Origin: Gemmataceae bacterium
GTDB lineage: Bacteria; Planctomycetota; Planctomycetia; Gemmatales; Gemmataceae
Assembly (NCBI GenBank): GCA_009692005.1
Contig: SHZZ01000001.1
Coordinates: 124,001 to 188,000, forward strand
Direction of reading: 5' to 3'
DNA length: 64,000 nt
The number at the start of each line of letters is the position of its first letter. The stretch's first letter is position 1. The position numbers and the translations under genes were made by a program. Below are positions 1-64,000 of the stretch, one piece after another. The notes below the pieces were generated by a model, which was given only the letters and a program-made list of their open reading frames with translations, was not told where the DNA came from and made no database searches.

Positions 1-758
1 AACACCAGGCCATAAATATAAAAATAGGGTTGAACCTTTTTCTGAAATTCCTGGTCGGTTAATTCGGCCCAGGCCGGGTTGGCCAGTTCGAAAAACCTTG
101 GGGCGCTATTCAGGATGGCGATGGGAAAGAAGGCAGATAAGAAAACCAGGGCCAGGGTGATTTTTGCCACGGGCCTTTGGTTCAGTAACCTGCGCAAAAA
201 CCCAATGTCAAATGCGCTGGCAAACCGGCCCTGCACGGACTGATGCACTTGCCCGAGCAAAACCAGCGGCGCCATGATGAGAAATGCCAATATTCCCGCC
301 AAACTTAAAAGAACGCCAAAGAGATAATCCTCAAATCCTTTGTTGAAGGAATTGTGCCAGCCGAATTTCCATCCCAGTTGCATGAGGAGAGTCGCCCAGG
401 CGATCAGGAAAAAACAGGCGAAGATTTGCGCTAGCCCGGTTTGAAGGTTTTTCCAAGCGCCCTCGATGAGCCGCCAGGCCAAAAAGAAGGGGAATCGCCA
501 ATGGTTTTTTTGCCAATCCGCTTGAATTTTCATGCGGAATTGACTGGCCAGCAGCCAGCCAGGTTGGGGCAATGCTGGAATGCTCGCGGCGGGGTTTTCT
601 TTGGCATAAAGCTTGTGCCATAAAAGGCCAAAACGGTAATGAGCCCGCCGTCCCATAAATCCCGCAGCCAGAAGCGCGGTTACGGGAAATTGACAGAAAA
701 ATCCCCCCAATAGGGTTTGAAATACCCAAAAGAGTATTCCCAAAAGGAATTTCACCAT
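1..758 (-). CDS. Membrane protein, C-terminus beyond window edge
   Basis: The reading frame opens at an ATG at 758 and stays open to the left edge, giving at least 252 residues. An in-frame TGA lies seven codons upstream of the ATG, so the start is fairly safe. The N-terminus is hydrophobic (MVKFLLGILFWVFQTLLGG), and at least three more long apolar stretches follow (around residues 100-125, 145-170 and 195-220), separated by basic, aromatic-rich loops. This is an integral inner-membrane protein. I do not recognise the family. It lies 21 bases after the stop of the upstream phosphatase-like gene and is probably co-transcribed with it. No clear Shine-Dalgarno was found. Confidence 0.7.
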   Translation of the reverse strand, partial: MVKFLLGILFWVFQTLLGGFFCQFPVTALLAAGFMGRRAHYRFGLLWHKLYAKENPAASIPALPQPGWLLASQFRMKIQADWQKNHWRFPFFLAWRLIEGAWKNLQTGLAQIFACFFLIAWATLLMQLGWKFGWHNSFNKGFEDYLFGVLLSLAGILAFLIMAPLVLLGQVHQSVQGRFASAFDIGFLRRLLNQRPVAKITLALVFLSAFFPIAILNSAPRFFELANPAWAELTDQEFQKKVQPYFYIYGLV

Positions 759-779
759 GATGCCCGCGCTTTCACTGGA

Positions 780-1985
780 TCAGGAGATTACGCCCGGTAT
801 GGTTTTCCCTTGGACAAGGGATAGTGGGAATCCCATGAGCTTGCCCAAGGTGGGGGCCAGATCGATTTGATCATAGGGTTTGTCGATGCGGGCTCCCTTG
901 GGAATGCCCGGGCCAGAAAGGATGGCGAAAATCTCTCGCGACGATTTTCCGCCAAAGTGATGTTGGAACGGAATGCTGCAGGCGCGGTTGTCATCCCGGC
1001 CGCAATCGGGAATGACGGCGAAAACCGTTTGGTTGCGGTATTCCTCGTTGGCTTGCGTCGACTGCCATAACCTTTTGACACAGTCGTCAATAATGGAAAT
1101 GGCGCGGGTGTAAAAGGCCGGCGGTCCCCAGTGAACATAATCCGGGTCGTTGTAATTGATCATGACGAGTTTCGGGTGCAGTTTGTTCATGGCCTGGATT
1201 GCCAGTTCAGTAATCAATCGGTCTCCCCTGGGGTTAATAAAGCCTGTGTTTCCATACTCTTTATGCCAGGATTCCCAAAAGGAATTCAGCGCCTGGGTTC
1301 CTGGGAGTTTGCCCTCGGGGTCGCGGTAGTTCTTTTCTTTTAATTCAGCCAGTTTCTTGGCTGCATTTTCCTGGTGGGTATTGCCTTTTGCCAAGTCCAG
1401 GTCGCGCTGGGCCAGCCAGAGTTTGAAGCGGTAAAGGCTCAAAACTTGGCAGCGGTAATCCACTCCGTACCCGGGAGTTTCACTAAAGGAGAAAAACTCT
1501 TCTTGCAACCTGTCCTCCCCGTTAATGAGCAAGGATTCATGGGATTCCACTTGAAAGTTTTTCCTGAAGTATTCAAACAGGGTCGGCGCCGGTGGGACGA
1601 ACCGCTCACCCAGGAACTTATTGCTGATGTCCTGATATTTGTCATAGCGGCCGGTCAGGATTTGCAAGGTTCCCTGGCCATGGCTGGTGATGATATCGGG
1701 GGAGGAAGCAATGCTGACATTGGGAAGAAAAGTGCCGTGGTTTCCTGCCATTTCATGAAGCAAAAAGGGGCAGAAGGTTTTATCCGGGTAGGAGATGGTC
1801 TCTTTTCTTCGCACGCCGCCACCGAAGCGGATCAAAAAAACTTTAGGTCCTTGGTAGCCCGCCTTGGCCGGGGGAGGAATCTCCTGGGCTTTCAAAATTG
1901 GTGTCCAGGCCAGGCCCAATCCCGCTGAACTGGCGGCCAGAAATTTTCTGCGGCTCCAATTTCCCAGGCTCGGTTGAGTTTTCAT
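780..1985 (-). CDS. Tat-exported alkaline-phosphatase-superfamily hydrolase
   Basis: 401 residues. The N-terminus carries a twin-arginine signal (SRRKFLAAS, then a hydrophobic run up to LKAQE), so the product is probably exported folded. The C-terminal half has features of the alkaline phosphatase/sulfatase fold: a D-P-D-x-V-H-W segment near residue 280, VIPDCGRDDN near 325 and HHFGGKSSREIFAILSGPG near 345. These match the metal-ligand Asp and His pattern of the superfamily. The final DLAPTLGKLMGFPL is the usual sulfatase-like ending. Substrate cannot be deduced, and no classical sulfatase C/S-x-P-x-R signature was seen. It is divergent from the propeller/cytochrome gene, with an 86-base gap. 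Confidence 0.75.
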   Translation of the reverse strand: MKTQPSLGNWSRRKFLAASSAGLGLAWTPILKAQEIPPPAKAGYQGPKVFLIRFGGGVRRKETISYPDKTFCPFLLHEMAGNHGTFLPNVSIASSPDIITSHGQGTLQILTGRYDKYQDISNKFLGERFVPPAPTLFEYFRKNFQVESHESLLINGEDRLQEEFFSFSETPGYGVDYRCQVLSLYRFKLWLAQRDLDLAKGNTHQENAAKKLAELKEKNYRDPEGKLPGTQALNSFWESWHKEYGNTGFINPRGDRLITELAIQAMNKLHPKLVMINYNDPDYVHWGPPAFYTRAISIIDDCVKRLWQSTQANEEYRNQTVFAVIPDCGRDDNRACSIPFQHHFGGKSSREIFAILSGPGIPKGARIDKPYDQIDLAPTLGKLMGFPLSLVQGKTIPGVIS

Positions 1986-2071
1986 TATTCGTGAATTCCG
2001 CCATCTAGTGGTTGCATGCCAAGCCTTATTCCAACATAATCCCAGGGTACCTGCCAGATAAAGGAAATACC

Positions 2072-3949
2072 ATGCTAAGGCATCTGTTTTTCGTCATGGC
2101 CCTGTTGTTGGGTTTTGTTTCGGTTTCAAACGCCGGCAATTCAAACAGCCTCATGGATGTCTCCGCCGACGGGAAAAAGCTGGCCGTGGCCAATCCCGAC
2201 AATGGCACCGTGACCCTATTTGACCTGGAGACCAGGAAATCCCTGTTCGAGATTCCCGTTGGGGAAAAGCCTGAAGGAGTCACCTGGCTGGGAAAAGGCC
2301 CCTACCTTGCAGTCGCTGTTTACGCAGAGGACAAAGTGGCCATTCTGGATTCCCTCTCGGGGAAAACTATCAAAGTCATTCCAGTGGATGACGAGCCCTA
2401 TGGCATTATTTCCAGCCCAGATGGAGAACGGATTTTTGTCACTCATGAATACCCGGGGAAGGTTTCGGAAATTGACGCGAAAGCCTTGCAAGTGGTTCGG
2501 CAGTTCGAGGCGGGATCCATGCCGCGCGGAATTGCCCTTACCCCCGATGGGATGTTTCTTTTGGTTTCCGAGTTCTACACCGCCAGTCTTTTGAAAATTG
2601 AGGTGTCCACCGGGAAAGTCGCCGAAAAACTCACGGCTCGGCCAGACGACAACCTTTCCCGTCAGGTTCAGGTCCACCCTTCCCGTCCGAAGGCTTTCCT
2701 TGCCCATATCCGTTCGCGGGTTCAAATTATCGACAGCGATGGCTCCATTTTTCCGCAGCTCACCGTTTGCGATATTTCCACCAGGCCGGGACGAAAAAAA
2801 AGGCAAGCCTTTGCCATGGACACCTTTAATGGAGTTTATGTGGTTTCCAACCCCTGGGAGACCGCCATTTCTCCCGATGGCAAAATGCTCTATGTCATTT
2901 ACGCCGGCACGAATGACATGAATGTCTGCCGGATCGTTGATGACGATTTTCAGGAGATCGCCCGCTTGGGCCAGCCGGTGCGCCTGGGAAAAAACCCCCG
3001 AGCCATCCGCGTCAATCCCAACGGCAAGGAAGTTTATGTTTACAACGCCATGGATTTCGAAGTCGCCATTCATGATGCCGCTACCATGGCCAAACGGGAA
3101 GTCATGAAGTCGTGCGCTCCGCCCAAAAGCCCCGAGTGGGTCTTGGGAAAAATTTTGTTTAACACTTCCACTCCGCCCATGACCCAAGGCCGATGGGTGG
3201 CTTGCTCTTCCTGCCATCCCGACGGTCATTCGGATGCCCGGGTTTGGCAAAATCCTGAAGGCTTGAGAAAAACCCCTCCCATGATGGGTCTGGCTCATAC
3301 GCACCCGTTGCATTGGTCCGCCGACCGCGATGAAGTTCAGGATTTTGAATACACCATCCGGGGAAAGTTAATGCGGGGCTCGGGCCTGGCTCGGGGCGGG
3401 CTCAAGCCAAAGGCGGGGTTTCAGAAAACCGAACTGATGGAAAACCTTGCCGGTCGCTCCAAGGAACTGGATGCCATGGCCATTTACACCAACTCTTTTG
3501 ACTTTTCTTTATCCCCTGAGATTCCCGCCCCGGGAAAATTATCCCCCTCCGGCCAGCGCGGTAAGGAACTCTTTTTTAGCGCATCCGTGGGGTGCGCGTC
3601 GTGCCACTCGGGACCCTATTACTCCGATAGCGTCCTGGGGGCCAATGGCAAAACCCACGATGTCGGCACTGGAAATGATGATCCCTTGGAGAAAATGGGT
3701 CCCAGCTACGACACCCCCACTCTGCTAGGGGTCTACCGCAGCGCTCCTTATTTGCATCACGGGAAAGCAGCAACCCTTCTCGATGTTTTGACCACGCAAA
3801 ATCCCAAGGGATTGCACGGCAAAACCAGCAATCTGTCCAAGGACCAACTCCGGGACCTCGTGGACTTTTTGAAAGCCCTTCCCTATGAAAAACCTCCTGC
3901 ACAAACTCCCAACACCGTGCAGTACCGTTTTATTCCCCAAGGAAAATAG
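2072..3949 (+). CDS. YVTN beta-propeller / di-heme cytochrome c protein
   Basis: 625 residues from the ATG at 2072, which has AAGGAA six bases upstream. An in-frame ATG at 2012 would put 20 polar residues before the signal peptide and is unlikely. The signal peptide is MLRHLFFVMALLLGFVSVSNAG. Residues 25-350 form a seven-bladed YVTN-type propeller with repeated S-P-D-G/K and T-P-D-G turns. The C-terminal third carries two heme-binding motifs, CSSCH and CASCH, followed by a MauG/cytochrome-c-peroxidase-like segment (YLHHGKAATLLDVL). It is a periplasmic electron-transfer or oxidase-like protein; the substrate is unknown. The next gene starts 18 bases on. Confidence 0.85.
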   Translation: MLRHLFFVMALLLGFVSVSNAGNSNSLMDVSADGKKLAVANPDNGTVTLFDLETRKSLFEIPVGEKPEGVTWLGKGPYLAVAVYAEDKVAILDSLSGKTIKVIPVDDEPYGIISSPDGERIFVTHEYPGKVSEIDAKALQVVRQFEAGSMPRGIALTPDGMFLLVSEFYTASLLKIEVSTGKVAEKLTARPDDNLSRQVQVHPSRPKAFLAHIRSRVQIIDSDGSIFPQLTVCDISTRPGRKKRQAFAMDTFNGVYVVSNPWETAISPDGKMLYVIYAGTNDMNVCRIVDDDFQEIARLGQPVRLGKNPRAIRVNPNGKEVYVYNAMDFEVAIHDAATMAKREVMKSCAPPKSPEWVLGKILFNTSTPPMTQGRWVACSSCHPDGHSDARVWQNPEGLRKTPPMMGLAHTHPLHWSADRDEVQDFEYTIRGKLMRGSGLARGGLKPKAGFQKTELMENLAGRSKELDAMAIYTNSFDFSLSPEIPAPGKLSPSGQRGKELFFSASVGCASCHSGPYYSDSVLGANGKTHDVGTGNDDPLEKMGPSYDTPTLLGVYRSAPYLHHGKAATLLDVLTTQNPKGLHGKTSNLSKDQLRDLVDFLKALPYEKPPAQTPNTVQYRFIPQGK

Positions 3950-3967
3950 CTGGAAAGTGGGCTTGTT

Positions 3968-4741
3968 TTGAATTCCGATTGGAAATCCCGTTATCTCTTG
4001 GGTATTCAGGCGGCGCGGGAGGCCTCCCAATTGGCTCATGGGTATTTTGAAACAGCCCTTCAGGTTGAATGGAAAAAAGATGAAAGCCCGGTCACCCGCG
4101 CCGACAGGGAAGCCGAGCAAAAGCTGCGCCAGACATTGCAACACCATTTTCCCAAGGATGGTTTCCTTGGCGAAGAATTTGGCGACTTTTCGGGTGAGTC
4201 TGGTTACCGCTGGATCATCGATCCCATTGATGGAACCAGGAATTTTGTCCGTGGCATTCCCCTTTGGGGCACACTCCTAGGCCTGGAATACCGTGGCGAA
4301 ATGATCGCCGGAATCGTGGAGGCGCCTGCGTTGAGACAATCCTGGCGGGCCTTGCGTGGAGACGGCGCTTTTCATAACGACAAACCCATTCAGGTATCAA
4401 AGGTCAACCAGTTGAAAGAAGCCCAGGTTTTCTATTCCAGCATTGCCTGGTTTACCCGTGCCAACAAGCAGAAGGAATTTCTGCAACTGGCTTCTTCCGT
4501 TGGGCGCCAGCGAGGCTTCGGGGATTTTTATGGCTTCGTCCTGGTGGCGCAGGGCGCGGGAGAAATCATGGTCGAGTACGGGGTCCACGCCTGGGACATT
4601 GCGGCGCTGATTCCCATTCTTGAAGAGGCTGGCGGCAAACTCACCAACTGGAATGGCCTGCAATCTATTCATTCCGCGGATGTTTTGGCCACCAACGGCT
4701 TACTGCACCAGCCAACCTTGGACATTCTTGGCGGGGCGTGA
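3968..4741 (+). CDS. Inositol monophosphatase-family phosphatase (HisN-like)
   Basis: 257 residues, apparently starting at a TTG (3968) with GGAAAG about ten bases upstream; no in-frame ATG precedes the conserved region. The Mg-dependent phosphatase motifs are complete: EEFGD near residue 65, WIIDPIDGTRNFVRGIPLWG near 80 and HAWDIAALIPILEEAGG near 205. The family dephosphorylates inositol-1-phosphate, histidinol-phosphate or related sugar phosphates; the R-N-F-V-R-G-I-P-L-W segment resembles the histidinol-phosphatase (HisN) branch. It sits between the cytochrome gene and mtnA on the same strand, with 18- and 28-base spacings, so an operon is likely. Substrate assignment is inference. Confidence 0.85.
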   Translation: MNSDWKSRYLLGIQAAREASQLAHGYFETALQVEWKKDESPVTRADREAEQKLRQTLQHHFPKDGFLGEEFGDFSGESGYRWIIDPIDGTRNFVRGIPLWGTLLGLEYRGEMIAGIVEAPALRQSWRALRGDGAFHNDKPIQVSKVNQLKEAQVFYSSIAWFTRANKQKEFLQLASSVGRQRGFGDFYGFVLVAQGAGEIMVEYGVHAWDIAALIPILEEAGGKLTNWNGLQSIHSADVLATNGLLHQPTLDILGGA

Positions 4742-4769
4742 ATTGCCGGCATTTTTCTCAGGTGTTTCC

Positions 4770-5819
4770 ATGCCAATGCAGTTGCCCAAGACCTTGCAAT
4801 GGATCGGCGGGCCCGATGGTTTTTTGCGCCTCTTGGATCAAACGCAACTTCCTTTAAAAGTGGTTTTCAAAGATTGCAAAACTGTGGAAGAGGTTCATGA
4901 GGCCATTCGTTCTTTGCGGGTGCGGGGCGCCCCGGCCATTGGCGTTGCCGCGGCCATGGGATGCGTGATTGGCCTCCAGGTAGAAACACAGGCTTCCCTG
5001 GAAAACCGGTTTTTGGCAGTCGATCAATTTCTTCGGACCAGCCGTCCAACGGCAGTAAACCTTTTTTGGGCCCTCGACCGCATGGGAAGGAAATTCCAAC
5101 AGATCCTTCCTCTGAAAGAGGAAAATGTTTTGCCAGGGTTGCTTCAGGAAGCCTTAGAGATTGAAGAGGAAGACCGCCAAATGTGCTTGGCCATCGGCCT
5201 AGCCGGGTTGGAATTGGTGCCGGATCATGCGCGGATCCTCACGCATTGCAACACCGGCAGCCTGGCAACTGCCGGGCGAGGGACTGCCCTAAGCGTGGTT
5301 TTTGCCGCCTTCGATTCGGGCAAACTGCGCCAAGTATTTTGCGATGAAACCCGTCCCCTGTTTCAAGGGGCCCGACTGACCGCTTGGGAACTGTTGCAAG
5401 CGGGAATTCCAACCACTTTGATTTGCGACAGCATGGCGGCTCAGGTGATGAAAGAAGGCAAAGTGGATTTGGTCATCACCGGCGCCGACCGCATCGCGGC
5501 CAACGGCGATTCCGCCAATAAAATTGGCACCTACGGCCTGGCCATACTCGCCAGGGCGCATGCACTGCCTTTTTATATTGCCGCGCCTTCCTCCACATTT
5601 GATTTATCCCTGGCCAATGGAAGCGGAATTCCCATCGAGGAGCGCGCGCCGGATGAAGTCACCTCACCAGGTGGGGTGCAAGTTGCCCCGGAGGGCATTG
5701 CTGTTTACAACCCCGCTTTTGATGTGACTCCAGCCAGCCTGATTTCGGCCATCATTACCGAAAAAGGAGTGATTCGGCCGGTAAGTGAGGCTGCAATTCG
5801 CTGCCTCTTGGCCGGGTAA
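4770..5819 (+). CDS. mtnA: Methylthioribose-1-phosphate isomerase
   Basis: 349 residues from the ATG at 4770 (AGGTG five bases upstream). MtnA converts 5-methylthioribose-1-phosphate to methylthioribulose-1-phosphate in methionine salvage. Diagnostic segments are RSLRVRGAPAIGVAAAMG near residue 45, the catalytic Cys in LTHCNTGSLATAGRGTAL near 160 and the catalytic Asp in VITGADRIAANGDSANKIGTY near 240. Length is normal for the family. Related eIF2B subunits lack this exact Cys/Asp pair, so the isomerase is preferred. No other salvage genes are in the window. Confidence 0.95.
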   Translation: MPMQLPKTLQWIGGPDGFLRLLDQTQLPLKVVFKDCKTVEEVHEAIRSLRVRGAPAIGVAAAMGCVIGLQVETQASLENRFLAVDQFLRTSRPTAVNLFWALDRMGRKFQQILPLKEENVLPGLLQEALEIEEEDRQMCLAIGLAGLELVPDHARILTHCNTGSLATAGRGTALSVVFAAFDSGKLRQVFCDETRPLFQGARLTAWELLQAGIPTTLICDSMAAQVMKEGKVDLVITGADRIAANGDSANKIGTYGLAILARAHALPFYIAAPSSTFDLSLANGSGIPIEERAPDEVTSPGGVQVAPEGIAVYNPAFDVTPASLISAIITEKGVIRPVSEAAIRCLLAG

Positions 5820-5840
5820 TTTAGGGCCGTCTCGCTGCAA

Positions 5841-5868
5841 TTGACCAGTTTACCCTGTACAATAATTC
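5841..5868 (+). promoter_or_regulatory. Candidate sigma-70 promoter
   Basis: TTGACC at 5841-5846 and TAATTC at 5863-5868 are separated by 16 bases. This places a start site near 5875, about 55 bases upstream of the copper-site protein ATG at 5931, in the gap after mtnA. The assignment rests on consensus matching by eye only. Confidence 0.4.
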
Positions 5869-5873
5869 TGATC

Positions 5874-5897
5874 GGATGGACCGGGATTGATCCATCC
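5874..5897 (+). repeat. Inverted repeat at predicted start site
   Basis: GGATGGA (5874-5880) and TCCATCC (5891-5897) form a perfect 7-base inverted repeat with a 10-base spacer. It begins at the transcription start expected from the promoter at 5841-5868, so it could be an operator or a 5' hairpin in the mRNA of the gene at 5931. Confidence 0.5.
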
Positions 5898-5930
5898 AGA
5901 TTTCCAACCTGTTTGCTTCAAGGAAATAAC

Positions 5931-6704
5931 ATGAACGGATTGTTTCGCGCAGGTGTCATGGCCTGCTTGTTTGGATTGGTATTAACTGCGGCGCAAACGG
6001 TTCGCGCTGAGTCTTGGGGCACTTTGAAAGGACGGGTCATTTGGGCACCCGCCGCACTGCCCGCACCGGAAAAGGTTAAAGTCAACAAGGATGAACAGCA
6101 CTGCCTTTCCAAGGGCGATATTCTTTCGGATAAGTTTGTCGTTGATCCCAAGACCAAGGGGGTCAAGTGGGTCATGGTGTGGCTTGTCGATGCCAAAAAC
6201 CCCAAAGCCGCCATTCCCATTCATCCTGCTTTGAAGGAACCAAAGGGAAAAACTGTCGCGCTCGATCAACCCTGCTGCGTTTATGAGCCCCATGTCTTCG
6301 GTATGCGGGCCGGGCAATCTCTGATTGCCAAAAACAGTTCCACCGTCAACCATAATGTGAATATCATCAGCACGGGAAACAACCCAAATCAGAATCTTTT
6401 GATTCCTGCGGGAAAGGAAATCGCTGTGGAGGGATGGTCTGCCGCTCCCACGGTTACTAAAGTGGAATGCAATATCCATCCCTGGATGTCTGCTTGGGTC
6501 CGGGTTTTCAATCACCCTTATTTTGCGGTGACGGGCGCGGATGGCAGTTTCGAGTTGAAGAATGCTCCGGCGGGGGATTTCAACCTGGTCATCTGGCAGG
6601 AAGAAACGGGCTGGGTCAAGGGCGGCAAAGCGGGAACACCGGTTTCCATCAAAGCGGACAGCGTGACCGACCTTGGAAAAATTGAATTGTCACCCAGCAA
6701 TTAA
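5931..6704 (+). CDS. Exported cupredoxin/carboxypeptidase-regulatory-like protein
   Basis: 257 residues from the ATG at 5931, preceded by AAGGAA (5920-5925). The signal peptide runs to about AAQTVRAES. Residues 95-190 resemble a plastocyanin-like fold: a His-containing strand (STVNHNVNIISTG) and later C-N-I-H-P-W-M, the Cys...His...Met ligand order of type-1 copper sites. A C-terminal Ig-like/carboxypeptidase-regulatory domain follows (YFAVTGADGSFELKNAPAGD). Similar proteins are common in planctomycetes. Whether copper is bound is inference. It has its own promoter candidate and a strong terminator at 6749-6780. Confidence 0.8.
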   Translation: MNGLFRAGVMACLFGLVLTAAQTVRAESWGTLKGRVIWAPAALPAPEKVKVNKDEQHCLSKGDILSDKFVVDPKTKGVKWVMVWLVDAKNPKAAIPIHPALKEPKGKTVALDQPCCVYEPHVFGMRAGQSLIAKNSSTVNHNVNIISTGNNPNQNLLIPAGKEIAVEGWSAAPTVTKVECNIHPWMSAWVRVFNHPYFAVTGADGSFELKNAPAGDFNLVIWQEETGWVKGGKAGTPVSIKADSVTDLGKIELSPSN

Positions 6705-6748
6705 GCTTTCTTTTGCCGACAGCGTTAAAAGGCCAGGTTTAAAGTCAT

Positions 6749-6778
6749 GCCCTGCGAAGGTTCGCAGGGCTTATTTTT

Positions 6779-6780
<2 letters not shown>
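6749..6780 (+). terminator. Rho-independent terminator
   Basis: GCCCTGCGA (6749-6757) and TCGCAGGGC (6762-6770) form a perfect 9-bp stem with loop AGGT, followed by TTATTTTTTT. It is oriented for the plus-strand gene ending at 6704. The last two Ts are shared with the reverse-strand stop codon of pyrG (6779-6781). Confidence 0.85.
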
Positions 6781-8485
<1,705 letters not shown>

Positions 8486-8532
8486 ATACGACTACCCTCC
8501 CCTTGCATCCAGAATAATTAAATGGAAATGTT

Positions 8533-9294
8533 TCAGGCCGCGCAATCACGGCTTTTTCTTCTTTGTAATTGCACAAATCGCTGGTAATCCTCGTATGTAT
8601 CGACCCCCAGGGTTCTCTCCTCAACGATCCCAAGCCGAATGTCTTGACCAGAGGCCAGAACCCGGAGTTGTTCCAGCTTTTCGATATTTTCCAAAGGGTG
8701 AACTGGGATTTCTGCCAGTTTCAGCAAAAACTCCTTACGGTAAGCGTACATTCCCAAGTGCAACAGATAGGGCGAAGGACGGGGGGAGAAATCGGGCTGC
8801 CCATCCCGGCAATAGGGAATGGGCGAACGGCTGAAATACAGCGCCCTTCCCTGAGAGTCATGGACGACCTTTACGCAATTGGAGTTGTGAAACTCCTCGT
8901 TATTTCGAATTGGCGTGGCCAAGGTGGCCATGGAGGATTCCGGGTGATCCAGGAGCTGGCGGAAAAGCAAGTCGATTGCCTGGGGATTGGCCAACGGTTC
9001 ATCGCCTTGAAGGTTTAGAACCAGGGCGCAGTTCAACTGCGATGCCACCTCGGCCACGCGGTCAGTGCCGCTGGGATGTTTTTTAGAGGTCATGAAGCAA
9101 GGGGCTTTGAACCTAGCGCAGGCTGCCTGAATGCGCGAATCGTCCGTGGCGATTATTACTTGGGAAGCGATTTGCGACTGCAGCGCTTGCTCGTAGACAT
9201 GCTGAATCATGTATTTTCCGGTTTCACGCAAAAGGGGTTTGCCCCTCAACCGGGAAGAAGCGTAACGGGCGGGGATGATAATGGCGCATTGCAT
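8533..9294 (-). CDS. kdsB: 3-deoxy-manno-octulosonate cytidylyltransferase
   Basis: 253 residues from the ATG at 9294. AGGAGG at 9302-9307 sits seven bases upstream and excludes a longer start at 9318. KdsB activates Kdo with CTP for lipid A-core LPS synthesis in the cytoplasm. Seen are the nucleotide-binding start CAIIIPARYASSRLRGKPL, SGTDRVAEV near residue 80, NLQGDEPL near 100 and YALGMY-like HLGMYAYRKEFL near 185, all typical of the family. It implies a Gram-negative outer membrane. It precedes pyrG, the CTP source, and is divergent from the deacetylase gene at 9396. Confidence 0.95.
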   Translation of the reverse strand: MQCAIIIPARYASSRLRGKPLLRETGKYMIQHVYEQALQSQIASQVIIATDDSRIQAACARFKAPCFMTSKKHPSGTDRVAEVASQLNCALVLNLQGDEPLANPQAIDLLFRQLLDHPESSMATLATPIRNNEEFHNSNCVKVVHDSQGRALYFSRSPIPYCRDGQPDFSPRPSPYLLHLGMYAYRKEFLLKLAEIPVHPLENIEKLEQLRVLASGQDIRLGIVEERTLGVDTYEDYQRFVQLQRRKSRDCAA

Positions 9295-9395
9295 GGGAAA
9301 GCCTCCTTGCTTTTTCATTTAATATTGAATCCTTTTCTGGAAATTAGCGCAAGGCGGGCCTAACCTGAATGAAATGGCCGAGTGAGGGAACTGCG

Positions 9396-10094
9396 ATGAC
9401 AAGCGAGTTGGATTACCTGGTGGTAAGCGCCCATCCCGATGACGCGGAGTTGGGAATGGGGGGCACCTTGGCCTTGCTAAAGGAGGAAGGGGCCTCGGTA
9501 GGAATACTGGATCTGACGGATGGCGAACCGACCCCCAGGGGCTCGCAAGAAATTCGCGCCCAGGAGACGGCAGCGGCCAGCGAAGTTTTGAAACTGGATT
9601 ATCGTGCCAGCCTCGGTTTGAAAAACAGGGAGCTAACCGATGACTTGCCTTCGCGGACCATTCTGGCGGAGGCCTTCCGAAAGATCCGCCCGCGACGGCT
9701 GTTTTTTCCCCATTGGGAAGACAACCACCCCGACCATGTCACTGCCTGCCGCCTGGCCGAGGGAGCCCGCTTTTGGTCGAAATTGACGCGTTCCCAACTG
9801 GCGGGGGAACCCTGGTTTCCTGCGCGGGTGTTTTATTATTTTGGCGTGCACTTGCGGATTCATCCGAAGCCCTCCTTCGTGGTAGACATCTCCCGCTTCA
9901 TGGAAATAAAAATGCAAGCCATTGCCTGTTATCACTCGCAGGTCATCGCGGGAAGGAGCCAGGAGTATCCAACATTTCTGGATGATGTCCGTGATCGATC
10001 GCGCTATTGGGGCTGGTCCATTGGCTGCCCCCATGGCGAACCTTTCCTCAGCCGGGAAGAAACCGGCCTGAGAAGCCTAAAAGATTTAATCTGA
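9396..10094 (+). CDS. PIG-L family deacetylase, BshB1-like
   Basis: 232 residues from the ATG at 9396 (GAGGG at 9384-9388). The LmbE/PIG-L zinc motif AHPDDAELGMGGTLA lies at the N-terminus, and HWEDNHPDHVTACRLAEGARFW near residue 110 supplies the downstream His residues. Segments such as GILDLTDGEPTPRGSQEIRAQE, and the overall length, resemble the bacillithiol-pathway deacetylase BshB1. That enzyme removes the N-acetyl group from GlcNAc-malate. No bshA or bshC is in the window, so the exact substrate is not established. It is divergent from kdsB. Confidence 0.8.
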   Translation: MTSELDYLVVSAHPDDAELGMGGTLALLKEEGASVGILDLTDGEPTPRGSQEIRAQETAAASEVLKLDYRASLGLKNRELTDDLPSRTILAEAFRKIRPRRLFFPHWEDNHPDHVTACRLAEGARFWSKLTRSQLAGEPWFPARVFYYFGVHLRIHPKPSFVVDISRFMEIKMQAIACYHSQVIAGRSQEYPTFLDDVRDRSRYWGWSIGCPHGEPFLSREETGLRSLKDLI

Positions 10095-10148
10095 TTTTGC
10101 CGGTTGTGGAACCACGGCGGTTTGTAGCATATCCCGGTTTCCCAATCA

Positions 10149-10232
10149 CCATCTCCGTGCCGGTTCCAGGCAATCGCCTGGGGCGAAAGGGAAAACCGTG
10201 CCGATAACTTCCCTGGCCACCTGTGGAGATGG
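10149..10232 (+). promoter_or_regulatory. Structured leader upstream of small gene
   Basis: CCATCTCC (10149-10156) is exactly complementary to GGAGATGG (10225-10232). Between them CGGTT (10161-10165) pairs with AACCG (10194-10198), enclosing the hairpin CCAGGC-AATC-GCCTGG (10166-10181). CCTGG at 10212-10216 is an alternative partner for CCAGG. The closing stem touches the GGGAGGG ribosome-binding site (10231-10237) of the next gene. This could be a cis-regulatory RNA; I do not recognise a known riboswitch. Confidence 0.35.
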
Positions 10233-10241
10233 GAGGGAATG

Positions 10242-10472
10242 ATGCCAAACAGAGAAGTACATGTTCTGGCCTTGGTCAAAGGGGAACACCGTTTTATTTA
10301 TTCCTTTGACCAGGAAGGTTGGGAGACTTTGGTGGAAACCCTATGTGAACAAGCGGAAGATCCGCAACTGTCCCTGAATTGGTTTGATGCTGCTTACTTA
10401 TCCCATAAAGCAAAGCGGCAAGTAATTTCCAGGGATAAGGGGAAAAAGAAGGCTACTCGGCTTCCAGGTTAA
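10242..10472 (+). CDS. Small hypothetical protein, 76 residues
   Basis: Two adjacent ATGs occur at 10239 and 10242. GGGAGGG at 10231-10237 leaves a workable four-base spacing only to the second. The product is soluble, with a central acidic region and a very basic tail (SRDKGKKKATRLPG). No signal peptide or transmembrane segment is present. Family not recognised. It is preceded by a possible structured leader and followed after 40 bases by the Xer recombinase gene. Confidence 0.6.
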   Translation: MPNREVHVLALVKGEHRFIYSFDQEGWETLVETLCEQAEDPQLSLNWFDAAYLSHKAKRQVISRDKGKKKATRLPG

Positions 10473-10512
10473 CTAGAAATTTTGCTTCCCTCGAATGGAA
10501 GGAATTGAGATC

Positions 10513-11412
10513 ATGCGCCTGGCCTTGGCTGCCTTTCTTCGCCATCTGGCGCTGGAAAAAAATGCGTCCGAGTACACGATCAAATCGTACCGGGAAGACC
10601 TGACGCAGACGATTGGTTTTATGGAAAATAAACTAGGTGTCGCACAACCGAGGCCGGAGCAGCTTTCTTCACGCCAGGTTCGCGCCTTTCTTGCCTGGCT
10701 GAACGACCAGGGGTATTCTCGCGCCACTGTGGCCCGCCGCCTGGCTTCCTTGCGCTCCCTTTTTCGTTACTTGCAAAGGCATGGAAAAATCGAGCGGGAT
10801 CCCACCGACGGTTTGAAGGGCCCCAAGCAGGAACAAAATCTTCCCCACTTCCTTACCCAAAATCACATGGACCAATTACTGCAAGCGCCCTGCGGAGACT
10901 CCCTGTTCTCTCTAAGGGACAAGGCATTGCTGGAAACCCTCTATTCGGCGGGGTTGCGGGTTAGCGAATTGGTGGCCTTGAATCAGGATGATCTCGATTT
11001 TGGCGATGGCACGGCGGTGGTTCGCGGGAAGGGCAAAAAAGAAAGGCTGGCCTTGCTGGGGCCGCCAGCTCTAAAAGCAGTAGAAGCTTATTTGCAAGCC
11101 CGGGCCGGCGTGAATAATGCCAAGATCCGTGACAATCCAGCGATTTTTCTCAACAAAAACGGCACCCGGCTCACCACCCGAAGTGTGGGCAGGCTACTGA
11201 CAAAATATCTGGCCATCGCTGGACTTGATGCGCAAACCACGCCACACACCCTAAGGCACACCTTCGCCACGCACTTGCTCGATGCCGGCGCGGATATCCG
11301 TGGCGTGCAGGAATTGCTGGGCCACAGTAGTTTAGGCACCACACAGATTTACACCCATGTCACGACCAAAAGATTAATGGACAGCTACAACAAGGCCCAC
11401 CCCAGGGCCTGA
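10513..11412 (+). CDS. xerD: Tyrosine recombinase XerC/XerD
   Basis: 299 residues from the ATG at 10513 (AAGGAATTGAG just upstream; an earlier ATG at 10495 is less likely). The N-terminal SAM-like core-binding domain (LRHLALEKNASEYTIKSYRE) is followed by a catalytic domain with all six residues: Arg in SAGLRVSEL, Lys in VRGKGKKERLALLG, His-x-x-Arg in TPHTLRHTFATHLL, His in ELLGHSSLGTTQIY and the nucleophile Tyr in TQIYTHV. This fits the chromosome-dimer resolvases acting at dif. XerC and XerD are hard to separate without comparison. No integrase-type mobile context is seen. Confidence 0.92.
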   Translation: MRLALAAFLRHLALEKNASEYTIKSYREDLTQTIGFMENKLGVAQPRPEQLSSRQVRAFLAWLNDQGYSRATVARRLASLRSLFRYLQRHGKIERDPTDGLKGPKQEQNLPHFLTQNHMDQLLQAPCGDSLFSLRDKALLETLYSAGLRVSELVALNQDDLDFGDGTAVVRGKGKKERLALLGPPALKAVEAYLQARAGVNNAKIRDNPAIFLNKNGTRLTTRSVGRLLTKYLAIAGLDAQTTPHTLRHTFATHLLDAGADIRGVQELLGHSSLGTTQIYTHVTTKRLMDSYNKAHPRA

Positions 11413-11429
11413 GTTTGAAGGAATTAACC

Positions 11430-12320
11430 ATGAAACTAACAAGATTTTTCGGCCTGGGCTTTCCAGTAGTTCTCGGTCTAGTTTTTCTCCCTGGCCTGGC
11501 GGCTGCCCAGGAGACCAAGGCCCATGACAATTATTTCCAAGCCCGGGAAGAATCCGTCAGGCGCAAGGCGCCCTTGCTAATTGTTTTTTCCACGGATCAA
11601 TGCGTTTGGTGCAAGCATTTGGAAAACCGCACATTGAAAGACGCTCAGGTGCAAACACGGATTCAAAAGAATTGGGTGCCACTCTACTTGAATGCCACAA
11701 GGAACAGCTCCCTGGCGGATGCGCTCAAGGTTAGGCAACTTCCCACCCTGGTCTTTGCCAGCCCGGAAGGAAAAATCATGGGATTTCTGGAAGGATTTGT
11801 GGAAGCCGATGCCCTGATTCAAAACCTGGACCAGTTTCAATTGTCAATTGCGAAAAACAATGAAGAATTGCAAAAGCAAGAATCGCCCAAGACTCTGCCT
11901 CGGCCAGAACCTAGCCCAAAAGTGGAAAAAGAAGGCCCAGCCAGCCAGCCGCCGATCCTGCTGCAAGAGATCCGGGCGGATTTTCAATCGGGGAGGTTGC
12001 TGGTTTGTTTGGAGAAATGCGACTTGGCCAAGGGGTTTGCCAGCCATGCGGAAGGCCAGGAGGCGCAACGCCTAAGCAGCGAAATCAGGAAAGACCCGCA
12101 GCAAATGAAAATTGTGGCCGAGCAAATGGCCGACCGTTTGGGGGCGGTTTATCTGGCCTTGGCTGATGCCTGGATTCTTAAAGGGCAGCCACAACAGGCG
12201 ATTCATTATTTGGAAAAAACCCAGGAGATGTTGGCGGGAACGTGCTGGGCGGAGTCGGCGCAAATCCGCATGACACAACTGCAAGGCCCGGAGCCGAAAA
12301 ACGCGGGACCGAAAAAGTAA
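11430..12320 (+). CDS. Exported thioredoxin-like protein
   Basis: 296 residues from the ATG at 11430 (GAAGGAATT upstream). The signal peptide is MKLTRFFGLGFPVVLGLVFLPGLAAAQE. A thioredoxin-fold domain (residues 25-140) has the redox motif CVWC in VFSTDQCVWCKHLENRTL and a cis-Pro at VRQLPTLVFASPEGK. The C-terminal 150 residues are charged, with a Pro-rich linker and a helical, TPR-like region (MADRLGAVYLALADAWILKGQPQQAIHYLEK). It is probably a periplasmic disulfide or protein-folding factor. It is convergent with the downstream phosphatase gene, only seven bases away. Confidence 0.8.
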   Translation: MKLTRFFGLGFPVVLGLVFLPGLAAAQETKAHDNYFQAREESVRRKAPLLIVFSTDQCVWCKHLENRTLKDAQVQTRIQKNWVPLYLNATRNSSLADALKVRQLPTLVFASPEGKIMGFLEGFVEADALIQNLDQFQLSIAKNNEELQKQESPKTLPRPEPSPKVEKEGPASQPPILLQEIRADFQSGRLLVCLEKCDLAKGFASHAEGQEAQRLSSEIRKDPQQMKIVAEQMADRLGAVYLALADAWILKGQPQQAIHYLEKTQEMLAGTCWAESAQIRMTQLQGPEPKNAGPKK

Positions 12321-12327
12321 CCAGGCA

Positions 12328-13137
12328 TCAGCCCAATAATCCCTGGGTTTTTTCCAGCGCTTCTGTGTGAACCAAGAGGTTGCTGGCCAGCATGCCGCGT
12401 GTTTGTTTGAACCCGACGCCCCCGTAGGAAATTGGCGTTCCGTCAAAAGTGGTTACCAGCCCGCCAGCTTCTTCGACCAGAATATGACCGGCGCAAATAT
12501 CCCAGTCATGGAAGCCGAGATAATTGTTGGCGTAAAGATCAGCCTCGCCCCGGGCCACCATGGCCAATTTTAAACCTGCGGAATAAACCTGCAGAATTTT
12601 CTCGGGTTGAAAGGCTTGCTCTGCTTTCGATACCGCCCCGGGTTTCGCGTGGCTTTGAACCAGAGTTGAGGTTTTCAAGGCCGATGCCTTGCCCACCAGG
12701 CAAACTGTCTCGCTGGCGCCAAGTTGCGCCAGCTTGCATCCTTGGCCCCTGGCCGCGTAAGTAGTTTTTCCACTCGCCGGTTCCAAAACGACGCCAACGG
12801 TCACCTGGCCATTTTCTAACAAGGCAACCATCACCGAAAATTCACCATTCTTCATGGCAAAGCCGCGCGTGCCATCGATCGGGTCAACAACCCAGGTTCT
12901 TTTTGATCCTTTGGGCCCCAGGGCCAGGGTGGGAGTGTTTTCCTCCGCGCATAGAGAGTCTTCGGGGAAAGCGTCTCGAAGGATTTTCAAAATGATTTCT
13001 TGAGATTGCTTGTCAGTTTCGGTCGTAAGGTCGGCGGGGGCATTCTGCATCGGGTCCAAATCCCGGTAGGCGGAAAGGATATGTTTCCCTGCCTCTGACG
13101 CAGCCAACAGCGCGGTTGCTAATTCTTTTTCCCGCAT
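12328..13137 (-). CDS. CysQ-like 3'(2'),5'-bisphosphate nucleotidase / IMPase family
   Basis: 269 residues from the ATG at 13137; a TTG at 13158 is an alternative start, and neither has a good Shine-Dalgarno. Mg-phosphatase motifs are CAEENTP near residue 60, WVVDPIDGTRGF near 85 and HDWDICAGHILVEEAGGLV near 210. The G-T-R-G-F and N-G-E-F-S-V features match the PAP phosphatase branch (CysQ/SAL1-type), which recycles 3'-phosphoadenosine-5'-phosphate from sulfate assimilation. The DUF6807 gene ends 25 bases upstream on the same strand. This is the second IMPase-fold enzyme in the window. Confidence 0.82.
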   Translation of the reverse strand: MREKELATALLAASEAGKHILSAYRDLDPMQNAPADLTTETDKQSQEIILKILRDAFPEDSLCAEENTPTLALGPKGSKRTWVVDPIDGTRGFAMKNGEFSVMVALLENGQVTVGVVLEPASGKTTYAARGQGCKLAQLGASETVCLVGKASALKTSTLVQSHAKPGAVSKAEQAFQPEKILQVYSAGLKLAMVARGEADLYANNYLGFHDWDICAGHILVEEAGGLVTTFDGTPISYGGVGFKQTRGMLASNLLVHTEALEKTQGLLG

Positions 13138-13161
13138 GAATGCCAATTCTAATCTCAAGGG

Positions 13162-14373
13162 TTACTTGCTAATGACCGCATTGGGCGGATTGACAAATTG
13201 TTCGTTCTTGCCGACGGCGGATTGCACATCGATTTGTCCATCCTGCAGCCAGACCCGGTATTGCAAGCGCAACGGTTTTTCCGGGGTGATCTCGTATTCA
13301 AAATAGGAGCCAAAACGGCCGTAAGGGCGTTCGCTGAACCGCGATTCCTTGGGGTTTGAGGGATGATCCAGGTAAACCGCGCTGCGCCTTTTTCCATCAA
13401 GGACAAAGCTCATGGCCAGCCAGGGGAGGTTGACCTGGGATTTATCTTGAGGCCAATTCTTGCTGGCCCCAGGCTTATCCGCGCCATTGGGCCGGATGAA
13501 AATCGTTTCTTTTGAAGTCTTATCAGCGACTTCGTTTGAGGCGCGGAAGTGGAAGCCCGCATGCTGCGGGTCGCCATCCAATTGAATCTTGCCACCCGTG
13601 GTTTTTACTTCTGATTGAAATTCCAGTAATCGGCCGCCTGGCGCCTGGTAAACCGTTAACTCCCGCTGTTCCGTGGCGAAGGTTTCCTTCCCTTTTCCCT
13701 TCCACAAGATGGTGACTTCCTCAGCGGCGCACACAGGGCCGCCTTCGCGGAAAAGCACTTTATCATGGGCCTGATGGGTGTCGTCCTTGCAGTGCCAGAT
13801 ATCGACCTTGATCCCATTGCCATAAGTGATTTTGTTGAACCCGAGGAACAATCCGCGGTGGTGCGTGAACTGCCCCCCTGGCCCCTTGGTTACCAGGAGG
13901 CCATTAAGATCAAACACATGGTGAAAAGGTTTGTAGGTGGCTTCGCGGTCCTTGCCCTCTTTGAGCACGGGGTGGACATACTGCCAAACGGGTTTTCCGC
14001 CCAGAGATAATTGCGAAAGTTCCGGGTTAATGTCCTTCCAGGAGAAGGTGTTATCAAAATCCTTGTTGGTCCAGTAGCCTGACAAAATCAAACCCTCGGG
14101 GGGAACGCTTAACTCGGGTAGTACTGTCACCAGCTTTTTGCCCGCAACTTTGTCAAGCGGGGAAGTGAGAATGGCCTGTCCCAGGGCGACTTCTTTTCCC
14201 GCGGCATCCTTTAACACCGCAACCTTGGCCCCTGCGGGCGACAAGTTTTGTGGGATGGCTGCTTGAATTACGGTGCCGGCTGCGATTTTTTCCTTGCTGC
14301 TGACTGTGAGGTGAAAATCCTGGTTGGGCAACAGCAAGGAAAATGCCAAAAGGGCAGAATGCAAACCGGCCAT
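13162..14373 (-). CDS. Exported DUF6807 (PmoA-like) protein
   Basis: 403 residues with a hydrophobic N-terminus (MAGLHSALLAFSLLLPNQ) suggesting export. The body matches DUF6807 proteins, often mislabelled as methane oxygenase PmoA: TKGPGGQFTHHRGLFLGF near residue 160, followed by DIWHCKD, and YGRFGSYFEYEITPEKPLRLQYRVWLQDG at the C-terminus. These proteins are abundant in planctomycetes near oxidoreductases and sugar-acid genes; the biochemical role is not known. It is 105 bases downstream of the exported amidohydrolase on the same strand, and a 17-bp palindrome lies between the two. Confidence 0.78.
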   Translation of the reverse strand: MAGLHSALLAFSLLLPNQDFHLTVSSKEKIAAGTVIQAAIPQNLSPAGAKVAVLKDAAGKEVALGQAILTSPLDKVAGKKLVTVLPELSVPPEGLILSGYWTNKDFDNTFSWKDINPELSQLSLGGKPVWQYVHPVLKEGKDREATYKPFHHVFDLNGLLVTKGPGGQFTHHRGLFLGFNKITYGNGIKVDIWHCKDDTHQAHDKVLFREGGPVCAAEEVTILWKGKGKETFATEQRELTVYQAPGGRLLEFQSEVKTTGGKIQLDGDPQHAGFHFRASNEVADKTSKETIFIRPNGADKPGASKNWPQDKSQVNLPWLAMSFVLDGKRRSAVYLDHPSNPKESRFSERPYGRFGSYFEYEITPEKPLRLQYRVWLQDGQIDVQSAVGKNEQFVNPPNAVISK

Positions 14374-14433
14374 GGGAAACCCCTCAATAAAAAAGGTAAA
14401 AACCTACCTAGGTCTGGGACTATCTTGGGACTT

Positions 14434-14450
14434 TTCCCTTTAAAAGGGAA
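14434..14450. repeat. 17-bp near-perfect palindrome
   Basis: TTCCCTTTAAAAGGGAA is an 8+1+8 palindrome, about 60 bases upstream of the DUF6807 start codon and just past the stop codon of the amidohydrolase gene. It could be an operator for the DUF6807 gene. Its one-base centre makes a stable RNA hairpin less likely, though one with a shortened stem is possible. Confidence 0.45.
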
Positions 14451-14477
14451 GGAAGTTAATAAAGGCTCATGAACTAA

Positions 14478-15419
14478 TTACAGTCCATAGAAGCTGGCGG
14501 CGTTATCGTGGAACAGTTTCTTCTGTTCTTCCAAGGGCCTTGAAGCAACCACTTGTCTAAGAGCGGTCAGCCACTCCTTGTAGGTGGCGGCCAAAGTGCA
14601 AACTGGCCAATCGCCGCCGAACATGACCCGGTCGGGGCCGAAACTATCAAGGGTGTGGTTGATGATGGGCGCCAGGTCGTCCACTTTCCAGGCGCCGCGT
14701 GTGGTGGAGGCAATAAAACCGGAGACTTTGACCACCAGGTTTTTGTTTTTGGCAATCTCGGCCATGCCTTTTTTCCACTGGGTGTGATCCTTGTTTTTCA
14801 AGTCTGGGTTGCCACAGTGGTCGAGAATTAATCTCGTGCCGGGGCAGGCTCGCACTAACCTGTTCGTCTGTTCCAGATCGGTTCCGCGGATGCAAAGGTC
14901 GTAACGCAGTCCTCGTTCTCCCAGCAGTTGAACCCCTTTGACAAAAGCAGGGCCATTGCAAAAGCCAGAAGGCGTGCTTTCCCCATGAAGCACCTGGCGG
15001 ATTCCCTTGATGAATTTGTTTCCTTTGAAGTGGTCGAGGTATTTAGCGAAATCGGGGCTTGCCGGACGACCGGAAACCACCGCCGCTGCCATCGTGGTTT
15101 TTCCACCTTGGCAAATTGCCGTCACATATTCCGCTTCCGCCAATTGTTGTTCTTCCGCGACATCCACCTCCATGTAAACCGATTTCACCACATTTAGCCC
15201 CTCGGTTGCTTCCGCGTAATCTTGTAGCGAAAAAGTTCGGCCAAGGGGTGACTCTCCCTTGATCCAGTTCAGCTTGAATTTCTTGATGTCCCACAGATGC
15301 TGGTGGGTGTCGATAACGGGAATCATTTTTTCCTCCACGGCGGGAAGCCGTGCCTGCGTGGCGAGCAAAGCAGTAGCGGCAAGAGAGTGTTTCAGAAAAA
15401 TCCGGCGGTCGGCTTTCAT
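14478..15419 (-). CDS. Tat-exported amidohydrolase-family (Amidohydro_2) protein
   Basis: 313 residues from the ATG at 15419 (GGAG nine bases upstream). The twin-arginine-like signal is DRRIFLKHSLAATALLATQA. Metal-dependent TIM-barrel hydrolase features are PVIDTHQHLWD near residue 40 (H-x-H), RLILDHCGNPDLK near 200 and RVMFGGDWPVCTL near 270. This matches the lactonase/2-pyrone-4,6-dicarboxylate-hydrolase-like branch. Substrate unknown. It lies between purH and the DUF6807 gene and may form a catabolic pair with the latter. Confidence 0.82.
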   Translation of the reverse strand: MKADRRIFLKHSLAATALLATQARLPAVEEKMIPVIDTHQHLWDIKKFKLNWIKGESPLGRTFSLQDYAEATEGLNVVKSVYMEVDVAEEQQLAEAEYVTAICQGGKTTMAAAVVSGRPASPDFAKYLDHFKGNKFIKGIRQVLHGESTPSGFCNGPAFVKGVQLLGERGLRYDLCIRGTDLEQTNRLVRACPGTRLILDHCGNPDLKNKDHTQWKKGMAEIAKNKNLVVKVSGFIASTTRGAWKVDDLAPIINHTLDSFGPDRVMFGGDWPVCTLAATYKEWLTALRQVVASRPLEEQKKLFHDNAASFYGL

Positions 15420-15490
15420 CGGGTGGAACTCCAAAAAGGGTTACTCCACTTTTATGGTCCAAGGAACCCTGCAAGGCAAACATTTTCCGC

Positions 15491-17065
15491 TTAATGACGG
15501 AAATGACGGATGCCCGTGAAGATCATGGTCATGCCGTGTTCATCGGCGGCAGCGATGGCGTCGGCATCGCGCATCGACCCGCCTGGTTGAATGACCGCGG
15601 TGATTCCCGCCCGCGCCGCTTCATCCACCCCATCGCGGAAAGGGAAGAAGGCATCGGAAGCCAAAACGGCGCCGCGCGCCTTTTCCCCGGCCTTTTTCAA
15701 GGCGTTTTGCACGGAGTCCACTCGGCTCATTTGCCCCGCGCCAGTTCCCAGAAGTTTGCCCTCGCTGACTACCACGATGGCGTTGCTCTTTACATGCTTG
15801 CAAACCGTATAGGCGAATTGCAAATCGGCAAATTGCCCCGGAGTTGGCTGCTTTTTACTGGCAACCTTTGCCTGTTCTAGATTCTCTTGAATCAGGTCGC
15901 GGTCCTGGACCAGCCAGCCGCCATCGACTTTCCGGAATTCAAATCCTGGCTTCACTGAGGAAAAAGGCCCCGTGGCCAGCAGCCGGACGCTTTTCCTCCA
16001 AGATGGCTTGGTGGTGAGAATTTCCAAAGCTGCGGGGGTGAAACCCGGCGCCAGGATGCATTCAAGAAACCGCCCTGGTTCGCTCATGGCCAAAGCTGTC
16101 TGTTCATCAACTTCCCGATTGCAGCCAACAATTCCTCCGTAGGCGCTCAACGGATCCCCTTCGTAAGCGTTGCGAAAGGCCAGATCCAGGGTCGCTGACA
16201 AGGCCGCCCCACAAGGATTATTGTGTTTCAAAATCACACAAGCGGTCTGATGAAATTCGCGGACCAGGTTCAGTGCGCTATCCAGGTCGAGGAGGTTGTT
16301 GTAGGAAAGTTCCTTGCCGTGCAAAACGGCAGCGCTGGCGAGGGAGTCTTTCGCTGGAGAAAGGTCGGAAAAAAAAGCCGCGCGCTGGTGGGGGTTTTCG
16401 CCATAGCGCAGGACTTGTTTTCTGTCAAAGTGCAGCCCCATTTTTTCAGGGAATTGGCCGCCCTCCAACTCATGAAAGAACCTACTAATGGCCTGGTCAT
16501 AGCGTGCGGTATGGGTGAAGGCATCCCGGGCCAGAATTTCCCTGGTTTCCAGGGAGGTTTTACCTCCGGTGGCCTGGAGTTCCTTCACAATCCCAGGATA
16601 TTGGCCCGGATCGGTGACAATGGCGACATCGTGATGGTTTTTTGCCGCCGACCTCACCATCGACGGCCCGCCGATATCGATATTCTCCACGATTTCTTCA
16701 TGGGTGCTTTTCGGATTGGCGGCCACCTGAGCAAAGGGGTAAAGGTTGCAAACGACCATGTCGATGGGCTGAATGTCATGTTCCTGGATTGTTTTTACAT
16801 GATTGGGGTTGTTGCGAATGGCCAGGATGCCGCCGTGAATTTTCGGATGCAGCGTTTTCACTCGGCCATCGAGCATTTCCGGAAAACCCGTGACTTCGGA
16901 AATATCGAGTGTTGTTAAGCCGGCGGCTTGCAAAGTGGTTTTTGTCCCCCCGGTGGAGATTAACTCCGCCCCCCAGTGGATTAACTCCTTGGCCAGTTCG
17001 ACCAGGCCGGTTTTGTCGGAAACACTCAGCAAAACCCGCCTGATGGGTAACAATCCGGTACTCAC
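15491..17065 (-). CDS. purH: Bifunctional AICAR transformylase / IMP cyclohydrolase
   Basis: 524 residues, starting at a GTG (17065) with GGAG seven bases upstream. It performs the last two steps of IMP synthesis. The N-terminal cyclohydrolase contains RRVLLSVSDKTGLVELAKEL, STGGT and DGRVKTLHPKIHGGILA. The C-terminal transformylase has RYGENPHQRAAFF, LKHNNPCGAAL near residue 255 and the closing ITAVIQPGGSMRDADAIAAADEHGMTM. Length is normal. Confidence 0.97.
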   Translation of the reverse strand: MSTGLLPIRRVLLSVSDKTGLVELAKELIHWGAELISTGGTKTTLQAAGLTTLDISEVTGFPEMLDGRVKTLHPKIHGGILAIRNNPNHVKTIQEHDIQPIDMVVCNLYPFAQVAANPKSTHEEIVENIDIGGPSMVRSAAKNHHDVAIVTDPGQYPGIVKELQATGGKTSLETREILARDAFTHTARYDQAISRFFHELEGGQFPEKMGLHFDRKQVLRYGENPHQRAAFFSDLSPAKDSLASAAVLHGKELSYNNLLDLDSALNLVREFHQTACVILKHNNPCGAALSATLDLAFRNAYEGDPLSAYGGIVGCNREVDEQTALAMSEPGRFLECILAPGFTPAALEILTTKPSWRKSVRLLATGPFSSVKPGFEFRKVDGGWLVQDRDLIQENLEQAKVASKKQPTPGQFADLQFAYTVCKHVKSNAIVVVSEGKLLGTGAGQMSRVDSVQNALKKAGEKARGAVLASDAFFPFRDGVDEAARAGITAVIQPGGSMRDADAIAAADEHGMTMIFTGIRHFRH

Positions 17066-17160
17066 GCGCCACTCCCATAGAAAACCAAGTTAATTCTTTT
17101 CTCGACCTCGGAATTTTATTAAGGATTGAAACCCTGGCAGCAAGAAAAGCGGTTTGGAAG

Positions 17161-18180
17161 TCACGCGGGAGTCAGTACCGCTGTCCGTGAGAATACTTCC
17201 AGGCGGATTCCCCCCGGCAAGTCTTCCTTATAACCCGATTTCGTAATTTGCGAAGTCAACTTTTCCCAGCGCTTTCGCGGGATGGCATCCAGGGGCCAGC
17301 CTTCCCGTGTCCACAGGGCGATCATGGCGGCGGAAAAATCTCTGGAGTTAATCCTTTTCAATTCCTCCAGGTCCAAAACGATTTGTTTCCCGGCTCGGGG
17401 CTTTTCCAGCGCCCGTAAGGAAGCCCCGGCCAGTTCTACTTCCCTAGGGTAAAAAATTCCGGCCATTCGGGATAGGCTGGCCAAAGCCTCTTCCAAATTC
17501 CCCCCGAACTCAGCGGACAATGACGGTAGTAGGTGGTTCCTAATCCGGTTCCGGAGAAAAGTGTTATTCCGATTGGAGGAATCTTCCCTGAAACTGAGGC
17601 CGTAATGCTGGCAATAAGCCAATACTTGGTCCCGGGAAAAATTCAGCAAAGGACGAAACACGCCTGTGGTTAGGCCAAGCTTTCTTTCTGCCTGAATTCC
17701 ACGCATCCCTTTCCAACCCGCACCCCGAAGCATCCGCATGATTAGCGTTTCCGCCTGATCGGATCGGGTGTGCCCAGTGAATACCCAGGAGATACCCAGG
17801 GAATGGGCTGTCTGGTCGAGCCAGGAATAGCGGATATTTCTCGCATGAGCCTCTAATCCAGTTTCAGGGATTTCACCTGGGGCCAAAGATTTGGATTCAA
17901 AAAGTACTTGCTTGCCGGTTTCTTTTCCAAGCTTTTCTGCCAGGTCGGCGACAAACTCCAGATCGGCTTCGCTTTCCTTTTGCCGCAGGCCATGGTTGAT
18001 GTGGGCCAGGACCCATTTTGAGGATTTGTTCAAAACCGGTGAATGCACCATGGCGTGAGCCATGGCGGTGCTGTCTGGCCCGCCGGAAACCGCCAGAAGG
18101 ACGCCCTTTTCGATCCCTGGTTCCCGCCCTGACAGGGGATTTTTTGAAAGCGTAATGGGTTGAGGGTTAGGAGGTTGCAT
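17161..18180 (-). CDS. tilS: tRNA(Ile)-lysidine synthetase
   Basis: 339 residues from the ATG at 18180, which overlaps the end of trpC by 14 bases (GAGGTGC just upstream serves as the binding site). TilS modifies the wobble cytidine of tRNA-Ile(CAU) to lysidine. The PP-loop is LLAVSGGPDSTAMAHAM near residue 30. Further family segments are AHINHGLR, a HARNIRYSWLDQTA helix, TGHTRSDQAETLIMRMLRGAG and REDSSNRNNTFLRNRIRNHLLP. The C-terminal domain is short but within range. Overlap with trpC suggests translational coupling. Confidence 0.95.
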   Translation of the reverse strand: MQPPNPQPITLSKNPLSGREPGIEKGVLLAVSGGPDSTAMAHAMVHSPVLNKSSKWVLAHINHGLRQKESEADLEFVADLAEKLGKETGKQVLFESKSLAPGEIPETGLEAHARNIRYSWLDQTAHSLGISWVFTGHTRSDQAETLIMRMLRGAGWKGMRGIQAERKLGLTTGVFRPLLNFSRDQVLAYCQHYGLSFREDSSNRNNTFLRNRIRNHLLPSLSAEFGGNLEEALASLSRMAGIFYPREVELAGASLRALEKPRAGKQIVLDLEELKRINSRDFSAAMIALWTREGWPLDAIPRKRWEKLTSQITKSGYKEDLPGGIRLEVFSRTAVLTPA

Positions 18181-18967
18181 CGGCCGGGCACCTCGAGCGC
18201 AAATTTGAAATTGCCGCACCGATGTTCTCCGACCTCATCAGAGTTTCGCCAACCAGGATGGCTTTGACTCCAGCTTGGAAAAGTGCACGGACCTCATCGG
18301 GGGTTTTGATGCCACTTTCGCTAATGACAAGAAAGGATTTCGGGATTTGTGGCAGCAGGGAAAAAGTGTGGTCAATATGGGTGACAAAAGTTTTCAGATT
18401 CCGGTTGTTAATTCCCACCAGCCGGGTGCCTGAATCAAGGACTCTCCCCAAGTGCGCTGGGTCAAAAAGCTCGACCAGCGGTTCCAACCCCGCTTCGAAA
18501 ATTTGCTCTACCATGTTTTTGAGTTCTTCTCCGGGAAGGATTTCCGCAATGAGCAGGGCGGCGCTGGCCCCCCAGGCTTTGGCTTCCCAAACCTGGTAGG
18601 GGTCGATGAGGAAATCCTTGCGCAAGGTTGGCGTGTTAACGGCGGCGCTTACCTGTCTTAAGTCCTCCGGGCTGCCTTGAAAAAAAGGGGTGTCGGTTAA
18701 CACGCTAATGCAATCCGCCTGGTTTTGCTCATAAATACGGCCCAGGGAAACCGGGTCAAAGTCTGGGCGAATTACTCCCGCGGATGGGGAGGCTTTTTTA
18801 ATCTCGGCGATAAGCCCCATCCCTTTGGCCGAGGCCAGCGCCTTGAGGAAGTCCGGCCGTGGGCTTTTCCCGCTTCCTTGTTCTTTTAAGGCGGTCAAGG
18901 GGACTAATTCTTTGGCTTTAGCCAGTTCTTCCTTTTTATTTGCGACAATTTTTTCCAGAATATCCAT
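18167..18967 (-). CDS. trpC: Indole-3-glycerol phosphate synthase
   Basis: 266 residues from the ATG at 18967 (MDILEKIVANKKEELAKAK). TrpC closes the indole ring in tryptophan synthesis. Conserved catalytic segments are LIAEIKKASPSAGVIRPDFDP near residue 55, SVLTDTPFFQGSPEDL near 90, LRKDFLIDPYQVWEAKAWGA near 115, VGINNRNLKTF near 180, ISESGI near 215 and AILVGETLMR near 240. No other trp gene is nearby; the coupled neighbour is tilS. It is divergent from the CPBP protease gene. Confidence 0.96.
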   Translation of the reverse strand: MDILEKIVANKKEELAKAKELVPLTALKEQGSGKSPRPDFLKALASAKGMGLIAEIKKASPSAGVIRPDFDPVSLGRIYEQNQADCISVLTDTPFFQGSPEDLRQVSAAVNTPTLRKDFLIDPYQVWEAKAWGASAALLIAEILPGEELKNMVEQIFEAGLEPLVELFDPAHLGRVLDSGTRLVGINNRNLKTFVTHIDHTFSLLPQIPKSFLVISESGIKTPDEVRALFQAGVKAILVGETLMRSENIGAAISNLRSRCPADATS

Positions 18968-19011
18968 GCGGTATACAGCGTTTGAAGAATAAAGGTTATG
19001 GGTCGAACTCA

Positions 19012-20019
19012 ATGAGTTCTCTAGATCATCCTACGAATTCCCCCAAGGGGAATGGCCCCGTTATTGGGCAACTTTCCCTGAGGGATATTTTCCTCCCCAT
19101 TTTGGTCTTGATGGTGCTTGGCCCCTTGGTGGGAGTGGTGATCCAGTTGTCAGGGATTACCAGAAAATATTATGGTGAAGAGCTGGTTCAGGCGGAGGCA
19201 AAGCCCCCGGAATCCCAGGAGAAAAAACTAAGTCAAGCCAGGTTGAGACTATGGAATTCCGGGATCGGGTTGCCACTCTTGGCCCTGGCCTTTCCCTTAT
19301 TCTTCATGGCGAAAACAGGTGTCTCTGCCAAGGAAATGGGTTGGAAAACCACCGGTCTTGTCAAAGCCCTGGCTACAGCAGTCCTGGTATCCCTGGCGCT
19401 TATTCCACCAGTCTATGGCATTCAATGGCTGATGATTCAATGGCATTCCACCCTTTCCTCTTCCCTTACCGTGGAACACCCGTTGACTTTTTTCGCGGGG
19501 CAATCCTTGACCGGGGTGGAATGGGGGTTGTTGTTTCTGACCGCGACGGTTGGCGCGCCTTTCCTGGAAGAGCAGGTGTTTCGCGGTGTTTTGCAACCAT
19601 GGTTTTCCGCTAAACCCCGAGGTGGAAGCTGCGCCCTGGCCGCCGCCGCTTTTATTTGCCTGGTGCAAAGTGCGGATCTTTGGCGCCTTTGGGGTGAAGA
19701 GCTTTTCCGAGGCCAATTCCATTGGCGATTGGAATATTGGAAAGCGGTCCTGCCACTTGGGTTCCTTCTCGTCCCTGCCTTTGTCATTTTCCTTTTGGAA
19801 AAAAATGGCAAGAGAGCCATGGCAGGGTTGATTGGCACTGCGGCCTTGTTTGGCATGATCCATGGATTCGCCTGGCCTTCACCCATCGGGTTGACGGTGC
19901 TGGGAATTGGCTTGGGCCTAATTTTCCAGCGGACGGGAAACATTTTTGCACCCATTTGCGTGCACGGGATTTTTAATGGATTTGCCTTGGCAGCGTTGGC
20001 CTTCCAACCGGTGAAATAA
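19012..20019 (+). CDS. CPBP-family intramembrane metalloprotease
   Basis: 335 residues from the ATG at 19012. Seven or eight hydrophobic segments are visible. The CPBP (Abi/CAAX-protease-like) signature is complete: E-E-x-x-x-R in APFLEEQVFRGVLQPWF near residue 190, then GMIHGFAWPSP near 280 and ICVHGIFNGFALAA near 320 with the metal-binding His residues. Roles in this family range from prenyl-protein processing to bacteriocin immunity; the one here is unknown. The first 25 residues are polar and cytoplasmic. No strong Shine-Dalgarno. Confidence 0.85.
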   Translation: MSSLDHPTNSPKGNGPVIGQLSLRDIFLPILVLMVLGPLVGVVIQLSGITRKYYGEELVQAEAKPPESQEKKLSQARLRLWNSGIGLPLLALAFPLFFMAKTGVSAKEMGWKTTGLVKALATAVLVSLALIPPVYGIQWLMIQWHSTLSSSLTVEHPLTFFAGQSLTGVEWGLLFLTATVGAPFLEEQVFRGVLQPWFSAKPRGGSCALAAAAFICLVQSADLWRLWGEELFRGQFHWRLEYWKAVLPLGFLLVPAFVIFLLEKNGKRAMAGLIGTAALFGMIHGFAWPSPIGLTVLGIGLGLIFQRTGNIFAPICVHGIFNGFALAALAFQPVK

Positions 20020-20035
20020 CCATGCTTGGGTCTTT

Positions 20036-20072
20036 GGTTCAAGGAACCTTTCGAAGGTTTATTAAGCTTTTC
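20036..20072 (+). terminator. Weak terminator-like hairpins after the CPBP gene
   Basis: GGTTC-AAG-GAACC (20036-20048) and AACCTT-TCG-AAGGTT (20045-20059) share AACC and cannot form together. Only a broken T run (TATTAAGCTTTTC) follows. This may end the CPBP transcript, with low efficiency expected. Confidence 0.3.
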
Positions 20073-20182
20073 AAATAATGCATGGTAAGCGGCTAATCCA
20101 CGGCTTCAGGTTTTGAAATTCCTCGTTGGCTTAGCTGGGAAGGATTCCCAATAAGAGTTTTTTCTCGGTGACAGATTATCGT

Positions 20183-21271
20183 TCATGAAACCGAGAAGGG
20201 TAAATCCTGAACTGTGGCTTCCTGGGTTTTGTCCCCGAGGCGGCATTCCACTTTGGTCCCAGGTTCCTGATTCCCTCGCCGCAGATATCCCAAGGCAATT
20301 GCTGACTTCAAACTGGGTGAGTGGACGGAAGAGGTGATCCAGCCGATTTCGTTTCCGTCCTTGAAAATTGGCGTCCCTTTTGGAGCCAATTCCTGTCCAA
20401 GGATTAATCCCCTTAATTTCCGGTTCACCTGGCCCCGGTCTCTGGCCATGACAATGGGTTCCTGCCCCAGGAAACAGCCTTTGGTTTGGGAAATTGCCTG
20501 GCTAGTCCGGTCGAGTTCCGGCAAGAAAGTGGTTTCTACCATTTCCTTCCCTTGAACGGGGTACCCGGCTTCTACTCGAAGCACCTCCAGAGTTTCAGAT
20601 CCGGCCGGTGCCGCGCCGTGAGTCGTAAGGGATTTCCAAACTTCGGTCGCGCGGGAATTCAAACAGACCAGATCATAGCCGGGAAGGGAAAATACCGGCT
20701 CGAAACGGATATGGCAAAGGCCACCGTTTCCTATGGGCCGCATCATGTGTTGGTGAATTTCCAGGCGGGGGGAAATTTCTCCCAGGCATTTTTCCAGTAC
20801 CTCCATGGCCCGCGGGCCAGCCAAATGGAATTGGCAATAGTTCTCGGTCCGGCAGGCGAATTCCACTTGTTCGCTAATCAGGTGCTTGTCCAGGTGTTGA
20901 AGCAGAATGAGATTTTGCCCAGCCGAGGAATCCAGCCAATAGCAATGCTGGCCATCAGAGCGCTGAATGTGGTAAATCCGGGTCTGGGCAATAATTTTCG
21001 CCTTGGCGGTAGTAAAAAAAGCCTCGCAGCCCGCGCCAAGGGGCAAGTCGGCAACCTGGTTGGTGGATAAGTTATTCAAAAAAACCGGGGTATCAGGGCC
21101 GGAAACTTCAATTTTGGTGCGGGGGGAAATATCGAACAATGCGGCCTTTTCCCTGGCCGCGAGGTATTCCTTCTCCAGGTCGGAAAAATGGTTGGCTGTC
21201 CCATCGGGTGAGGAATTTGGAAAAATGGCCCCTTGTGAAAGTTGGAGTTCTCGAAGGCTGGGGGGAATCAT
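20183..21271 (-). CDS. ygfZ: Folate-binding YgfZ/GcvT-domain protein
   Basis: 362 residues. The fold is that of the glycine-cleavage T-protein, and the YgfZ signature K-G-C-x-x-G-Q-E is present as QTKGCFLGQEPIVMARDRG near residue 240. YgfZ uses folate to support assembly or repair of certain Fe-S enzymes; it is not an aminomethyltransferase. The C-terminal beta-barrel ends LRRGNQEPGTKVECRLGDK. It lies 10 bases downstream of the LarA-like gene, so they are probably co-transcribed. An 8-base inverted repeat (20162-20169 with 20190-20197) straddles its stop codon. Confidence 0.9.
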   Translation of the reverse strand: MIPPSLRELQLSQGAIFPNSSPDGTANHFSDLEKEYLAAREKAALFDISPRTKIEVSGPDTPVFLNNLSTNQVADLPLGAGCEAFFTTAKAKIIAQTRIYHIQRSDGQHCYWLDSSAGQNLILLQHLDKHLISEQVEFACRTENYCQFHLAGPRAMEVLEKCLGEISPRLEIHQHMMRPIGNGGLCHIRFEPVFSLPGYDLVCLNSRATEVWKSLTTHGAAPAGSETLEVLRVEAGYPVQGKEMVETTFLPELDRTSQAISQTKGCFLGQEPIVMARDRGQVNRKLRGLILGQELAPKGTPIFKDGNEIGWITSSVHSPSLKSAIALGYLRRGNQEPGTKVECRLGDKTQEATVQDLPFSVS

Positions 21272-21281
21272 GGAGTTCTCG

Positions 21282-22496
21282 TTAGGTTTTTTTCGTTAAG
21301 CGGACGAAGGTTTTACTGGCTTCGGGAATGACGAGAACCGAACTGGCTTTTTCCACCAGGGATATCAAATCCTTTACCCCCGTCAAAGGATGGGCCAGCA
21401 ATTGCGCCGCCTGGGCCGGAGAATTCCCGCAATAAAGGTGAACCTTAAATTCCGTGGCGGCTTCCACCCATTTACGAATGGCAGACCCTTTGAAAAAATC
21501 CTGCCCTGGCCCGGGTTTGGTTTTATCCTTGGTTACTTTGGTCTCCAAGTATTTCTTGATGGGCTGAATATCGACCTGTTGCTCGCAGAGGAGAGCAATG
21601 CTACCCCCGGGTTTGAGGATGCCCCGGGAGAAAGCCACGGCGAGACTGATTTCTTGGAAGAGATCTTTTCCAGGACAATCTCCCAGGCAGGCAACGACAA
21701 GGTCCACGGGACTGGATATTTCCTTGAGCCAGGTCCGGTCGAGGAGATTGTCGGCTTGGAAGATGGCTTCTTTGGCGCCCGCAAGGACATGGAGAAGGTT
21801 TGGCCCATGCCCTTCAATGGCCTGGATGAAATAAGGAGCGCCGAGCAACCAGGACGCTTCCAATGCTCTTGCCCGAATGGGATTGGAATCCAGGTAAATG
21901 GCCTTTCCGTCGGGATCTTTTTCCAAAAGGGACAAGGAATCCAGGTCGGACAACAGGGGGAAAAGTTCCGTTTCCGCCCCTGCCCTTCCCAGCAGGGGGT
22001 GCAATCTCCGGTTGCCGATAACCACTACTTGATCTGTTTCAACCAGGGTCCGGTTTAAAAAAACCGGGTCCCCGTTTTGTGACGCCGCCAGGTAGCCGAG
22101 CTTTTCCTTTATGGCGGGGTTATGTTGCTCGATTTGCAAAGAATTCATTTCTTTTGGCAGGGAGTTCATCCATCGGGCCGGTTCGCTCTCCCTGGCATGC
22201 ACCAGGTGGATTTTCTCGTAAGGAACACCCGCTAAATGGATTTCCTTCAAGGATTCAAGCAAAAGCGCGGGGAATTGGTTGATCGAGTCATCGATAGCGA
22301 TTGCCACGGTGTCGTCGGGGGTCAAGGCTTGGCTGAGCATGGGGTAATCAATCGGGTTGGCAAGGCTTTTTTTGACGAGGACGGAAGGGGCCAATTGGGA
22401 ACCAGTTTGCGCCTGGCTAATTTGCTTAATTCCCTTGGTCAATGATCCGGGCAGGGTCCATTGGAGGTTTCCAAAATTCAGGTTAATCCCGGCCAT
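21282..22496 (-). CDS. LarA-like (DUF2088) protein, divergent
   Basis: 404 residues. The N-terminal domain (DDTVAIAIDDSINQFPALLLESLKEI) and central region (VVVIGNRRLHPLLGRAGAETELFPLLSD) align in position with nickel-dependent lactate racemase LarA. The usual D-D-x-T-R-P-T-P and H-x-x-x-G-(F/Y)-S-G-G signatures are not intact: the first reads DDSINQFP and the second has Arg-Leu-His but no S-G-G. A racemase with the nickel-pincer cofactor is therefore doubtful. No larB, larC or larE genes are in the window. It is the likely first gene of a two-gene operon with ygfZ. Confidence 0.55.
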   Translation of the reverse strand: MAGINLNFGNLQWTLPGSLTKGIKQISQAQTGSQLAPSVLVKKSLANPIDYPMLSQALTPDDTVAIAIDDSINQFPALLLESLKEIHLAGVPYEKIHLVHARESEPARWMNSLPKEMNSLQIEQHNPAIKEKLGYLAASQNGDPVFLNRTLVETDQVVVIGNRRLHPLLGRAGAETELFPLLSDLDSLSLLEKDPDGKAIYLDSNPIRARALEASWLLGAPYFIQAIEGHGPNLLHVLAGAKEAIFQADNLLDRTWLKEISSPVDLVVACLGDCPGKDLFQEISLAVAFSRGILKPGGSIALLCEQQVDIQPIKKYLETKVTKDKTKPGPGQDFFKGSAIRKWVEAATEFKVHLYCGNSPAQAAQLLAHPLTGVKDLISLVEKASSVLVIPEASKTFVRLTKKT

Positions 22497-22685
22497 TCAA
22501 TTTACCTTCAATTCCTGGTTGGTTTTCAAGGTGATTATAGGAAGGCTGGCCGGGGAAAAAATTCCCAGGGAGGAAATTGCACTAACCAAATCTCTGGGAT
22601 TTTCCTGAAATTGTCCTCATTCTGTTGAGAATTAATTTACAATGTTAAAAAAGGGTGTCACATCCAGTATCCATGAGCCCAGAAA

Positions 22686-23195
22686 ATGCCTAATAGCACG
22701 CAAGAGTTGATAAAGGAAAACGAGCAATTAAGGGCTTTATGCCTGGAATTGGAGGACGCGGTCCGTCAATTGTCCTCGCAAGATGGCAAAAAACCCTCCA
22801 AAGGTGGCAGCGAAGCAGAAATTTTGCTCGAGGAAAAAACGGAAGTCATTCGAGGCCTCCATGCTGAGAACATTGAATTGAAAAAAATGTTGAAGGGTAT
22901 TGAAGCAGGCGGGGCCCAACACGGCGGTTTTGAGCCGGGGGTCGAGCCATCGGAATCCGCACTTGATGAATTGGAGACTAAAAGGCGCGCGTTGGAGGAA
23001 GAAGTTTCCCGGCTGGAAAAAAGCATGGGGGATGAAGAGATTCGCCTGTCGAGGGAACGGGCCGATGTTGCCAGACAACGCTACGAGATCGACAGCCTTC
23101 GCAAGGAATTAGAAATTGAATTGAACAGGAATGTCCAGGAAGGGCCTTTAAAGGAAAAAATCCAATCGATTAAAGCCAAGCTGCTGGGCAGGTGA
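22686..23195 (+). CDS. Coiled-coil protein, 169 residues
   Basis: Starts at the ATG at 22686. The protein is highly charged, with two long helical heptad-rich segments (residues 3-75 and 95-165), separated by a Gly-rich linker near HGGFEPGVEPSES. There is no signal peptide or transmembrane stretch, so it is cytoplasmic. Family not recognised; similar short coiled-coil proteins occur in planctomycetes. It is convergent with the M28 peptidase gene, 15 bases apart, and divergent from the LarA-like gene. Confidence 0.65.
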   Translation: MPNSTQELIKENEQLRALCLELEDAVRQLSSQDGKKPSKGGSEAEILLEEKTEVIRGLHAENIELKKMLKGIEAGGAQHGGFEPGVEPSESALDELETKRRALEEEVSRLEKSMGDEEIRLSRERADVARQRYEIDSLRKELEIELNRNVQEGPLKEKIQSIKAKLLGR

Positions 23196-23210
23196 ACTGG
23201 CTTGCTTTTG

Positions 23211-25082
23211 TCATTGGCCTAGTTTGACTGGGACAGTGATTTTTTTTCCATCCCGGATGATTTGCACATTAATGGTTGTGCCGTTTTTTTCTCCGGCCAA
23301 CACCTGCATGTAAGTTTCAATGTTGGGTACCTTTTTTCCGCTAATCTCCAGGATGCGATCCCCTTTTTTAATACCGGATTTCGCAGCCGGTTCGCCCTCG
23401 GTAACACCTTCGACCAGAACTCCCTCGGCTTCATCGGTGTAGCCCGGGCGGATTCCCAACTTGGGGAAATTGCCTGTGGGCCTGGGCATGGCGTTTCCTT
23501 TAACCTCGACAAAGGTCGGTTTCTTTTCCCTCTGGGAGAGATCGACAACCAGGTTTTCCACCAAGCCGGTGATTTTGAGCAAGCCATCGAAATTGATCCG
23601 GTCGGCGGTGTCCTGGGGAGTATGGTATTCCGGGTGGGTGCCAGTCCAGAAAAACAGCACTGGGATTTTTTTATCGCAGAAGGAGGAATGGTCGCTTGGG
23701 CCGAAGCCGCTCTTTTTCTTGACGAAATGGAAGCGGGTTTCCTTGTTCAATTGTTCCAGCAAGGGTTCGAAAATTTCCGCCGTGCCGGTTCCCTCCAGCA
23801 AGACCTTTTCTTCCTTGGTTTTTTCGTCGGGTTTCAGCCTGCCGATCATGTCCAGGTTGACCATGGCGGCAGTTTCCTTCAAGGGAATCAAGGGGTTGGA
23901 AGCATAATAAGCCGATCCGAACAGGCCAAGCTCCTCGCCACTGAAAGCCATGAAAAGAAGTCCTCTGCCTTGGCGGTTTTTCATGCTGGCGAAACGGCGG
24001 GCCAGTTCCATCATTCCGGTAGTCCCCGAAGCATTGTCATCCGCTCCGTGATGAATGGAGATTTTTTTCAAACCTGCCAGGCTGCTTTGACCTCCATATC
24101 CCAGGTGGTCATAGTGCGCGCCAATTACTACGATTTCGTTTGCCAGTGGCCCCGCCCCTTCCAGAATGCCGGCCACATTGCGCAGCGGGACCACATCTTT
24201 CCCACGGGTAATTTTTAAATCAACGGAAACTTCCACCCCGGGAACATCCTGGGAAACATTGGCCATCGTGTTCTCAATTTTCTCTTGCAAGTCATCGAAG
24301 GTTTTATTGGTGGTCTTGAGCAATTCGGCCGCGACTTTCCGCGAAACCATGAAAGCGGGAATCTTGCCCGTTGCTCGCGAAAGCGAAGTGTATTCAAAGG
24401 GAAGCAAACTATCCTTGGTTTCCTTTGCGGTATCGCGATCGTTGACAATAAGGATGGCTTTGGCGCCATGCTTTTCGGCATTATTGATTTTTTCGGTCAA
24501 GGAAGCCGCTTGCCGCTTCTTGAATGCCGTTTCGAAAATTTTCGATTCTTCCTTGAATCGGGGAAGGTCCCGGATGACCAAGGCGATTTTGTCCTTGGCA
24601 TCAATGCCTGCGAAATCGTCATATTTTTTCCCGCCATCAACGGTCAGGCCGAACCCCGCGAACACCACCGGTCCTTTGAATTTCCCCCCGGTGGACAAGC
24701 CCAGGGCATGGAAATCCGTTCCCGGGGCCAGGAGAGTTTTTTCTTTGCCGCTTTGGACTTCCAAGGAAGGCGGTTCATCCAGTTTCGCCCCGGCAATTTT
24801 GAAGTGCTGGAAATAGGAGTGGTCTTTTCCCACTGGCTTCAAACCAATTTTCTTGAATTCCTCCGCGATGTAATCCCCGGCAAGGTCCAGCCCCTTGGTT
24901 TGCGGGCCCCGGCCTTCGCACTCTGGCGAGGCCAGAAAAAACAAATCCTTCTTCACCCTTTCTCGAACCTTGTCTGATATGACGGTTTTATCCGCACCGT
25001 GAAGAGGGGGAATTACCAGTCCCCCGAGAAGGGCCAGGGAAAGCAGTGGAAGAATTCGAATTCGCCAAGAGGAAGTTTTCAT
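23211..25082 (-). CDS. Exported M28-family metallopeptidase with PDZ domain
   Basis: 623 residues from the ATG at 25082, where the signal peptide MKTSSWRIRILPLLSLALLGGLVIPPLHG begins. A long in-frame extension upstream has no coding character. A PA-like domain is inserted around residues 110-270. The M28 zinc ligands are His and Asp in IGAHYDHLGYGG and HHGADDNASGT, Glu-Glu in FSGEELGLFGSAY, Asp in VNLDMIGRL and His in WTGTHPEYHTPQDTADRI. A C-terminal PDZ domain (EGVLVEGVTEGEPAAKSGIK) suggests substrate docking. It is a periplasmic aminopeptidase; the exact specificity is unknown. Confidence 0.92.
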   Translation of the reverse strand: MKTSSWRIRILPLLSLALLGGLVIPPLHGADKTVISDKVRERVKKDLFFLASPECEGRGPQTKGLDLAGDYIAEEFKKIGLKPVGKDHSYFQHFKIAGAKLDEPPSLEVQSGKEKTLLAPGTDFHALGLSTGGKFKGPVVFAGFGLTVDGGKKYDDFAGIDAKDKIALVIRDLPRFKEESKIFETAFKKRQAASLTEKINNAEKHGAKAILIVNDRDTAKETKDSLLPFEYTSLSRATGKIPAFMVSRKVAAELLKTTNKTFDDLQEKIENTMANVSQDVPGVEVSVDLKITRGKDVVPLRNVAGILEGAGPLANEIVVIGAHYDHLGYGGQSSLAGLKKISIHHGADDNASGTTGMMELARRFASMKNRQGRGLLFMAFSGEELGLFGSAYYASNPLIPLKETAAMVNLDMIGRLKPDEKTKEEKVLLEGTGTAEIFEPLLEQLNKETRFHFVKKKSGFGPSDHSSFCDKKIPVLFFWTGTHPEYHTPQDTADRINFDGLLKITGLVENLVVDLSQREKKPTFVEVKGNAMPRPTGNFPKLGIRPGYTDEAEGVLVEGVTEGEPAAKSGIKKGDRILEISGKKVPNIETYMQVLAGEKNGTTINVQIIRDGKKITVPVKLGQ

Positions 25083-25150
25083 AAATGCCCCTGAAATAAC
25101 GGGTTTGGCTATTATTGTCACAGGTTTCCCGGGAAAATAAAGCGAAATTG

Positions 25151-27124
25151 CTATCCGATGATGATTCGCGGCTGTTTTTCTGGGTTGGGTTGGGCCTTGG
25201 ATATTAATTCGCGCACCATCCAAGGGACATTGCCCTCGCCAAACAGGAGAAATCCCAAATTGGCGGCCATGGGGCTCTCCGCGGACCAGCCGAAATGAAT
25301 TTCCGGCGGCTTTCCAGATTTTCCCAGTTCCAGGCTTAAGCCGGCGATGACATGGGCAATGGAAGCGCAACGGGACACTTTCAATATGAAGCGGCCTTCC
25401 TCCTGTTTGATTTCCACCAGGGGATTGAGAAGGAAATCGCTAGTGTCACCTCTTTGCACTTCAAGGAACAAAATGGGGATATCCGGGCTGAGGCGGTGGT
25501 CACGGCGGATAATTTCTTCTTTGGATATTAACCCACGGTGGCCCGGGCGGTGAGGAACCAGGACCGGAAACTCGGTAACCAAAAGCGATTCCCAAAGGAA
25601 GCGGGATTCTTCGTTGGCAAACTCGAGGGAACCCATGCGCATTTCCGTGGAGCGGAAAAACCTGGAGACGACCGAGGCGAGAAAAATCACGCCGATAAAA
25701 CAGCCGGCGATTTTGATTCCATCTGGTTTTTCGATCATGACCGCCACAGTTGTGTAGGCGAATACCAGGGTGATCCCCAGGAAATACCAGGGTATTCGCA
25801 AAAGGAGCATTCCTTTTCGGGATTTGAATATTTCGATCATGCAGGCGATGCAGGCGCTGAGGATTAAGACCAGCACTCCCGTGGCGTAAGCGCCGGCCTG
25901 ATCATCGACATCAGCCTTGAAAATGTAAGTCACCAGCAAGTTGACCAGGGTAAAGAAAACCACCATGGGGCGCACTGCCCGGGACCATTCTGGCCCCATT
26001 CCGTAACGGGGCAGGTACTGAGGCACCAGGTTGATCAGGGCGGCCATGGCGCTGGCCCCGGCGAACCACAGAATCGCCACCGTGCTGGCGTCATAAAGAG
26101 TGCCAAAAACGGGACCCAATGGAAAACCTTTTAAATGAGGGCTTTCACCGTGGGCCAGGTAGGCGATAGCGCGGTCCTTGGCTTTGAATTCACCCGGAGC
26201 CCCTTCCATGCCAAGGTCTTCGGGTGGGATTAAAAGACTTACGGCCAGGGAGGAACCGACCAGGCACAAGGACATGATGATTGCAGCGGTAAGCAGCAAC
26301 TTTTTGGTGTTGGCAATCCGGCCTTTGGGATTTTCGTGGGTGTCTCCCGGTTTTCCCCGGATTAGGCCCATGATGGCCACCCCGGTTTCAAAGCCGCTTA
26401 ATCCCAGGGCAAGTTTAGGAAACATGAGCAGGGAAATTGCCAGGATTCCTAGCCAGCCGGAAATGGGTAGTTCAGGAACATGGGTCACATGCCAATGTTC
26501 TTTCCCGGCGAGAATTTTTTCCAGCCAGGCATCAAAAAAACCCGGGTTGGCTACCAGAAAGGAGATGGAAACGCCCAGGACAATAAAATTCATGACCAGG
26601 TAAATCCCAACAATCACCACCGCCACGCCGATGACTTCCTTAAACCCTTTTAAAAAAAAACCGCCCAGGAGCACCAGCAAACCCATTGTGATGTACAGCC
26701 TTTGAGCATCGTCATCCGCCTGGGAGTGAAACGGCCAATAGGGGTTGTGAATAATATGCTCGGCGGCATCGGCGGCGGAAAGAGTTTTGGTGATGACAAA
26801 GTCCGTGGCTGCAAAACCTAAAAGCGTGATGACCAGGACCTTCGCTAGCCATCCGTGAAGGAGTTTCTCCAGCATTCCAATCGATCCCAAGCCATGAAAG
26901 GACCTGGAAGCGACATAAGAGTAAATGGGATAAGCGCCAAACAGGGTGACCAGAACCAAAATGAGCGTGGCCATGGGGGCCAAAAGCCCAGCGGCATTGT
27001 GGGCGATGGAAGGCTGGTAGCCCAGGGTGCTGAAATAATCGACCCCGGTCAGGCACATGGCCCAAAGCCAGAAAGTTTGATGCCCACGGGCTGGTTGAGA
27101 GGAGGTGGGAATAGTGGTCATCAA
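25151..27124 (-). CDS. APC-superfamily permease with large cytosolic tail
   Basis: 657 residues with about 12 hydrophobic segments in the first 480. The first helix has TGVDYFSTLGYQPSIAHNAAG, in the place of the substrate-binding unwound helix of APC transporters. The C-terminal 170 residues are soluble and end in MVRELISKAQPNPEKQPRIIIG. Substrate (amino acid or cation) cannot be told. Two start ATGs lie at 27124 and 27121; GAGG is seven bases upstream. A 7-bp GC stem (27142-27160) lies in its 5' leader, and a dyad (27268-27288) lies between it and the divergent peptidase gene. Confidence 0.8.
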   Translation of the reverse strand: MMTTIPTSSQPARGHQTFWLWAMCLTGVDYFSTLGYQPSIAHNAAGLLAPMATLILVLVTLFGAYPIYSYVASRSFHGLGSIGMLEKLLHGWLAKVLVITLLGFAATDFVITKTLSAADAAEHIIHNPYWPFHSQADDDAQRLYITMGLLVLLGGFFLKGFKEVIGVAVVIVGIYLVMNFIVLGVSISFLVANPGFFDAWLEKILAGKEHWHVTHVPELPISGWLGILAISLLMFPKLALGLSGFETGVAIMGLIRGKPGDTHENPKGRIANTKKLLLTAAIIMSLCLVGSSLAVSLLIPPEDLGMEGAPGEFKAKDRAIAYLAHGESPHLKGFPLGPVFGTLYDASTVAILWFAGASAMAALINLVPQYLPRYGMGPEWSRAVRPMVVFFTLVNLLVTYIFKADVDDQAGAYATGVLVLILSACIACMIEIFKSRKGMLLLRIPWYFLGITLVFAYTTVAVMIEKPDGIKIAGCFIGVIFLASVVSRFFRSTEMRMGSLEFANEESRFLWESLLVTEFPVLVPHRPGHRGLISKEEIIRRDHRLSPDIPILFLEVQRGDTSDFLLNPLVEIKQEEGRFILKVSRCASIAHVIAGLSLELGKSGKPPEIHFGWSAESPMAANLGFLLFGEGNVPWMVRELISKAQPNPEKQPRIIIG

Positions 27125-27141
27125 AAAACCTCGATCCCTTC

Positions 27142-27160
27142 GCTGGGAGGTAATCCCAGC
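27142..27160 (-). promoter_or_regulatory. 5'-leader hairpin of the APC permease gene
   Basis: GCTGGGA (27142-27148), GGTAA, TCCCAGC (27154-27160) form a perfect 7-bp stem with a 5-base loop, 18 bases upstream of the ATG at 27124 in the minus-strand mRNA. It lies just ahead of the ribosome-binding site, where it could affect translation. It is not a terminator: a T run exists only 13 bases later. Confidence 0.4.
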
Positions 27161-27267
27161 CCTGGAATGTATCCGTGCATTTTATCCAAGGAACGGTTTT
27201 GAGTAAGGAAATCTGTTGCGTTGGATCCCTTGAATACAGTTTTCGATTGAATGAATTGATATAAGGC

Positions 27268-27288
27268 CATAACATTTAAAGAGTTATG
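27268..27288. repeat. Dyad CATAAC-N9-GTTATG in a divergent promoter region
   Basis: A 6-base inverted repeat with a 9-base spacer lies between the APC permease gene and the M20 peptidase gene. It ends 26 bases before the ATG at 27315. The geometry is that of a dimeric repressor site; the regulator is not known. Confidence 0.4.
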
Positions 27289-27314
27289 AGAATAATTTCG
27301 AAAGGGTAATTATT

Positions 27315-28526
27315 ATGGCCCTGAAAAACTCACCGGATAAATCTGAAGCCATTGGCGAACTTTTGAGCCTCCTGCGAATTGAAGGGGTAACCGGTAAGGA
27401 GCATGCCATTTCCGAAGCCGTTGTCAGGTCTTTAAAGGAAGCGGGGGTTGCGGAGGAAAAGGTCCTAATTGACCGGGTCAACCAAAAGATTCCCCAGCCC
27501 ACTGAAAGTGGAAATGTCCTGGTTCGGTTTCCCGGCACTCGTAAAGGGCCCCGCCTGCTTTTTTCCACCCACATGGATACGGTACCCCTTTGCGCTGGGG
27601 CCGAACCCGTTCTCAAGGGGAAAAAGATTACACCCAAGGGGAAAACTGCCCTGGGGGGGGATAACCGCACGGGCGTGGCCGTTTTGCTTTTCCTGGTTCG
27701 CAAGTTGATTCGAAGCAAAATTCTCCATCTGCCAATCACTTTCTTGTTTACTGTCAGAGAAGAGAGCGGCTTGTTAGGCGCGCGATATTTAAACCCGGAG
27801 GATTTGGGTCGGCCGGAAATGGGGTTTAATGTCGATGGTAAAACTCCAAATGAAATCACCATTGGCGCTGTTGGCGCCGAGCGGTTCGAAGTAGAAATCT
27901 TTGGCAAGGCCTCGCATGCGGGGGTCCACCCGGACGAGGGAATTTCCTCAACGCTGGTGGCGGCTGAGGCCTTGGCCAAGGTTCACGCTTCCGGGTGGTT
28001 TGGGAAAATCACTAAACCTCAGGGCCAGGGAACCTCCAACATTGGCATATTTTCAGGGAAAAACCTGCAATCCGCGGGCGATGCCACAAATGTTGTCACC
28101 GATTATGTGTATTTGAAAGGCGAAGCAAGGAGCCATGACTCCAAATTCACCCGGCTCATTTGTAAGGAATATAATGCGGCCTTTCAATGGGCGTCTCGCC
28201 AGGTGAAAAACAAACATCAGGAAAAAGCGCGGGTGCGCTTCCAGTCTTCAATGGAATACCACCCATTCCGCTTGAAAGAGGATGCGCCAGTGGTTCAATA
28301 TGCCCAGGAAAAAGCTGCAGGCATGGGTTTGAAACCGGAATTGAAAATCGGCAATGGCGGGCTGGATGCTAATTGGCTAGTGCGGCATGGCATCCCCACC
28401 ATCACCTTTGGCGCCGGACAAAACAAAATCCACACCCTGGATGAATTTGTCGATGTTGAGGAGTTTTGGAAAGGTTGCCAGTTTGCCTTGGCCCTGGCGA
28501 CTCATTCCAACCCCGTCTCGGAGTGA
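27315..28526 (+). CDS. M20-family metallopeptidase (PepT-like)
   Basis: 403 residues from the ATG at 27315 (AAAGGGTAA upstream). Dinuclear zinc motifs are FSTHMDTVPLCAGAEPVLKG near residue 80, ALGGDNRTGVAVLL near 115, TVREESGLLGARYL near 145 and NVDGKTPNE near 175. The dimerisation lid VEIFGKASHAGVHPDEG is intact, and a final HTLDEFVD His is near the C-terminus. These fit peptidase T-like aminotripeptidases. It is cytoplasmic, with no signal peptide. It is convergent with the TPR lipoprotein gene, with a shared hairpin between them. Confidence 0.9.
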   Translation: MALKNSPDKSEAIGELLSLLRIEGVTGKEHAISEAVVRSLKEAGVAEEKVLIDRVNQKIPQPTESGNVLVRFPGTRKGPRLLFSTHMDTVPLCAGAEPVLKGKKITPKGKTALGGDNRTGVAVLLFLVRKLIRSKILHLPITFLFTVREESGLLGARYLNPEDLGRPEMGFNVDGKTPNEITIGAVGAERFEVEIFGKASHAGVHPDEGISSTLVAAEALAKVHASGWFGKITKPQGQGTSNIGIFSGKNLQSAGDATNVVTDYVYLKGEARSHDSKFTRLICKEYNAAFQWASRQVKNKHQEKARVRFQSSMEYHPFRLKEDAPVVQYAQEKAAGMGLKPELKIGNGGLDANWLVRHGIPTITFGAGQNKIHTLDEFVDVEEFWKGCQFALALATHSNPVSE

Positions 28527-28540
28527 TCTTTCCGCTTGGC

Positions 28541-28559
28541 GAGAAAATAAACTTTTCTC
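28541..28559. terminator. Possible bidirectional terminator
   Basis: GAGAAAA-TAAAC-TTTTCTC is a perfect 7-bp stem with a 5-base loop in the 42-base gap between two convergent stop codons (28526 and 28569). Its A/T-rich arms give a T run on either strand. This is plausible as a shared terminator, but the stem is weak in G and C. Confidence 0.4.
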
Positions 28560-28568
28560 ATTCCCCGT

Positions 28569-29216
28569 TCAATCCGGGTGAGGATAGGGTGTGCCTGCGG
28601 CTTTCAACCGGTCCATGCTTTGCCGAGCGGAGCCAAGGTGGGGGTTGATTTCCAGAGCCCGTTGATAAAGCACCATCGACCGGTCGGACCGGTTCAGCTT
28701 TTCATAGACCATGGCCAGTTCCACCAGGGTGCGCGTGTCGGACGGGTCGAGTGAAAGGGCTTGTTGGTACCTGGCCTGGGCCCTGGGCAGATCGCCGAGT
28801 TGCTTCCAAATCCAGCCGTCCTCGGCATAGGCGCTGGCCAAAGCCGGTTGCTTTTTCAACCAATCCTCGGAAAGTAGAATGGCATCTTGAGTGCGGCTTT
28901 GTTTCACCAGAAGCGCATTCAAACCATGGCGGGCGCCGACATGATTGGGGCTGCGGAGAATGCACTCCTTGTAAAACTTTTCCGCTTCCTGCGAGCGATT
29001 AAGGTAGTCGTAAGTCTCTGCCAGGTTGAAATAAATACCCGGGTCGGCGGGTTGTAGTTTCAAGGCCGCCTGGAAACTATCCTGAGCATCTTTGAAGCGG
29101 CCCTGTTGAAAAAGTCTCAGGCCATCGTCATGATAGTCTTTAACCAACTCGTGTTGGGTGGGTTGACACCCCAACGAGGTCAGCAAAGCCAGGATTGGCA
29201 AGTAACGAATTAGCAT
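28569..29216 (-). CDS. TPR-repeat lipoprotein
   Basis: 215 residues from the ATG at 29216 (AAGGAAAACT upstream). The lipoprotein signal MLIRYLPILALLTSLGCQPT has a lipobox ending L-G-C. Residues 30-200 hold four or five tetratricopeptide repeats (for example FKDAQDSFQAALKLQPADPG and PRAQARYQQALSLDPSDTRT). It is probably an envelope scaffold protein; the partner is unknown. It is divergent from the alpha/beta hydrolase gene at 29343. Confidence 0.88.
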   Translation of the reverse strand: MLIRYLPILALLTSLGCQPTQHELVKDYHDDGLRLFQQGRFKDAQDSFQAALKLQPADPGIYFNLAETYDYLNRSQEAEKFYKECILRSPNHVGARHGLNALLVKQSRTQDAILLSEDWLKKQPALASAYAEDGWIWKQLGDLPRAQARYQQALSLDPSDTRTLVELAMVYEKLNRSDRSMVLYQRALEINPHLGSARQSMDRLKAAGTPYPHPD

Positions 29217-29342
29217 AGTTTTCCTTGCCCGGTGGATAATGGAAAAGGCCCAGTATGTGAAGTGGAATTTGCCTGTCCAAGACCAAGTGGGGGTTTGGGT
29301 TGAAGGGGAGTCCTTGGCAAATAGAGGAAAGGGGATGCAATT

Positions 29343-30218
29343 ATGACTGGAAGTTTTATTAGCCTGATCTGTGCCGTTAACCTGGTTTTGCCTCCTTCGC
29401 AAGAGTCCTTAAGGGGTAATGAACCTGCCCCCCCTGCATTGATTGAAAAAAAGGACATCCCCTATTACGAAGGTGAAGGCAAGGATCCCAAGAAGCACCG
29501 CTTGGATTTGTTCATTCCCAAAGGAGCCAAAGGGGCCAAGGTTTTGGTGTTTGTCCACGGCGGGGCTTGGGTCCAGGGCGATAAAGGTTTCATGGGCATT
29601 TATTCCTCTTTTGGCAAATACCTGGCCAGAAATGGCATCGTTGCTGTGGTTATTAGTTATCGCCTGGCGCCAGGGGTAAAGCATCCCGGGCAGGCTGAGG
29701 ATGTCGCTCGCGCCATCGCCTGGACGGTAAAAAATATTGGCCAAGAAGGCGGGGACCCTGGGCAAATATATCTTTGCGGGCATTCCGCTGGGGGTCATTT
29801 GGTTTCTCTGATTGGCTGCGACTCCTCGTATTTGGTCAAGGAAGGAGTGAATTCCAAAGTCATCCGTGGGGTGGTATCCCTGAGCGGGATATTTGATGTA
29901 TCGAAAGTAGGTTTTGGCCATATTTTCGGCTGGGAATATGAAGGGAAAAAGGGCGCCTCGCCGGTGAAACAGGTGCGGGCGGGCTTGCCACCTTTCTTGT
30001 TGATTTGCGCGGACAAGGACTTTCCCGTTTGCAGCCCGGAAGAATGCCGAAAATTCAAAAAAGCACTCGAGGCCAAGGGAAACCAGGTCGATTTGCAGGT
30101 CATTTCCCGAAGTAACCACCTCAAAGTGTTTTTTGATGCCATGCAAAAAGAAAAACAAGTTTCCAACCTTCTCCTGAAGTTTTTGGAATCGAATGGCCCA
30201 ATCAAGGACCCTGGATGA
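29343..30218 (+). CDS. Alpha/beta-hydrolase esterase (BD-FAE type)
   Basis: 291 residues from the ATG at 29343. The first 18 residues are hydrophobic (MTGSFISLICAVNLVLPP), suggesting export. Carboxylesterase features are the oxyanion motif VFVHGGAWVQGD near residue 75, the nucleophile elbow in LCGHSAGGHLVSL near 145, an acid in ICADKDFPVC near 220 and His in SRSNHLKVFFDAM near 250. Its stop codon overlaps the gluQ start (ATGA). Substrate unknown. Confidence 0.85.
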   Translation: MTGSFISLICAVNLVLPPSQESLRGNEPAPPALIEKKDIPYYEGEGKDPKKHRLDLFIPKGAKGAKVLVFVHGGAWVQGDKGFMGIYSSFGKYLARNGIVAVVISYRLAPGVKHPGQAEDVARAIAWTVKNIGQEGGDPGQIYLCGHSAGGHLVSLIGCDSSYLVKEGVNSKVIRGVVSLSGIFDVSKVGFGHIFGWEYEGKKGASPVKQVRAGLPPFLLICADKDFPVCSPEECRKFKKALEAKGNQVDLQVISRSNHLKVFFDAMQKEKQVSNLLLKFLESNGPIKDPG

Positions 30219-31189
30219 AAAGTGGCCCGATGATTCGGGGCCGACTTGCGCCCTCGCCCACTGGGGCCCAGCATGTGGGAAACGCACGCACCTACCTGGC
30301 GGCCTGGCTTTCTTCTCGGGCTCAAGGTGGAGAAGTGGTACTTCGCATTGAGGACATCGATTCCCCAAGAATAAAAGTCGGCGCAACCTCCCTGGCTCTG
30401 GAGGATTTATCCTGGCTGGGACTGGACTGGGACGGGGAGATGGTTGTTCAGTCCAAGCGCCTGAACCATTACCGTCAAGCCTTGGATTTCCTTCTCGAAA
30501 GAGAATTGGCTTACCCCTGCACTTGCACACGCAGCGAAGTGCAGCAATTGGCCAGCGCCCCACATGAAGACTTGGGTGAATTGGTTTATCCAGGAACTTG
30601 CTCAGGGCGAAAGAGTTCTTCCTTGAAGGAATTAGTGGGAAAACCGCATTGCTTGCGTTTCCGCACGCCGCGAACCCCCATGACATTTAACGACGGGTTT
30701 CATAATTGGGTGACACTTAACCCGGGAGAAGCGGGCGGTGATTTTGCCATTTGGCGCGCATCCCCTGGCCCAGAGTCGCTTTCGGAAATGCCAGCTTATC
30801 AACTGGCGGTAGTCGTGGATGATGCCAGCCAAGGCGTGACGGAAGTGATTCGTGGTGAAGACTTGATCCCCTCCACCCCCCGCCAGATACTGCTTTACCA
30901 GAATCTAAATCTCCAGGTTCCCGCCTTTACGCACATTCCCCTGGTGGTGGGGCCGGATGGCAGGCGGCTGGCAAAAAGGCACGGGGACACTCGCTTACAT
31001 TCCTTGCGGGACAAAGGGGTTAAAGCGGAAGCGCTGCTTGGATTATTGGCCTGGTCTTGCGGTTGGCTGGAAAAGCCAGCGCCTGTTCAGGCCAAGGATT
31101 TGATCCCAGTTTTCAAAATCCAAAGCATTCCCAGGGAGCCATTTGTACTCCGGCAAAAACACCTGGAAGATTTGGGTTATTCTCTTTAA
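30215..31189 (+). CDS. gluQ: Glutamyl-Q tRNA(Asp) synthetase
   Basis: 324 residues. The start is the ATGA that overlaps the esterase stop. GluQ attaches glutamate to queuosine in tRNA-Asp. It resembles the catalytic core of glutamyl-tRNA synthetase but lacks an anticodon-binding domain, consistent with the short length. Motifs are IRGRLAPSPTGAQHVGNARTY (HIGH-like), RIEDIDSPR, the zinc-binding CTCTRSE...YPGTC near residue 110, RGEDLIPSTPRQILLY and KMSKS-like RRLAKRHGDT near 255. It ends two bases before the convergent epimerase stop. Confidence 0.93.
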   Translation: MKSGPMIRGRLAPSPTGAQHVGNARTYLAAWLSSRAQGGEVVLRIEDIDSPRIKVGATSLALEDLSWLGLDWDGEMVVQSKRLNHYRQALDFLLERELAYPCTCTRSEVQQLASAPHEDLGELVYPGTCSGRKSSSLKELVGKPHCLRFRTPRTPMTFNDGFHNWVTLNPGEAGGDFAIWRASPGPESLSEMPAYQLAVVVDDASQGVTEVIRGEDLIPSTPRQILLYQNLNLQVPAFTHIPLVVGPDGRRLAKRHGDTRLHSLRDKGVKAEALLGLLAWSCGWLEKPAPVQAKDLIPVFKIQSIPREPFVLRQKHLEDLGYSL

Positions 31190-31190
31190 A

Positions 31191-32135
31191 TCAGGCTGCC
31201 TTGCGAGCCACGAGGCCCCTTTGCCAATCCACCTGCATTGCCAGTCCGTCGTCCAAACTAACCTTTGGCGTCCATCCGAGCAGTGAAGTGATTTTTGCAA
31301 TATCGGCTTCCGAAGAGCGCTGATCCCCTGCCCTGGCTTCGCTCATGACCACATTGGGCCGGATGGAAGTAAGGGTTTGCAATTTCTGAAGGATGTCCCA
31401 GACGGTGGCTTTTTCTCCCCCGCCCACATTGAAGGTTTCTCCCACGGGAGAATTCAAGGAAGCGATGGTGGCATCGACGCAGTCGGCGATGAAAGTGTTG
31501 CCCCGCGATTGTTGGCCATCGCCATGAACAGTGATTTTATTCCCTGTAAGCAGGGCCTGAATAAATTTGTGGTATCCCATGTCGGGCCGCTGCCTGGGGC
31601 CATAGACGGAAAAATACCTGAGGATAACCAGTGGGAAGCCGAATTCTGATTGGTATGCCTTGCAAAGTTGCTCTCCCCCAAGCTTGGTGACCCCATAAGG
31701 GGAAATGGGACAAGTAGGAGTTGTTTCATCTCCTGAGCTGTCTTTGCCATAAACCGAGGAGGTGGAAACATAAATGAATTTTTGCAACTGGCGGTTGGGC
31801 TTGAGCGCTTCAATCAGGCGTTGAGTCGCCAGCAGATTGCAAGTCACATAAGATTGAAAATCGATCCAGCTTTGGCGCAGGCCGGCCATGGCTGCCAGGT
31901 GAAAAACCCCATCGCAGTTACGGGTCGGTATTTCGAGGGAATCAGACCGCAGGTCGAGGGCATGAAATTGAAAACCGGGTTGGCCAATCAGCCCGCTTAA
32001 GTTGTTCTCTTTGATGGCCTTGGGGTAGTAAGGGACAAAACAATCCACGCCTGCCACTTCATGCCCCAAGGCAAGAAGTTTCTCGCAAAGGTGGGAGCCA
32101 ATGAACCCCGCAGCTCCTGTAACTAAAAAACGCAT
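31191..32135 (-). CDS. NAD-dependent epimerase/dehydratase (GalE-like)
   Basis: 314 residues from the ATG at 32135 (AAGGA upstream). The N-terminal Rossmann motif is FLVTGAAGFIGSHLCEKL. The catalytic STSSVYG and Y-x-x-x-K (SPYGVTKLGGEQL) of short-chain dehydrogenase-type sugar epimerases are near residue 120-155. YFSVYGPRQRPDMGYHKFI matches the UDP-glucuronate/UDP-glucose 4-epimerase branch. It makes nucleotide sugars for surface glycans. No glycosyltransferase cluster is next to it. Confidence 0.88.
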   Translation of the reverse strand: MRFLVTGAAGFIGSHLCEKLLALGHEVAGVDCFVPYYPKAIKENNLSGLIGQPGFQFHALDLRSDSLEIPTRNCDGVFHLAAMAGLRQSWIDFQSYVTCNLLATQRLIEALKPNRQLQKFIYVSTSSVYGKDSSGDETTPTCPISPYGVTKLGGEQLCKAYQSEFGFPLVILRYFSVYGPRQRPDMGYHKFIQALLTGNKITVHGDGQQSRGNTFIADCVDATIASLNSPVGETFNVGGGEKATVWDILQKLQTLTSIRPNVVMSEARAGDQRSSEADIAKITSLLGWTPKVSLDDGLAMQVDWQRGLVARKAA

Positions 32136-32258
32136 GGGAATCCTTCCCTGGTACCTGTCCCTGGGCGCAAGAACCCCTTCCTGGGCCCAGGGCAACCTAC
32201 CCTCCTTGGTGAAAAACATCAATGCGGATCAGGGGTGGGAAAGTGGGATAGGCAAGGA

Positions 32259-32435
32259 CTACAGTTTAGGCCGAAGTTTTAAATCGCCCACCCAGTGACT
32301 TGCAGGGATAGTGGAATCGGGAGCAGCCGGTTTTTTGCAGGAACACCCTGAGCAAGACCCTTTCCAATAATGCCAGCAAATGAAGCCGGCGGAAAAGGCG
32401 ATAAGCATGCACACGCTTATGGTTTGCCAATCCAT
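32259..32435 (-). CDS. FeoB-associated Cys-rich membrane protein
   Basis: 58 residues from the ATG at 32435, with AAGGAATT upstream. One transmembrane helix (TISVCMLIAFSAGFICWHYW) is followed by the Cys-rich CSGCSCKK and a polar tail. Small membrane proteins with this layout recur directly after feoB; their function in iron uptake is not settled. It begins 16 bases after the feoB stop. Confidence 0.8.
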   Translation of the reverse strand: MDWQTISVCMLIAFSAGFICWHYWKGSCSGCSCKKPAAPDSTIPASHWVGDLKLRPKL

Positions 32436-32451
32436 GTTTAATTCCTTCCAC

Positions 32452-34596
32452 CTACAATAATACACCAATTTGGTAGGTTGCAAAGGCTCCAGCGTAGGCC
32501 AGCACAGTCATGTACACAAAGGTGAATAAGGCCCAGCCCCAATGCCCTGCTTCTTGTTTAATGACCACCAAGGTGGAAACGCATTGACTGCATAAGGCGA
32601 AAAAAACCATCAAGGAAAGTGCCGTGGGGATGTCAAAGAGCGGCTTCCCTCCCGGTTTGTCGTTCCAGCGGGCGTTGCGCAAGGCTTTTTCCAAATCGTT
32701 TTGTCCCGCTTCATTCTCATCCTGGCCAATGCCAAAAATGATCCCCAAGGTGCCAATGACCACCTCGCGGGCGGGGAAACTGGCCAGGGTTGCCACCCCA
32801 ATTCGCCAATCCCAGCCGAGGGGTTTCACCAGGGGTTCAATCAGGTGCCCGGCCCTGCCCAGGTAGCTTTGGCTTTTCCACTCAGAGAGCAAGGCGTTTT
32901 TGGTTTGATTTTCTTTTTCCGTAGCAATGCGCTCCGGGTAAGTCCCGCCTCCTGGATACTGGTGAGGAAAATAAAGAACCGCCCAAACCAAAACCATGGT
33001 CGCTGCAATCAAGGTCCCTGCCCGACGCATAAAGGACCATGCCCCATCCCAAACCCGCATGGCCACCACTTGCCCTGAGGGCCGTTTGTAAGAAGGCAGT
33101 TCCATTAAAAAAGGCATACCCTTTCCCTTGAGGAGCGATTTTTTCAAAAGCCAGGCGGTCAAGGGCGCCAGGACCATGCCGAGGCCATACAGGCAAAAAA
33201 GGACAAAGCCAGGGAACCAAAAGGGCCGCCCTTCCGAAAGAAAAGCCTGAATGAGCAAGGAATAAACCTGCAGCCTGGCCGAGCAGCTCACCAAGGGTGC
33301 GACTAAAATAGTCGTCAGACGGTCGCGTTTATCCTCGATAACCCGGGTGGAAAGAATTCCAGGCACCGCGCAGGCGGCGGAAGATAGTAGGGGAATGAAC
33401 GATTTTCCCGTTAGACCGCAGAATACCATGACCCGGTCCATGAGGAACGCCGCCCGAGCCATGTACCCGCAATCTTCCAAGATGGCCAGGAAACCAAAAA
33501 GGATGAGAATCTGCGGGAGAAAAACCACAACGCTGCCAACGCCTTCCACCAGCCCGTCCACCACCAGGCTGGCCAGCATCCCCTGGGGCAAAAGGTTGCT
33601 CAGGAATTCCCCCACCGCCCCCTTGCCCTCGTTGATCCACTTAATCAGCGGCTTGGATAGCGTGAAAATGGCCTGAAACAGGCAGAACATGATTAACAGG
33701 AAAAAGGCCAGGCCCCAACCCCGGTGGGTCAGGTAGCGGTCCATTTTGTCCGTCCAGGTGGTGACGGGAATTTCTGGCCGGGTAATGGCCGGGGCGGTTT
33801 TTTCCTTGATCCAGCCGTAGCGGGTCCTGGCCTCCAGTGTGTGCAGGTTCAATCCTGAGGCACGAAGCTCTTCCTGGAATTGAGCCAGCCCGGCGATTTC
33901 AGGAATCTCCTTTTTAAGCGCCAGGGCCTTGGCCAAATAGCCATCGGTCTCCAGGAGAAGCCGCCGGGCCAATAGCCGTGAGGCTTTTGTTCCCAAGAGC
34001 GAAAGGACTTCGGTCTCTTTTTTCTCGAACAGGGCTGGAAAGTTCACGCCGTTGGCGCAAGGGGCTTTTTGGAATTGTGCAACCAGAGTTTTTTTAAGTT
34101 CCTCTAGCCCTTCCCTTTTTAGCGCCATGACCTCCACCACCGGGAGGCCCAGCGACTCCGCAAGTTTCTTCTGATCAATCTGGATGCCATTTTTTTTGGC
34201 CACATCAACCATGGTGAGGGCCATGACTGCAGGGATTCCGCTTTCCAGCGCCTGGGTGGCCAGAAACAAGTTCCGCTCCAGGTTGGAGGCGTCAATAACC
34301 AGAATGAGCAAATCGGGCTTGGGCTCGCTGGGGTTTAATCCCAAAACCAATTCCACGGAAAGCATTTCGTCCGGGCTGCGTGGGGCCAGGCTGTAGGTGC
34401 CCGGAATATCCAGGAGGTCAATCTGTCGGCCGTTCCAGGAAAAGCGCCCTTTTTTGATTTCTACCGTGACACCGGGGTAGTTCCCCACCCGGTGGTTCAA
34501 ACCGGTGAGGGCGTTAAAGAGCGTGGTCTTGCCGGTGTTGGGATTGCCCAAAAGAGCGACGCGGAGAATTTTGGCTGGACCTGGATTTTGCATCAT
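32452..34596 (-). CDS. feoB: Ferrous iron transporter FeoB
   Basis: 714 residues. The N-terminal G domain has GNPNTGKTTLFNAL (G1), a switch region GNYPGVTVE and DIPGTYSLAPRSPDE (G3). The nucleotide-specificity motif reads ALTMVDVAKKNG, with Thr where the family usually has Asn (N-M-x-D). About eight to eleven membrane segments follow, with conserved LPQILILFGFLAILEDCGYMARAAF and CVSTLVVIKQEAGHWGWAL. It imports Fe(II) across the inner membrane. Two feoA genes precede it and a Cys-rich protein follows in one operon. Confidence 0.97.
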   Translation of the reverse strand: MMQNPGPAKILRVALLGNPNTGKTTLFNALTGLNHRVGNYPGVTVEIKKGRFSWNGRQIDLLDIPGTYSLAPRSPDEMLSVELVLGLNPSEPKPDLLILVIDASNLERNLFLATQALESGIPAVMALTMVDVAKKNGIQIDQKKLAESLGLPVVEVMALKREGLEELKKTLVAQFQKAPCANGVNFPALFEKKETEVLSLLGTKASRLLARRLLLETDGYLAKALALKKEIPEIAGLAQFQEELRASGLNLHTLEARTRYGWIKEKTAPAITRPEIPVTTWTDKMDRYLTHRGWGLAFFLLIMFCLFQAIFTLSKPLIKWINEGKGAVGEFLSNLLPQGMLASLVVDGLVEGVGSVVVFLPQILILFGFLAILEDCGYMARAAFLMDRVMVFCGLTGKSFIPLLSSAACAVPGILSTRVIEDKRDRLTTILVAPLVSCSARLQVYSLLIQAFLSEGRPFWFPGFVLFCLYGLGMVLAPLTAWLLKKSLLKGKGMPFLMELPSYKRPSGQVVAMRVWDGAWSFMRRAGTLIAATMVLVWAVLYFPHQYPGGGTYPERIATEKENQTKNALLSEWKSQSYLGRAGHLIEPLVKPLGWDWRIGVATLASFPAREVVIGTLGIIFGIGQDENEAGQNDLEKALRNARWNDKPGGKPLFDIPTALSLMVFFALCSQCVSTLVVIKQEAGHWGWALFTFVYMTVLAYAGAFATYQIGVLL

Positions 34597-34624
34597 TTCG
34601 GGGGATTAAGTTGGGGAGTTTCAA

Positions 34625-34852
34625 TTACACTTTTTGCACCACGACTCGGGCGGCTTCGGCTTTCCTGAGGCTGAGCCGGTAGCCTTGAATTCGGACCTCC
34701 AAAGGATCCCCAAGGGGGGCTAAACCAATTACCTCAATTTTTTCGCCATCCAGCAAACCCATTTCCAATAACCGGCTGGAGATCAGGTCTTCCCCGAGGA
34801 TTTGTTGAATAGTCCCGGCTTGACCCGGTTTCAATTGATCCAAGGGAGTCAT
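34625..34852 (-). CDS. feoA: FeoA, second copy
   Basis: 75 residues, an SH3-like FeoA domain (SRLLEMGLLDGEKIEVIGLAPLGDP, then the VRIQGYRLSLRKAEAARV signature). FeoA is a small cytoplasmic partner that supports FeoB. It lies 28 bases upstream of feoB and 17 bases after the first feoA copy. The two copies differ clearly in sequence. Confidence 0.93.
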   Translation of the reverse strand: MTPLDQLKPGQAGTIQQILGEDLISSRLLEMGLLDGEKIEVIGLAPLGDPLEVRIQGYRLSLRKAEAARVVVQKV

Positions 34853-34869
34853 TGCTAGCCCTTCCGGGT

Positions 34870-35097
34870 TTATAATGGGAGCTGGCGGACCAGGATTTCC
34901 CCGCTTGCGGGGATCCCCAGGCTGACTCGGGAATCGCCAAGGTCCAAAAGGAAGGTGGCGCCTGGCTGGAGCATGCGGATTTTCTTCCCGGCAATAAGGC
35001 CGAGTTCTGCCAATCGGCCGACCCAGCCGGGTTCGCCGTGGAGGTTGGCGATTTCTGCAGTTTCACCAGATTTGAGGAAAGTAATGGGGAATTCCAT
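34870..35097 (-). CDS. feoA: FeoA, first copy
   Basis: 75 residues, promoter-proximal in the feo operon. The FeoA motif is GRLAELGLIAGKKIRMLQPGATFLLDLGDSRVSLG. It differs from the other copy, with a distinctive EIANLHGEPGW loop, so the two may have different roles. The start ATG at 35097 lies 15 bases from the operator-like palindrome. Confidence 0.92.
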   Translation of the reverse strand: MEFPITFLKSGETAEIANLHGEPGWVGRLAELGLIAGKKIRMLQPGATFLLDLGDSRVSLGIPASGEILVRQLPL

Positions 35098-35111
35098 AAG
35101 GGTGCCAGTTG

Positions 35112-35156
35112 TTGAGATTGTGTCTCAAATACAATTTACCCCCTTTATTCAAAAGG
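35112..35156 (-). promoter_or_regulatory. feo promoter with operator-like palindrome
   Basis: On the minus strand TTGACC (35151-35156) and TAAATT (35129-35139 region) are spaced about 16 bases apart. Immediately downstream is the perfect inverted repeat TTGAGA-TTGTG-TCTCAA (35112-35128), 15 bases before the first feoA ATG. Location over the start site suggests repressor control by iron, but the sequence does not match a Fur or DtxR consensus I know. Confidence 0.45.
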
Positions 35157-35287
35157 TCAACCGCTTTTCTCCCCTTGGTCTTTGGCGAAACTTTAAATGG
35201 TTTCTTTTCGAACCGGTTGCGCCAGCGATGCAAAATTCGCCAAGGCAAAAGGGGTGATCAGCGCCGGGTTCGCTTGGCATGGATTAG

Positions 35288-35887
35288 CTACACTTCAATT
35301 TCCGGGACCACCGTGCGGAGAATTTCCCTTTTCCAGTCCACCTCGTGCACCGGCCAGGCATAAACAACCCAGCCTAGGCGCGATTCCTTTTTCACCCGGC
35401 TGCTTTTATGACATTGCTCCCAGACTTTCACTTCGAGTGGAAACATTTCTTTTCCCCTCAGGGGAAAGTTGCTCTCCCTGCTGGTCAGGTGACCGTTGTC
35501 CATAATCGTGATCACACACGGATCAGGCAAATTCAGCAAACGGCTGGCAAGGATATCCAACGGCGCAGCAGGGTAATCCTTCCTGAGGGCGAATAGGTCA
35601 AACCCATTTTGCCTGGCGGTTTTTGCCAGGTCCTGAGTGGGGACGAGTAGTCGCCTGGCGATTTGATTGATGACTACCTGGCATGGAACCAGGCGCTCGG
35701 GGTTTTGTTCCTGCCAATTTATGAAGGCGGTTTGATGCAGTTGTTGAGCCTTCAGCAGGGCCTTTTTGCGCGCTGCCTCAGGTGGAACATCACCCGTGGG
35801 TAGGAACTGGTTTTTTGCGTTGGCGAGAAACTCCGCAACCAGAGAATCGAGGAAATCAGTCAAGTCGTCTGGAAGTGTTTGGTTCAT
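35288..35887 (-). CDS. Hypothetical protein, 199 residues
   Basis: Starts at the ATG at 35887. No signal peptide or transmembrane helix. A helical N-terminal half (EAARKKALLKAQQLHQTAF) is followed by VINQIARRLLVPTQDLAKTARQ and a C-terminal mixed region (MDNGHLTSRESNFP, AWPVHEVDWKREILR). The C-terminal part reminds me of the tail of proteins that carry an ImmA/IrrE-like peptidase, but no H-E-x-x-H motif is present, so I assign no function. The gap upstream (35888-35946) holds the palindrome AATGTACATT at 35917-35926. Confidence 0.65.
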   Translation of the reverse strand: MNQTLPDDLTDFLDSLVAEFLANAKNQFLPTGDVPPEAARKKALLKAQQLHQTAFINWQEQNPERLVPCQVVINQIARRLLVPTQDLAKTARQNGFDLFALRKDYPAAPLDILASRLLNLPDPCVITIMDNGHLTSRESNFPLRGKEMFPLEVKVWEQCHKSSRVKKESRLGWVVYAWPVHEVDWKREILRTVVPEIEV

Positions 35888-35946
35888 ACATCACCCTGAA
35901 AGAGGATATATGAACAAATGTACATTATTCAGTCAGCGTGGCAACC

Positions 35947-37026
35947 TCATTCCAAAATCCAGCTTTCATCACCTTGCAGCGACAAGGAAAACTCCGCCAG
36001 CAATTGCGCCGCCAGGACCAAATCGGTCAAACTCACAACCTCCACTGGGCTGTGCATATAGCGGTTGGGAATGCCAATCAACCCCATGGCCACACCTTCA
36101 CCCACCAACTGCATGGCGTTGGCATCGGTGCCACTTCCCTTGGGGATCCCACGAAGTTGGATCGGGATGCCATGGTCCTTGGCAACCTTCGACATTTTCT
36201 CAAATACCGCCGGATGGAAATTCGGCCCCCGGTGCAATACTGGACCACTTCCCAGTTTCACTTCACCCACCAGCTTGCGATCGTTCCCCGGAGTATCAGT
36301 GGCATGGCAAACATCCACCGCCACGCCGGCCTGAGGGAGAATCCCCTGGGCGCTTGTGGTGGCGCCGCGTAATCCCACCTCTTCCTGAACCGTGGAAACA
36401 AAATACAAGTCGGCCGACGGCTTTTTCCGGTGTACCAGACGCAGAGCTTCCATCACGGTCCAAACGCCTACCTTGTCGTCCATGGAAGGAGCGGCGGCGA
36501 GTTCGTTGCGCAGCGGGCGAAAGCCCAGGGTCACCGTTACCCCATCGCCTATGGTCACCAACCCCTCCGCTTCCTTCTTATCCTTGGCGCCAATGTCCAC
36601 CCAAACATCCACGAATTGTGGCACCTTGTTGCGCTCCTCATTGGTGAGCAAGTGGGTTGCTTTGCGGGACAAAACGCCAGGAACTGGGCCGTTCACACCC
36701 CAAACGGTGAGATGCTGGCCAAGCAGAATTTGCATATCCCATCCGCCAATCGGCTGAACATAAAGGAATCCGTTTTCATCGATATGTAGCACCATAAGAG
36801 CGATCTGATCGCAATGGCCGGCCATCATGAATTTTGGGGCGGGTTTTGACTTGGACCCAGTGGCGCCTTTTTTTAAGGCAATGAGGTTGCCATGCCGGTC
36901 GGACCAGACCTGGTCGGCGAATTTGCCCGCCCAGGAGCGAACCACCTTTTGTATGGCCCCTTCGTTGCCCGAGGGGCTGGGGGTTTCCAGAAGTTCTTTA
37001 AGAAATTGCAGGGATTGCTGATTCAT
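35947..37026 (-). CDS. M42-family metallopeptidase
   Basis: 360 residues from the ATG at 37026; an in-frame ATG at 37092 (with AGGTG three bases before) is an alternative. M42 aminopeptidases form large tetrahedral cytoplasmic assemblies. Family motifs are MAGHCDQIALMVLHIDENGF near residue 70, SMDDKVGVWTVMEALR near 175, STVQEEVGLRGATTSA near 210, DVCHATDTPG near 235 and the closing IPNRYMHSPVEVVSLTDL. The first metal motif is H-C-D rather than H-M-D, a mild change. It is divergent from the DUF1549/1553 gene. Confidence 0.9.
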   Translation of the reverse strand: MNQQSLQFLKELLETPSPSGNEGAIQKVVRSWAGKFADQVWSDRHGNLIALKKGATGSKSKPAPKFMMAGHCDQIALMVLHIDENGFLYVQPIGGWDMQILLGQHLTVWGVNGPVPGVLSRKATHLLTNEERNKVPQFVDVWVDIGAKDKKEAEGLVTIGDGVTVTLGFRPLRNELAAAPSMDDKVGVWTVMEALRLVHRKKPSADLYFVSTVQEEVGLRGATTSAQGILPQAGVAVDVCHATDTPGNDRKLVGEVKLGSGPVLHRGPNFHPAVFEKMSKVAKDHGIPIQLRGIPKGSGTDANAMQLVGEGVAMGLIGIPNRYMHSPVEVVSLTDLVLAAQLLAEFSLSLQGDESWILE

Positions 37027-37186
37027 GGTCGCGGTCTCAAGCCCGGTTGCGAAAATGGGAAAATCTGCTGAGTTAGAAGAAATCCTATTCATATTCACCT
37101 TGAAAAGGATTATGATTTTACCATCCTGCCAGAAATGGCCCAGCCTTGGATTGTGACTCACACCTGCCCGCCTGGGAGAATTATTC

Positions 37187-39706
37187 ATGAATCGGACCGC
37201 GAACCAATCAGGTCTTGTGTTTAGCTTGGGAACCCTTGCAACTCTTCTTTTCATTGGGGCGCCCAACGGTTTGGCTTTTGAAATTCCCGAGGATACAGGA
37301 AAGCGGCAAGTAGCCGTGGGAAAGCCCGAAGGCTTGGAAATTTCACCCAAGGCAATTGAGCTTCAAGGGAAGCAGGGCCATTGGCAGATAGTCATCACGG
37401 GAAAATACGCTGGCGGGTTGGTGCGCGACTTGACTCCGTTCGCTGCCTTTACCGTGGAGAATTCTGAAATTGCCCAGGTCGAGGAGGGCGGTTTCATCCG
37501 ACCGTTGAAAAATGGAACCACCCGTTTGAAAGTTTCCGCGGGGGGGATGGAGGTCATCGCACCTGTGCAGGTGACTCAGCAAGAAAAAAGCGTTGTCACC
37601 AGTTTTCGCCATGATGTCATCGCGTCTTTGAATGTGGGCGGTTGCAACAGCGGCGCTTGCCATGGCACGCCTTCAGGAAAAAATGGCTTTCGCCTGAGCC
37701 TGCGCGGGTTCGACCCGGCTGCCGATTATACCCAGCTAACCCGGGATGTCTTGGCCCGGCGGACAGTGGCCATGGAACCCAATGCGTCCCTCATGGTCCT
37801 TAAAGCTTTGGGCCGAGTGCCCCATGAAGGCGGGCAACGATTTCCCGTGACAGGGGAACCAGCCAAGGCCATTCATAACTGGATAGCCGAGGGATTAAAG
37901 GACGATCCGGCCGGTTTGCCCGCGGTCAAAGAAATCCAGGTGACTCCTAGCAGCCGCTTATTGCGCTCGCCAGCCGCCTGGCAACAACTGCAAGTGCGCG
38001 CGGTGCTTTCCGATGGAACGGCCCGGGATGTCACACGCTTGAGTGTTTATTCTTCCAGCGACCCGGCCTTGGCCGAAGTGAACCAAAAGGGTCTTGTCGA
38101 ATTCAAGCAACCCGGTGAAGTGGCCATCTTGGTGCGTTATCTTGAAGAATTGGTCAGCGTCCGCTTTACTTATTTGGAAACCGCCTTGCAATTTGCCTGG
38201 GAGAAGGTGCCAACCAACAATTACATTGACACCCTGGTTAATGCCAAGTTGAAGCTGATGGGGATTCCTCCCTCGGATTTGTCCACCGATCAGGAATTCC
38301 TCCGCCGGGCATTTCTGGATGCCTGTGGCATATTGCCAACCGGCAGTGAAACCCGTGCATTTCTGGAAGACAAGTCCGCGGATAAGCGGGCCAAGTTGAT
38401 CGAGTCCCTGGTGGAAAAGCCAGAATTTGCCGATTTTTGGACTTTGAAGTGGTCCGACATCCTTCGCAGCAACCGGAAAACCATCCAGGTCAAGGGGGTG
38501 CATTCCTTTCAAAATTGGGTGCGTGGCAAAATTATGGAAAAGGCGGGCGTCGATGACATGGTCCGCGACTTGATTGTTTCCTCCGGGAACGCTTCGGTGA
38601 ACCCGGCGGCAAATTATTACCGCGTGGCCCGCGATCCCCAGAGCCTTGCCGAAACCACGGCGCAATTATTCCTCGGCTTCCGCATGCAATGCGCCAAGTG
38701 CCATAACCACCCGTTTGAAAGGTGGACGCAGGACGATTATTACAGCCTGGCCGCGTTTTTTGCCCGGGTGAAAGTGAAAAAGGACGCCAATGACACCGGG
38801 CCCATGCCGCAAACCGACATGGGGGAAATTGTTTACGAATCCCGTGGAGGCGAAGTCACGCAACCGCGTAGCGGCAAGGTCATGAGTCCTAAATTCCCGG
38901 GCGGCGCCGTTGCCAAGGTAACCTCCGCCCAAGGCCGCCGTGATGCTCTGGCTGACTGGATTGTCAGTCCGGAAAACCCCTTCTTCTCCAAATCGATGGT
39001 CAACCGCATTTGGTTCCATCTGCTGGGCCGGGGAATTGTCGATCCTGTCGACGATTTCCGCGATTCCAATCCAGGCGCCAATGACGAATTGCTCGAGGCC
39101 CTGGCCAAGGACTTCTCCAAAAACAAATACGATTTCCGCTACTTGGTGAAAATGATCCTGAATTCCAGGACCTACCAACTGAGCGCCCAGCCTAGAAAAG
39201 AAAACCAGGACGATGTGAAGTATTTTTCACACGCCATTACCCGCCTGCTGACCGCTGAGCAGTTGCTGGATGGCATTTGCGCCATCACCGAAGTCCCGGA
39301 AAAGTATCCGGGCCTGCCTCTAGGCACCCGGGCCACGCAACTTCCCGATACCGAAGTCAATCACCTATTCCTGAAAACTTTTGGCCAGCCGGCGAGGGAG
39401 CTGGCTTGCGAATGCGAAAGGGAAAGCGATAGCAACCTGGCTCAAGCTTTGCAATTGATTAATGGGCCAACTATAAACGATAAGATTCGCAATCCCAATA
39501 ACCGGGTAGGAAGGCTGCTGGGGGCGAAAAAAAGCGATCAGGAGATTCTCCAGGAGCTGTTTTTGACCACGGTCAATCGTTTCCCCAATGAAATCGATCT
39601 CAAGGTTGCCTTGGAACATTTGGCCAAGTCCAAAGACCGCCGTCTGGCCTTGGAAGATTTACAGTGGGCTTTGATCAATTCGAAAGAGTTCCTTTTTCGG
39701 CATTAA
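37187..39706 (+). CDS. DUF1549/DUF1553 cytochrome-type protein with Ig-like domain
   Basis: 839 residues with a signal peptide to about NGLAFE. An Ig-like (BIG2) domain covers residues 45-125. The DUF1549 start VGGCNSGACHGTPSG comes next. A second Ig-like stretch is near 250-320, and a heme-binding C-A-K-C-H sits in FRMQCAKCHNHPFERWTQDD. The C-terminal DUF1553 part has NRIWFHLLGRGIVDPVDDFR and TYQLSAQPR. This architecture is characteristic of planctomycetes and Verrucomicrobia. It is usually paired with a DUF1501 gene, which is missing here. Function unknown; periplasmic. Confidence 0.9.
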   Translation: MNRTANQSGLVFSLGTLATLLFIGAPNGLAFEIPEDTGKRQVAVGKPEGLEISPKAIELQGKQGHWQIVITGKYAGGLVRDLTPFAAFTVENSEIAQVEEGGFIRPLKNGTTRLKVSAGGMEVIAPVQVTQQEKSVVTSFRHDVIASLNVGGCNSGACHGTPSGKNGFRLSLRGFDPAADYTQLTRDVLARRTVAMEPNASLMVLKALGRVPHEGGQRFPVTGEPAKAIHNWIAEGLKDDPAGLPAVKEIQVTPSSRLLRSPAAWQQLQVRAVLSDGTARDVTRLSVYSSSDPALAEVNQKGLVEFKQPGEVAILVRYLEELVSVRFTYLETALQFAWEKVPTNNYIDTLVNAKLKLMGIPPSDLSTDQEFLRRAFLDACGILPTGSETRAFLEDKSADKRAKLIESLVEKPEFADFWTLKWSDILRSNRKTIQVKGVHSFQNWVRGKIMEKAGVDDMVRDLIVSSGNASVNPAANYYRVARDPQSLAETTAQLFLGFRMQCAKCHNHPFERWTQDDYYSLAAFFARVKVKKDANDTGPMPQTDMGEIVYESRGGEVTQPRSGKVMSPKFPGGAVAKVTSAQGRRDALADWIVSPENPFFSKSMVNRIWFHLLGRGIVDPVDDFRDSNPGANDELLEALAKDFSKNKYDFRYLVKMILNSRTYQLSAQPRKENQDDVKYFSHAITRLLTAEQLLDGICAITEVPEKYPGLPLGTRATQLPDTEVNHLFLKTFGQPARELACECERESDSNLAQALQLINGPTINDKIRNPNNRVGRLLGAKKSDQEILQELFLTTVNRFPNEIDLKVALEHLAKSKDRRLALEDLQWALINSKEFLFRH

Positions 39707-39742
39707 ACCGTTGGGGAATCCAACGGGCGGAATGAAATCCCC

Positions 39743-40951
39743 ATGAAACGCGCTGTGATCAGTGCCTCCAGGGTTGTATTACCCAATGCAATTCTGCAAG
39801 AGGGTTATGTTCTGGTTGAAGAGGGAATTATTCGGGAAACCGGCACAGGGACAAAACCTCCGGCGGACCATACACTGGATTTTCCCGGGCAGATCCTGGT
39901 TCCCGGGTTCATTGACCTGCATGTTCATGGCGCGGATGGCGCGGACTTCATGGATGGAACCGTGGAGGCTTTTGCAACGGCCTGCCGGGCCCACCTTCGC
40001 CATGGAACCACTGGTTTGCTGACGACCTCAACGGCCGGATCGACCGGAGAAATCACGGCATTTTTGAAGACTTGTGGGGAATTGACCGGCAAATTGAAAT
40101 TGGGGCAGGCGCGGGTGCTGGGAGCGCACCTTTACGGCCCCTATTTTCAAAGCGCTGCCAAGGGCTGCCACCCTGGGTCGGGAATTGTTCCCCCGGTTCC
40201 TTCCCAATATTTTGAATTCCTGAAATACGCCGACATTATTCGCACTGCTAGCGTGGCGCCAGAACTTCCAGGCGCCGAAAAGTTTGTCAAAGACTGCCTT
40301 GCCAGGGGAATCCACTGTAACGCCGGCCATTCCCATGCCGAGTTTTCCCAGGTGCGTCAGGCGGTGGAGTGGGGAGTTCGCCATGTCGATCACCTTTTTT
40401 GCGCCATGTCCGACCGGGCAAAACTTAGACAAACGCAAACTTATCCCATGCGCGGCGGGTTGCTGGAGGCAACGCTTTTTTTTGACCAATTGACTACCGA
40501 AGTGATCGCGGATGGAAAACATCTTTCCGATGAGCTTCTAGCCCTGGCCTGTAAAATCAAAAGCCCTGAGAAACTGGCCATTGTCACCGATTCCAACCGC
40601 GCCATGGATCAACCCGATGGCGAATATTGGTTTGGAAAAACCGGCACAGGCACTTTGATTCAGAAAAGGGATGGCGTTGGCGTAATGCCCGACGGCCTTT
40701 CCCTGGCCTCGGGTGTCATGGGGATGGATCAGGGAGTCCGAATCATGGCGCGGGCAAGTGGATTGCCCTTGGAAGAGGTCATTCAAATGGCCACCTTGAC
40801 TCCTGCCCGCATTGCCGGTGTTGAGAAAAATTTTGGCTCTATCGCAGTGGGCAAGGTGGGCGATTTCACCGTGCTGGATTCCCATCTTGAGGTGCGAACG
40901 GTTATCCAATCCGGCCAGGTGGCTTTCACGAAAGCCGGCGCCGTTTCATGA
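39743..40951 (+). CDS. NagA-like amidohydrolase (N-acetylglucosamine-6-P deacetylase family), divergent
   Basis: 402 residues. The fold and motifs follow NagA: PGFIDLHVHGADGADFMDG near residue 55, NAGHSHAEFSQVRQA near 195, HLFCAMSDRAKLR near 215, IVTDSNRAMDQPDG near 270 and SLASGVMGMDQGVRIM near 315. The metal-binding Glu of the H-L-E-G-P-F motif is replaced by Tyr (HLYGPYFQSAAKGCHP near 130). D-A-M at the catalytic Asp site is D-S-N. The true substrate may differ from GlcNAc-6-phosphate. It overlaps the convergent glyQS by six bases. Confidence 0.75.
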   Translation: MKRAVISASRVVLPNAILQEGYVLVEEGIIRETGTGTKPPADHTLDFPGQILVPGFIDLHVHGADGADFMDGTVEAFATACRAHLRHGTTGLLTTSTAGSTGEITAFLKTCGELTGKLKLGQARVLGAHLYGPYFQSAAKGCHPGSGIVPPVPSQYFEFLKYADIIRTASVAPELPGAEKFVKDCLARGIHCNAGHSHAEFSQVRQAVEWGVRHVDHLFCAMSDRAKLRQTQTYPMRGGLLEATLFFDQLTTEVIADGKHLSDELLALACKIKSPEKLAIVTDSNRAMDQPDGEYWFGKTGTGTLIQKRDGVGVMPDGLSLASGVMGMDQGVRIMARASGLPLEEVIQMATLTPARIAGVEKNFGSIAVGKVGDFTVLDSHLEVRTVIQSGQVAFTKAGAVS

Positions 40952-42550
40952 TTGGGCCGGCGCAAGAAAAGCCCGCAACTCTTCCTTGACCTGGCTGATC
41001 GGCAGCCGCTTTTGCTGCAGGGTGTCGCGGTCCCGCCAGGTGACCGTGGAATCCTGGAGAGTTTGCCCATCAATGGTGATACCCACAGGGGTGCCGATTT
41101 CATCCTGCCTGCGGTATCTGCGTCCGATGGCGCCGCCATCATCGAAAAACACGGCGAACTCTTTTTTTAGCTCACCATAAAGCGCCTGGGCTTTTTCCGG
41201 CATACCGTCGCGGTTGACCAGGGGGAATATCGCCGCCTTGACCGGGGCAATCCTGGGGTGAAATTTCATGACTAAACGGGTTTCCCCTTCCACTTGTTCC
41301 TCTTGATACGCTTCGCAAAGAAAAGCCAGGGTGCCTCGATCGGCTCCTGCTGAAGGTTCAATCACATGGGGAATAAACCGCTCTCGGGTCTGATCGTTGA
41401 AATATTTCAAGTCCTTGCCCGAGCCCCGGTGCCTCGGTTTTCCATGTTCATCGGATTCGACGACTAATTGCTCCCCTTGTCGGACCAATTTTCCTTCCAT
41501 GTGACTTCTAAGATCGAAATCGCCGCGATGAGCGATGCCCTCAAGTTCGCCAAACTCCCCTGGCGGCAGGAAGGGAAAGGCGTATTCAATGTCAGCCGTG
41601 CCGCAGGAGTAATGGCTTAGTTCATCCTTGTCGTGGTCACGCAGCCTCAAGCGGGATGAGGCAAGTCCAAGTTGGAGATACCAGCGGAACCGGCGATCGC
41701 GCCAGTACTGGTACCACTTGGGAGAGTCGGCGGGGTGGCAAAAAAACTCGATTTCCATTTGCTCGAATTCGCGGGAACGAAAAGTGAAGTTGCGGGGCGT
41801 GATTTCATTGCGAAAACTTTTGCCGACTTGCGCAATGCCGAAGGGGATTTTCACTCGCGAGGAATCGACGACATTCTTGAAGTTAACAAAGATTCCCTGG
41901 GCGGTTTCCGGCCTAAGGAAGGCGGCGTCCTCTTCTCCACCCAAGGCCCCGACAATGGTCTTGAACATCAGATTAAATTCCCGGGGCGCTGTCAGAGTCC
42001 CCAGGGTTTTTGCCTCGGGCGCCAGGACCTTGGAGAAATCGGCGACCGTGGTCAGGGAAACGAGCGGGCCGTTCCAGGCAAGCTCTTCCGCCTGCTTGGA
42101 GCGCAGGTTGAAATATTTCAGCGCTCGTTGCTCGGTTTCTTTGTCCCCTTCTTCCCCCCCGACTTGGGTGGCGACAAAAATTTCCGCTCCACGCGATGTC
42201 ACCCAGCGACCGCGGATCTGGTCGTGCCGATAGCGTTTTTTGGACTCCTTGCAATCGACCATGAAGTCATGAAACAGATCGTAATGGCCCGAACATTTCC
42301 AGACCTGGGGGTGCATGATGATACTGGAGTCCAGGCCGACCATGTGGAATAGAGAGGGCGCCTCCTCGGCCAAAACGAGTTCGTTGTGCCCGGAGACCAT
42401 GTCGCGCCACCAAGCCTCTTTGATGTTTCTCTTGAGTTCAACACCCAAAGGGCCATAATCCCAGAAGCCATTTAAGCCGCCGTAGATTTCACTGGATTGA
42501 AAAAGGAAACCACGCCTTTTACAGAGGGAAACCAGTTTTTCCATTTCCAT
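40946..42550 (-). CDS. glyQS: Glycyl-tRNA synthetase, single-chain type
   Basis: 534 residues from the ATG at 42550 (AAGGA upstream). A class-II synthetase of the alpha2 type: KRRGFLFQSSEIYGGLNGFWDYGPLGVELK at the N-terminus, RPETAQGIFVNFKN near residue 195, SFRNEITPRNFTFRSREFEQMEIEFF (motif 2) and EPSAGADRGTLAFLCEAY (motif 3) near 385. The anticodon-binding domain ends HTVTWRDRDTLQQKRLPI-like. It loads tRNA-Gly. It is 204 bases downstream of the esterase gene, whose terminator hairpin lies between. Confidence 0.96.
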   Translation of the reverse strand: MEMEKLVSLCKRRGFLFQSSEIYGGLNGFWDYGPLGVELKRNIKEAWWRDMVSGHNELVLAEEAPSLFHMVGLDSSIIMHPQVWKCSGHYDLFHDFMVDCKESKKRYRHDQIRGRWVTSRGAEIFVATQVGGEEGDKETEQRALKYFNLRSKQAEELAWNGPLVSLTTVADFSKVLAPEAKTLGTLTAPREFNLMFKTIVGALGGEEDAAFLRPETAQGIFVNFKNVVDSSRVKIPFGIAQVGKSFRNEITPRNFTFRSREFEQMEIEFFCHPADSPKWYQYWRDRRFRWYLQLGLASSRLRLRDHDKDELSHYSCGTADIEYAFPFLPPGEFGELEGIAHRGDFDLRSHMEGKLVRQGEQLVVESDEHGKPRHRGSGKDLKYFNDQTRERFIPHVIEPSAGADRGTLAFLCEAYQEEQVEGETRLVMKFHPRIAPVKAAIFPLVNRDGMPEKAQALYGELKKEFAVFFDDGGAIGRRYRRQDEIGTPVGITIDGQTLQDSTVTWRDRDTLQQKRLPISQVKEELRAFLAPAQS

Positions 42551-42674
42551 GACGCGTTCCTTTTCGACCTTGCAAATTTTGGCATGACCCGCGTGAAACA
42601 CCACTTGGTCCATCCAAGGGGTTTTATGAATACTTGCGAAAAAAAGCATCCTACCTTGGCACGGGTTCCAGCAG

Positions 42675-42708
42675 GAAAAAGCAGGTCGGAGTGGTCCATC
42701 CAGACCTG
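42675..42708 (-). terminator. Terminator after the esterase gene
   Basis: CAGGTC (42682-42687) and GACCTG (42703-42708) pair, and the 15-base interior (GGAGTGG and CCATCC) can extend the stem with a few mismatches. Reading the minus strand, the stem is followed by CTTTTTCC. It probably ends the transcript of the gene at 42755-44767, ahead of glyQS. Confidence 0.5.
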
Positions 42709-42754
42709 GGCGATAGTTGGGATTGAACCCGGAAAGGGAATTCCTTGCCTGGGT

Positions 42755-44767
42755 CTAGCGTATGCCAGGCGGTTGGGGGAATTTCCAGTCCTCGGTGAAT
42801 ATTCCGGCGCTCAAAGGTGATGGCGGTTGGGACGGTTGAACTTTCATCAGGGCGAAATCGCCAAGCCGGGGGTAGAGAAGGGCGTTGGTTCCACGACAGT
42901 CCGCTTCCTTGAAAGTGTGGCCGCTGTTCAAAACCACATAACGGGATGGGGACATTGGGTTGGGAAAAGCCATTACGGGATAGTGATCTTTAGAAGAGAA
43001 TTCTCCCGAATGCCAACCGACTTTTTCCCGGCCCCATGTGAATGGCATTCCCTTCATTGCCTGGGCGATCAAGGCATTGGACCCCGGGTCGCCAAAGAGA
43101 ACGAGGTTTTTGAAAGCAATGTCTTCGGGAGTAACTTCCCGGTCGGTTTTCACCGGTAAATCGCCACGGAAGAAAAGTTCCCAATCCTTTCTAAAGGATG
43201 CCAACTCATTCATCGCGGTTTGGTGGATTGACTCGTTCCAGGGAGCGCCTGTTCCTACCACGCAGAGAAACGAGGAGGCAAAGGCATCATCAATGGGTCC
43301 TTGCAATCCGGGAGATTTTCTTGGACTTTTTTCCTTTCTGTTGACGATTAAATCGGGAGACAACCATTCCCACTCGCCGGTTTTTGGTTCTTTTTGAATC
43401 ATCCATTTTCCTTCCAATGATTGGGCTTTCCCTTTAGGTGTCATCCCATTCATTTGAAGGGTCAGGTTGGATGAGTCTTTCCCAGGGGGCAGGGTTATGG
43501 CCAAGGATTGAACATTGGAAGTCTTAATGTCAAAACTATTGTTGGAATAATTTGCTTCGACCTTTGCCTGTGTGTAGTGCTGCTCTAATCCCCGAATTTG
43601 TATCCAATGACAAGAAGAGTATTTCAAGGTGTAGGTAGTGAAGCGGATGTGGGAAGGGTAGGAATCGCGGCCCCTCTGGATGTGTGGGGAATAGAGTTTT
43701 TGGGCTTTCTCCAGCCATTCTGGCGGAAACTTGTGCTCCAGTCCGGGTGCAATCAAATGCTCCATGGGGATGCCCAAGGCCCGGATGGTTTTCTCCATGA
43801 GATCTGCCGCCTTCTTTTGTTTATCCAGGGCGCCCGAGTAGGCCACCACCGGAACCATGCTGGCGTTTTCCGCATAGCGGTAGGCGTCGTAGATGGTCAG
43901 GCAGTCTTCTTGGTGTGGCGGCAATTTTTCAGGAAGGTTGGGGGCATATCCGTGGGTGGTTGTAAAACCGGCGCCAGGGCCAATCACGCACCAGGAATCC
44001 GGCTGATGCAAACCCAAATGCCAGGTCCCTGCTCCGCCCATGGAAAATCCGCGCAACACCAGTCGGTTCCGGTCTGGCAGGCTGCTTCGCCCCTGTTTAT
44101 GTTCTTGCAGAAGAAAATTAACCAGGGCTTCTTTGACATCGGCTTCCCCTGCCCAGCGATAGGCGTTGTTACCCCTCCCATAAACTTGCAATTCAATAAA
44201 GGGTTGGCCCGGGCGGGACTTAGTTCCGCCATTATCGTTGAGGAATGTCACTTCGTTTAGCTTGTCGTTCCTGCCATGCAGTACAACATGAAGTGGATAA
44301 TTTTTTCCCGGTTCAAGGCCATACCCCTTGGGTAAGGTGATCCCGTAGGGTTGGACCGAGCCATCAACGCTGGAGCGGTAAGCCCGGGCGATCGGTTTTT
44401 CCGTTTCGAGCCGCCAAGGGGTTTTCCCGGTCTTTAATTGGGAAACTCTCCGAGAACCAATTGCGGCAATCTCCCCGGCCTTCTTGAAGATTCCCTTTTG
44501 CTGTAAATCTCCCGTTTTGAGAAGCCATACCAAAGCCTTGGAGAAAACCTGAGCCTCAACCACCAGGGAGTCGTCGATGCCCAAACGCTCCAGGGCCTCA
44601 ATTTCGGACTGGAGGTTTTTTTGTTTGAGCCCTATGTGCGCAATTTCTTTTTCTAATTCGGGAGAATCTTTTGGGCTTGGCTGGGAAAACAGGAGCAGGT
44701 TGCAGGGGAGCAAAAACACGAAGGCCAGGAGGACCATCCGGCAAATGGGAAGGGAAAATAGTTTCAT
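42755..44767 (-). CDS. Exported prolyl-oligopeptidase-like alpha/beta hydrolase
   Basis: 670 residues with signal peptide MKLFSLPICRMVLLAFVFLLPCNLLLFSQ. A charged helical region (residues 30-110) precedes an esterase domain: LHVVLHGRNDKLNE near 160, the nucleophile elbow in LRGFSMGGAGTWHLGLHQPD near 240, a likely Asp in SGALDKQKKAADLM and His in APGLEHKFPPEWLEKA near 350. The remaining 300 residues include a second mixed alpha/beta region without clear motifs. Substrate is unknown; perhaps esters of plant or cell-wall polysaccharides. Confidence 0.8.
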   Translation of the reverse strand: MKLFSLPICRMVLLAFVFLLPCNLLLFSQPSPKDSPELEKEIAHIGLKQKNLQSEIEALERLGIDDSLVVEAQVFSKALVWLLKTGDLQQKGIFKKAGEIAAIGSRRVSQLKTGKTPWRLETEKPIARAYRSSVDGSVQPYGITLPKGYGLEPGKNYPLHVVLHGRNDKLNEVTFLNDNGGTKSRPGQPFIELQVYGRGNNAYRWAGEADVKEALVNFLLQEHKQGRSSLPDRNRLVLRGFSMGGAGTWHLGLHQPDSWCVIGPGAGFTTTHGYAPNLPEKLPPHQEDCLTIYDAYRYAENASMVPVVAYSGALDKQKKAADLMEKTIRALGIPMEHLIAPGLEHKFPPEWLEKAQKLYSPHIQRGRDSYPSHIRFTTYTLKYSSCHWIQIRGLEQHYTQAKVEANYSNNSFDIKTSNVQSLAITLPPGKDSSNLTLQMNGMTPKGKAQSLEGKWMIQKEPKTGEWEWLSPDLIVNRKEKSPRKSPGLQGPIDDAFASSFLCVVGTGAPWNESIHQTAMNELASFRKDWELFFRGDLPVKTDREVTPEDIAFKNLVLFGDPGSNALIAQAMKGMPFTWGREKVGWHSGEFSSKDHYPVMAFPNPMSPSRYVVLNSGHTFKEADCRGTNALLYPRLGDFALMKVQPSQPPSPLSAGIFTEDWKFPQPPGIR

Positions 44768-44783
44768 GAAGCTTTTTGCCCAA

Positions 44784-45050
44784 TTATGGGAGGGTGTGTC
44801 GCGTTGCTTCTCGCAGCAAATCCAAAGCTTCTTCTTTGGAAGTTTCCTGGATGGCTTTGCCCTTTTTCTTTAAGGATTCGGTGAAACGGATGGCTGTATC
44901 CTGCATTTTCTCGTGGGTGTCTTCGGAGCCGCCCATTAATAAAAAATGCTCGTTACGGGTAACCCGCTGGTGTTCATCCTGATTATCCAGCCCAAGGCCC
45001 AGGAAGCCGAGGAGGGTTTCTTTGGTTTTCTTGTCTTGGCGTTTTTTCAT
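44784..45050 (-). CDS. Small charged protein, 88 residues
   Basis: Starts at the ATG at 45050 with AAGGATTGGG upstream. Lys/Glu-rich and soluble, with helical segments (HEKMQDTAIRFTESLKKKGKAI) and no signal peptide. Family not recognised. It ends 16 bases before the start of the esterase gene, so the two form a transcription unit. Confidence 0.6.
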   Translation of the reverse strand: MKKRQDKKTKETLLGFLGLGLDNQDEHQRVTRNEHFLLMGGSEDTHEKMQDTAIRFTESLKKKGKAIQETSKEEALDLLREATRHTLP

Positions 45051-45105
45051 TTCCCAATCCTTGAAAAAAGATTTCTTTTAATATAGTCGGCAAAATTGGC
45101 CTGGG

Positions 45106-45122
45106 TCAACGATTTCAACGAT
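45106..45122. repeat. Direct repeat TCAACGAT
   Basis: TCAACGAT occurs at 45106-45113 and 45115-45122, nine bases apart, in the 264-base gap between the divergent 88-residue gene and greA. Apart from this, the greA leader and a promoter-like region, nothing else is seen in the gap. Confidence 0.3.
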
Positions 45123-45234
45123 ATTTTTGGGTTTTAGGGTGCAAAGGCAAGGGTTCTCACGGGTCCGCCGCCAACGGTATATTCTTGCTGACATGGGTTG
45201 GGGGTAAATGGTAAATTGTATATTCTGTTGTGGA

Positions 45235-45297
45235 CATAATCTCTGGCTGATTTGGAGATTTTCAAGGCGGGAAAATCCCGCTTCTATTTTTTATTTT
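45235..45297 (+). promoter_or_regulatory. greA leader: -10-like site and terminator-like hairpin
   Basis: CATAAT (45235-45240) is a possible -10 for greA. Downstream, GCGGGA (45267-45272), AAA, TCCCGC (45276-45281) form a stem extended by A-T and G-T pairs, followed by TTCTATTTTTTATTTT. This is a good intrinsic terminator, oriented towards greA and 18 bases before its ATG. No plus-strand gene precedes it, so it looks like leader attenuation. Confidence 0.6.
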
Positions 45298-45314
45298 GAT
45301 TAACAGGTGAATCT

Positions 45315-45797
45315 ATGAGTATTGAACGCGTTCCCATGACCCAAGAAGGGTACGACAACCTCAAAGCCCAGATGGAGAGGATGCAGGGCAAGGACATGAT
45401 GGAGATCGCTCGGCGAATTGCCGATGCCCGGGCCCTTGGAGATTTAAGCGAAAACGCCGAATACCACGCGGCCAGGGAAGATCAGGGCATGCTTTATGCA
45501 CGGGTAGATGCTCTCAAGGATAAATTGGCCCGCGCCGTTATTGTGGATATCTCTACCCTGCCTACCGGCACAGTGGTCTTTGGCACCCGAGTGCGCTTGA
45601 AGGATCTCGATTCCCTCGAAGAGGAAATTTACGATTTGGTTGGCCCCGGCGACGAGGATTATGACAACAACAAGATTTTGACATCGAGCCCTCGCGGCCA
45701 GGCCCTGCTGGGAAAAAAGGAGGGCGATGTGGTTGCCTTCAAGGTTCCCAAGGGCGCCTTGCGCTACGAAATCCTTGAGATTTCCTTTTCCAAGTAA
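45315..45797 (+). CDS. greA: Transcription elongation factor GreA
   Basis: 160 residues, normal length. The N-terminal coiled coil begins ERVPMTQEGYDNLKAQMERM, with the acidic tip in ARALGDLSENAEYHAAREDQG (the family D-L-S-E-N-A-E-Y motif). The C-terminal FKBP-like domain ends KEGDVVAFKVPKGALRYEILEI. GreA rescues backtracked RNA polymerase. A terminator-like hairpin in its own leader may regulate it. Confidence 0.97.
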   Translation: MSIERVPMTQEGYDNLKAQMERMQGKDMMEIARRIADARALGDLSENAEYHAAREDQGMLYARVDALKDKLARAVIVDISTLPTGTVVFGTRVRLKDLDSLEEEIYDLVGPGDEDYDNNKILTSSPRGQALLGKKEGDVVAFKVPKGALRYEILEISFSK

Positions 45798-45844
45798 TAG
45801 GTCTTACTTGGCTTCAAACCACTCCTGGAAGAATGGAACCTGAA

Positions 45845-46909
45845 ATGAAAAATGAGCAAAAGGTCGCTAAAACTGTTCGCCTTGGGTTGAAAATCTTCGC
45901 GGCTTTGGCGGTTGTGGTTTCGGCCACTTTCGGGTTCGCGGAAAAAACGACCGGGGAAAACATGGCGGAAGCCGCCACCGACTTCCTGAATGCCCTTACT
46001 CCAGACCAAAAGAAAAAAGCTTCTTTTTCATTCCAGGATCCGGAAAGAATTCGCTGGCACTTTATTCCCCTGCAAGACAAGGAAAGGAATTCCACCCGCA
46101 AGGGGTTGCGCCTTGAGGAAATGAATGAAAGCCAAAAGAAATCCGCTCTGGCACTATTGCAAGTCGGAACTAGCAAAGAAGGGTACAACCGAGCTCGGCA
46201 AATCATGGGCCTGGAATCCTACTTGAAGGAATCGGAAAAAAAATCCGGCGCCATGGTGCGTAACCAGGAATGGTATTTCGTCACTGTTTTTGGTGAACCT
46301 GGAAATGACAAGTCGTGGGGGTGGAGGTTTGAAGGCCACCATATGTCACTGAATTTTACCCTGGAAGGGACAACTGTCACCAGCGCCACGCCTTCCTTTT
46401 TTGGCGCCAACCCAGCGGAGATCAAGGAAGGACCGAAAAAAGGCCTGCGCACGATTCCCGAAACTGACCTGCTGGCCAGGAAACTCATTGCTTCGCTGTC
46501 CACGGAACAGAAAAAAGAGGCTGGCAGTGAAAAACACTTTGATGAAATTGAACAGGCAAAGGCTATTGGAAAATCTTTCCCTAAAGGAATAACCATCGAG
46601 AAATTGTCCGAGGATCAAAAAGCCCTGGTCAAGGAACTGATTAGCGGGTATTCCCTGCGCTTTCCCAAGAACCTGGCGGAGAAAGAACTTGCCCGTTTGT
46701 TGGGAAAGGATTTTTCCAGGTTGGATTTCAGCTTTTCTCAGGAGTTGGCAAAAACCAACCAGCCTATAACTTACCGCCTGCAGGGGCCAGATCTTTTGAT
46801 TGAGTTCCTGAATATTCAGGCGGATGGAAATGGGATTCCCGCCAATCACATTCACAGTTCTTGGCGTGCCGCCAATGGTGACTTTGGCATCCGTCCCAGC
46901 CGGAAATAA
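45845..46909 (+). CDS. Exported DUF3500 protein
   Basis: 354 residues from the ATG at 45845; an ATG at 45833 is possible but has its GGAAG too close. The signal segment is GLKIFAALAVVVSATFGFA. DUF3500 features are FLNALTPDQKKKASFSFQDPERIRWHFIP near residue 45, GWRFEGHHMSLNFTLEG near 160 and PANHIHSSWRAANGDFG at the C-terminus. Function unknown. It ends 14 bases from the convergent amidohydrolase gene. In the family, H-H-x-S and H-I-H-S-x-W are conserved and may bind a metal. Confidence 0.85.
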   Translation: MKNEQKVAKTVRLGLKIFAALAVVVSATFGFAEKTTGENMAEAATDFLNALTPDQKKKASFSFQDPERIRWHFIPLQDKERNSTRKGLRLEEMNESQKKSALALLQVGTSKEGYNRARQIMGLESYLKESEKKSGAMVRNQEWYFVTVFGEPGNDKSWGWRFEGHHMSLNFTLEGTTVTSATPSFFGANPAEIKEGPKKGLRTIPETDLLARKLIASLSTEQKKEAGSEKHFDEIEQAKAIGKSFPKGITIEKLSEDQKALVKELISGYSLRFPKNLAEKELARLLGKDFSRLDFSFSQELAKTNQPITYRLQGPDLLIEFLNIQADGNGIPANHIHSSWRAANGDFGIRPSRK

Positions 46910-46923
46910 TTGCCAGGGGATTT

Positions 46924-47808
46924 CTATTTCCACCTTTTGTTTAGGTCGGAGTAATAGTCGATCCTGCGGTCGCGGAAAAAGGGCCAGTTCCTACGGGTCT
47001 CATCCATGGCTTGGCGGGAACAAGGGGCGACAAGGATTTCCTCGTTCTGATGGTTGGCATGGGACAGGTAATTGCCAAAGGGCCCCAAGATGTGGGAGTT
47101 GCCCCAAAATTCCAGCCCTTCTTGCGGGGGATTAGCCTCAAAGCCAACCCGGTTAACCGCAGCGACAGGGATTCCATTGGCGATGGAATGAGCTCGATGC
47201 ATGGTAAGCCAGGCCTCGGTTTGCATTTTTCCAAAGGCTTCCTTTTCCTTGGGGTGCCAACCGATGGCGGTGGGATAAAACAAAATCTCTGCGCCTTGCA
47301 AGGCGGTTAACCTGGCGCCCTCAGGAAACCATTGATCCCAACAGATGAGCACGCCAATTTTGGCGAATGGGGTGGGAAAAACCTTGAACCCCAAATCACC
47401 CGGGGTGAAATAATATTTTTCAAAGTAGAGGGGGTCGTCCGGGATGTGCATTTTTCTGTAAATCCCAATAAGGTTGCCATCGGGACCAAGGACCACGGCA
47501 GTGTTGTGGAAAACTCCGGGAGCGCGCTTTTCAAAAAGGGAACCGATGACGACCACGGAACATTTTTTGGCCACGGCCCCAAGAGCGTCAGTTGTGGGCC
47601 CTGGGATCGATTCAGCAAGTTCGAATAGGTCCGGATCTTGGACCTGGCAAAAATAGGGAGTTAAAAACAATTCTTGCAGGCAAATAATTTGCGCTCCGCG
47701 ACGTGCCGCTTCTTCAATTCCTTCGAGGTGCTTTTTCAAGTTGAGCCGAGAATCTGGGCTGCTTCGCAGTTGCAATAATCCAATTTGAAACTGGTCTTGG
47801 TTTGCCAT
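46924..47808 (-). CDS. aguB: Carbon-nitrogen hydrolase, N-carbamoylputrescine amidase-like
   Basis: 294 residues. The nitrilase-superfamily Glu-Lys-Cys triad is visible: Glu in ICLQELFLTPYFC near residue 45, Lys in GIYRKMHIPDDPLYFEKYYF near 120 and Cys in IGVLICWDQWFPEGARL near 155. FTPGDLGFKVF and RVGFE further match AguB, which makes putrescine from N-carbamoylputrescine. The agmatine deiminase usually paired with it is not in the window. The product is cytoplasmic. Confidence 0.88.
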   Translation of the reverse strand: MANQDQFQIGLLQLRSSPDSRLNLKKHLEGIEEAARRGAQIICLQELFLTPYFCQVQDPDLFELAESIPGPTTDALGAVAKKCSVVVIGSLFEKRAPGVFHNTAVVLGPDGNLIGIYRKMHIPDDPLYFEKYYFTPGDLGFKVFPTPFAKIGVLICWDQWFPEGARLTALQGAEILFYPTAIGWHPKEKEAFGKMQTEAWLTMHRAHSIANGIPVAAVNRVGFEANPPQEGLEFWGNSHILGPFGNYLSHANHQNEEILVAPCSRQAMDETRRNWPFFRDRRIDYYSDLNKRWK

Positions 47809-47905
47809 GAATTTTCCCTGCCGTGGTGGAACCGAATTTTGTAAGCTTATCTTGGCTGTAACCAGGCTAGGTTATTATGGAAAGCGGACCCTTGGTGGAA
47901 AACCC

Positions 47906-48670
47906 ATGGAGAATCAAAAACTCCAAGATCGCGAGTTGCTGGCCCGCCATATTGTTGCCTTGCAAGCGGCCGGCATAGATTGGCTGCCCAAGCTTTTACC
48001 TCTTCTTGCCGGGAAAAAGCAAATCAAAATGGAAGTGAACGACGAAGTGAAAAAGGAATGCCAGTTGCCAAATAATGCCCCTGCGAATTCCCTTTCTGAA
48101 AGAACCCAGGCATTAACCTTGCTTAAAGATGAGGTGAGCGGCTGCTCATTATGCAAGCCCTTGGCCCTTTCGCGAACGCAAACGGTTTTCGGCATTGGCA
48201 AGCTGGACCCGGAGATTTGCTTTGTTGGGGAAGCTCCCGGCGCGACGGAAGATTTGAAGGGGGAGCCTTTTATTGGCGACGCCGGACAATTATTCGACAA
48301 AATTATTCTCGCCTGCGGGTTGAAGCGGGAGGATCTTTACATTTGTAATATTCTTCGCTGCCGTCCGCCAGGCAACCGCATGCCTTTGCCCGATGAGGCG
48401 GCCAACTGCCGGCCCTTTTTGGAAAAGCAGTTGCGCTTGGTCAAACCCCGGGTCATCTGTTGTCTGGGGGCCTGCGCGGCTCAAAACCTGCTGAAATCAA
48501 CAGTTCCCATTGGCATGCTTCGGGGCCAGGTTTTTCAATGGGAGGGCATTCCTGTATTTTGCACTTACCACCCTGCCTATCTGCTGCGGATTCCGCAAAA
48601 AAAACGCGAGGTTTGGGAAGACATGAAGCAAATCCTGGCCTTTTTGGGAAAACCCATTCCCCAGAATTGA
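47906..48670 (+). CDS. Family-4 uracil-DNA glycosylase
   Basis: 254 residues from the ATG at 47906 (GGTGGAA upstream). It removes uracil from DNA. The four Fe-S cluster Cys residues are in SGCSLCKPLALSRTQTVFG and CNILRCRPPGNR...ANCRPFL. Active-site motifs are VGEAPGATEDLKGEPFIGDAG (residue 95) and CTYHPAYLLR near 215. The first 65 residues form a variable extension. It is divergent from the AguB-like gene and convergent with the pseudokinase gene. Confidence 0.92.
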   Translation: MENQKLQDRELLARHIVALQAAGIDWLPKLLPLLAGKKQIKMEVNDEVKKECQLPNNAPANSLSERTQALTLLKDEVSGCSLCKPLALSRTQTVFGIGKLDPEICFVGEAPGATEDLKGEPFIGDAGQLFDKIILACGLKREDLYICNILRCRPPGNRMPLPDEAANCRPFLEKQLRLVKPRVICCLGACAAQNLLKSTVPIGMLRGQVFQWEGIPVFCTYHPAYLLRIPQKKREVWEDMKQILAFLGKPIPQN

Positions 48671-48681
48671 ACCGGCCTTTC

Positions 48682-50085
48682 CTATCTTTTTGAGGTGGAG
48701 GCAATGGATTGGTAGATAGTGGAAAAGTCCTGGGGTGGCGGTAGGATTACTGTTCCCGAACGGGAGGGCAAATCCACCTTCCCTACTTTTATAGGTAATA
48801 ACACCACATTTAATTTGTGCCTGCGCATCTCTGAATCGTTGATCAGGCGCATGTATTCTGGCCGGATCACACTGGCGGATTCCAGTTCCACCAGAAGGTG
48901 GTCGAATTCTTTTTTGGCGTAGGAATCAACCGCATTGCGAAATTCATCGGAAACCAAAACCCGGTATCCCCGGTTTTGAAAATAGGACTTCAGCAATATT
49001 TTTTTTCGTTCATTAATCGCCACGATGAATACGGTTGGTTTGTCTTTCCCCGCAGTGATTTCCGGAAAGGAAACGCCGAGGTTGTTGCGTACGACCTGGA
49101 TGACCGCTTGTACCTGGATGAAATTTTGATAGCGGGATTTTGCCTCAAGGGAAAGCATATTTTTGACCAGGGGCAGCACAGGGTCGGGAATGGTTTTTTC
49201 GATTTCGGCATTAAAAGTGAAGCGGAAACTGCCGCTGCGGTACATATTTCCCCGGGTGTCGCTGGATTCGGGTAAAGGGGAATGCCCGGTAAGTAATTGG
49301 TAAAAAACGCATCCGGTAAAGAAAATGTCGGAAGCGGGGTCCCCCGGCTTTGCCTTGGTAATCATTTCCAAGCCTTCGTAATCGTCGCTTCTGGTCCAGG
49401 ATTGGGTGTCGATTGCTGTAGCTTTGAAATCAGAGCCTTGGCGGAAATTGGAAACCCGAATGTTGTTGGTGGAATCCAGAAGAATTCTTTCCGGCTTGAT
49501 ATTTCCATGGCTGAAACCATTCTTGTTGGCATAAGCAAGCGCCTGGGTAATCTGCTCCAGGATTTTTAAGGCCTCCATACAAGTGACAGAACTACGGTGC
49601 TCCAGCCATTCCCTTAAACATCCTCCCTGAATCCATTCGGAAAGAACCCAGGGCGGGGAATTATGGTCCCCGGAAAAATGGTCGAGGATTTTTACAATTT
49701 TAGGGTGGTCCAATTGCAACCCGATTTGGGCTTGCCGATTGAATTGGCTGTGAAAGGACTTTTTATCTTGAAAGCGTTTTTTTAAAACTTTCAACGCCAC
49801 CAAGCTGCCAGTTCCTTTAACCCGGGCTTTGTAGGTGCGCCCAAGGGAACCCGATGCAATGGGTTCCAAAAGGTCTAGGTTGGCGAAGGTGAGGGCTTCT
49901 ATTTCATGACGAATGATTTTTTGCAATTGCCAATCGGTGAGAAAGCCCTCGACAACTAAAATGGTTGGGTCGATGGCCTCGGTTTGTTTTTCCAGTGAGT
50001 CTAAAAACTCGTGGCCCGATTCCTTGGGAAGCAATCCCAATCGGGTTGTCATATGAATCAATCCGGAGAATTCTTCAAAATCCAT
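48682..50085 (-). CDS. Pseudokinase fused to receiver-like domain
   Basis: 467 residues. Residues 70-330 have a PKN-type Ser/Thr kinase fold: a Gly-rich loop (IASGSLGRTYKARV), beta-3 Lys (LVALKVLKKRF), and SDIFFTGCVFYQLLTGHSP in the C-lobe. Catalytic residues are lost: helix-C Glu is Gln (FNRQAQ), H-R-D is HGN (FSHGNIKPERILLD) and D-F-G is SNF (RVSNFRQ). Residues 345-450 resemble a CheY-like receiver (TVFIVAINERKKILLKSYFQ), but the acidic pair and the phosphorylated Asp are replaced (VAINE; LLVELES). It probably acts by binding, not phosphotransfer. It is convergent with the UDG gene and divergent from the HEAT lipoprotein gene. Confidence 0.85.
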   Translation of the reverse strand: MDFEEFSGLIHMTTRLGLLPKESGHEFLDSLEKQTEAIDPTILVVEGFLTDWQLQKIIRHEIEALTFANLDLLEPIASGSLGRTYKARVKGTGSLVALKVLKKRFQDKKSFHSQFNRQAQIGLQLDHPKIVKILDHFSGDHNSPPWVLSEWIQGGCLREWLEHRSSVTCMEALKILEQITQALAYANKNGFSHGNIKPERILLDSTNNIRVSNFRQGSDFKATAIDTQSWTRSDDYEGLEMITKAKPGDPASDIFFTGCVFYQLLTGHSPLPESSDTRGNMYRSGSFRFTFNAEIEKTIPDPVLPLVKNMLSLEAKSRYQNFIQVQAVIQVVRNNLGVSFPEITAGKDKPTVFIVAINERKKILLKSYFQNRGYRVLVSDEFRNAVDSYAKKEFDHLLVELESASVIRPEYMRLINDSEMRRHKLNVVLLPIKVGKVDLPSRSGTVILPPPQDFSTIYQSIASTSKR

Positions 50086-50299
50086 GGCGAAATCCTGGAA
50101 GCCAAATCACAGAAGGGGAAAGAATTAGCCCCATGTTAACTTTTTCCCAGGGTAAAGGGAATGGCCAGGGGCAAACTGGGTTGAATGGATGGCGCTTTTT
50201 CCAGTTCCCACGGGGATTTTCCTCTTGCTCATTAACAGGCCTCGCGATATTAATCCCCTGCTTTTTTCGCGATTTCCTTGGCGTAATTGGGTGTCCTAT

Positions 50300-51100
50300 A
50301 TGGGTATGGATCAACTTGGGTTTAATAGATGGAATTTCTGTGCCGTTGGTTTAATGGCGCTCATTTCCTGCAGTGGCTGTTCCCTTTGGGATTCCATAAC
50401 CAGCCGTGATTTTCGCGTGCGCAATCTTTTCAAACCTGAAGACCCGCCCCTGGTGGTTCTGGAAAAAAGCGTCGATGGTGATATGCGCGCGGCTGCCCTG
50501 GCGAAGCTGAAAGAACCCCTTGCCCATGGGGGCACCTCGCAGGAGCAAGAAAAGGTTTTAAAAGTGTTAACCGAAGCGGCCCTCATGGACCGCCAGGCGC
50601 TTTGCCGTTTGCAGGCAATCCAAACCCTGAAGCAATTCAAGGATTCCCGGGTTCCGGGGGTATTGCGCGATGCTTATTACCGAGCCTCCAATTTCAACCC
50701 GGAAACCGGAAATGTAATCAAATGCCAGGCTTTGGAAGCCCTGGGTGAAGCTCGGTCTCCGGATGGCCTGGAGATTCTAATCAAAGTGTTGCGTGAACCG
50801 GCGGTCATTGGTTCGGAACAAGAACGGCAGCAGAAGTTAGATGAACGGATCGTGGCGGCCAAGGCGCTAGGCAAATATAAGGAATACCAGGCAACGGAAA
50901 ACCTCTTGGCACTCTTACAAGCGGACCAGGATGTGGCCCTGAGGAATTGCTGCAGGGATTCCCTGGTGGCGATAACGGGGAAAGAATTACCCGCGGAATA
51001 TAGTTCTTGGGAGGCGTACCTTCACCAGGGAAACCGGCCCCGTGAGGAAAACCCAGGGTTTTTTGGCAAGATCTTGCAAACTGCAGGTTGGAAAAACTAA
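50300..51100 (+). CDS. HEAT-repeat lipoprotein
   Basis: 266 residues from the ATG at 50300; ATG 50306 is possible too. The signal ends in a lipobox-like SCSGC. Residues 65-240 form HEAT/PBS-lyase-type repeats (AAALAKLKEPLAH, LQAIQTLKQFKDSRVPGVLRDAYYR, KCQALEALGEARSPDGLEIL and AKALGKYKEYQATENLLALL). It is probably an envelope scaffold. Its stop codon interlocks with that of the convergent propeller gene (51097-51100). The preceding 214 bases after the divergent kinase gene hold nothing else that I recognise. Confidence 0.82.
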   Translation: MGMDQLGFNRWNFCAVGLMALISCSGCSLWDSITSRDFRVRNLFKPEDPPLVVLEKSVDGDMRAAALAKLKEPLAHGGTSQEQEKVLKVLTEAALMDRQALCRLQAIQTLKQFKDSRVPGVLRDAYYRASNFNPETGNVIKCQALEALGEARSPDGLEILIKVLREPAVIGSEQERQQKLDERIVAAKALGKYKEYQATENLLALLQADQDVALRNCCRDSLVAITGKELPAEYSSWEAYLHQGNRPREENPGFFGKILQTAGWKN

Positions 51101-52776
51101 CCTTGCCCCGCTTCCTTTTTCTTGGGGAAAATCAGAATCGTGTCCTGAACGGGTTGGAATGTTAGGTCCAATGGATCGAGAATGGCATTTAATAATTCGC
51201 CCAAGGTCTTATCCTTGGTATCGGGAATCTTGGCAGGTTTTTTTTCCACATCGATGATCATGGCAGCCAGCAGGGCTTTGGCGTTCAAGTTAAATTTCAC
51301 CATGTATTTTTTGCCCAAGTAATCCATGATCTCAGCCAAGGTCTTGTCCCCGGAATCTTTTTCCTCAACCTTGGCCGTTAATTGCATCAGTAGTTTTTCC
51401 CCAGGCCCACCCATGGGAATACCAGCGTCGCCGGGTTCGGTTTCCTCGATTAAATGGGGAACTGGTTTGGGGTAATCCCGATCCCGCATACAAATTAACA
51501 ATCCATTGTTGGCCGCAAGGTGAATTCGGTCATTGACTCGATTGACTACAGGGAAAACATAATCATGAACATCCCAGGTGGTCAGGGCAATTCCCAACCC
51601 GCGGTCGAGAATTACCATTCGGCCGCTTCGGTCCAGGGCATAAACGAATTTGGGATTGGCGGAAATAATCCGGGCCGCCTTTTCCTGGGTATTGGAGAAT
51701 CTTGCTCCGGAAGGAATGGACCAAAGGGCTGATCCATCCTTGAGGGAGACCTTGGCCAAGCCGTTTCTTTCACCCGCCACGAAAAGCTCTTCCCCGGAAA
51801 TAAAAGGAGTTTGCAAGACCGGGCTGCCCACCGTAAACCGCCAAAGCAGCACACCGGCTTTCAAATCAAAAGCATGCACTGAGGAATCCAAAGAGCCAAT
51901 ATAAGCGATGTCCTGGTAGGCAACGGGCGGGGCCAGAACTTCCTTGCCCACCTCATAGGTATTGGCCAGTGTGGTGGTCCCTGGTAATTCCGAGTGAATA
52001 CTCAGTGTGGCCAGGTCGCCGTGGTATCCGACTGCGGCAACATTTTCCTGGGTGACCATTAAGGGGTAGTTCAGTTTTAACCGGGTTTGATATTCCCATT
52101 GCAAAAGAGGCTGATGTCCTTGGGTGCGTATTCCTTTGCCGGCCAAAGCGGAGACTGTTCCTGCATTAAGCGTTGGAATTTTTTCAGTTTGTTCCTCTTC
52201 TTTTTTAATCACAGCCCGGGTTTTTCCCGAAATGTTGGTTGTTTTTTCGTAACCCAGAAATTCTCCCTTTTCATTAAACATCGGGAGGCTGTAGGCATAA
52301 ATCCGCTTATTGGCCCCGGTCAGATAAACATGAACATTGTCCGCGGAAGGTGGGGCCGACAAACCAATGCCAAGGCTGGTTTGGAAAATCTGGTTTCCGG
52401 TTTTCCGGTCGAGGCAGTGGATGTCATTTTCATTAATGGCGAAAACGAAGTTTTTGTTGTAAGAGGGCGCATGGATGACCTGGTAGGGTCTGCCCAAAAG
52501 TTTTTTCCACAAGATTTCACCGGTTTCCCCGTGGACCAAAATCAGCATGCCGCTCTGGGTTTGAATAAGTATTTGGCTGTCAAGCACCTGGATGTGGTGA
52601 AAGCCATCCTTCCGCCCATCCATGGGAATGAAGGTTCGCCAAAGCATTTTCAAATTCAGGCGGTCGAGGGCCTCAGTGGGGGGGATATCTGGTTGGGTGT
52701 AAATGCGGTGGGGGGAAACCGCCAAGGAAAAGGAGGCCAGTCCAAGCAATGCCCAAGCCAAGATTATTTTTTTCAT
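51097..52776 (-). CDS. Exported PQQ-type beta-propeller fused to an STN-like domain
   Basis: 559 residues from the ATG at 52776 (AAGGGG upstream). The signal peptide is MKKIILAWALLGLASFSLAVSP. Residues 45-430 form a PQQ/YWTD-like propeller with repeats such as GETGEILWKKLLG, DRKTGNQIFQTSLG and DLKAGVLLWRFTVG. The C-terminal 100 residues resemble a secretin/TonB short N-terminal (STN) domain: KTLAEIMDYLGKKYMVKFNLNAKAL and KTLGELLNAILDPLDLTFQPVQDTILIFPKK. The propeller-STN fusion suggests an outer-membrane-linked assembly factor. It is convergent with the HEAT lipoprotein gene. Confidence 0.82.
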   Translation of the reverse strand: MKKIILAWALLGLASFSLAVSPHRIYTQPDIPPTEALDRLNLKMLWRTFIPMDGRKDGFHHIQVLDSQILIQTQSGMLILVHGETGEILWKKLLGRPYQVIHAPSYNKNFVFAINENDIHCLDRKTGNQIFQTSLGIGLSAPPSADNVHVYLTGANKRIYAYSLPMFNEKGEFLGYEKTTNISGKTRAVIKKEEEQTEKIPTLNAGTVSALAGKGIRTQGHQPLLQWEYQTRLKLNYPLMVTQENVAAVGYHGDLATLSIHSELPGTTTLANTYEVGKEVLAPPVAYQDIAYIGSLDSSVHAFDLKAGVLLWRFTVGSPVLQTPFISGEELFVAGERNGLAKVSLKDGSALWSIPSGARFSNTQEKAARIISANPKFVYALDRSGRMVILDRGLGIALTTWDVHDYVFPVVNRVNDRIHLAANNGLLICMRDRDYPKPVPHLIEETEPGDAGIPMGGPGEKLLMQLTAKVEEKDSGDKTLAEIMDYLGKKYMVKFNLNAKALLAAMIIDVEKKPAKIPDTKDKTLGELLNAILDPLDLTFQPVQDTILIFPKKKEAGQG

Positions 52777-52868
52777 GACCCCTTCCCAATACAAGATCGC
52801 CACAGGGAACTTATCACAGAATAGGCCTCATGGGGAAATGGGAGGCAGGTTTTCAGGCTATTGGGCCG

Positions 52869-53396
52869 TTAAGGTGGAAATTTGGGAAACGCTTTCCGGT
52901 TATTCCTCATTTTCTGGAAAAATCCCGACAAGACCTGGGAACAGTCGTCAGCCAAGACTCCAGAAATTACCTGGGAACGGTGGTTCAATCTGGGATCGTT
53001 TAATAGTTGGTACAGAGATTGGCAGGCGCCAGCTTTTGGGTCCACACAGCCATAAACCACCCAGGGAATGCGGGCTTGGACAATGGCCCCGGCACACATG
53101 GGACAGGGTTCGAGGGTGACATACAAAATACAGCGATCCAATCGCCACGAGACCATCGATTGGGCGGCTTGGGTGATGGCAATCATTTCGGCATGAGCGG
53201 TCGGATCTCGCAATCCTTCCCGTTGGTTATGGCCCCTGCCAATAACCCCTTTTTCCAGGGAAACAATCACCGCGCCGACGGGAACCTCATTCTCCGATTC
53301 GGCCAACCGGGCTTCTTCCAGAGCCATTTCCATGTGGGCCCGGTGAAAGGGATGAGATCCATCTTGGAATTCCAACTGGTGAAAATCGGATTCCAT
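52869..53396 (-). CDS. tadA: tRNA adenosine deaminase
   Basis: 175 residues. Deaminates A34 to inosine in tRNA-Arg. The zinc site is HAE in [11 protein letters not shown] near residue 70 and PCPMC in [13 protein letters not shown] near 100. GAVIV and GRGHN precede it. The first 20 residues are an extension; the ATG at 53333 is an alternative start. It is divergent from the M24 peptidase gene. Confidence 0.95.
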
Positions 53397-53436
53397 TGCC
53401 GGTCCTAATCCTTTCGCTTTTTTTCCTTAAGATCTT

Positions 53437-53452
53437 CCCTTAAAGATAAGGG
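53437..53452. repeat. Inverted repeat CCCTTA-AAGA-TAAGGG
   Basis: A perfect 6-bp inverted repeat with a 4-base loop lies in the divergent gap between tadA and the M24 peptidase gene. It is a possible operator or hairpin. Confidence 0.35.
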
Positions 53453-53520
53453 CTCAGTGAAATTATGCCATACTGGCCTAACGGAGTGAGATGGGAGCTG
53501 CCCAATTAGGGAGGAAATTC

Positions 53521-54711
53521 ATGTTTTGTCTAGAAAAAATCCAGCAGGAAATCCAACTAGCCAGACTAGACGGATGGCTTCTGTACGACTTCAGGAATTC
53601 CAACCCTTTGGCCCGGAGGGTGGTTGGCCTTTCGGATGCCCTATTTCTTTCCCGCCGCTGGTTTTATTTCATCCCCGCCCAGGGTGAGCCGATGAAAATT
53701 GTTCACCGCATAGAACCGCACTCCCTGGCGGGATTGCCTGGAAGGGAATTGGTGTACCTGACCTGGCAGGAGTTGGAGCAATCGGTTGCAGCGGCTTTGG
53801 CCAGCGCCAAGGCAATAGCCATGGAATATTCGCCTGGAAACGCCATTCCTTACTTGTCGCGGGTGGATGCAGGAACCCTGGAAATGGTGAGAAAAACCGG
53901 TGTTGCCGTGGTTTCCTCGGGAGACCTGAGTCAGGTTTTTGAATCGTGCCTGTCCCAAGAACAATGGAGTTTGCACTTGGAGGCTGCTCGTCATACGGCA
54001 ACGGCCTATGATGTGGTTTTTGCCGCCATCGCTTCGGCTATTCGCGGGAAAAGGGAGATGCGCGAAAGCATGGTGATTCAAATGATCCTGGACCATTTCA
54101 AAAAGAACGGCCTGGTGACCGATCACCCGCCCATCTGCGGGGTTGGCCCGCACAGTGGCGATCCCCATTATTCCACCTCGCCGGCAACCGACAGCCCAAT
54201 CCGGGAAGGCGATTTTATCCTCGTGGACCTGTGGGGAAAAATGGCCCATCCTCAAGGGATTTACAGCGATCTCACCTGGACGGGTTTTGCTGGGAAGAAA
54301 GCGCCAAACCATCTAAATACTGTTTTTCAAATCGTGGCCAAGGCCCGGGATTCAGCCATTCAAAAAGTCCGGGATGCCTTTGCTTCTGGAATTCCTTTGG
54401 AGGGTTGGGAAGTGGACAAGGCAGCCCGCAGGGTGATTACTGATTGTGGATATGGCCCAGCCTTTTGCCATCGGACCGGGCATTCAATTGGAAAAGAAAC
54501 CCATGGCAATGGGGCTAACATGGATGGTTTGGAGACACAAGATACTCGCAAAGTTCTTCCTTCCAGCCTGTTTTCGGTTGAGCCTGGGATTTATTTGCCC
54601 GAGTTTGGAGTTCGCTCGGAAGTGAATGTTTTTGTCCATCCCGATTCGAAGGTAGAAGTCACGGGGCCCGCGCCCCAAGCGAATATTGTTCCCATTCTGG
54701 CCAAATACTAG
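53521..54711 (+). CDS. M24-family Xaa-Pro peptidase
   Basis: 396 residues from the ATG at 53521, with GGGAGG upstream. The N-terminal creatinase-like domain (residues 1-140) is followed by the pita-bread fold. Metal ligands are Asp in FILVDLWGKM and YSDLTWTGF, His in CHRTGHSIGKETHG, and Glu in FSVEPGIYLPEF and RSEVNVFV. This fits prolidase/aminopeptidase P enzymes that cleave at proline. Its last 53 bases overlap the 3' end of the convergent ABC protein gene. Confidence 0.92.
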   Translation: MFCLEKIQQEIQLARLDGWLLYDFRNSNPLARRVVGLSDALFLSRRWFYFIPAQGEPMKIVHRIEPHSLAGLPGRELVYLTWQELEQSVAAALASAKAIAMEYSPGNAIPYLSRVDAGTLEMVRKTGVAVVSSGDLSQVFESCLSQEQWSLHLEAARHTATAYDVVFAAIASAIRGKREMRESMVIQMILDHFKKNGLVTDHPPICGVGPHSGDPHYSTSPATDSPIREGDFILVDLWGKMAHPQGIYSDLTWTGFAGKKAPNHLNTVFQIVAKARDSAIQKVRDAFASGIPLEGWEVDKAARRVITDCGYGPAFCHRTGHSIGKETHGNGANMDGLETQDTRKVLPSSLFSVEPGIYLPEFGVRSEVNVFVHPDSKVEVTGPAPQANIVPILAKY

Positions 54712-56599
54712 GTGGGGGATTGGCAGCCAGGAAATGAAAATACCCCTGGTAGGTTTGGTTTGTTTGCAAAAGGGTTTGGTGGGTTCCTTCAGCGACGAGT
54801 TGGCCTTGGTGAAAAAAGGCGATCCATCCTGCCTTTTCCAGCATCTTTGGCCTGCCGGATTCAATGAGGGTTACAGTTTCCCTGCTGACAAGTTGCAAGG
54901 CATCCTGGAGCAAATCTTCTTCAAATGTTGAAAGAGTTACATCGGGATCCTTGGCCAGAATTATTTTCTTCCCTTGCAGGATAACCCGACCGAGTCCTAG
55001 TAAAAAAGCCGCTGCTGGCTTTAGGGTTCCCTTGGAAAGTAATGTGGCATAACTCTTTGGCAGCAGGCCAACCTGCTTGTGCAACTTTATTTCACGGGCG
55101 GTATTCAAGACCTGGTGGAGGTCATAATAAAGGTTTCCCCCTGTGAGGTTTTCCAGAACGCTACCAGGGAGCAACCCGCCATCTTGGGTAACCATGCCAA
55201 TGTTGGCCGCCAAATCTTTGGGCGGAATTCTCCTCAAGTTGACTTGATCCAATCGGATTTCGCCCTGGGAAGGGTGAGATTTTCCCGCAAGTGTCAGGGC
55301 CAGCAGGGGGAAGGCTTCCTGGGCAAGACCGCAAAAAACTGTGACTCGATTTTTAGGAAGCACCAGGCTAAAGGGTTCAATTAAAAGCTTTCCACCGGGC
55401 AGGATAAGCGAGAATTGATCCAGGTGAAGGGTGGAAAAGGCTGGGAAGGAAACCAGGTCGTTTTCCTGGCTTTCCCGCAGGGGCAGCTCCCCCGGGGAAT
55501 TTAACAAAAGGCCAACGGCAGCAACCCCTTTTTCAATTTCTTTAATGGAGTGAGCCCAATAGGCCCCAGAAATGACGCCACCCGCGAGGAGGAGAAGGAA
55601 ACAGGAAAAATGTTCGAAGGCGAAAAATGTACTTGGGGAATACCTTGAGAAGTGGATTAAGGCGGCGCCCGTCGCCGCAAATCCTGACACGAGCAAGAGT
55701 TTTTTTTTCGGCCCGAAAAGGTTTTGAGAAAAAGCGAACCCTGTCAGGTAGCTTTTTACTTCGCGGTTCCAAAGGGAAATCGACCCAGATAGTTCTGCAA
55801 AGACGGCGCCTTTTTCCAATTGCAACGCCCGATTGTGTTCTTGACTAGTTCTATTCGACCAGGCAGTTGACCCTTGAATCCAGTTGGTGAAGGCAAATCC
55901 CAGTCCTAAAAATCCCAGGGCCATTAGCGTCAATGATGGAAATGTAATGATCCCGGTTAGAAAAATGAGGATGAAATAAAGCCCCGAGGTTTGATTTGCT
56001 CCCAAGTATTGAAAACCACCCTGGGCCACTTTCTCGAGCAATGCCAGCGGATTTTCCTGTTTTTGCCCTGAGGGTAGGTGGGGAAACAATTTTAGTTTTG
56101 AAAAATGCAAAGCGCCTGTTTGCCTTGCTGTTCCAAGGGCAAGTTGCCAGCTTACTTTTTGAATAACCCAGCCGGCGGCAATTAACAGCAGAAGAAACGA
56201 GAAAACCCCTGCAGCCAGGAAACCCAGGGAATCTTTATTTCCCTTTCCCCAGGGCCCGGTGCTTTTTTCGAGATTTGCCAGCATTTCATACAAAGGGGCA
56301 AGCGGCGATTGTCCCAAACTGGCTAACCCAAAAAGAAGTTCCACACCGGTTGGCTCCTTGGGCAAATTCCCGGATTCTGAAAAAAAAAGAATTAATTGGG
56401 AACCGTCAACGCTGGTTGCTAGAGGCCCGGGGATAATCACGGTTAAATTAAAAATTGCCCAAGAAGCCACGAGGAGAGCGAATGCGGAGATATAGGCTGC
56501 CAAGGAGGCAAGGAAGAGGCCAGCTCGGAGGGAATTGGTTTTCCATCCAATGCGAAATGACCTGAAAAAGAATATTCGTCCGGTATTAGTTGGAGGCAT
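54659..56599 (-). CDS. ABC-transporter-like membrane protein with dead ATPase domain
   Basis: 646 residues. The N-terminal 370 have about six membrane helices in the manner of an ABC exporter. The C-terminal nucleotide-binding domain keeps length and layout: FSLVLPKNRVTVFCGLAQEA, GEIRLDQVNLRRIPPKDLAANIGMVTQDGGLLPGSVLENL and QGQLVAEGTHQTLL. The catalytic motifs are gone. Walker A (G-x-x-G-x-G-K-S/T) is GLAQEAFP, the signature L-S-G-G-Q is LKPAA, Walker B D-E is replaced in IILAKDPDVT, and the switch His is absent in TLIESGRP. The Q-loop remains. It follows an ABC-2 permease gene in the same direction. Confidence 0.85.
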   Translation of the reverse strand: MPPTNTGRIFFFRSFRIGWKTNSLRAGLFLASLAAYISAFALLVASWAIFNLTVIIPGPLATSVDGSQLILFFSESGNLPKEPTGVELLFGLASLGQSPLAPLYEMLANLEKSTGPWGKGNKDSLGFLAAGVFSFLLLLIAAGWVIQKVSWQLALGTARQTGALHFSKLKLFPHLPSGQKQENPLALLEKVAQGGFQYLGANQTSGLYFILIFLTGIITFPSLTLMALGFLGLGFAFTNWIQGSTAWSNRTSQEHNRALQLEKGAVFAELSGSISLWNREVKSYLTGFAFSQNLFGPKKKLLLVSGFAATGAALIHFSRYSPSTFFAFEHFSCFLLLLAGGVISGAYWAHSIKEIEKGVAAVGLLLNSPGELPLRESQENDLVSFPAFSTLHLDQFSLILPGGKLLIEPFSLVLPKNRVTVFCGLAQEAFPLLALTLAGKSHPSQGEIRLDQVNLRRIPPKDLAANIGMVTQDGGLLPGSVLENLTGGNLYYDLHQVLNTAREIKLHKQVGLLPKSYATLLSKGTLKPAAAFLLGLGRVILQGKKIILAKDPDVTLSTFEEDLLQDALQLVSRETVTLIESGRPKMLEKAGWIAFFHQGQLVAEGTHQTLLQTNQTYQGYFHFLAANPPPSIWPEWEQYSLGARAP

Positions 56600-56660
56600 T
56601 TTCCTTGCCTGGGGAACTAACTTCCTGTTTACCCATTTTCATCCAAGGGCGACCCTGGTA

Positions 56661-57881
56661 TCAGGCGAGATCCCTGTCCTCGAACAAAACCAAGCCAAAC
56701 AACAAAGCAACGGAAGTGTAGATCATACCGTAGAAAGCTACCGAAAGAATGTAAATCAAATAGGGAACCAGGGGAAGTTGAGCATCGGCAACCAGGGCGG
56801 GCCCAACCCGGAAAAATTCCAATCCGGGTAGAATTGTGTCAAATACCTGGGCTGTAAAGGAAAGCAGTTTGGAAACCGGGGAATCGGGATTGTCGGCCAT
56901 GCCTTTTTCCCCGATGGCAACTAGCACTGGAGTAAGGTGGGCCAGGAAATAAATCACCAGTACGGAACTCAGGTTGACCACCATGGGCATTCTTGTGGCC
57001 AGGGACACGGAAATCGCAACCAGGACCATAACCTGGCAAAAGCTAAACACCAATCCAGGGAGAGATTCAATTGTGTGCTGGCACCAAAAGCCTATGCCAC
57101 GGAATAGATCCTTGACTTCTAGGGGCAGGGAACCGCCCGCCAGCAGCGAGGTTAACCACTCGGGCTGAGGCACTGGGTCAAGCCGGTCGAGCCAATGTTT
57201 GTAAAGCAAAACCCCTTCAAACAAGCAAAAGAGCAAGGAGGCGAGTAAAAACGCTGCCACCACAATCCCCAGAAATTTTCCCAGGAGGAATTGCCTGCGC
57301 GACACCGGTTTGCTCATCAGTGTTACCGCGGTCCGCCCTTCGATTTCCTCGCTGACAAACATACTTGCAGCGAGCGTGCCAAACACCACGGCGGCCAGCA
57401 TGATCGTGTCATAACCGAGTTCCTTGACCATGATCAGGTCTTCACCGAAGGTGAAATAGGGCACGAAGGGGGAGACAATCAAGGCAAAGGAAGCCAAGGA
57501 ACTAAGCAGCCAAAACATGGGCTGGCGGATGCCTTCACGAAACGCAGCCTGAGCGACAGCGCCACCTTTGGGCCATATTTTTAAAACGATTAAAAAGAAA
57601 GCAAGGAATCCGTCTAAAAGGATTTGCACTTGGAGTAAGGCGGCATAAACCCGGCCGGTGATTTCAATGCTGGCGGCTTCTTGAACAAAAATGTGGAAAA
57701 CCACGGGAAACAAGGCTCCGCCAGCGGCAATCCCCGCAAGCCAAGGGATCCACGAAGGGCCTTTTACCCCAGGCTCTTTGGGACTGGAAAAAAGCGCAGT
57801 CACCCACGGCAGGGCAGCCAAAATTAACCCATACATCAGAAGAGTTTCAATGGCCCATTGCGCAAAAGAAAGGTTTACCAT
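56661..57881 (-). CDS. ABC-2-type membrane permease
   Basis: 406 residues with eight to ten hydrophobic segments. The ABC-2 hallmark is VSEEIEGRTAVTLMSKPVSRRQFLLGKFLGIVVAAF near residue 180. Such permeases normally work with a separate ATPase, usually encoded just upstream, but here the upstream gene is acyP and the downstream one is the pseudo-ATPase protein. The active partner must be elsewhere, if there is one. Confidence 0.85.
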   Translation of the reverse strand: MVNLSFAQWAIETLLMYGLILAALPWVTALFSSPKEPGVKGPSWIPWLAGIAAGGALFPVVFHIFVQEAASIEITGRVYAALLQVQILLDGFLAFFLIVLKIWPKGGAVAQAAFREGIRQPMFWLLSSLASFALIVSPFVPYFTFGEDLIMVKELGYDTIMLAAVVFGTLAASMFVSEEIEGRTAVTLMSKPVSRRQFLLGKFLGIVVAAFLLASLLFCLFEGVLLYKHWLDRLDPVPQPEWLTSLLAGGSLPLEVKDLFRGIGFWCQHTIESLPGLVFSFCQVMVLVAISVSLATRMPMVVNLSSVLVIYFLAHLTPVLVAIGEKGMADNPDSPVSKLLSFTAQVFDTILPGLEFFRVGPALVADAQLPLVPYLIYILSVAFYGMIYTSVALLFGLVLFEDRDLA

Positions 57882-57923
57882 GAGTGCTGATTCCTGAAAT
57901 GCTCGATTCGCCTGTTTCTTATT

Positions 57924-58223
57924 CTAGTAATCTACACCGAAATCCACGAAGGACTGACAGGGAATTTCCACCTTTTCCATTCCCTGGATATTTTTCCCAA
58001 ATCGCCTTTGAATATCCCCAAGCAAGCCCTGAACCGCTCCGCAGGTTCCTTCCACCCGCAATTCTACCGAGCCATCCCGTAGATTTTTTACCCGGCCGCG
58101 AACCGGGTGGTTCCTGGCCAAGTAACAAGTCGATTGGCGAAACCCCACTCCTTGCACACGGCCCCGGAATAAGATTTTCCAGCTTTCTTCCTGGGGAGGT
58201 TCAGGACTACCTTGGCTTGGCAT
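57924..58223 (-). CDS. acyP: Acylphosphatase
   Basis: 99 residues. Hydrolyses carboxyl-phosphate bonds in acyl phosphates. The signature GRVQGVGFRQST contains the catalytic Arg near residue 25, and the catalytic Asn is in GRVKNLRDGSVELRVEG near 47. It is five bases downstream of nadK. Confidence 0.93.
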   Translation of the reverse strand: MPSQGSPEPPQEESWKILFRGRVQGVGFRQSTCYLARNHPVRGRVKNLRDGSVELRVEGTCGAVQGLLGDIQRRFGKNIQGMEKVEIPCQSFVDFGVDY

Positions 58224-58228
58224 CGCCC

Positions 58229-59071
58229 TTATTTTGGCTCCTGGCGGTAATTCGGCTGCAAACCCCAGTTTAATTTCTCGCGGAGGGACTTGTAAAGACT
58301 CTTGCCCGTTACTTTTGCCAGCCTGAACTGTACCGGGGCCTTCTTAATCGTAATGACCGTTCCACTTTCAATCGGGAACCGGTCCTGACCGTCGATGACC
58401 AGCGTGGTTCCGAAGGCGGCGCGGGTTACTTTGATTTGAAAGGTTTTCCCCGCGGAGTCCACCAGGCTGCGACCGGTTAATACATGGGGGCAGATGGGAG
58501 TAATGGCAAAGGCTTCAAGTTCTTGGTTGATGATTGGTCCGCCGGCTGAAAGATTGTGCGCGGTCGATCCGATGGGCGTGCTCAAAATCAACCCGTCCGC
58601 CGTGTAGGTGCAAACCGTTTCCTGATCGATCTGCAACTCCATGTCAATCATGTGGAAAGGAGCGCCGGCATGGATTACCACTTCATTCAAGCCGAGGTGC
58701 GGGCCTCCCATGGCTGGGTGGCTGCCGGTGCATTCAAACATGACATGGTTGGTGATGCGGAAATCGCCCTTGGCGACTTGCGGCAGGCAGCTTTCCAATT
58801 CTTGCACACCCAAGTCAGCGAGGAACCCCAACCGGCCAAGGTTGATTCCCAGAACGGGGTATTGCTGATAGCCCATTTGCCTGGCGGCACGCAAAATCGC
58901 TCCGTCGCCACCCAAGACCAAGGTCAAATCGGCTTGATGCCTCGACAAATCTTCTTTTTGTTCGAGGTCTACTAGCACGACCTGGCAATGTTTTTTTATG
59001 AAGGGAAGGAGCCGTTCTGCCTGTTCCACCACTCCGGGTCGCAGGGCGTTTCCCAAAACGAATATCCGCAT
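58229..59071 (-). CDS. nadK: NAD kinase
   Basis: 280 residues from the ATG at 59071, one base after the dxs stop. Makes NADP from NAD. Motifs are VLGGDGAILRAARQMG near residue 55, NLGRLGFLAD near 80, NEVVIH near 130 and DGLILSTPIGSTAHNLSAGGPI near 165. Coupled translation with dxs is likely. Confidence 0.95.
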   Translation of the reverse strand: MRIFVLGNALRPGVVEQAERLLPFIKKHCQVVLVDLEQKEDLSRHQADLTLVLGGDGAILRAARQMGYQQYPVLGINLGRLGFLADLGVQELESCLPQVAKGDFRITNHVMFECTGSHPAMGGPHLGLNEVVIHAGAPFHMIDMELQIDQETVCTYTADGLILSTPIGSTAHNLSAGGPIINQELEAFAITPICPHVLTGRSLVDSAGKTFQIKVTRAAFGTTLVIDGQDRFPIESGTVITIKKAPVQFRLAKVTGKSLYKSLREKLNWGLQPNYRQEPK

Positions 59072-59072
59072 T

Positions 59073-61013
59073 TCAATGCCCTGGGAAATATTCCGGTTTG
59101 TGAAGTTCATTCTCTCCAGGGGATTCTATAGCGCGGGCCAGCCAATTCTTGGTCAATTCCACAATTCCCTGGTGGTCGAGTTTCAGGTCTTTGAGCAGCT
59201 CCGCTCTCTCGGCATGGGGAATGAAATGGTCAGGGATCCCCCGGCGGAGAATTTTTCGGGTGTCTAATCCGGCGGCATTGGCTGCCTCCAGCACGGCGCT
59301 GCCAAATCCTCCCTCCAGAGTGCTTTCTTCCACCGTGATTACGACGGTGGCTTCCTCAATCGCTTTGCAAATTGTGGCCCGGTCCAGGGGTTTTAAAAAC
59401 CTGGCATTGATCAAGCCAACACTTAGGCCTTCTTCCCGCAGTTGACTGGCGGCCTTCTCACATTCCTTCAAAAGCGTGCCATAACTGATCAGGATAATAT
59501 CCTCGCCCCATTCAATTACTTCGGCCTGCCCTGGTTCCATGGGTACGAGGTCTCGTTCCACGCGGTCAAGCGAGGCCTTGGGATAGCGAATTCCGCTTGG
59601 CCCTTTCAATTGCAAGGCCAGCCGGAGCATCGGTTCCACATCGAGTTCGTCCCCTGGCGCCATCAGGGTCATGTTGGGAAACAGGCGCATATAGGTGTTA
59701 TCGAAAACGCCGTGGTGGGTGGGGCCATCGGGGCCGGTGAGGCCGGCGCGGTCCATGCAAAAAACCACAGGAAGATTTTGCAAGGCGACTTCCTGAAAGA
59801 TCTGATCGAAAGACCGTTGTAAGAAAGTGGAATAAATGTCCACCACGGGTCTTGCGCCGGCCTTGGCCATGCCGGCGGCAAAGGCCACTGCATGGGATTC
59901 GCAAATGCCGACATCGAAAAATCGGGTGGGAAATTCCTCGCGAATCTTTTCCAGCTTGTTGCCCTGGCACATGGCCGCCGTTATCACTGCTACTTTTCCG
60001 TTTTCTTGCATGATCTTGTGAAGGCAGTTGCTGACCACATCGGTGTACGCCTTGGAACCGCCTTTTTTCAGCGCCAGAATGGTTCTTTCAGGCCCGACTT
60101 TCTCGAACACCGGTGGCGTGTGATAGGTGACAGGGTCCTGGCTGGCTTGCGGAACACCGTGGCCTTTTTGTGTTAGCACATGAAGGAGAATGGGCCCTTT
60201 CTGATTCTTGACATCCTCGAGCCATTTCCGCAGGGAGGGTAAATCGTGGCCGTCAATCGGGCCAAAATAGCGGAAGCCCAATTCTTCAAAGAGCATCCCG
60301 CCGGTAAGGAACGCTTTCAGCCCGTCCTTGAGTTGTTCCAGGGCTGCTTTGGCCATGGGCCCAATCAGGGGGATTTTTGTCAGGAGGTCGCGCGCTTGGC
60401 GCTTGGAATCCTGGTAAAAGCTTGTCAGCCGGGCCTGGTCCAGGCAGCGTGCTAGCGCCCCGACTCGCGGGCAAATCGACATTTCATTGTCATTGAGAAT
60501 TACTAAAAGATTTTTCCCCAACCCGCCGGCGTTGTTCAGGGCTTCAAATACGATGCCCGAAGGCAGCGCTCCATCGCCAATGACGGCGACGCTATGCCTT
60601 TGCGTTTCCCCCAGTTGATCGTCACCAGCTTTCAAACCCAAGACTGTGGAGATGCTGGCGCCGGCATGGCCCGTCATAAATAGGTCAAATTCGCTTTCAT
60701 CCGGATTGGGATATCCCATCAACCCGCCCTTGGTGCGGATGGAGCTGAAGTCTTTCTGGCGGCCGGTGATTAACTTGTGAGGGTAGATTTGGTGGCCGGT
60801 GTCCCAGATCAGGCGATCTTTTCGAAAATCAAAAGTCAGGTGCAGCGCCAGGCAGAGTTCCACCACGCCGAGGTTGCTGGCGAAATGCGCGGGTCGAATG
60901 CTCAACACCCGCACCAGTTCATCCCGCATTTCCTGGGCCAGGAGAGTCAGTTCTTGGTTGCTGAGCTTTTTTAGGTCCTGCGGACCCTGAATATTGGGAA
61001 GGAAACGGGACAT
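59073..61013 (-). CDS. dxs: 1-deoxy-D-xylulose-5-phosphate synthase
   Basis: 646 residues from the ATG at 61013 (AAAGGATGG upstream); ATG 61037 is an alternative. Dxs is the thiamine-diphosphate enzyme that starts the methylerythritol isoprenoid pathway. Motifs are DTGHQIYPHKLITGR, GHAGASISTVLGLKAGD, VIGDGALPSGIVFEALNNAG (ThDP-binding), RFFDVGICESHAVAFAAGMA near residue 370, CMDRAGLTGPDGPTHHGVFD near 430 and TVEESTLEGGFGSAVLE. It is in the ispA-dxs order known from other bacteria. Confidence 0.97.
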   Translation of the reverse strand: MSRFLPNIQGPQDLKKLSNQELTLLAQEMRDELVRVLSIRPAHFASNLGVVELCLALHLTFDFRKDRLIWDTGHQIYPHKLITGRQKDFSSIRTKGGLMGYPNPDESEFDLFMTGHAGASISTVLGLKAGDDQLGETQRHSVAVIGDGALPSGIVFEALNNAGGLGKNLLVILNDNEMSICPRVGALARCLDQARLTSFYQDSKRQARDLLTKIPLIGPMAKAALEQLKDGLKAFLTGGMLFEELGFRYFGPIDGHDLPSLRKWLEDVKNQKGPILLHVLTQKGHGVPQASQDPVTYHTPPVFEKVGPERTILALKKGGSKAYTDVVSNCLHKIMQENGKVAVITAAMCQGNKLEKIREEFPTRFFDVGICESHAVAFAAGMAKAGARPVVDIYSTFLQRSFDQIFQEVALQNLPVVFCMDRAGLTGPDGPTHHGVFDNTYMRLFPNMTLMAPGDELDVEPMLRLALQLKGPSGIRYPKASLDRVERDLVPMEPGQAEVIEWGEDIILISYGTLLKECEKAASQLREEGLSVGLINARFLKPLDRATICKAIEEATVVITVEESTLEGGFGSAVLEAANAAGLDTRKILRRGIPDHFIPHAERAELLKDLKLDHQGIVELTKNWLARAIESPGENELHKPEYFPGH

Positions 61014-61069
61014 GGCATCCATCCTTTGTTTGTCCAACCCCGGCCTCGAATGCCAGGGCTCCTTTCATT

Positions 61070-62062
61070 TTAATGATCGCGTGTGGCAAGGAAATCCGCA
61101 AGTTCAACAAAAGGCAAACCGCCAGGTCCAAACTGCGTGGCGATCTCCTTGGCCCGGGAACATAACTCCCCGGCCAGGTGTTTGCTGCGTTCAGTCCCCA
61201 AGAGGCCCGGGTAAGTTAGCTTGCCCTTGCGGGCGTCTTTTCCCACTCTTTTCCCGGTAGCCTGGCAATTTCCTTCCACATCCAAAAGATCATCGGTAAC
61301 CTGAAAAGCTAACCCAATATTCTGACCGTATTGGTCCAAAAGGTCCAACAAATCTTCCCTGGAATTTTCGGTTTTTTGCCCTTGGGATACATGATACCCC
61401 ATTCTCAAGCAGGCTTGGAAAAGGGCGCCCGTTTTCCGCGAATGCAGGCGCTCCAGCTCCTGTTCCCCAGGAAGTGATTCTCCAAGGGGTGATTCCGAAG
61501 GAATTTTCCCTTCCCACATTAGGTCTTGAACCTGCCCGCCGACCATCCCAGCTCCCCCGATTCCCCGGGCCAATTCCAGACAACACGGGGCGCTGATTGA
61601 ACTCGGGTAGTTTTTTGCAAGGGTCTCAAAAGCCAGGGTTAAAAGCGCGTCCCCTGCTAAAATCGCCATGGCCTCCCCAAAAAGTTTGTGGCAGGTCGGG
61701 CGTCCCCGGCGAAGGTCATCATCGTCCATTGCTGGCAAATCGTCGTGGATCAGGGAATAAGCATGTACCAACTCGACCGCAGAGGCGGCTGGCCAGGGGT
61801 TGGCTTTGGCATGGAATACCCGGGAGGCTAATACAACCAAAACTGGCCGCAGCCTTTTTCCAGGCCCAAGCACTCCATGGCGCATCGCTTGCAATAAATT
61901 GCTGGGAAAACCCTGACTTGGGTCCAAAACCTTTTCCAAATGGCCGTTCACTTCAAAAGCCAATTCTTGCCATTGGAAAGGTAAACAGGTTCGATCAACT
62001 ATATTCACAGTGGACAAAAGTCTACGCTCCGTTTGTTGCGAAAACCCTACGCATAGTATCAT
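61070..62062 (-). CDS. ispA: Polyprenyl diphosphate synthase (IspA type)
   Basis: 330 residues, starting at the ATG at 62062 with AAAAAGG six bases upstream; a GTG at 62008 is possible. Makes farnesyl or geranylgeranyl diphosphate. The first Asp-rich motif is HDDLPAMDDDDLRRGRPTCHK near residue 110, the second is FQVTDDLLDVEG near 260, and GKRLRPVLV and GALFQACLRMG are family segments. Product chain length cannot be read from the sequence by eye. Confidence 0.93.
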   Translation of the reverse strand: MILCVGFSQQTERRLLSTVNIVDRTCLPFQWQELAFEVNGHLEKVLDPSQGFPSNLLQAMRHGVLGPGKRLRPVLVVLASRVFHAKANPWPAASAVELVHAYSLIHDDLPAMDDDDLRRGRPTCHKLFGEAMAILAGDALLTLAFETLAKNYPSSISAPCCLELARGIGGAGMVGGQVQDLMWEGKIPSESPLGESLPGEQELERLHSRKTGALFQACLRMGYHVSQGQKTENSREDLLDLLDQYGQNIGLAFQVTDDLLDVEGNCQATGKRVGKDARKGKLTYPGLLGTERSKHLAGELCSRAKEIATQFGPGGLPFVELADFLATRDH

Positions 62063-62172
62063 CCTGAGCCTTTTTGCTCCCAGGCGCTTCTTTCTTATTT
62101 TGCCTCGTCACGGGTCTAAATGGGTATTCCTGAGGGTCGGGCTGACTTTTCCGAATGAGAAAGACAGGGAAT

Positions 62173-62463
62173 TCACGAATCTTCCTCACCAAAGGGCAGG
62201 CCCGGCTCCTTGTCCCCCGTGGATTCGTGTCCAAAGGGTTTCAAACGCGGTTTCCCTTCTTCATCCACCCCGGTTAGCTTTACGATTTTTTGTTCCGCTT
62301 TCCTGAGGAAATCTTGGCACTGAGCCACCAGGCGGACCCCTTTTTCGTACAAGCGCAGGTGCTCTTCCAAATCGACCTGACCATTCTCCAGTTCCTTCAG
62401 GATCTCTTGGAGTTCCTTGAGGGAAGATTCAAAACTGTTGCTGGGAGTTTTTTTTGTTGCCAT
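62173..62463 (-). CDS. xseB: Exonuclease VII small subunit
   Basis: 96 residues. The XseB helical hairpin is FESSLKELQEILKELENGQVDLEEHLRLYEKGVRL, followed by CQDFLRKAEQKIVKL. The acidic C-terminal tail is longer than usual. It lies 37 bases downstream of xseA. Confidence 0.94.
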   Translation of the reverse strand: MATKKTPSNSFESSLKELQEILKELENGQVDLEEHLRLYEKGVRLVAQCQDFLRKAEQKIVKLTGVDEEGKPRLKPFGHESTGDKEPGLPFGEEDS

Positions 62464-62500
62464 GGTTTTGACTTTCCAGGTGAAAGGCCGCTATGGTTCC

Positions 62501-63748
62501 TTAATCCTCAACGCGAATAACCTGGCTAAACACTTTGCCCCTTTTTAATATTGTGCTTAAGCAATCTCCTGGCTTGAGCGCCTTGGCTTCCAGGGCTAAT
62601 TTCTTTTCCCCCACCCCCTCCTGGGAATGATAAGTCAAGCTGTATCCCCGGCCCAATATCCGCAAAGGGCCAAGGGATTCCAAAGCCAGGGAATAATTTG
62701 CCAATTGCCTGGAGTCTTCCTTTATATGATTCCACAGGGATTGCAAAAACCGGGTTGCCAGTTCGTCTAGCTCCTGGTTTTTCTGGCCAAGTAAATCCAG
62801 CGGGGAGAGGAAAACCCTCCTTTGGGTAAGGAGGTTTAGTGTTTGCGAAGCTTGGTTCAATTTCCCCTTGAGTGAGGAGTTAAGGTAGGTCTGATTGTTC
62901 CCCAGCTCTTTGATAATTTCCTGAAAATCCGGAGTGGCCATGGTGGCGGCCTCGGTCGGGGTGAGTGCGCGTCGGTCGGCAACGAGGTCGGCGATGGTCA
63001 GATCGTCCTCGTGGCCCACGGCGCTGACCACGGGGATGTAGGATTGAAAAATGGCATTTGCCACGATTTCTGAATTAAAGGCCCCAAGATCTTCGGAACT
63101 TCCGCCACCACGCCCAAGGAGAATGAGATCAATCTCTTGCCCGGGAAAAAGGGAAAGGGAATTCAACTGGTTCAGGGCAAGTGAAATTTCGCCGGGAGCC
63201 AAATCCCCTTGCACACGCACTGGGGCTAGCAAAACCTCGGCGCCAGGCCAGCGCTTGCGCAAAACTTCCAGCATGTCCCGAACTGCCGATCCGGTTGGGC
63301 TGGTCACCAGGGCAATCCGTCGCGGGTAGTTAGGAAGTGATTTCTTTCGTTCCTGAGAAAAGTAGCCCTTCCCTCTTAATTTTTCCTTCAACTGCTTGAG
63401 TGCAAGGTCCTGATCGCCAATCCCAAAAGGCCGGACTTCCTCGCCGATGAATTGAAAGTCTCCTCGCGCGGCGTAGATGCTCAAACGGCCGCGGATCAAA
63501 ACTTTCATTCCTTCGCGCAGGTTTTTCCCAGCCTTCAAGACATTAGGTTTGAAAAGTACTCCCCGAATGCTGCATTTTTCGTCTTTTAAGGAAAAATAAG
63601 CATGGCCAGAGTTTGGGGTTTTTAAGTCAGAAATTTCACCCAGAATCCACAACGACCGGTAAGCGCCCTCCAATAAAGCTTTGGTTTCCTCATTGATTTG
63701 GGTGACCGTGAAGAACTCTTCAATGGGTAATTGCGAAAATAAATCCAT
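62501..63748 (-). CDS. xseA: Exonuclease VII large subunit
   Basis: 415 residues. Begins with an OB-fold (FFTVTQINEETKALLEGAYRSLWILGEISDLK) and continues with the catalytic GRGGGSSEDLGAFNSEIVANAI near residue 210 and VSAVGHEDDLTIADLVADRRALTPTEAA near 240. The ATG overlaps the ald stop by one base (TAATG), so translation is coupled. Degrades single-stranded DNA. Confidence 0.96.
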   Translation of the reverse strand: MDLFSQLPIEEFFTVTQINEETKALLEGAYRSLWILGEISDLKTPNSGHAYFSLKDEKCSIRGVLFKPNVLKAGKNLREGMKVLIRGRLSIYAARGDFQFIGEEVRPFGIGDQDLALKQLKEKLRGKGYFSQERKKSLPNYPRRIALVTSPTGSAVRDMLEVLRKRWPGAEVLLAPVRVQGDLAPGEISLALNQLNSLSLFPGQEIDLILLGRGGGSSEDLGAFNSEIVANAIFQSYIPVVSAVGHEDDLTIADLVADRRALTPTEAATMATPDFQEIIKELGNNQTYLNSSLKGKLNQASQTLNLLTQRRVFLSPLDLLGQKNQELDELATRFLQSLWNHIKEDSRQLANYSLALESLGPLRILGRGYSLTYHSQEGVGEKKLALEAKALKPGDCLSTILKRGKVFSQVIRVED

Positions 63749-64000
63749 TACCCGCCCAATTCTTGAAAAGGAACATGAGTCAGGTTGAAAGTGTTGGCCA
63801 CTGCCAAGTTGGTGATTTTCCCTTGGTGGATATTCACGCCGCTACTAATGGCGGGGTTCCGAGCCGCGGCCTCCTTGATTCCATGGTCCGCAAGCTGCAG
63901 AGAAAAAGGCAAAGTGACATTGGTCAGGGCAAAGGTGCTGGTCCTGCCCACGGCCCCGGGCATATTGGTCACGCAGTAGTGAATGATGTTATCGACCATA
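63748..64000 (-). CDS. ald: Alanine dehydrogenase, C-terminal fragment at window edge
   Basis: The frame is open to the right edge, giving 83 residues. The sequence matches the C-terminal end of alanine dehydrogenase: [34 protein letters not shown] and the closing [18 protein letters not shown]. The NAD-binding and catalytic parts lie outside the window. It begins the minus-strand cluster that continues into xseA. Confidence 0.88.

Follow-up and report, generated by a model that had tools for sequence, protein, structure and literature searches.

Kinase-like proteins count as pseudokinases by sequence when the kinase fold has lost at least one of the β3 lysine, the HRD aspartate and the DFG aspartate, a trio (K-D-D) that is needed in full for an active Ser/Thr kinase. 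Several families with degraded motifs in an otherwise folded kinase domain (ActPs1–3, GLW, CP1, DYD and DLHK) are described in a review (PMC12599244), whose text names neither Planctomycetes nor receivers. As characterized there, GLW proteins have GLW for HRD and a bulky residue for the β3 lysine; DYD proteins have arginine for that lysine and a DYD motif; DLHK proteins keep the HRD aspartate and the loop asparagine and have a degraded ATP motif; CP1 is linked to a COG3899 domain; and ActPs3 (MviN) combines degradation of all three motifs with an activation-loop deletion. The same source gives EssB/YukC and MviN as precedents for scaffold pseudokinases, and reports that ULK4 uses several basic residues to bind ATP in a metal-free manner, a mode also suggested there for DLHK proteins. 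Receivers have an analogous term, pseudo-receiver, for domains without any one or more of the acidic pair (DD), the phospho-aspartate (D), T and K (PMC12632262). For Planctomycetota, a kinase survey sorts and counts kinase domains by the presence of K-D-D sites, and the words ‘receiver’ and ‘pseudokinase’ are absent from its text (PMC11032199).

Here we report that freshwater planctomycetes retain a dead form of a kinase that is intact in nearly all of their planctomycete relatives. Its gene (48682–50085, minus strand, ATG start) lies in a 64,000-nucleotide stretch of a Gemmataceae genome, which we call the window, and encodes a 467-residue fusion of a pseudokinase and a pseudo-receiver. An AF2 model of the whole protein, built with 50 orthologs as input, comprises N-terminal helices, a kinase domain and an α/β domain (residues 351–466). 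The N-terminal segment (residues 1–65; 49891–50085, minus strand) contains helices at 6–15, 21–33, 41–45 and 51–58 and carries, before the kinase, a conserved LT-x2-Q-x2-K motif in which T50 and Q53 are invariant or almost so across the family alignment. Pfam Pkinase covers residues 73–320 (E = 3e-34; 119 bits against a curated cut-off of 31.7) of the pseudokinase domain (residues 69–335; 49081–49881, minus strand), and Foldseek matches the domain to PknB (3oro; E = 1.3e-18, probability 1.00), as expected of a Hanks kinase fold. PknB kinase domains are the top Foldseek matches of the whole model, and those of PknB and StkP are the nearest solved relatives. Although alike in kinase fold and sequence, the window protein differs from these Ser/Thr kinases in having no PASTA part, lost catalytic residues and an added CheY-like domain; it reaches 127.9 bits against the PASTA kinase model (PknB_PASTA_kin, NF033483) through its kinase part alone, and membership is defined by a full-length match above 450 bits with PASTA repeats. 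The C-terminal domain (residues 349–467; 48685–49041, minus strand) is CheY-like when modelled alone (348–467), and nearly all top Foldseek matches of that model are receiver domains, the CikA pseudo-receiver 5jyu among them. A search with a profile of the family C-termini gives its best match with PleD (E = 2.1e-10) and also recovers CheY-like proteins, and Pfam Response_reg matches 24 of 34 family members but not the window protein. The modelling proposed with an original prediction made from the sequence recovered both a kinase fold (mean pLDDT 89.8) and a CheY-like fold (93.8). Scanning the region for promoters turned up no sigma-70-like site, a result that carries little weight in this phylum.

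The original prediction had read the helix-C glutamate as glutamine, HRD as HGN and DFG as SNF, with the Gly-rich loop and the β3 lysine kept. Alignment to orthologs bears out every motif call apart from one register. The Gly-rich loop ASGSLG (77–82; 49840–49857, minus strand) is retained, and K99 (49789–49791, minus strand) is kept in all family members. The helix-C position is Q118 (49732–49734, minus strand), with glutamate in 100% of the outgroup and glutamine in 7/7 of the clade that the window protein forms with a sister genus, g20. The catalytic loop reads HGNIKPER (193–200; 49486–49509, minus strand) instead of HRDxKxxN, so that H193, G194 and N195 replace HRD and R200 takes the place of the loop asparagine; R194, D195 and N200 are each present in 100% of the outgroup, and the clade has G, N and R/K. 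The DFG motif is likewise lost, but S212 precedes the motif and was counted one residue early: the replacing residues are NFR (213–215; 49441–49449, minus strand), where D213 and G215 each stand in 100% of the outgroup and N and R in 7/7 of the clade. K99 is thus the sole survivor of K-D-D, because D195 and D213 are both asparagine in all clade members, and a kinase fold minus the HRD and DFG aspartates is a pseudokinase by sequence. Residues that hold the fold together are retained (H193, F214, S252–D253 and R318), and the activation segment has no deletion relative to the family. Most pocket changes shift the charge towards positive (E118Q, D195N, D213N, N200R/K and G215R), an effect countered by R194G and, within g20, by K197S; the β2 V84 position is threonine or leucine in the dead clade, which could weaken adenine packing.

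Among about 26 kinase genes of its own genome, a number that excludes one copy split over two frames, the window gene is the sole readable one with asparagine for the catalytic aspartate and NFR for DFG. A Pkinase gene at G000:C54:10722–11481 in this genome (L194/L195) lies in two adjacent pieces in different frames, reflecting a frameshift or an assembly error. An active copy that might compensate was ruled out: a search of the genome at E 1e-40 gave no close active paralog, and the match that follows (4e-27) is a kinase-only protein.

These features separate the window protein from five of the named families, going by their descriptions in the review (PMC12599244). It has HGN and K99, unlike GLW proteins; K99 and NFR, unlike DYD proteins; D195N and N200R with K99 kept, unlike DLHK proteins; 467 residues with no further domain in a Pfam scan, unlike CP1; and K99 together with an activation segment undeleted relative to the family, unlike ActPs3 (MviN). 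According to the same descriptions, ActPs3, GLW, CP1, DYD and DLHK come from other phyla and have other motifs and fusions. Searches of open-licence literature on pseudokinases with Planctomycetes, receiver or pseudo-receiver yielded no description of the window protein, and a known named family was ruled out on this ground.

The receiver half is also altered. As the original prediction had stated, the acidic pair (A356–I357; 49015–49020, minus strand) and the phospho-aspartate (E400; 48886–48888, minus strand) are replaced; the conserved threonine is I432 and, by alignment, the conserved lysine is P450 (48736–48738, minus strand), so every catalytic position is substituted in a domain that has the receiver fold. 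The window receiver therefore resembles other aspartate-less receivers (PMC12632262; the CikA pseudo-receiver 5jyu), but differs from them in being fused to a Ser/Thr pseudokinase. In other Gemmatales, one acidic residue (E356) is present in 43/44 and the phospho-aspartate in 42/44, whereas the clade has A, I or M at the former position and glutamate at the latter (7/7), an Asp-to-Glu change that is specific to the dead clade and found in all its members. Outside Gemmatales, the aspartate position is frequently S, N, M or another residue. Because the acidic pair, phospho-aspartate and lysine occur together in 0 of 58 outgroup orthologs, all 58 are pseudo-receivers under the published definition (PMC12632262). 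Given that these orthologs with intact kinases also have pseudo-receivers, the alignments indicate that receiver decay predates kinase loss and that the two losses were not one event. The proposal that joint loss of both centres points to a scaffold or a nucleotide sensor thus survives in part: both centres are dead by sequence and the protein is maintained, which makes such a non-catalytic role the best reading, but the losses were not simultaneous.

We searched for orthologs in 59 genomes and, separately, in all 95 genomes examined of the same family. There was one ortholog-level match per genome, spanning residues ~10–430 and well apart from kinase-only paralogs; the relatives are Gemmatales and, more distantly, Pirellulales and other Planctomycetia, and the orthologs are single-copy throughout Planctomycetia. 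In a first alignment, E118, R194, D195, K197, N200, D213 and G215 are each invariant in the 58 outgroup orthologs. A further set of named loci, which overlaps the first in part, has K, E, HRD, N and DFG or DYG in 57/58 (DYG in two of the 57), and the exception, L083, belongs to g20, the sister genus with dead copies. Dead motifs are confined to the window and to g20, where each of the seven species examined carries them (one of the seven copies is cut at a contig end), and the g20 proteins share 39–41% identity with the window protein. Q118, G194, N195, N213 and R215 are shared by every member of both genera, whose proteins are ~40% identical, and are absent from the outgroup orthologs, which is more than chance would give. 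The window and g20 form one clade (support 100/99), with one change sufficient to account for the dead label in 100% of 200 bootstrap trees. Kinase loss was therefore single and derived, in the common ancestor of two sister Gemmataceae genera. The original prediction had held that intact orthologs would count against a pseudokinase and had asked for the altered residues to be compared among orthologs. The 58 intact outgroup orthologs do exist, and they reveal a derived loss without overturning the pseudokinase, whose five shared substitutions are found throughout the two genera and not beyond them.

Intact orthologs such as those of Limnoglobus roseus (L088) and Rhodopirellula sp. JC639 (L120) have the same length, domain order and N-terminal motif, and both tree and synteny mark them as orthologs. 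They have E, HRD, N and DFG or DYG, and the Gemmatales ones mostly retain the receiver aspartate; the window protein keeps neither. In genus g23 (Gemmataceae), G012, G022 and others, incomplete genomes included, give no ortholog-level match, and a few Gemmataceae lineages may have lost the protein entirely. An intact planctomycete-type ortholog (L125) lies on a 3320-base contig titled Nitrosomonadaceae, and this short contig is probably a binning contaminant. Spread by plasmids was ruled out, as a plasmid search returned distant kinases only, three of them annotated as PASTA kinases.

Gene order tells the same story of descent. In the clade, the kinase gene lies between a divergent HEAT-repeat lipoprotein-like gene (50189–51100, plus strand; Pfam HEAT_2, 1.5e-10) and a convergent uracil-DNA glycosylase gene (47807–48670, plus strand; Pfam UDG, 1.9e-37), within a longer conserved block. 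Both are ancestral neighbours by synteny, the latter supporting orthology, and both also flank intact kinases in other Gemmatales (for example, L088, L094 and L066). Because these neighbours are shared, the dead and intact proteins are the same gene, and this common order in several Gemmatales, together with the single clade, rules out a dead duplicate of other kinases.

In the same syntenic block, the window encodes an MsbA/ABCB-like exporter half (54659–56599, minus strand; TIGR02204, E = 7.7e-23) that has lost Walker A (GLAQEAFPL), the signature (LKPAA) and Walker B (IILAKDPD) relative to solved ABCB proteins. The g20 protein at this position is without Walker A (GLQKEQRTA) and keeps a partial Walker B (LILEEPH); a search of 40 other genomes with a cut-off of E 1e-25 gave no relative.

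The HEAT gene also bears on what the protein might do. The original prediction had noted its divergence and proposed an envelope-linked partner. The two genes do lie side by side in divergent orientation throughout the clade, and also in several outgroups, but this arrangement does not point to a partner specific to the dead kinase, because the HEAT gene also adjoins intact kinases in several Gemmatales and the pairing is thus older than kinase loss. An envelope role was set aside for these reasons. The conserved adjacency would nonetheless suit a protein that serves purely as a scaffold, without binding nucleotide, and possibly holds an envelope complex with the lipoprotein, as would the statement in the review that bacterial pseudokinases degraded in all three motifs are nearly always without ATP binding (PMC12599244). 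We consider such a scaffold unlikely: the adjacency predates the loss, a lipoprotein would be extracytoplasmic whereas the window protein has no hydrophobic N-terminal segment, and the retained K99 would be unexplained if nothing were bound.

We also considered whether the gene is simply a remnant in slow decay towards loss, its motif changes being neutral. The dead-clade stem is long (~2.2 changes per column, measured through the midpoint root; longest other tip, 1.07), several Gemmataceae genomes are without an ortholog-level match, and between window and g20 the kinase has the lowest identity in the syntenic block (40% against 49–82% for its neighbours). However, frames are open in all eight dead-kinase genomes, the dead motifs are identical across both genera, and the kinase fold is predicted at high confidence. 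Moreover, pairwise dN/dS (NG86) over the whole gene is about 0.07–0.16 within g20, where selection was measured, and is similarly low in the kinase and receiver parts; this largely refutes the remnant reading for g20 and makes it very unlikely overall. The window genus is represented by one genome, and synonymous sites between window and g20 are mostly saturated, so that constraint may have been relaxed along the window lineage itself. The low identity of the kinase within its block and the saturated sites, together with low dN/dS within g20, indicate fast change after the loss followed by constraint. Pseudogenization or assembly error was ruled out, because eight assemblies share the dead motifs and open frames, with g20 dN/dS as above. 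The dead product is maintained. Constraint also extends to the dead pocket, because its substitutions are more uniform than those elsewhere: among 55 outgroup-conserved sites at which the clade has changed (7 active-site, 48 other), 5/7 active-site positions are uniform in the clade compared with 5/48 others (Fisher p 0.0013, a modest test given effectively two independent lineages and site classes picked by the author).

A constrained pocket raises the question of remaining chemistry. Some so-called pseudokinases, such as CASK, turned out to be weakly active, and K99 is retained here, but residual or metal-independent protein kinase activity is scarcely credible given that the catalytic aspartate, both metal ligands and the helix-C glutamate are jointly replaced in all members. 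A different ATP-dependent activity taken on by the fold, as in AMPylation by SelO or glutamylation by SidJ, has precedents in the review (PMC12599244) and would fit the kept K99 and Gly-rich loop and the constrained, altered pocket. It is nevertheless highly improbable, as both metal-binding positions (N200 and D213) and the catalytic aspartate are replaced, and the SelO and SidJ table entries in that source retain a DFG-type aspartate (PMC12599244).

It is plausible, by analogy with ULK4, that nucleotide binds here without metal, because K99 and the Gly-rich loop are kept, E118Q, D195N and D213N neutralize acids, and N200R/K and G215R add bases. The likeness to ULK4, basic residues in a pocket without metal ligands, is one of sequence and serves as a lead, with no membership claimed. 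We hold a fuller version to be rather doubtful: a lineage-specific pseudokinase family in which the pocket (three acids lost, two conserved basics gained) would be a metal-independent nucleotide sensor and the aspartate-less receiver would pass its state on, the neighbouring ABC exporter of the clade having likewise lost ATPase motifs.

We favour, with reasonable though far from complete confidence, a lineage-specific pseudokinase that lost phosphotransfer once and whose product was kept, most likely as a soluble non-catalytic adaptor. This reading builds on the observed loss of motifs and its single origin, on orthology and open frames, on purifying selection within g20 and on predicted folds that are intact, from which we infer that activity is absent and that the role is that of an adaptor. 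The ancestor would have been an apparently active Hanks-type Ser/Thr kinase that ended in a pseudo-receiver and was encoded by an old, single-copy gene of Planctomycetia; phosphotransfer would have been lost once, in the common ancestor of the two Gemmataceae genera, and the product retained. The kinase fold, N-terminal helices and pseudo-receiver may then offer surfaces on which the ancestral kinase's partners or clients bind, and the binding of a ligand or partner, in place of phosphorylation, may set the conformation; more tentatively, the pocket may still bind nucleotide without Mg2+. An adaptor that retains its ancestral partners is the simplest account. Because the catalytic machinery was lost yet the dead protein was kept, the data suggest that it now works by binding and not by catalysis.

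Pseudokinases are often hard to compare with an active ancestor. Here, the dead form stands beside dozens of intact single-copy orthologs, partly syntenic, in one bacterial order, and because selection has kept it, what a kinase still does without phosphotransfer becomes testable. Given the fusion with an aspartate-less receiver, both halves of this signalling protein must function without phosphorylation.
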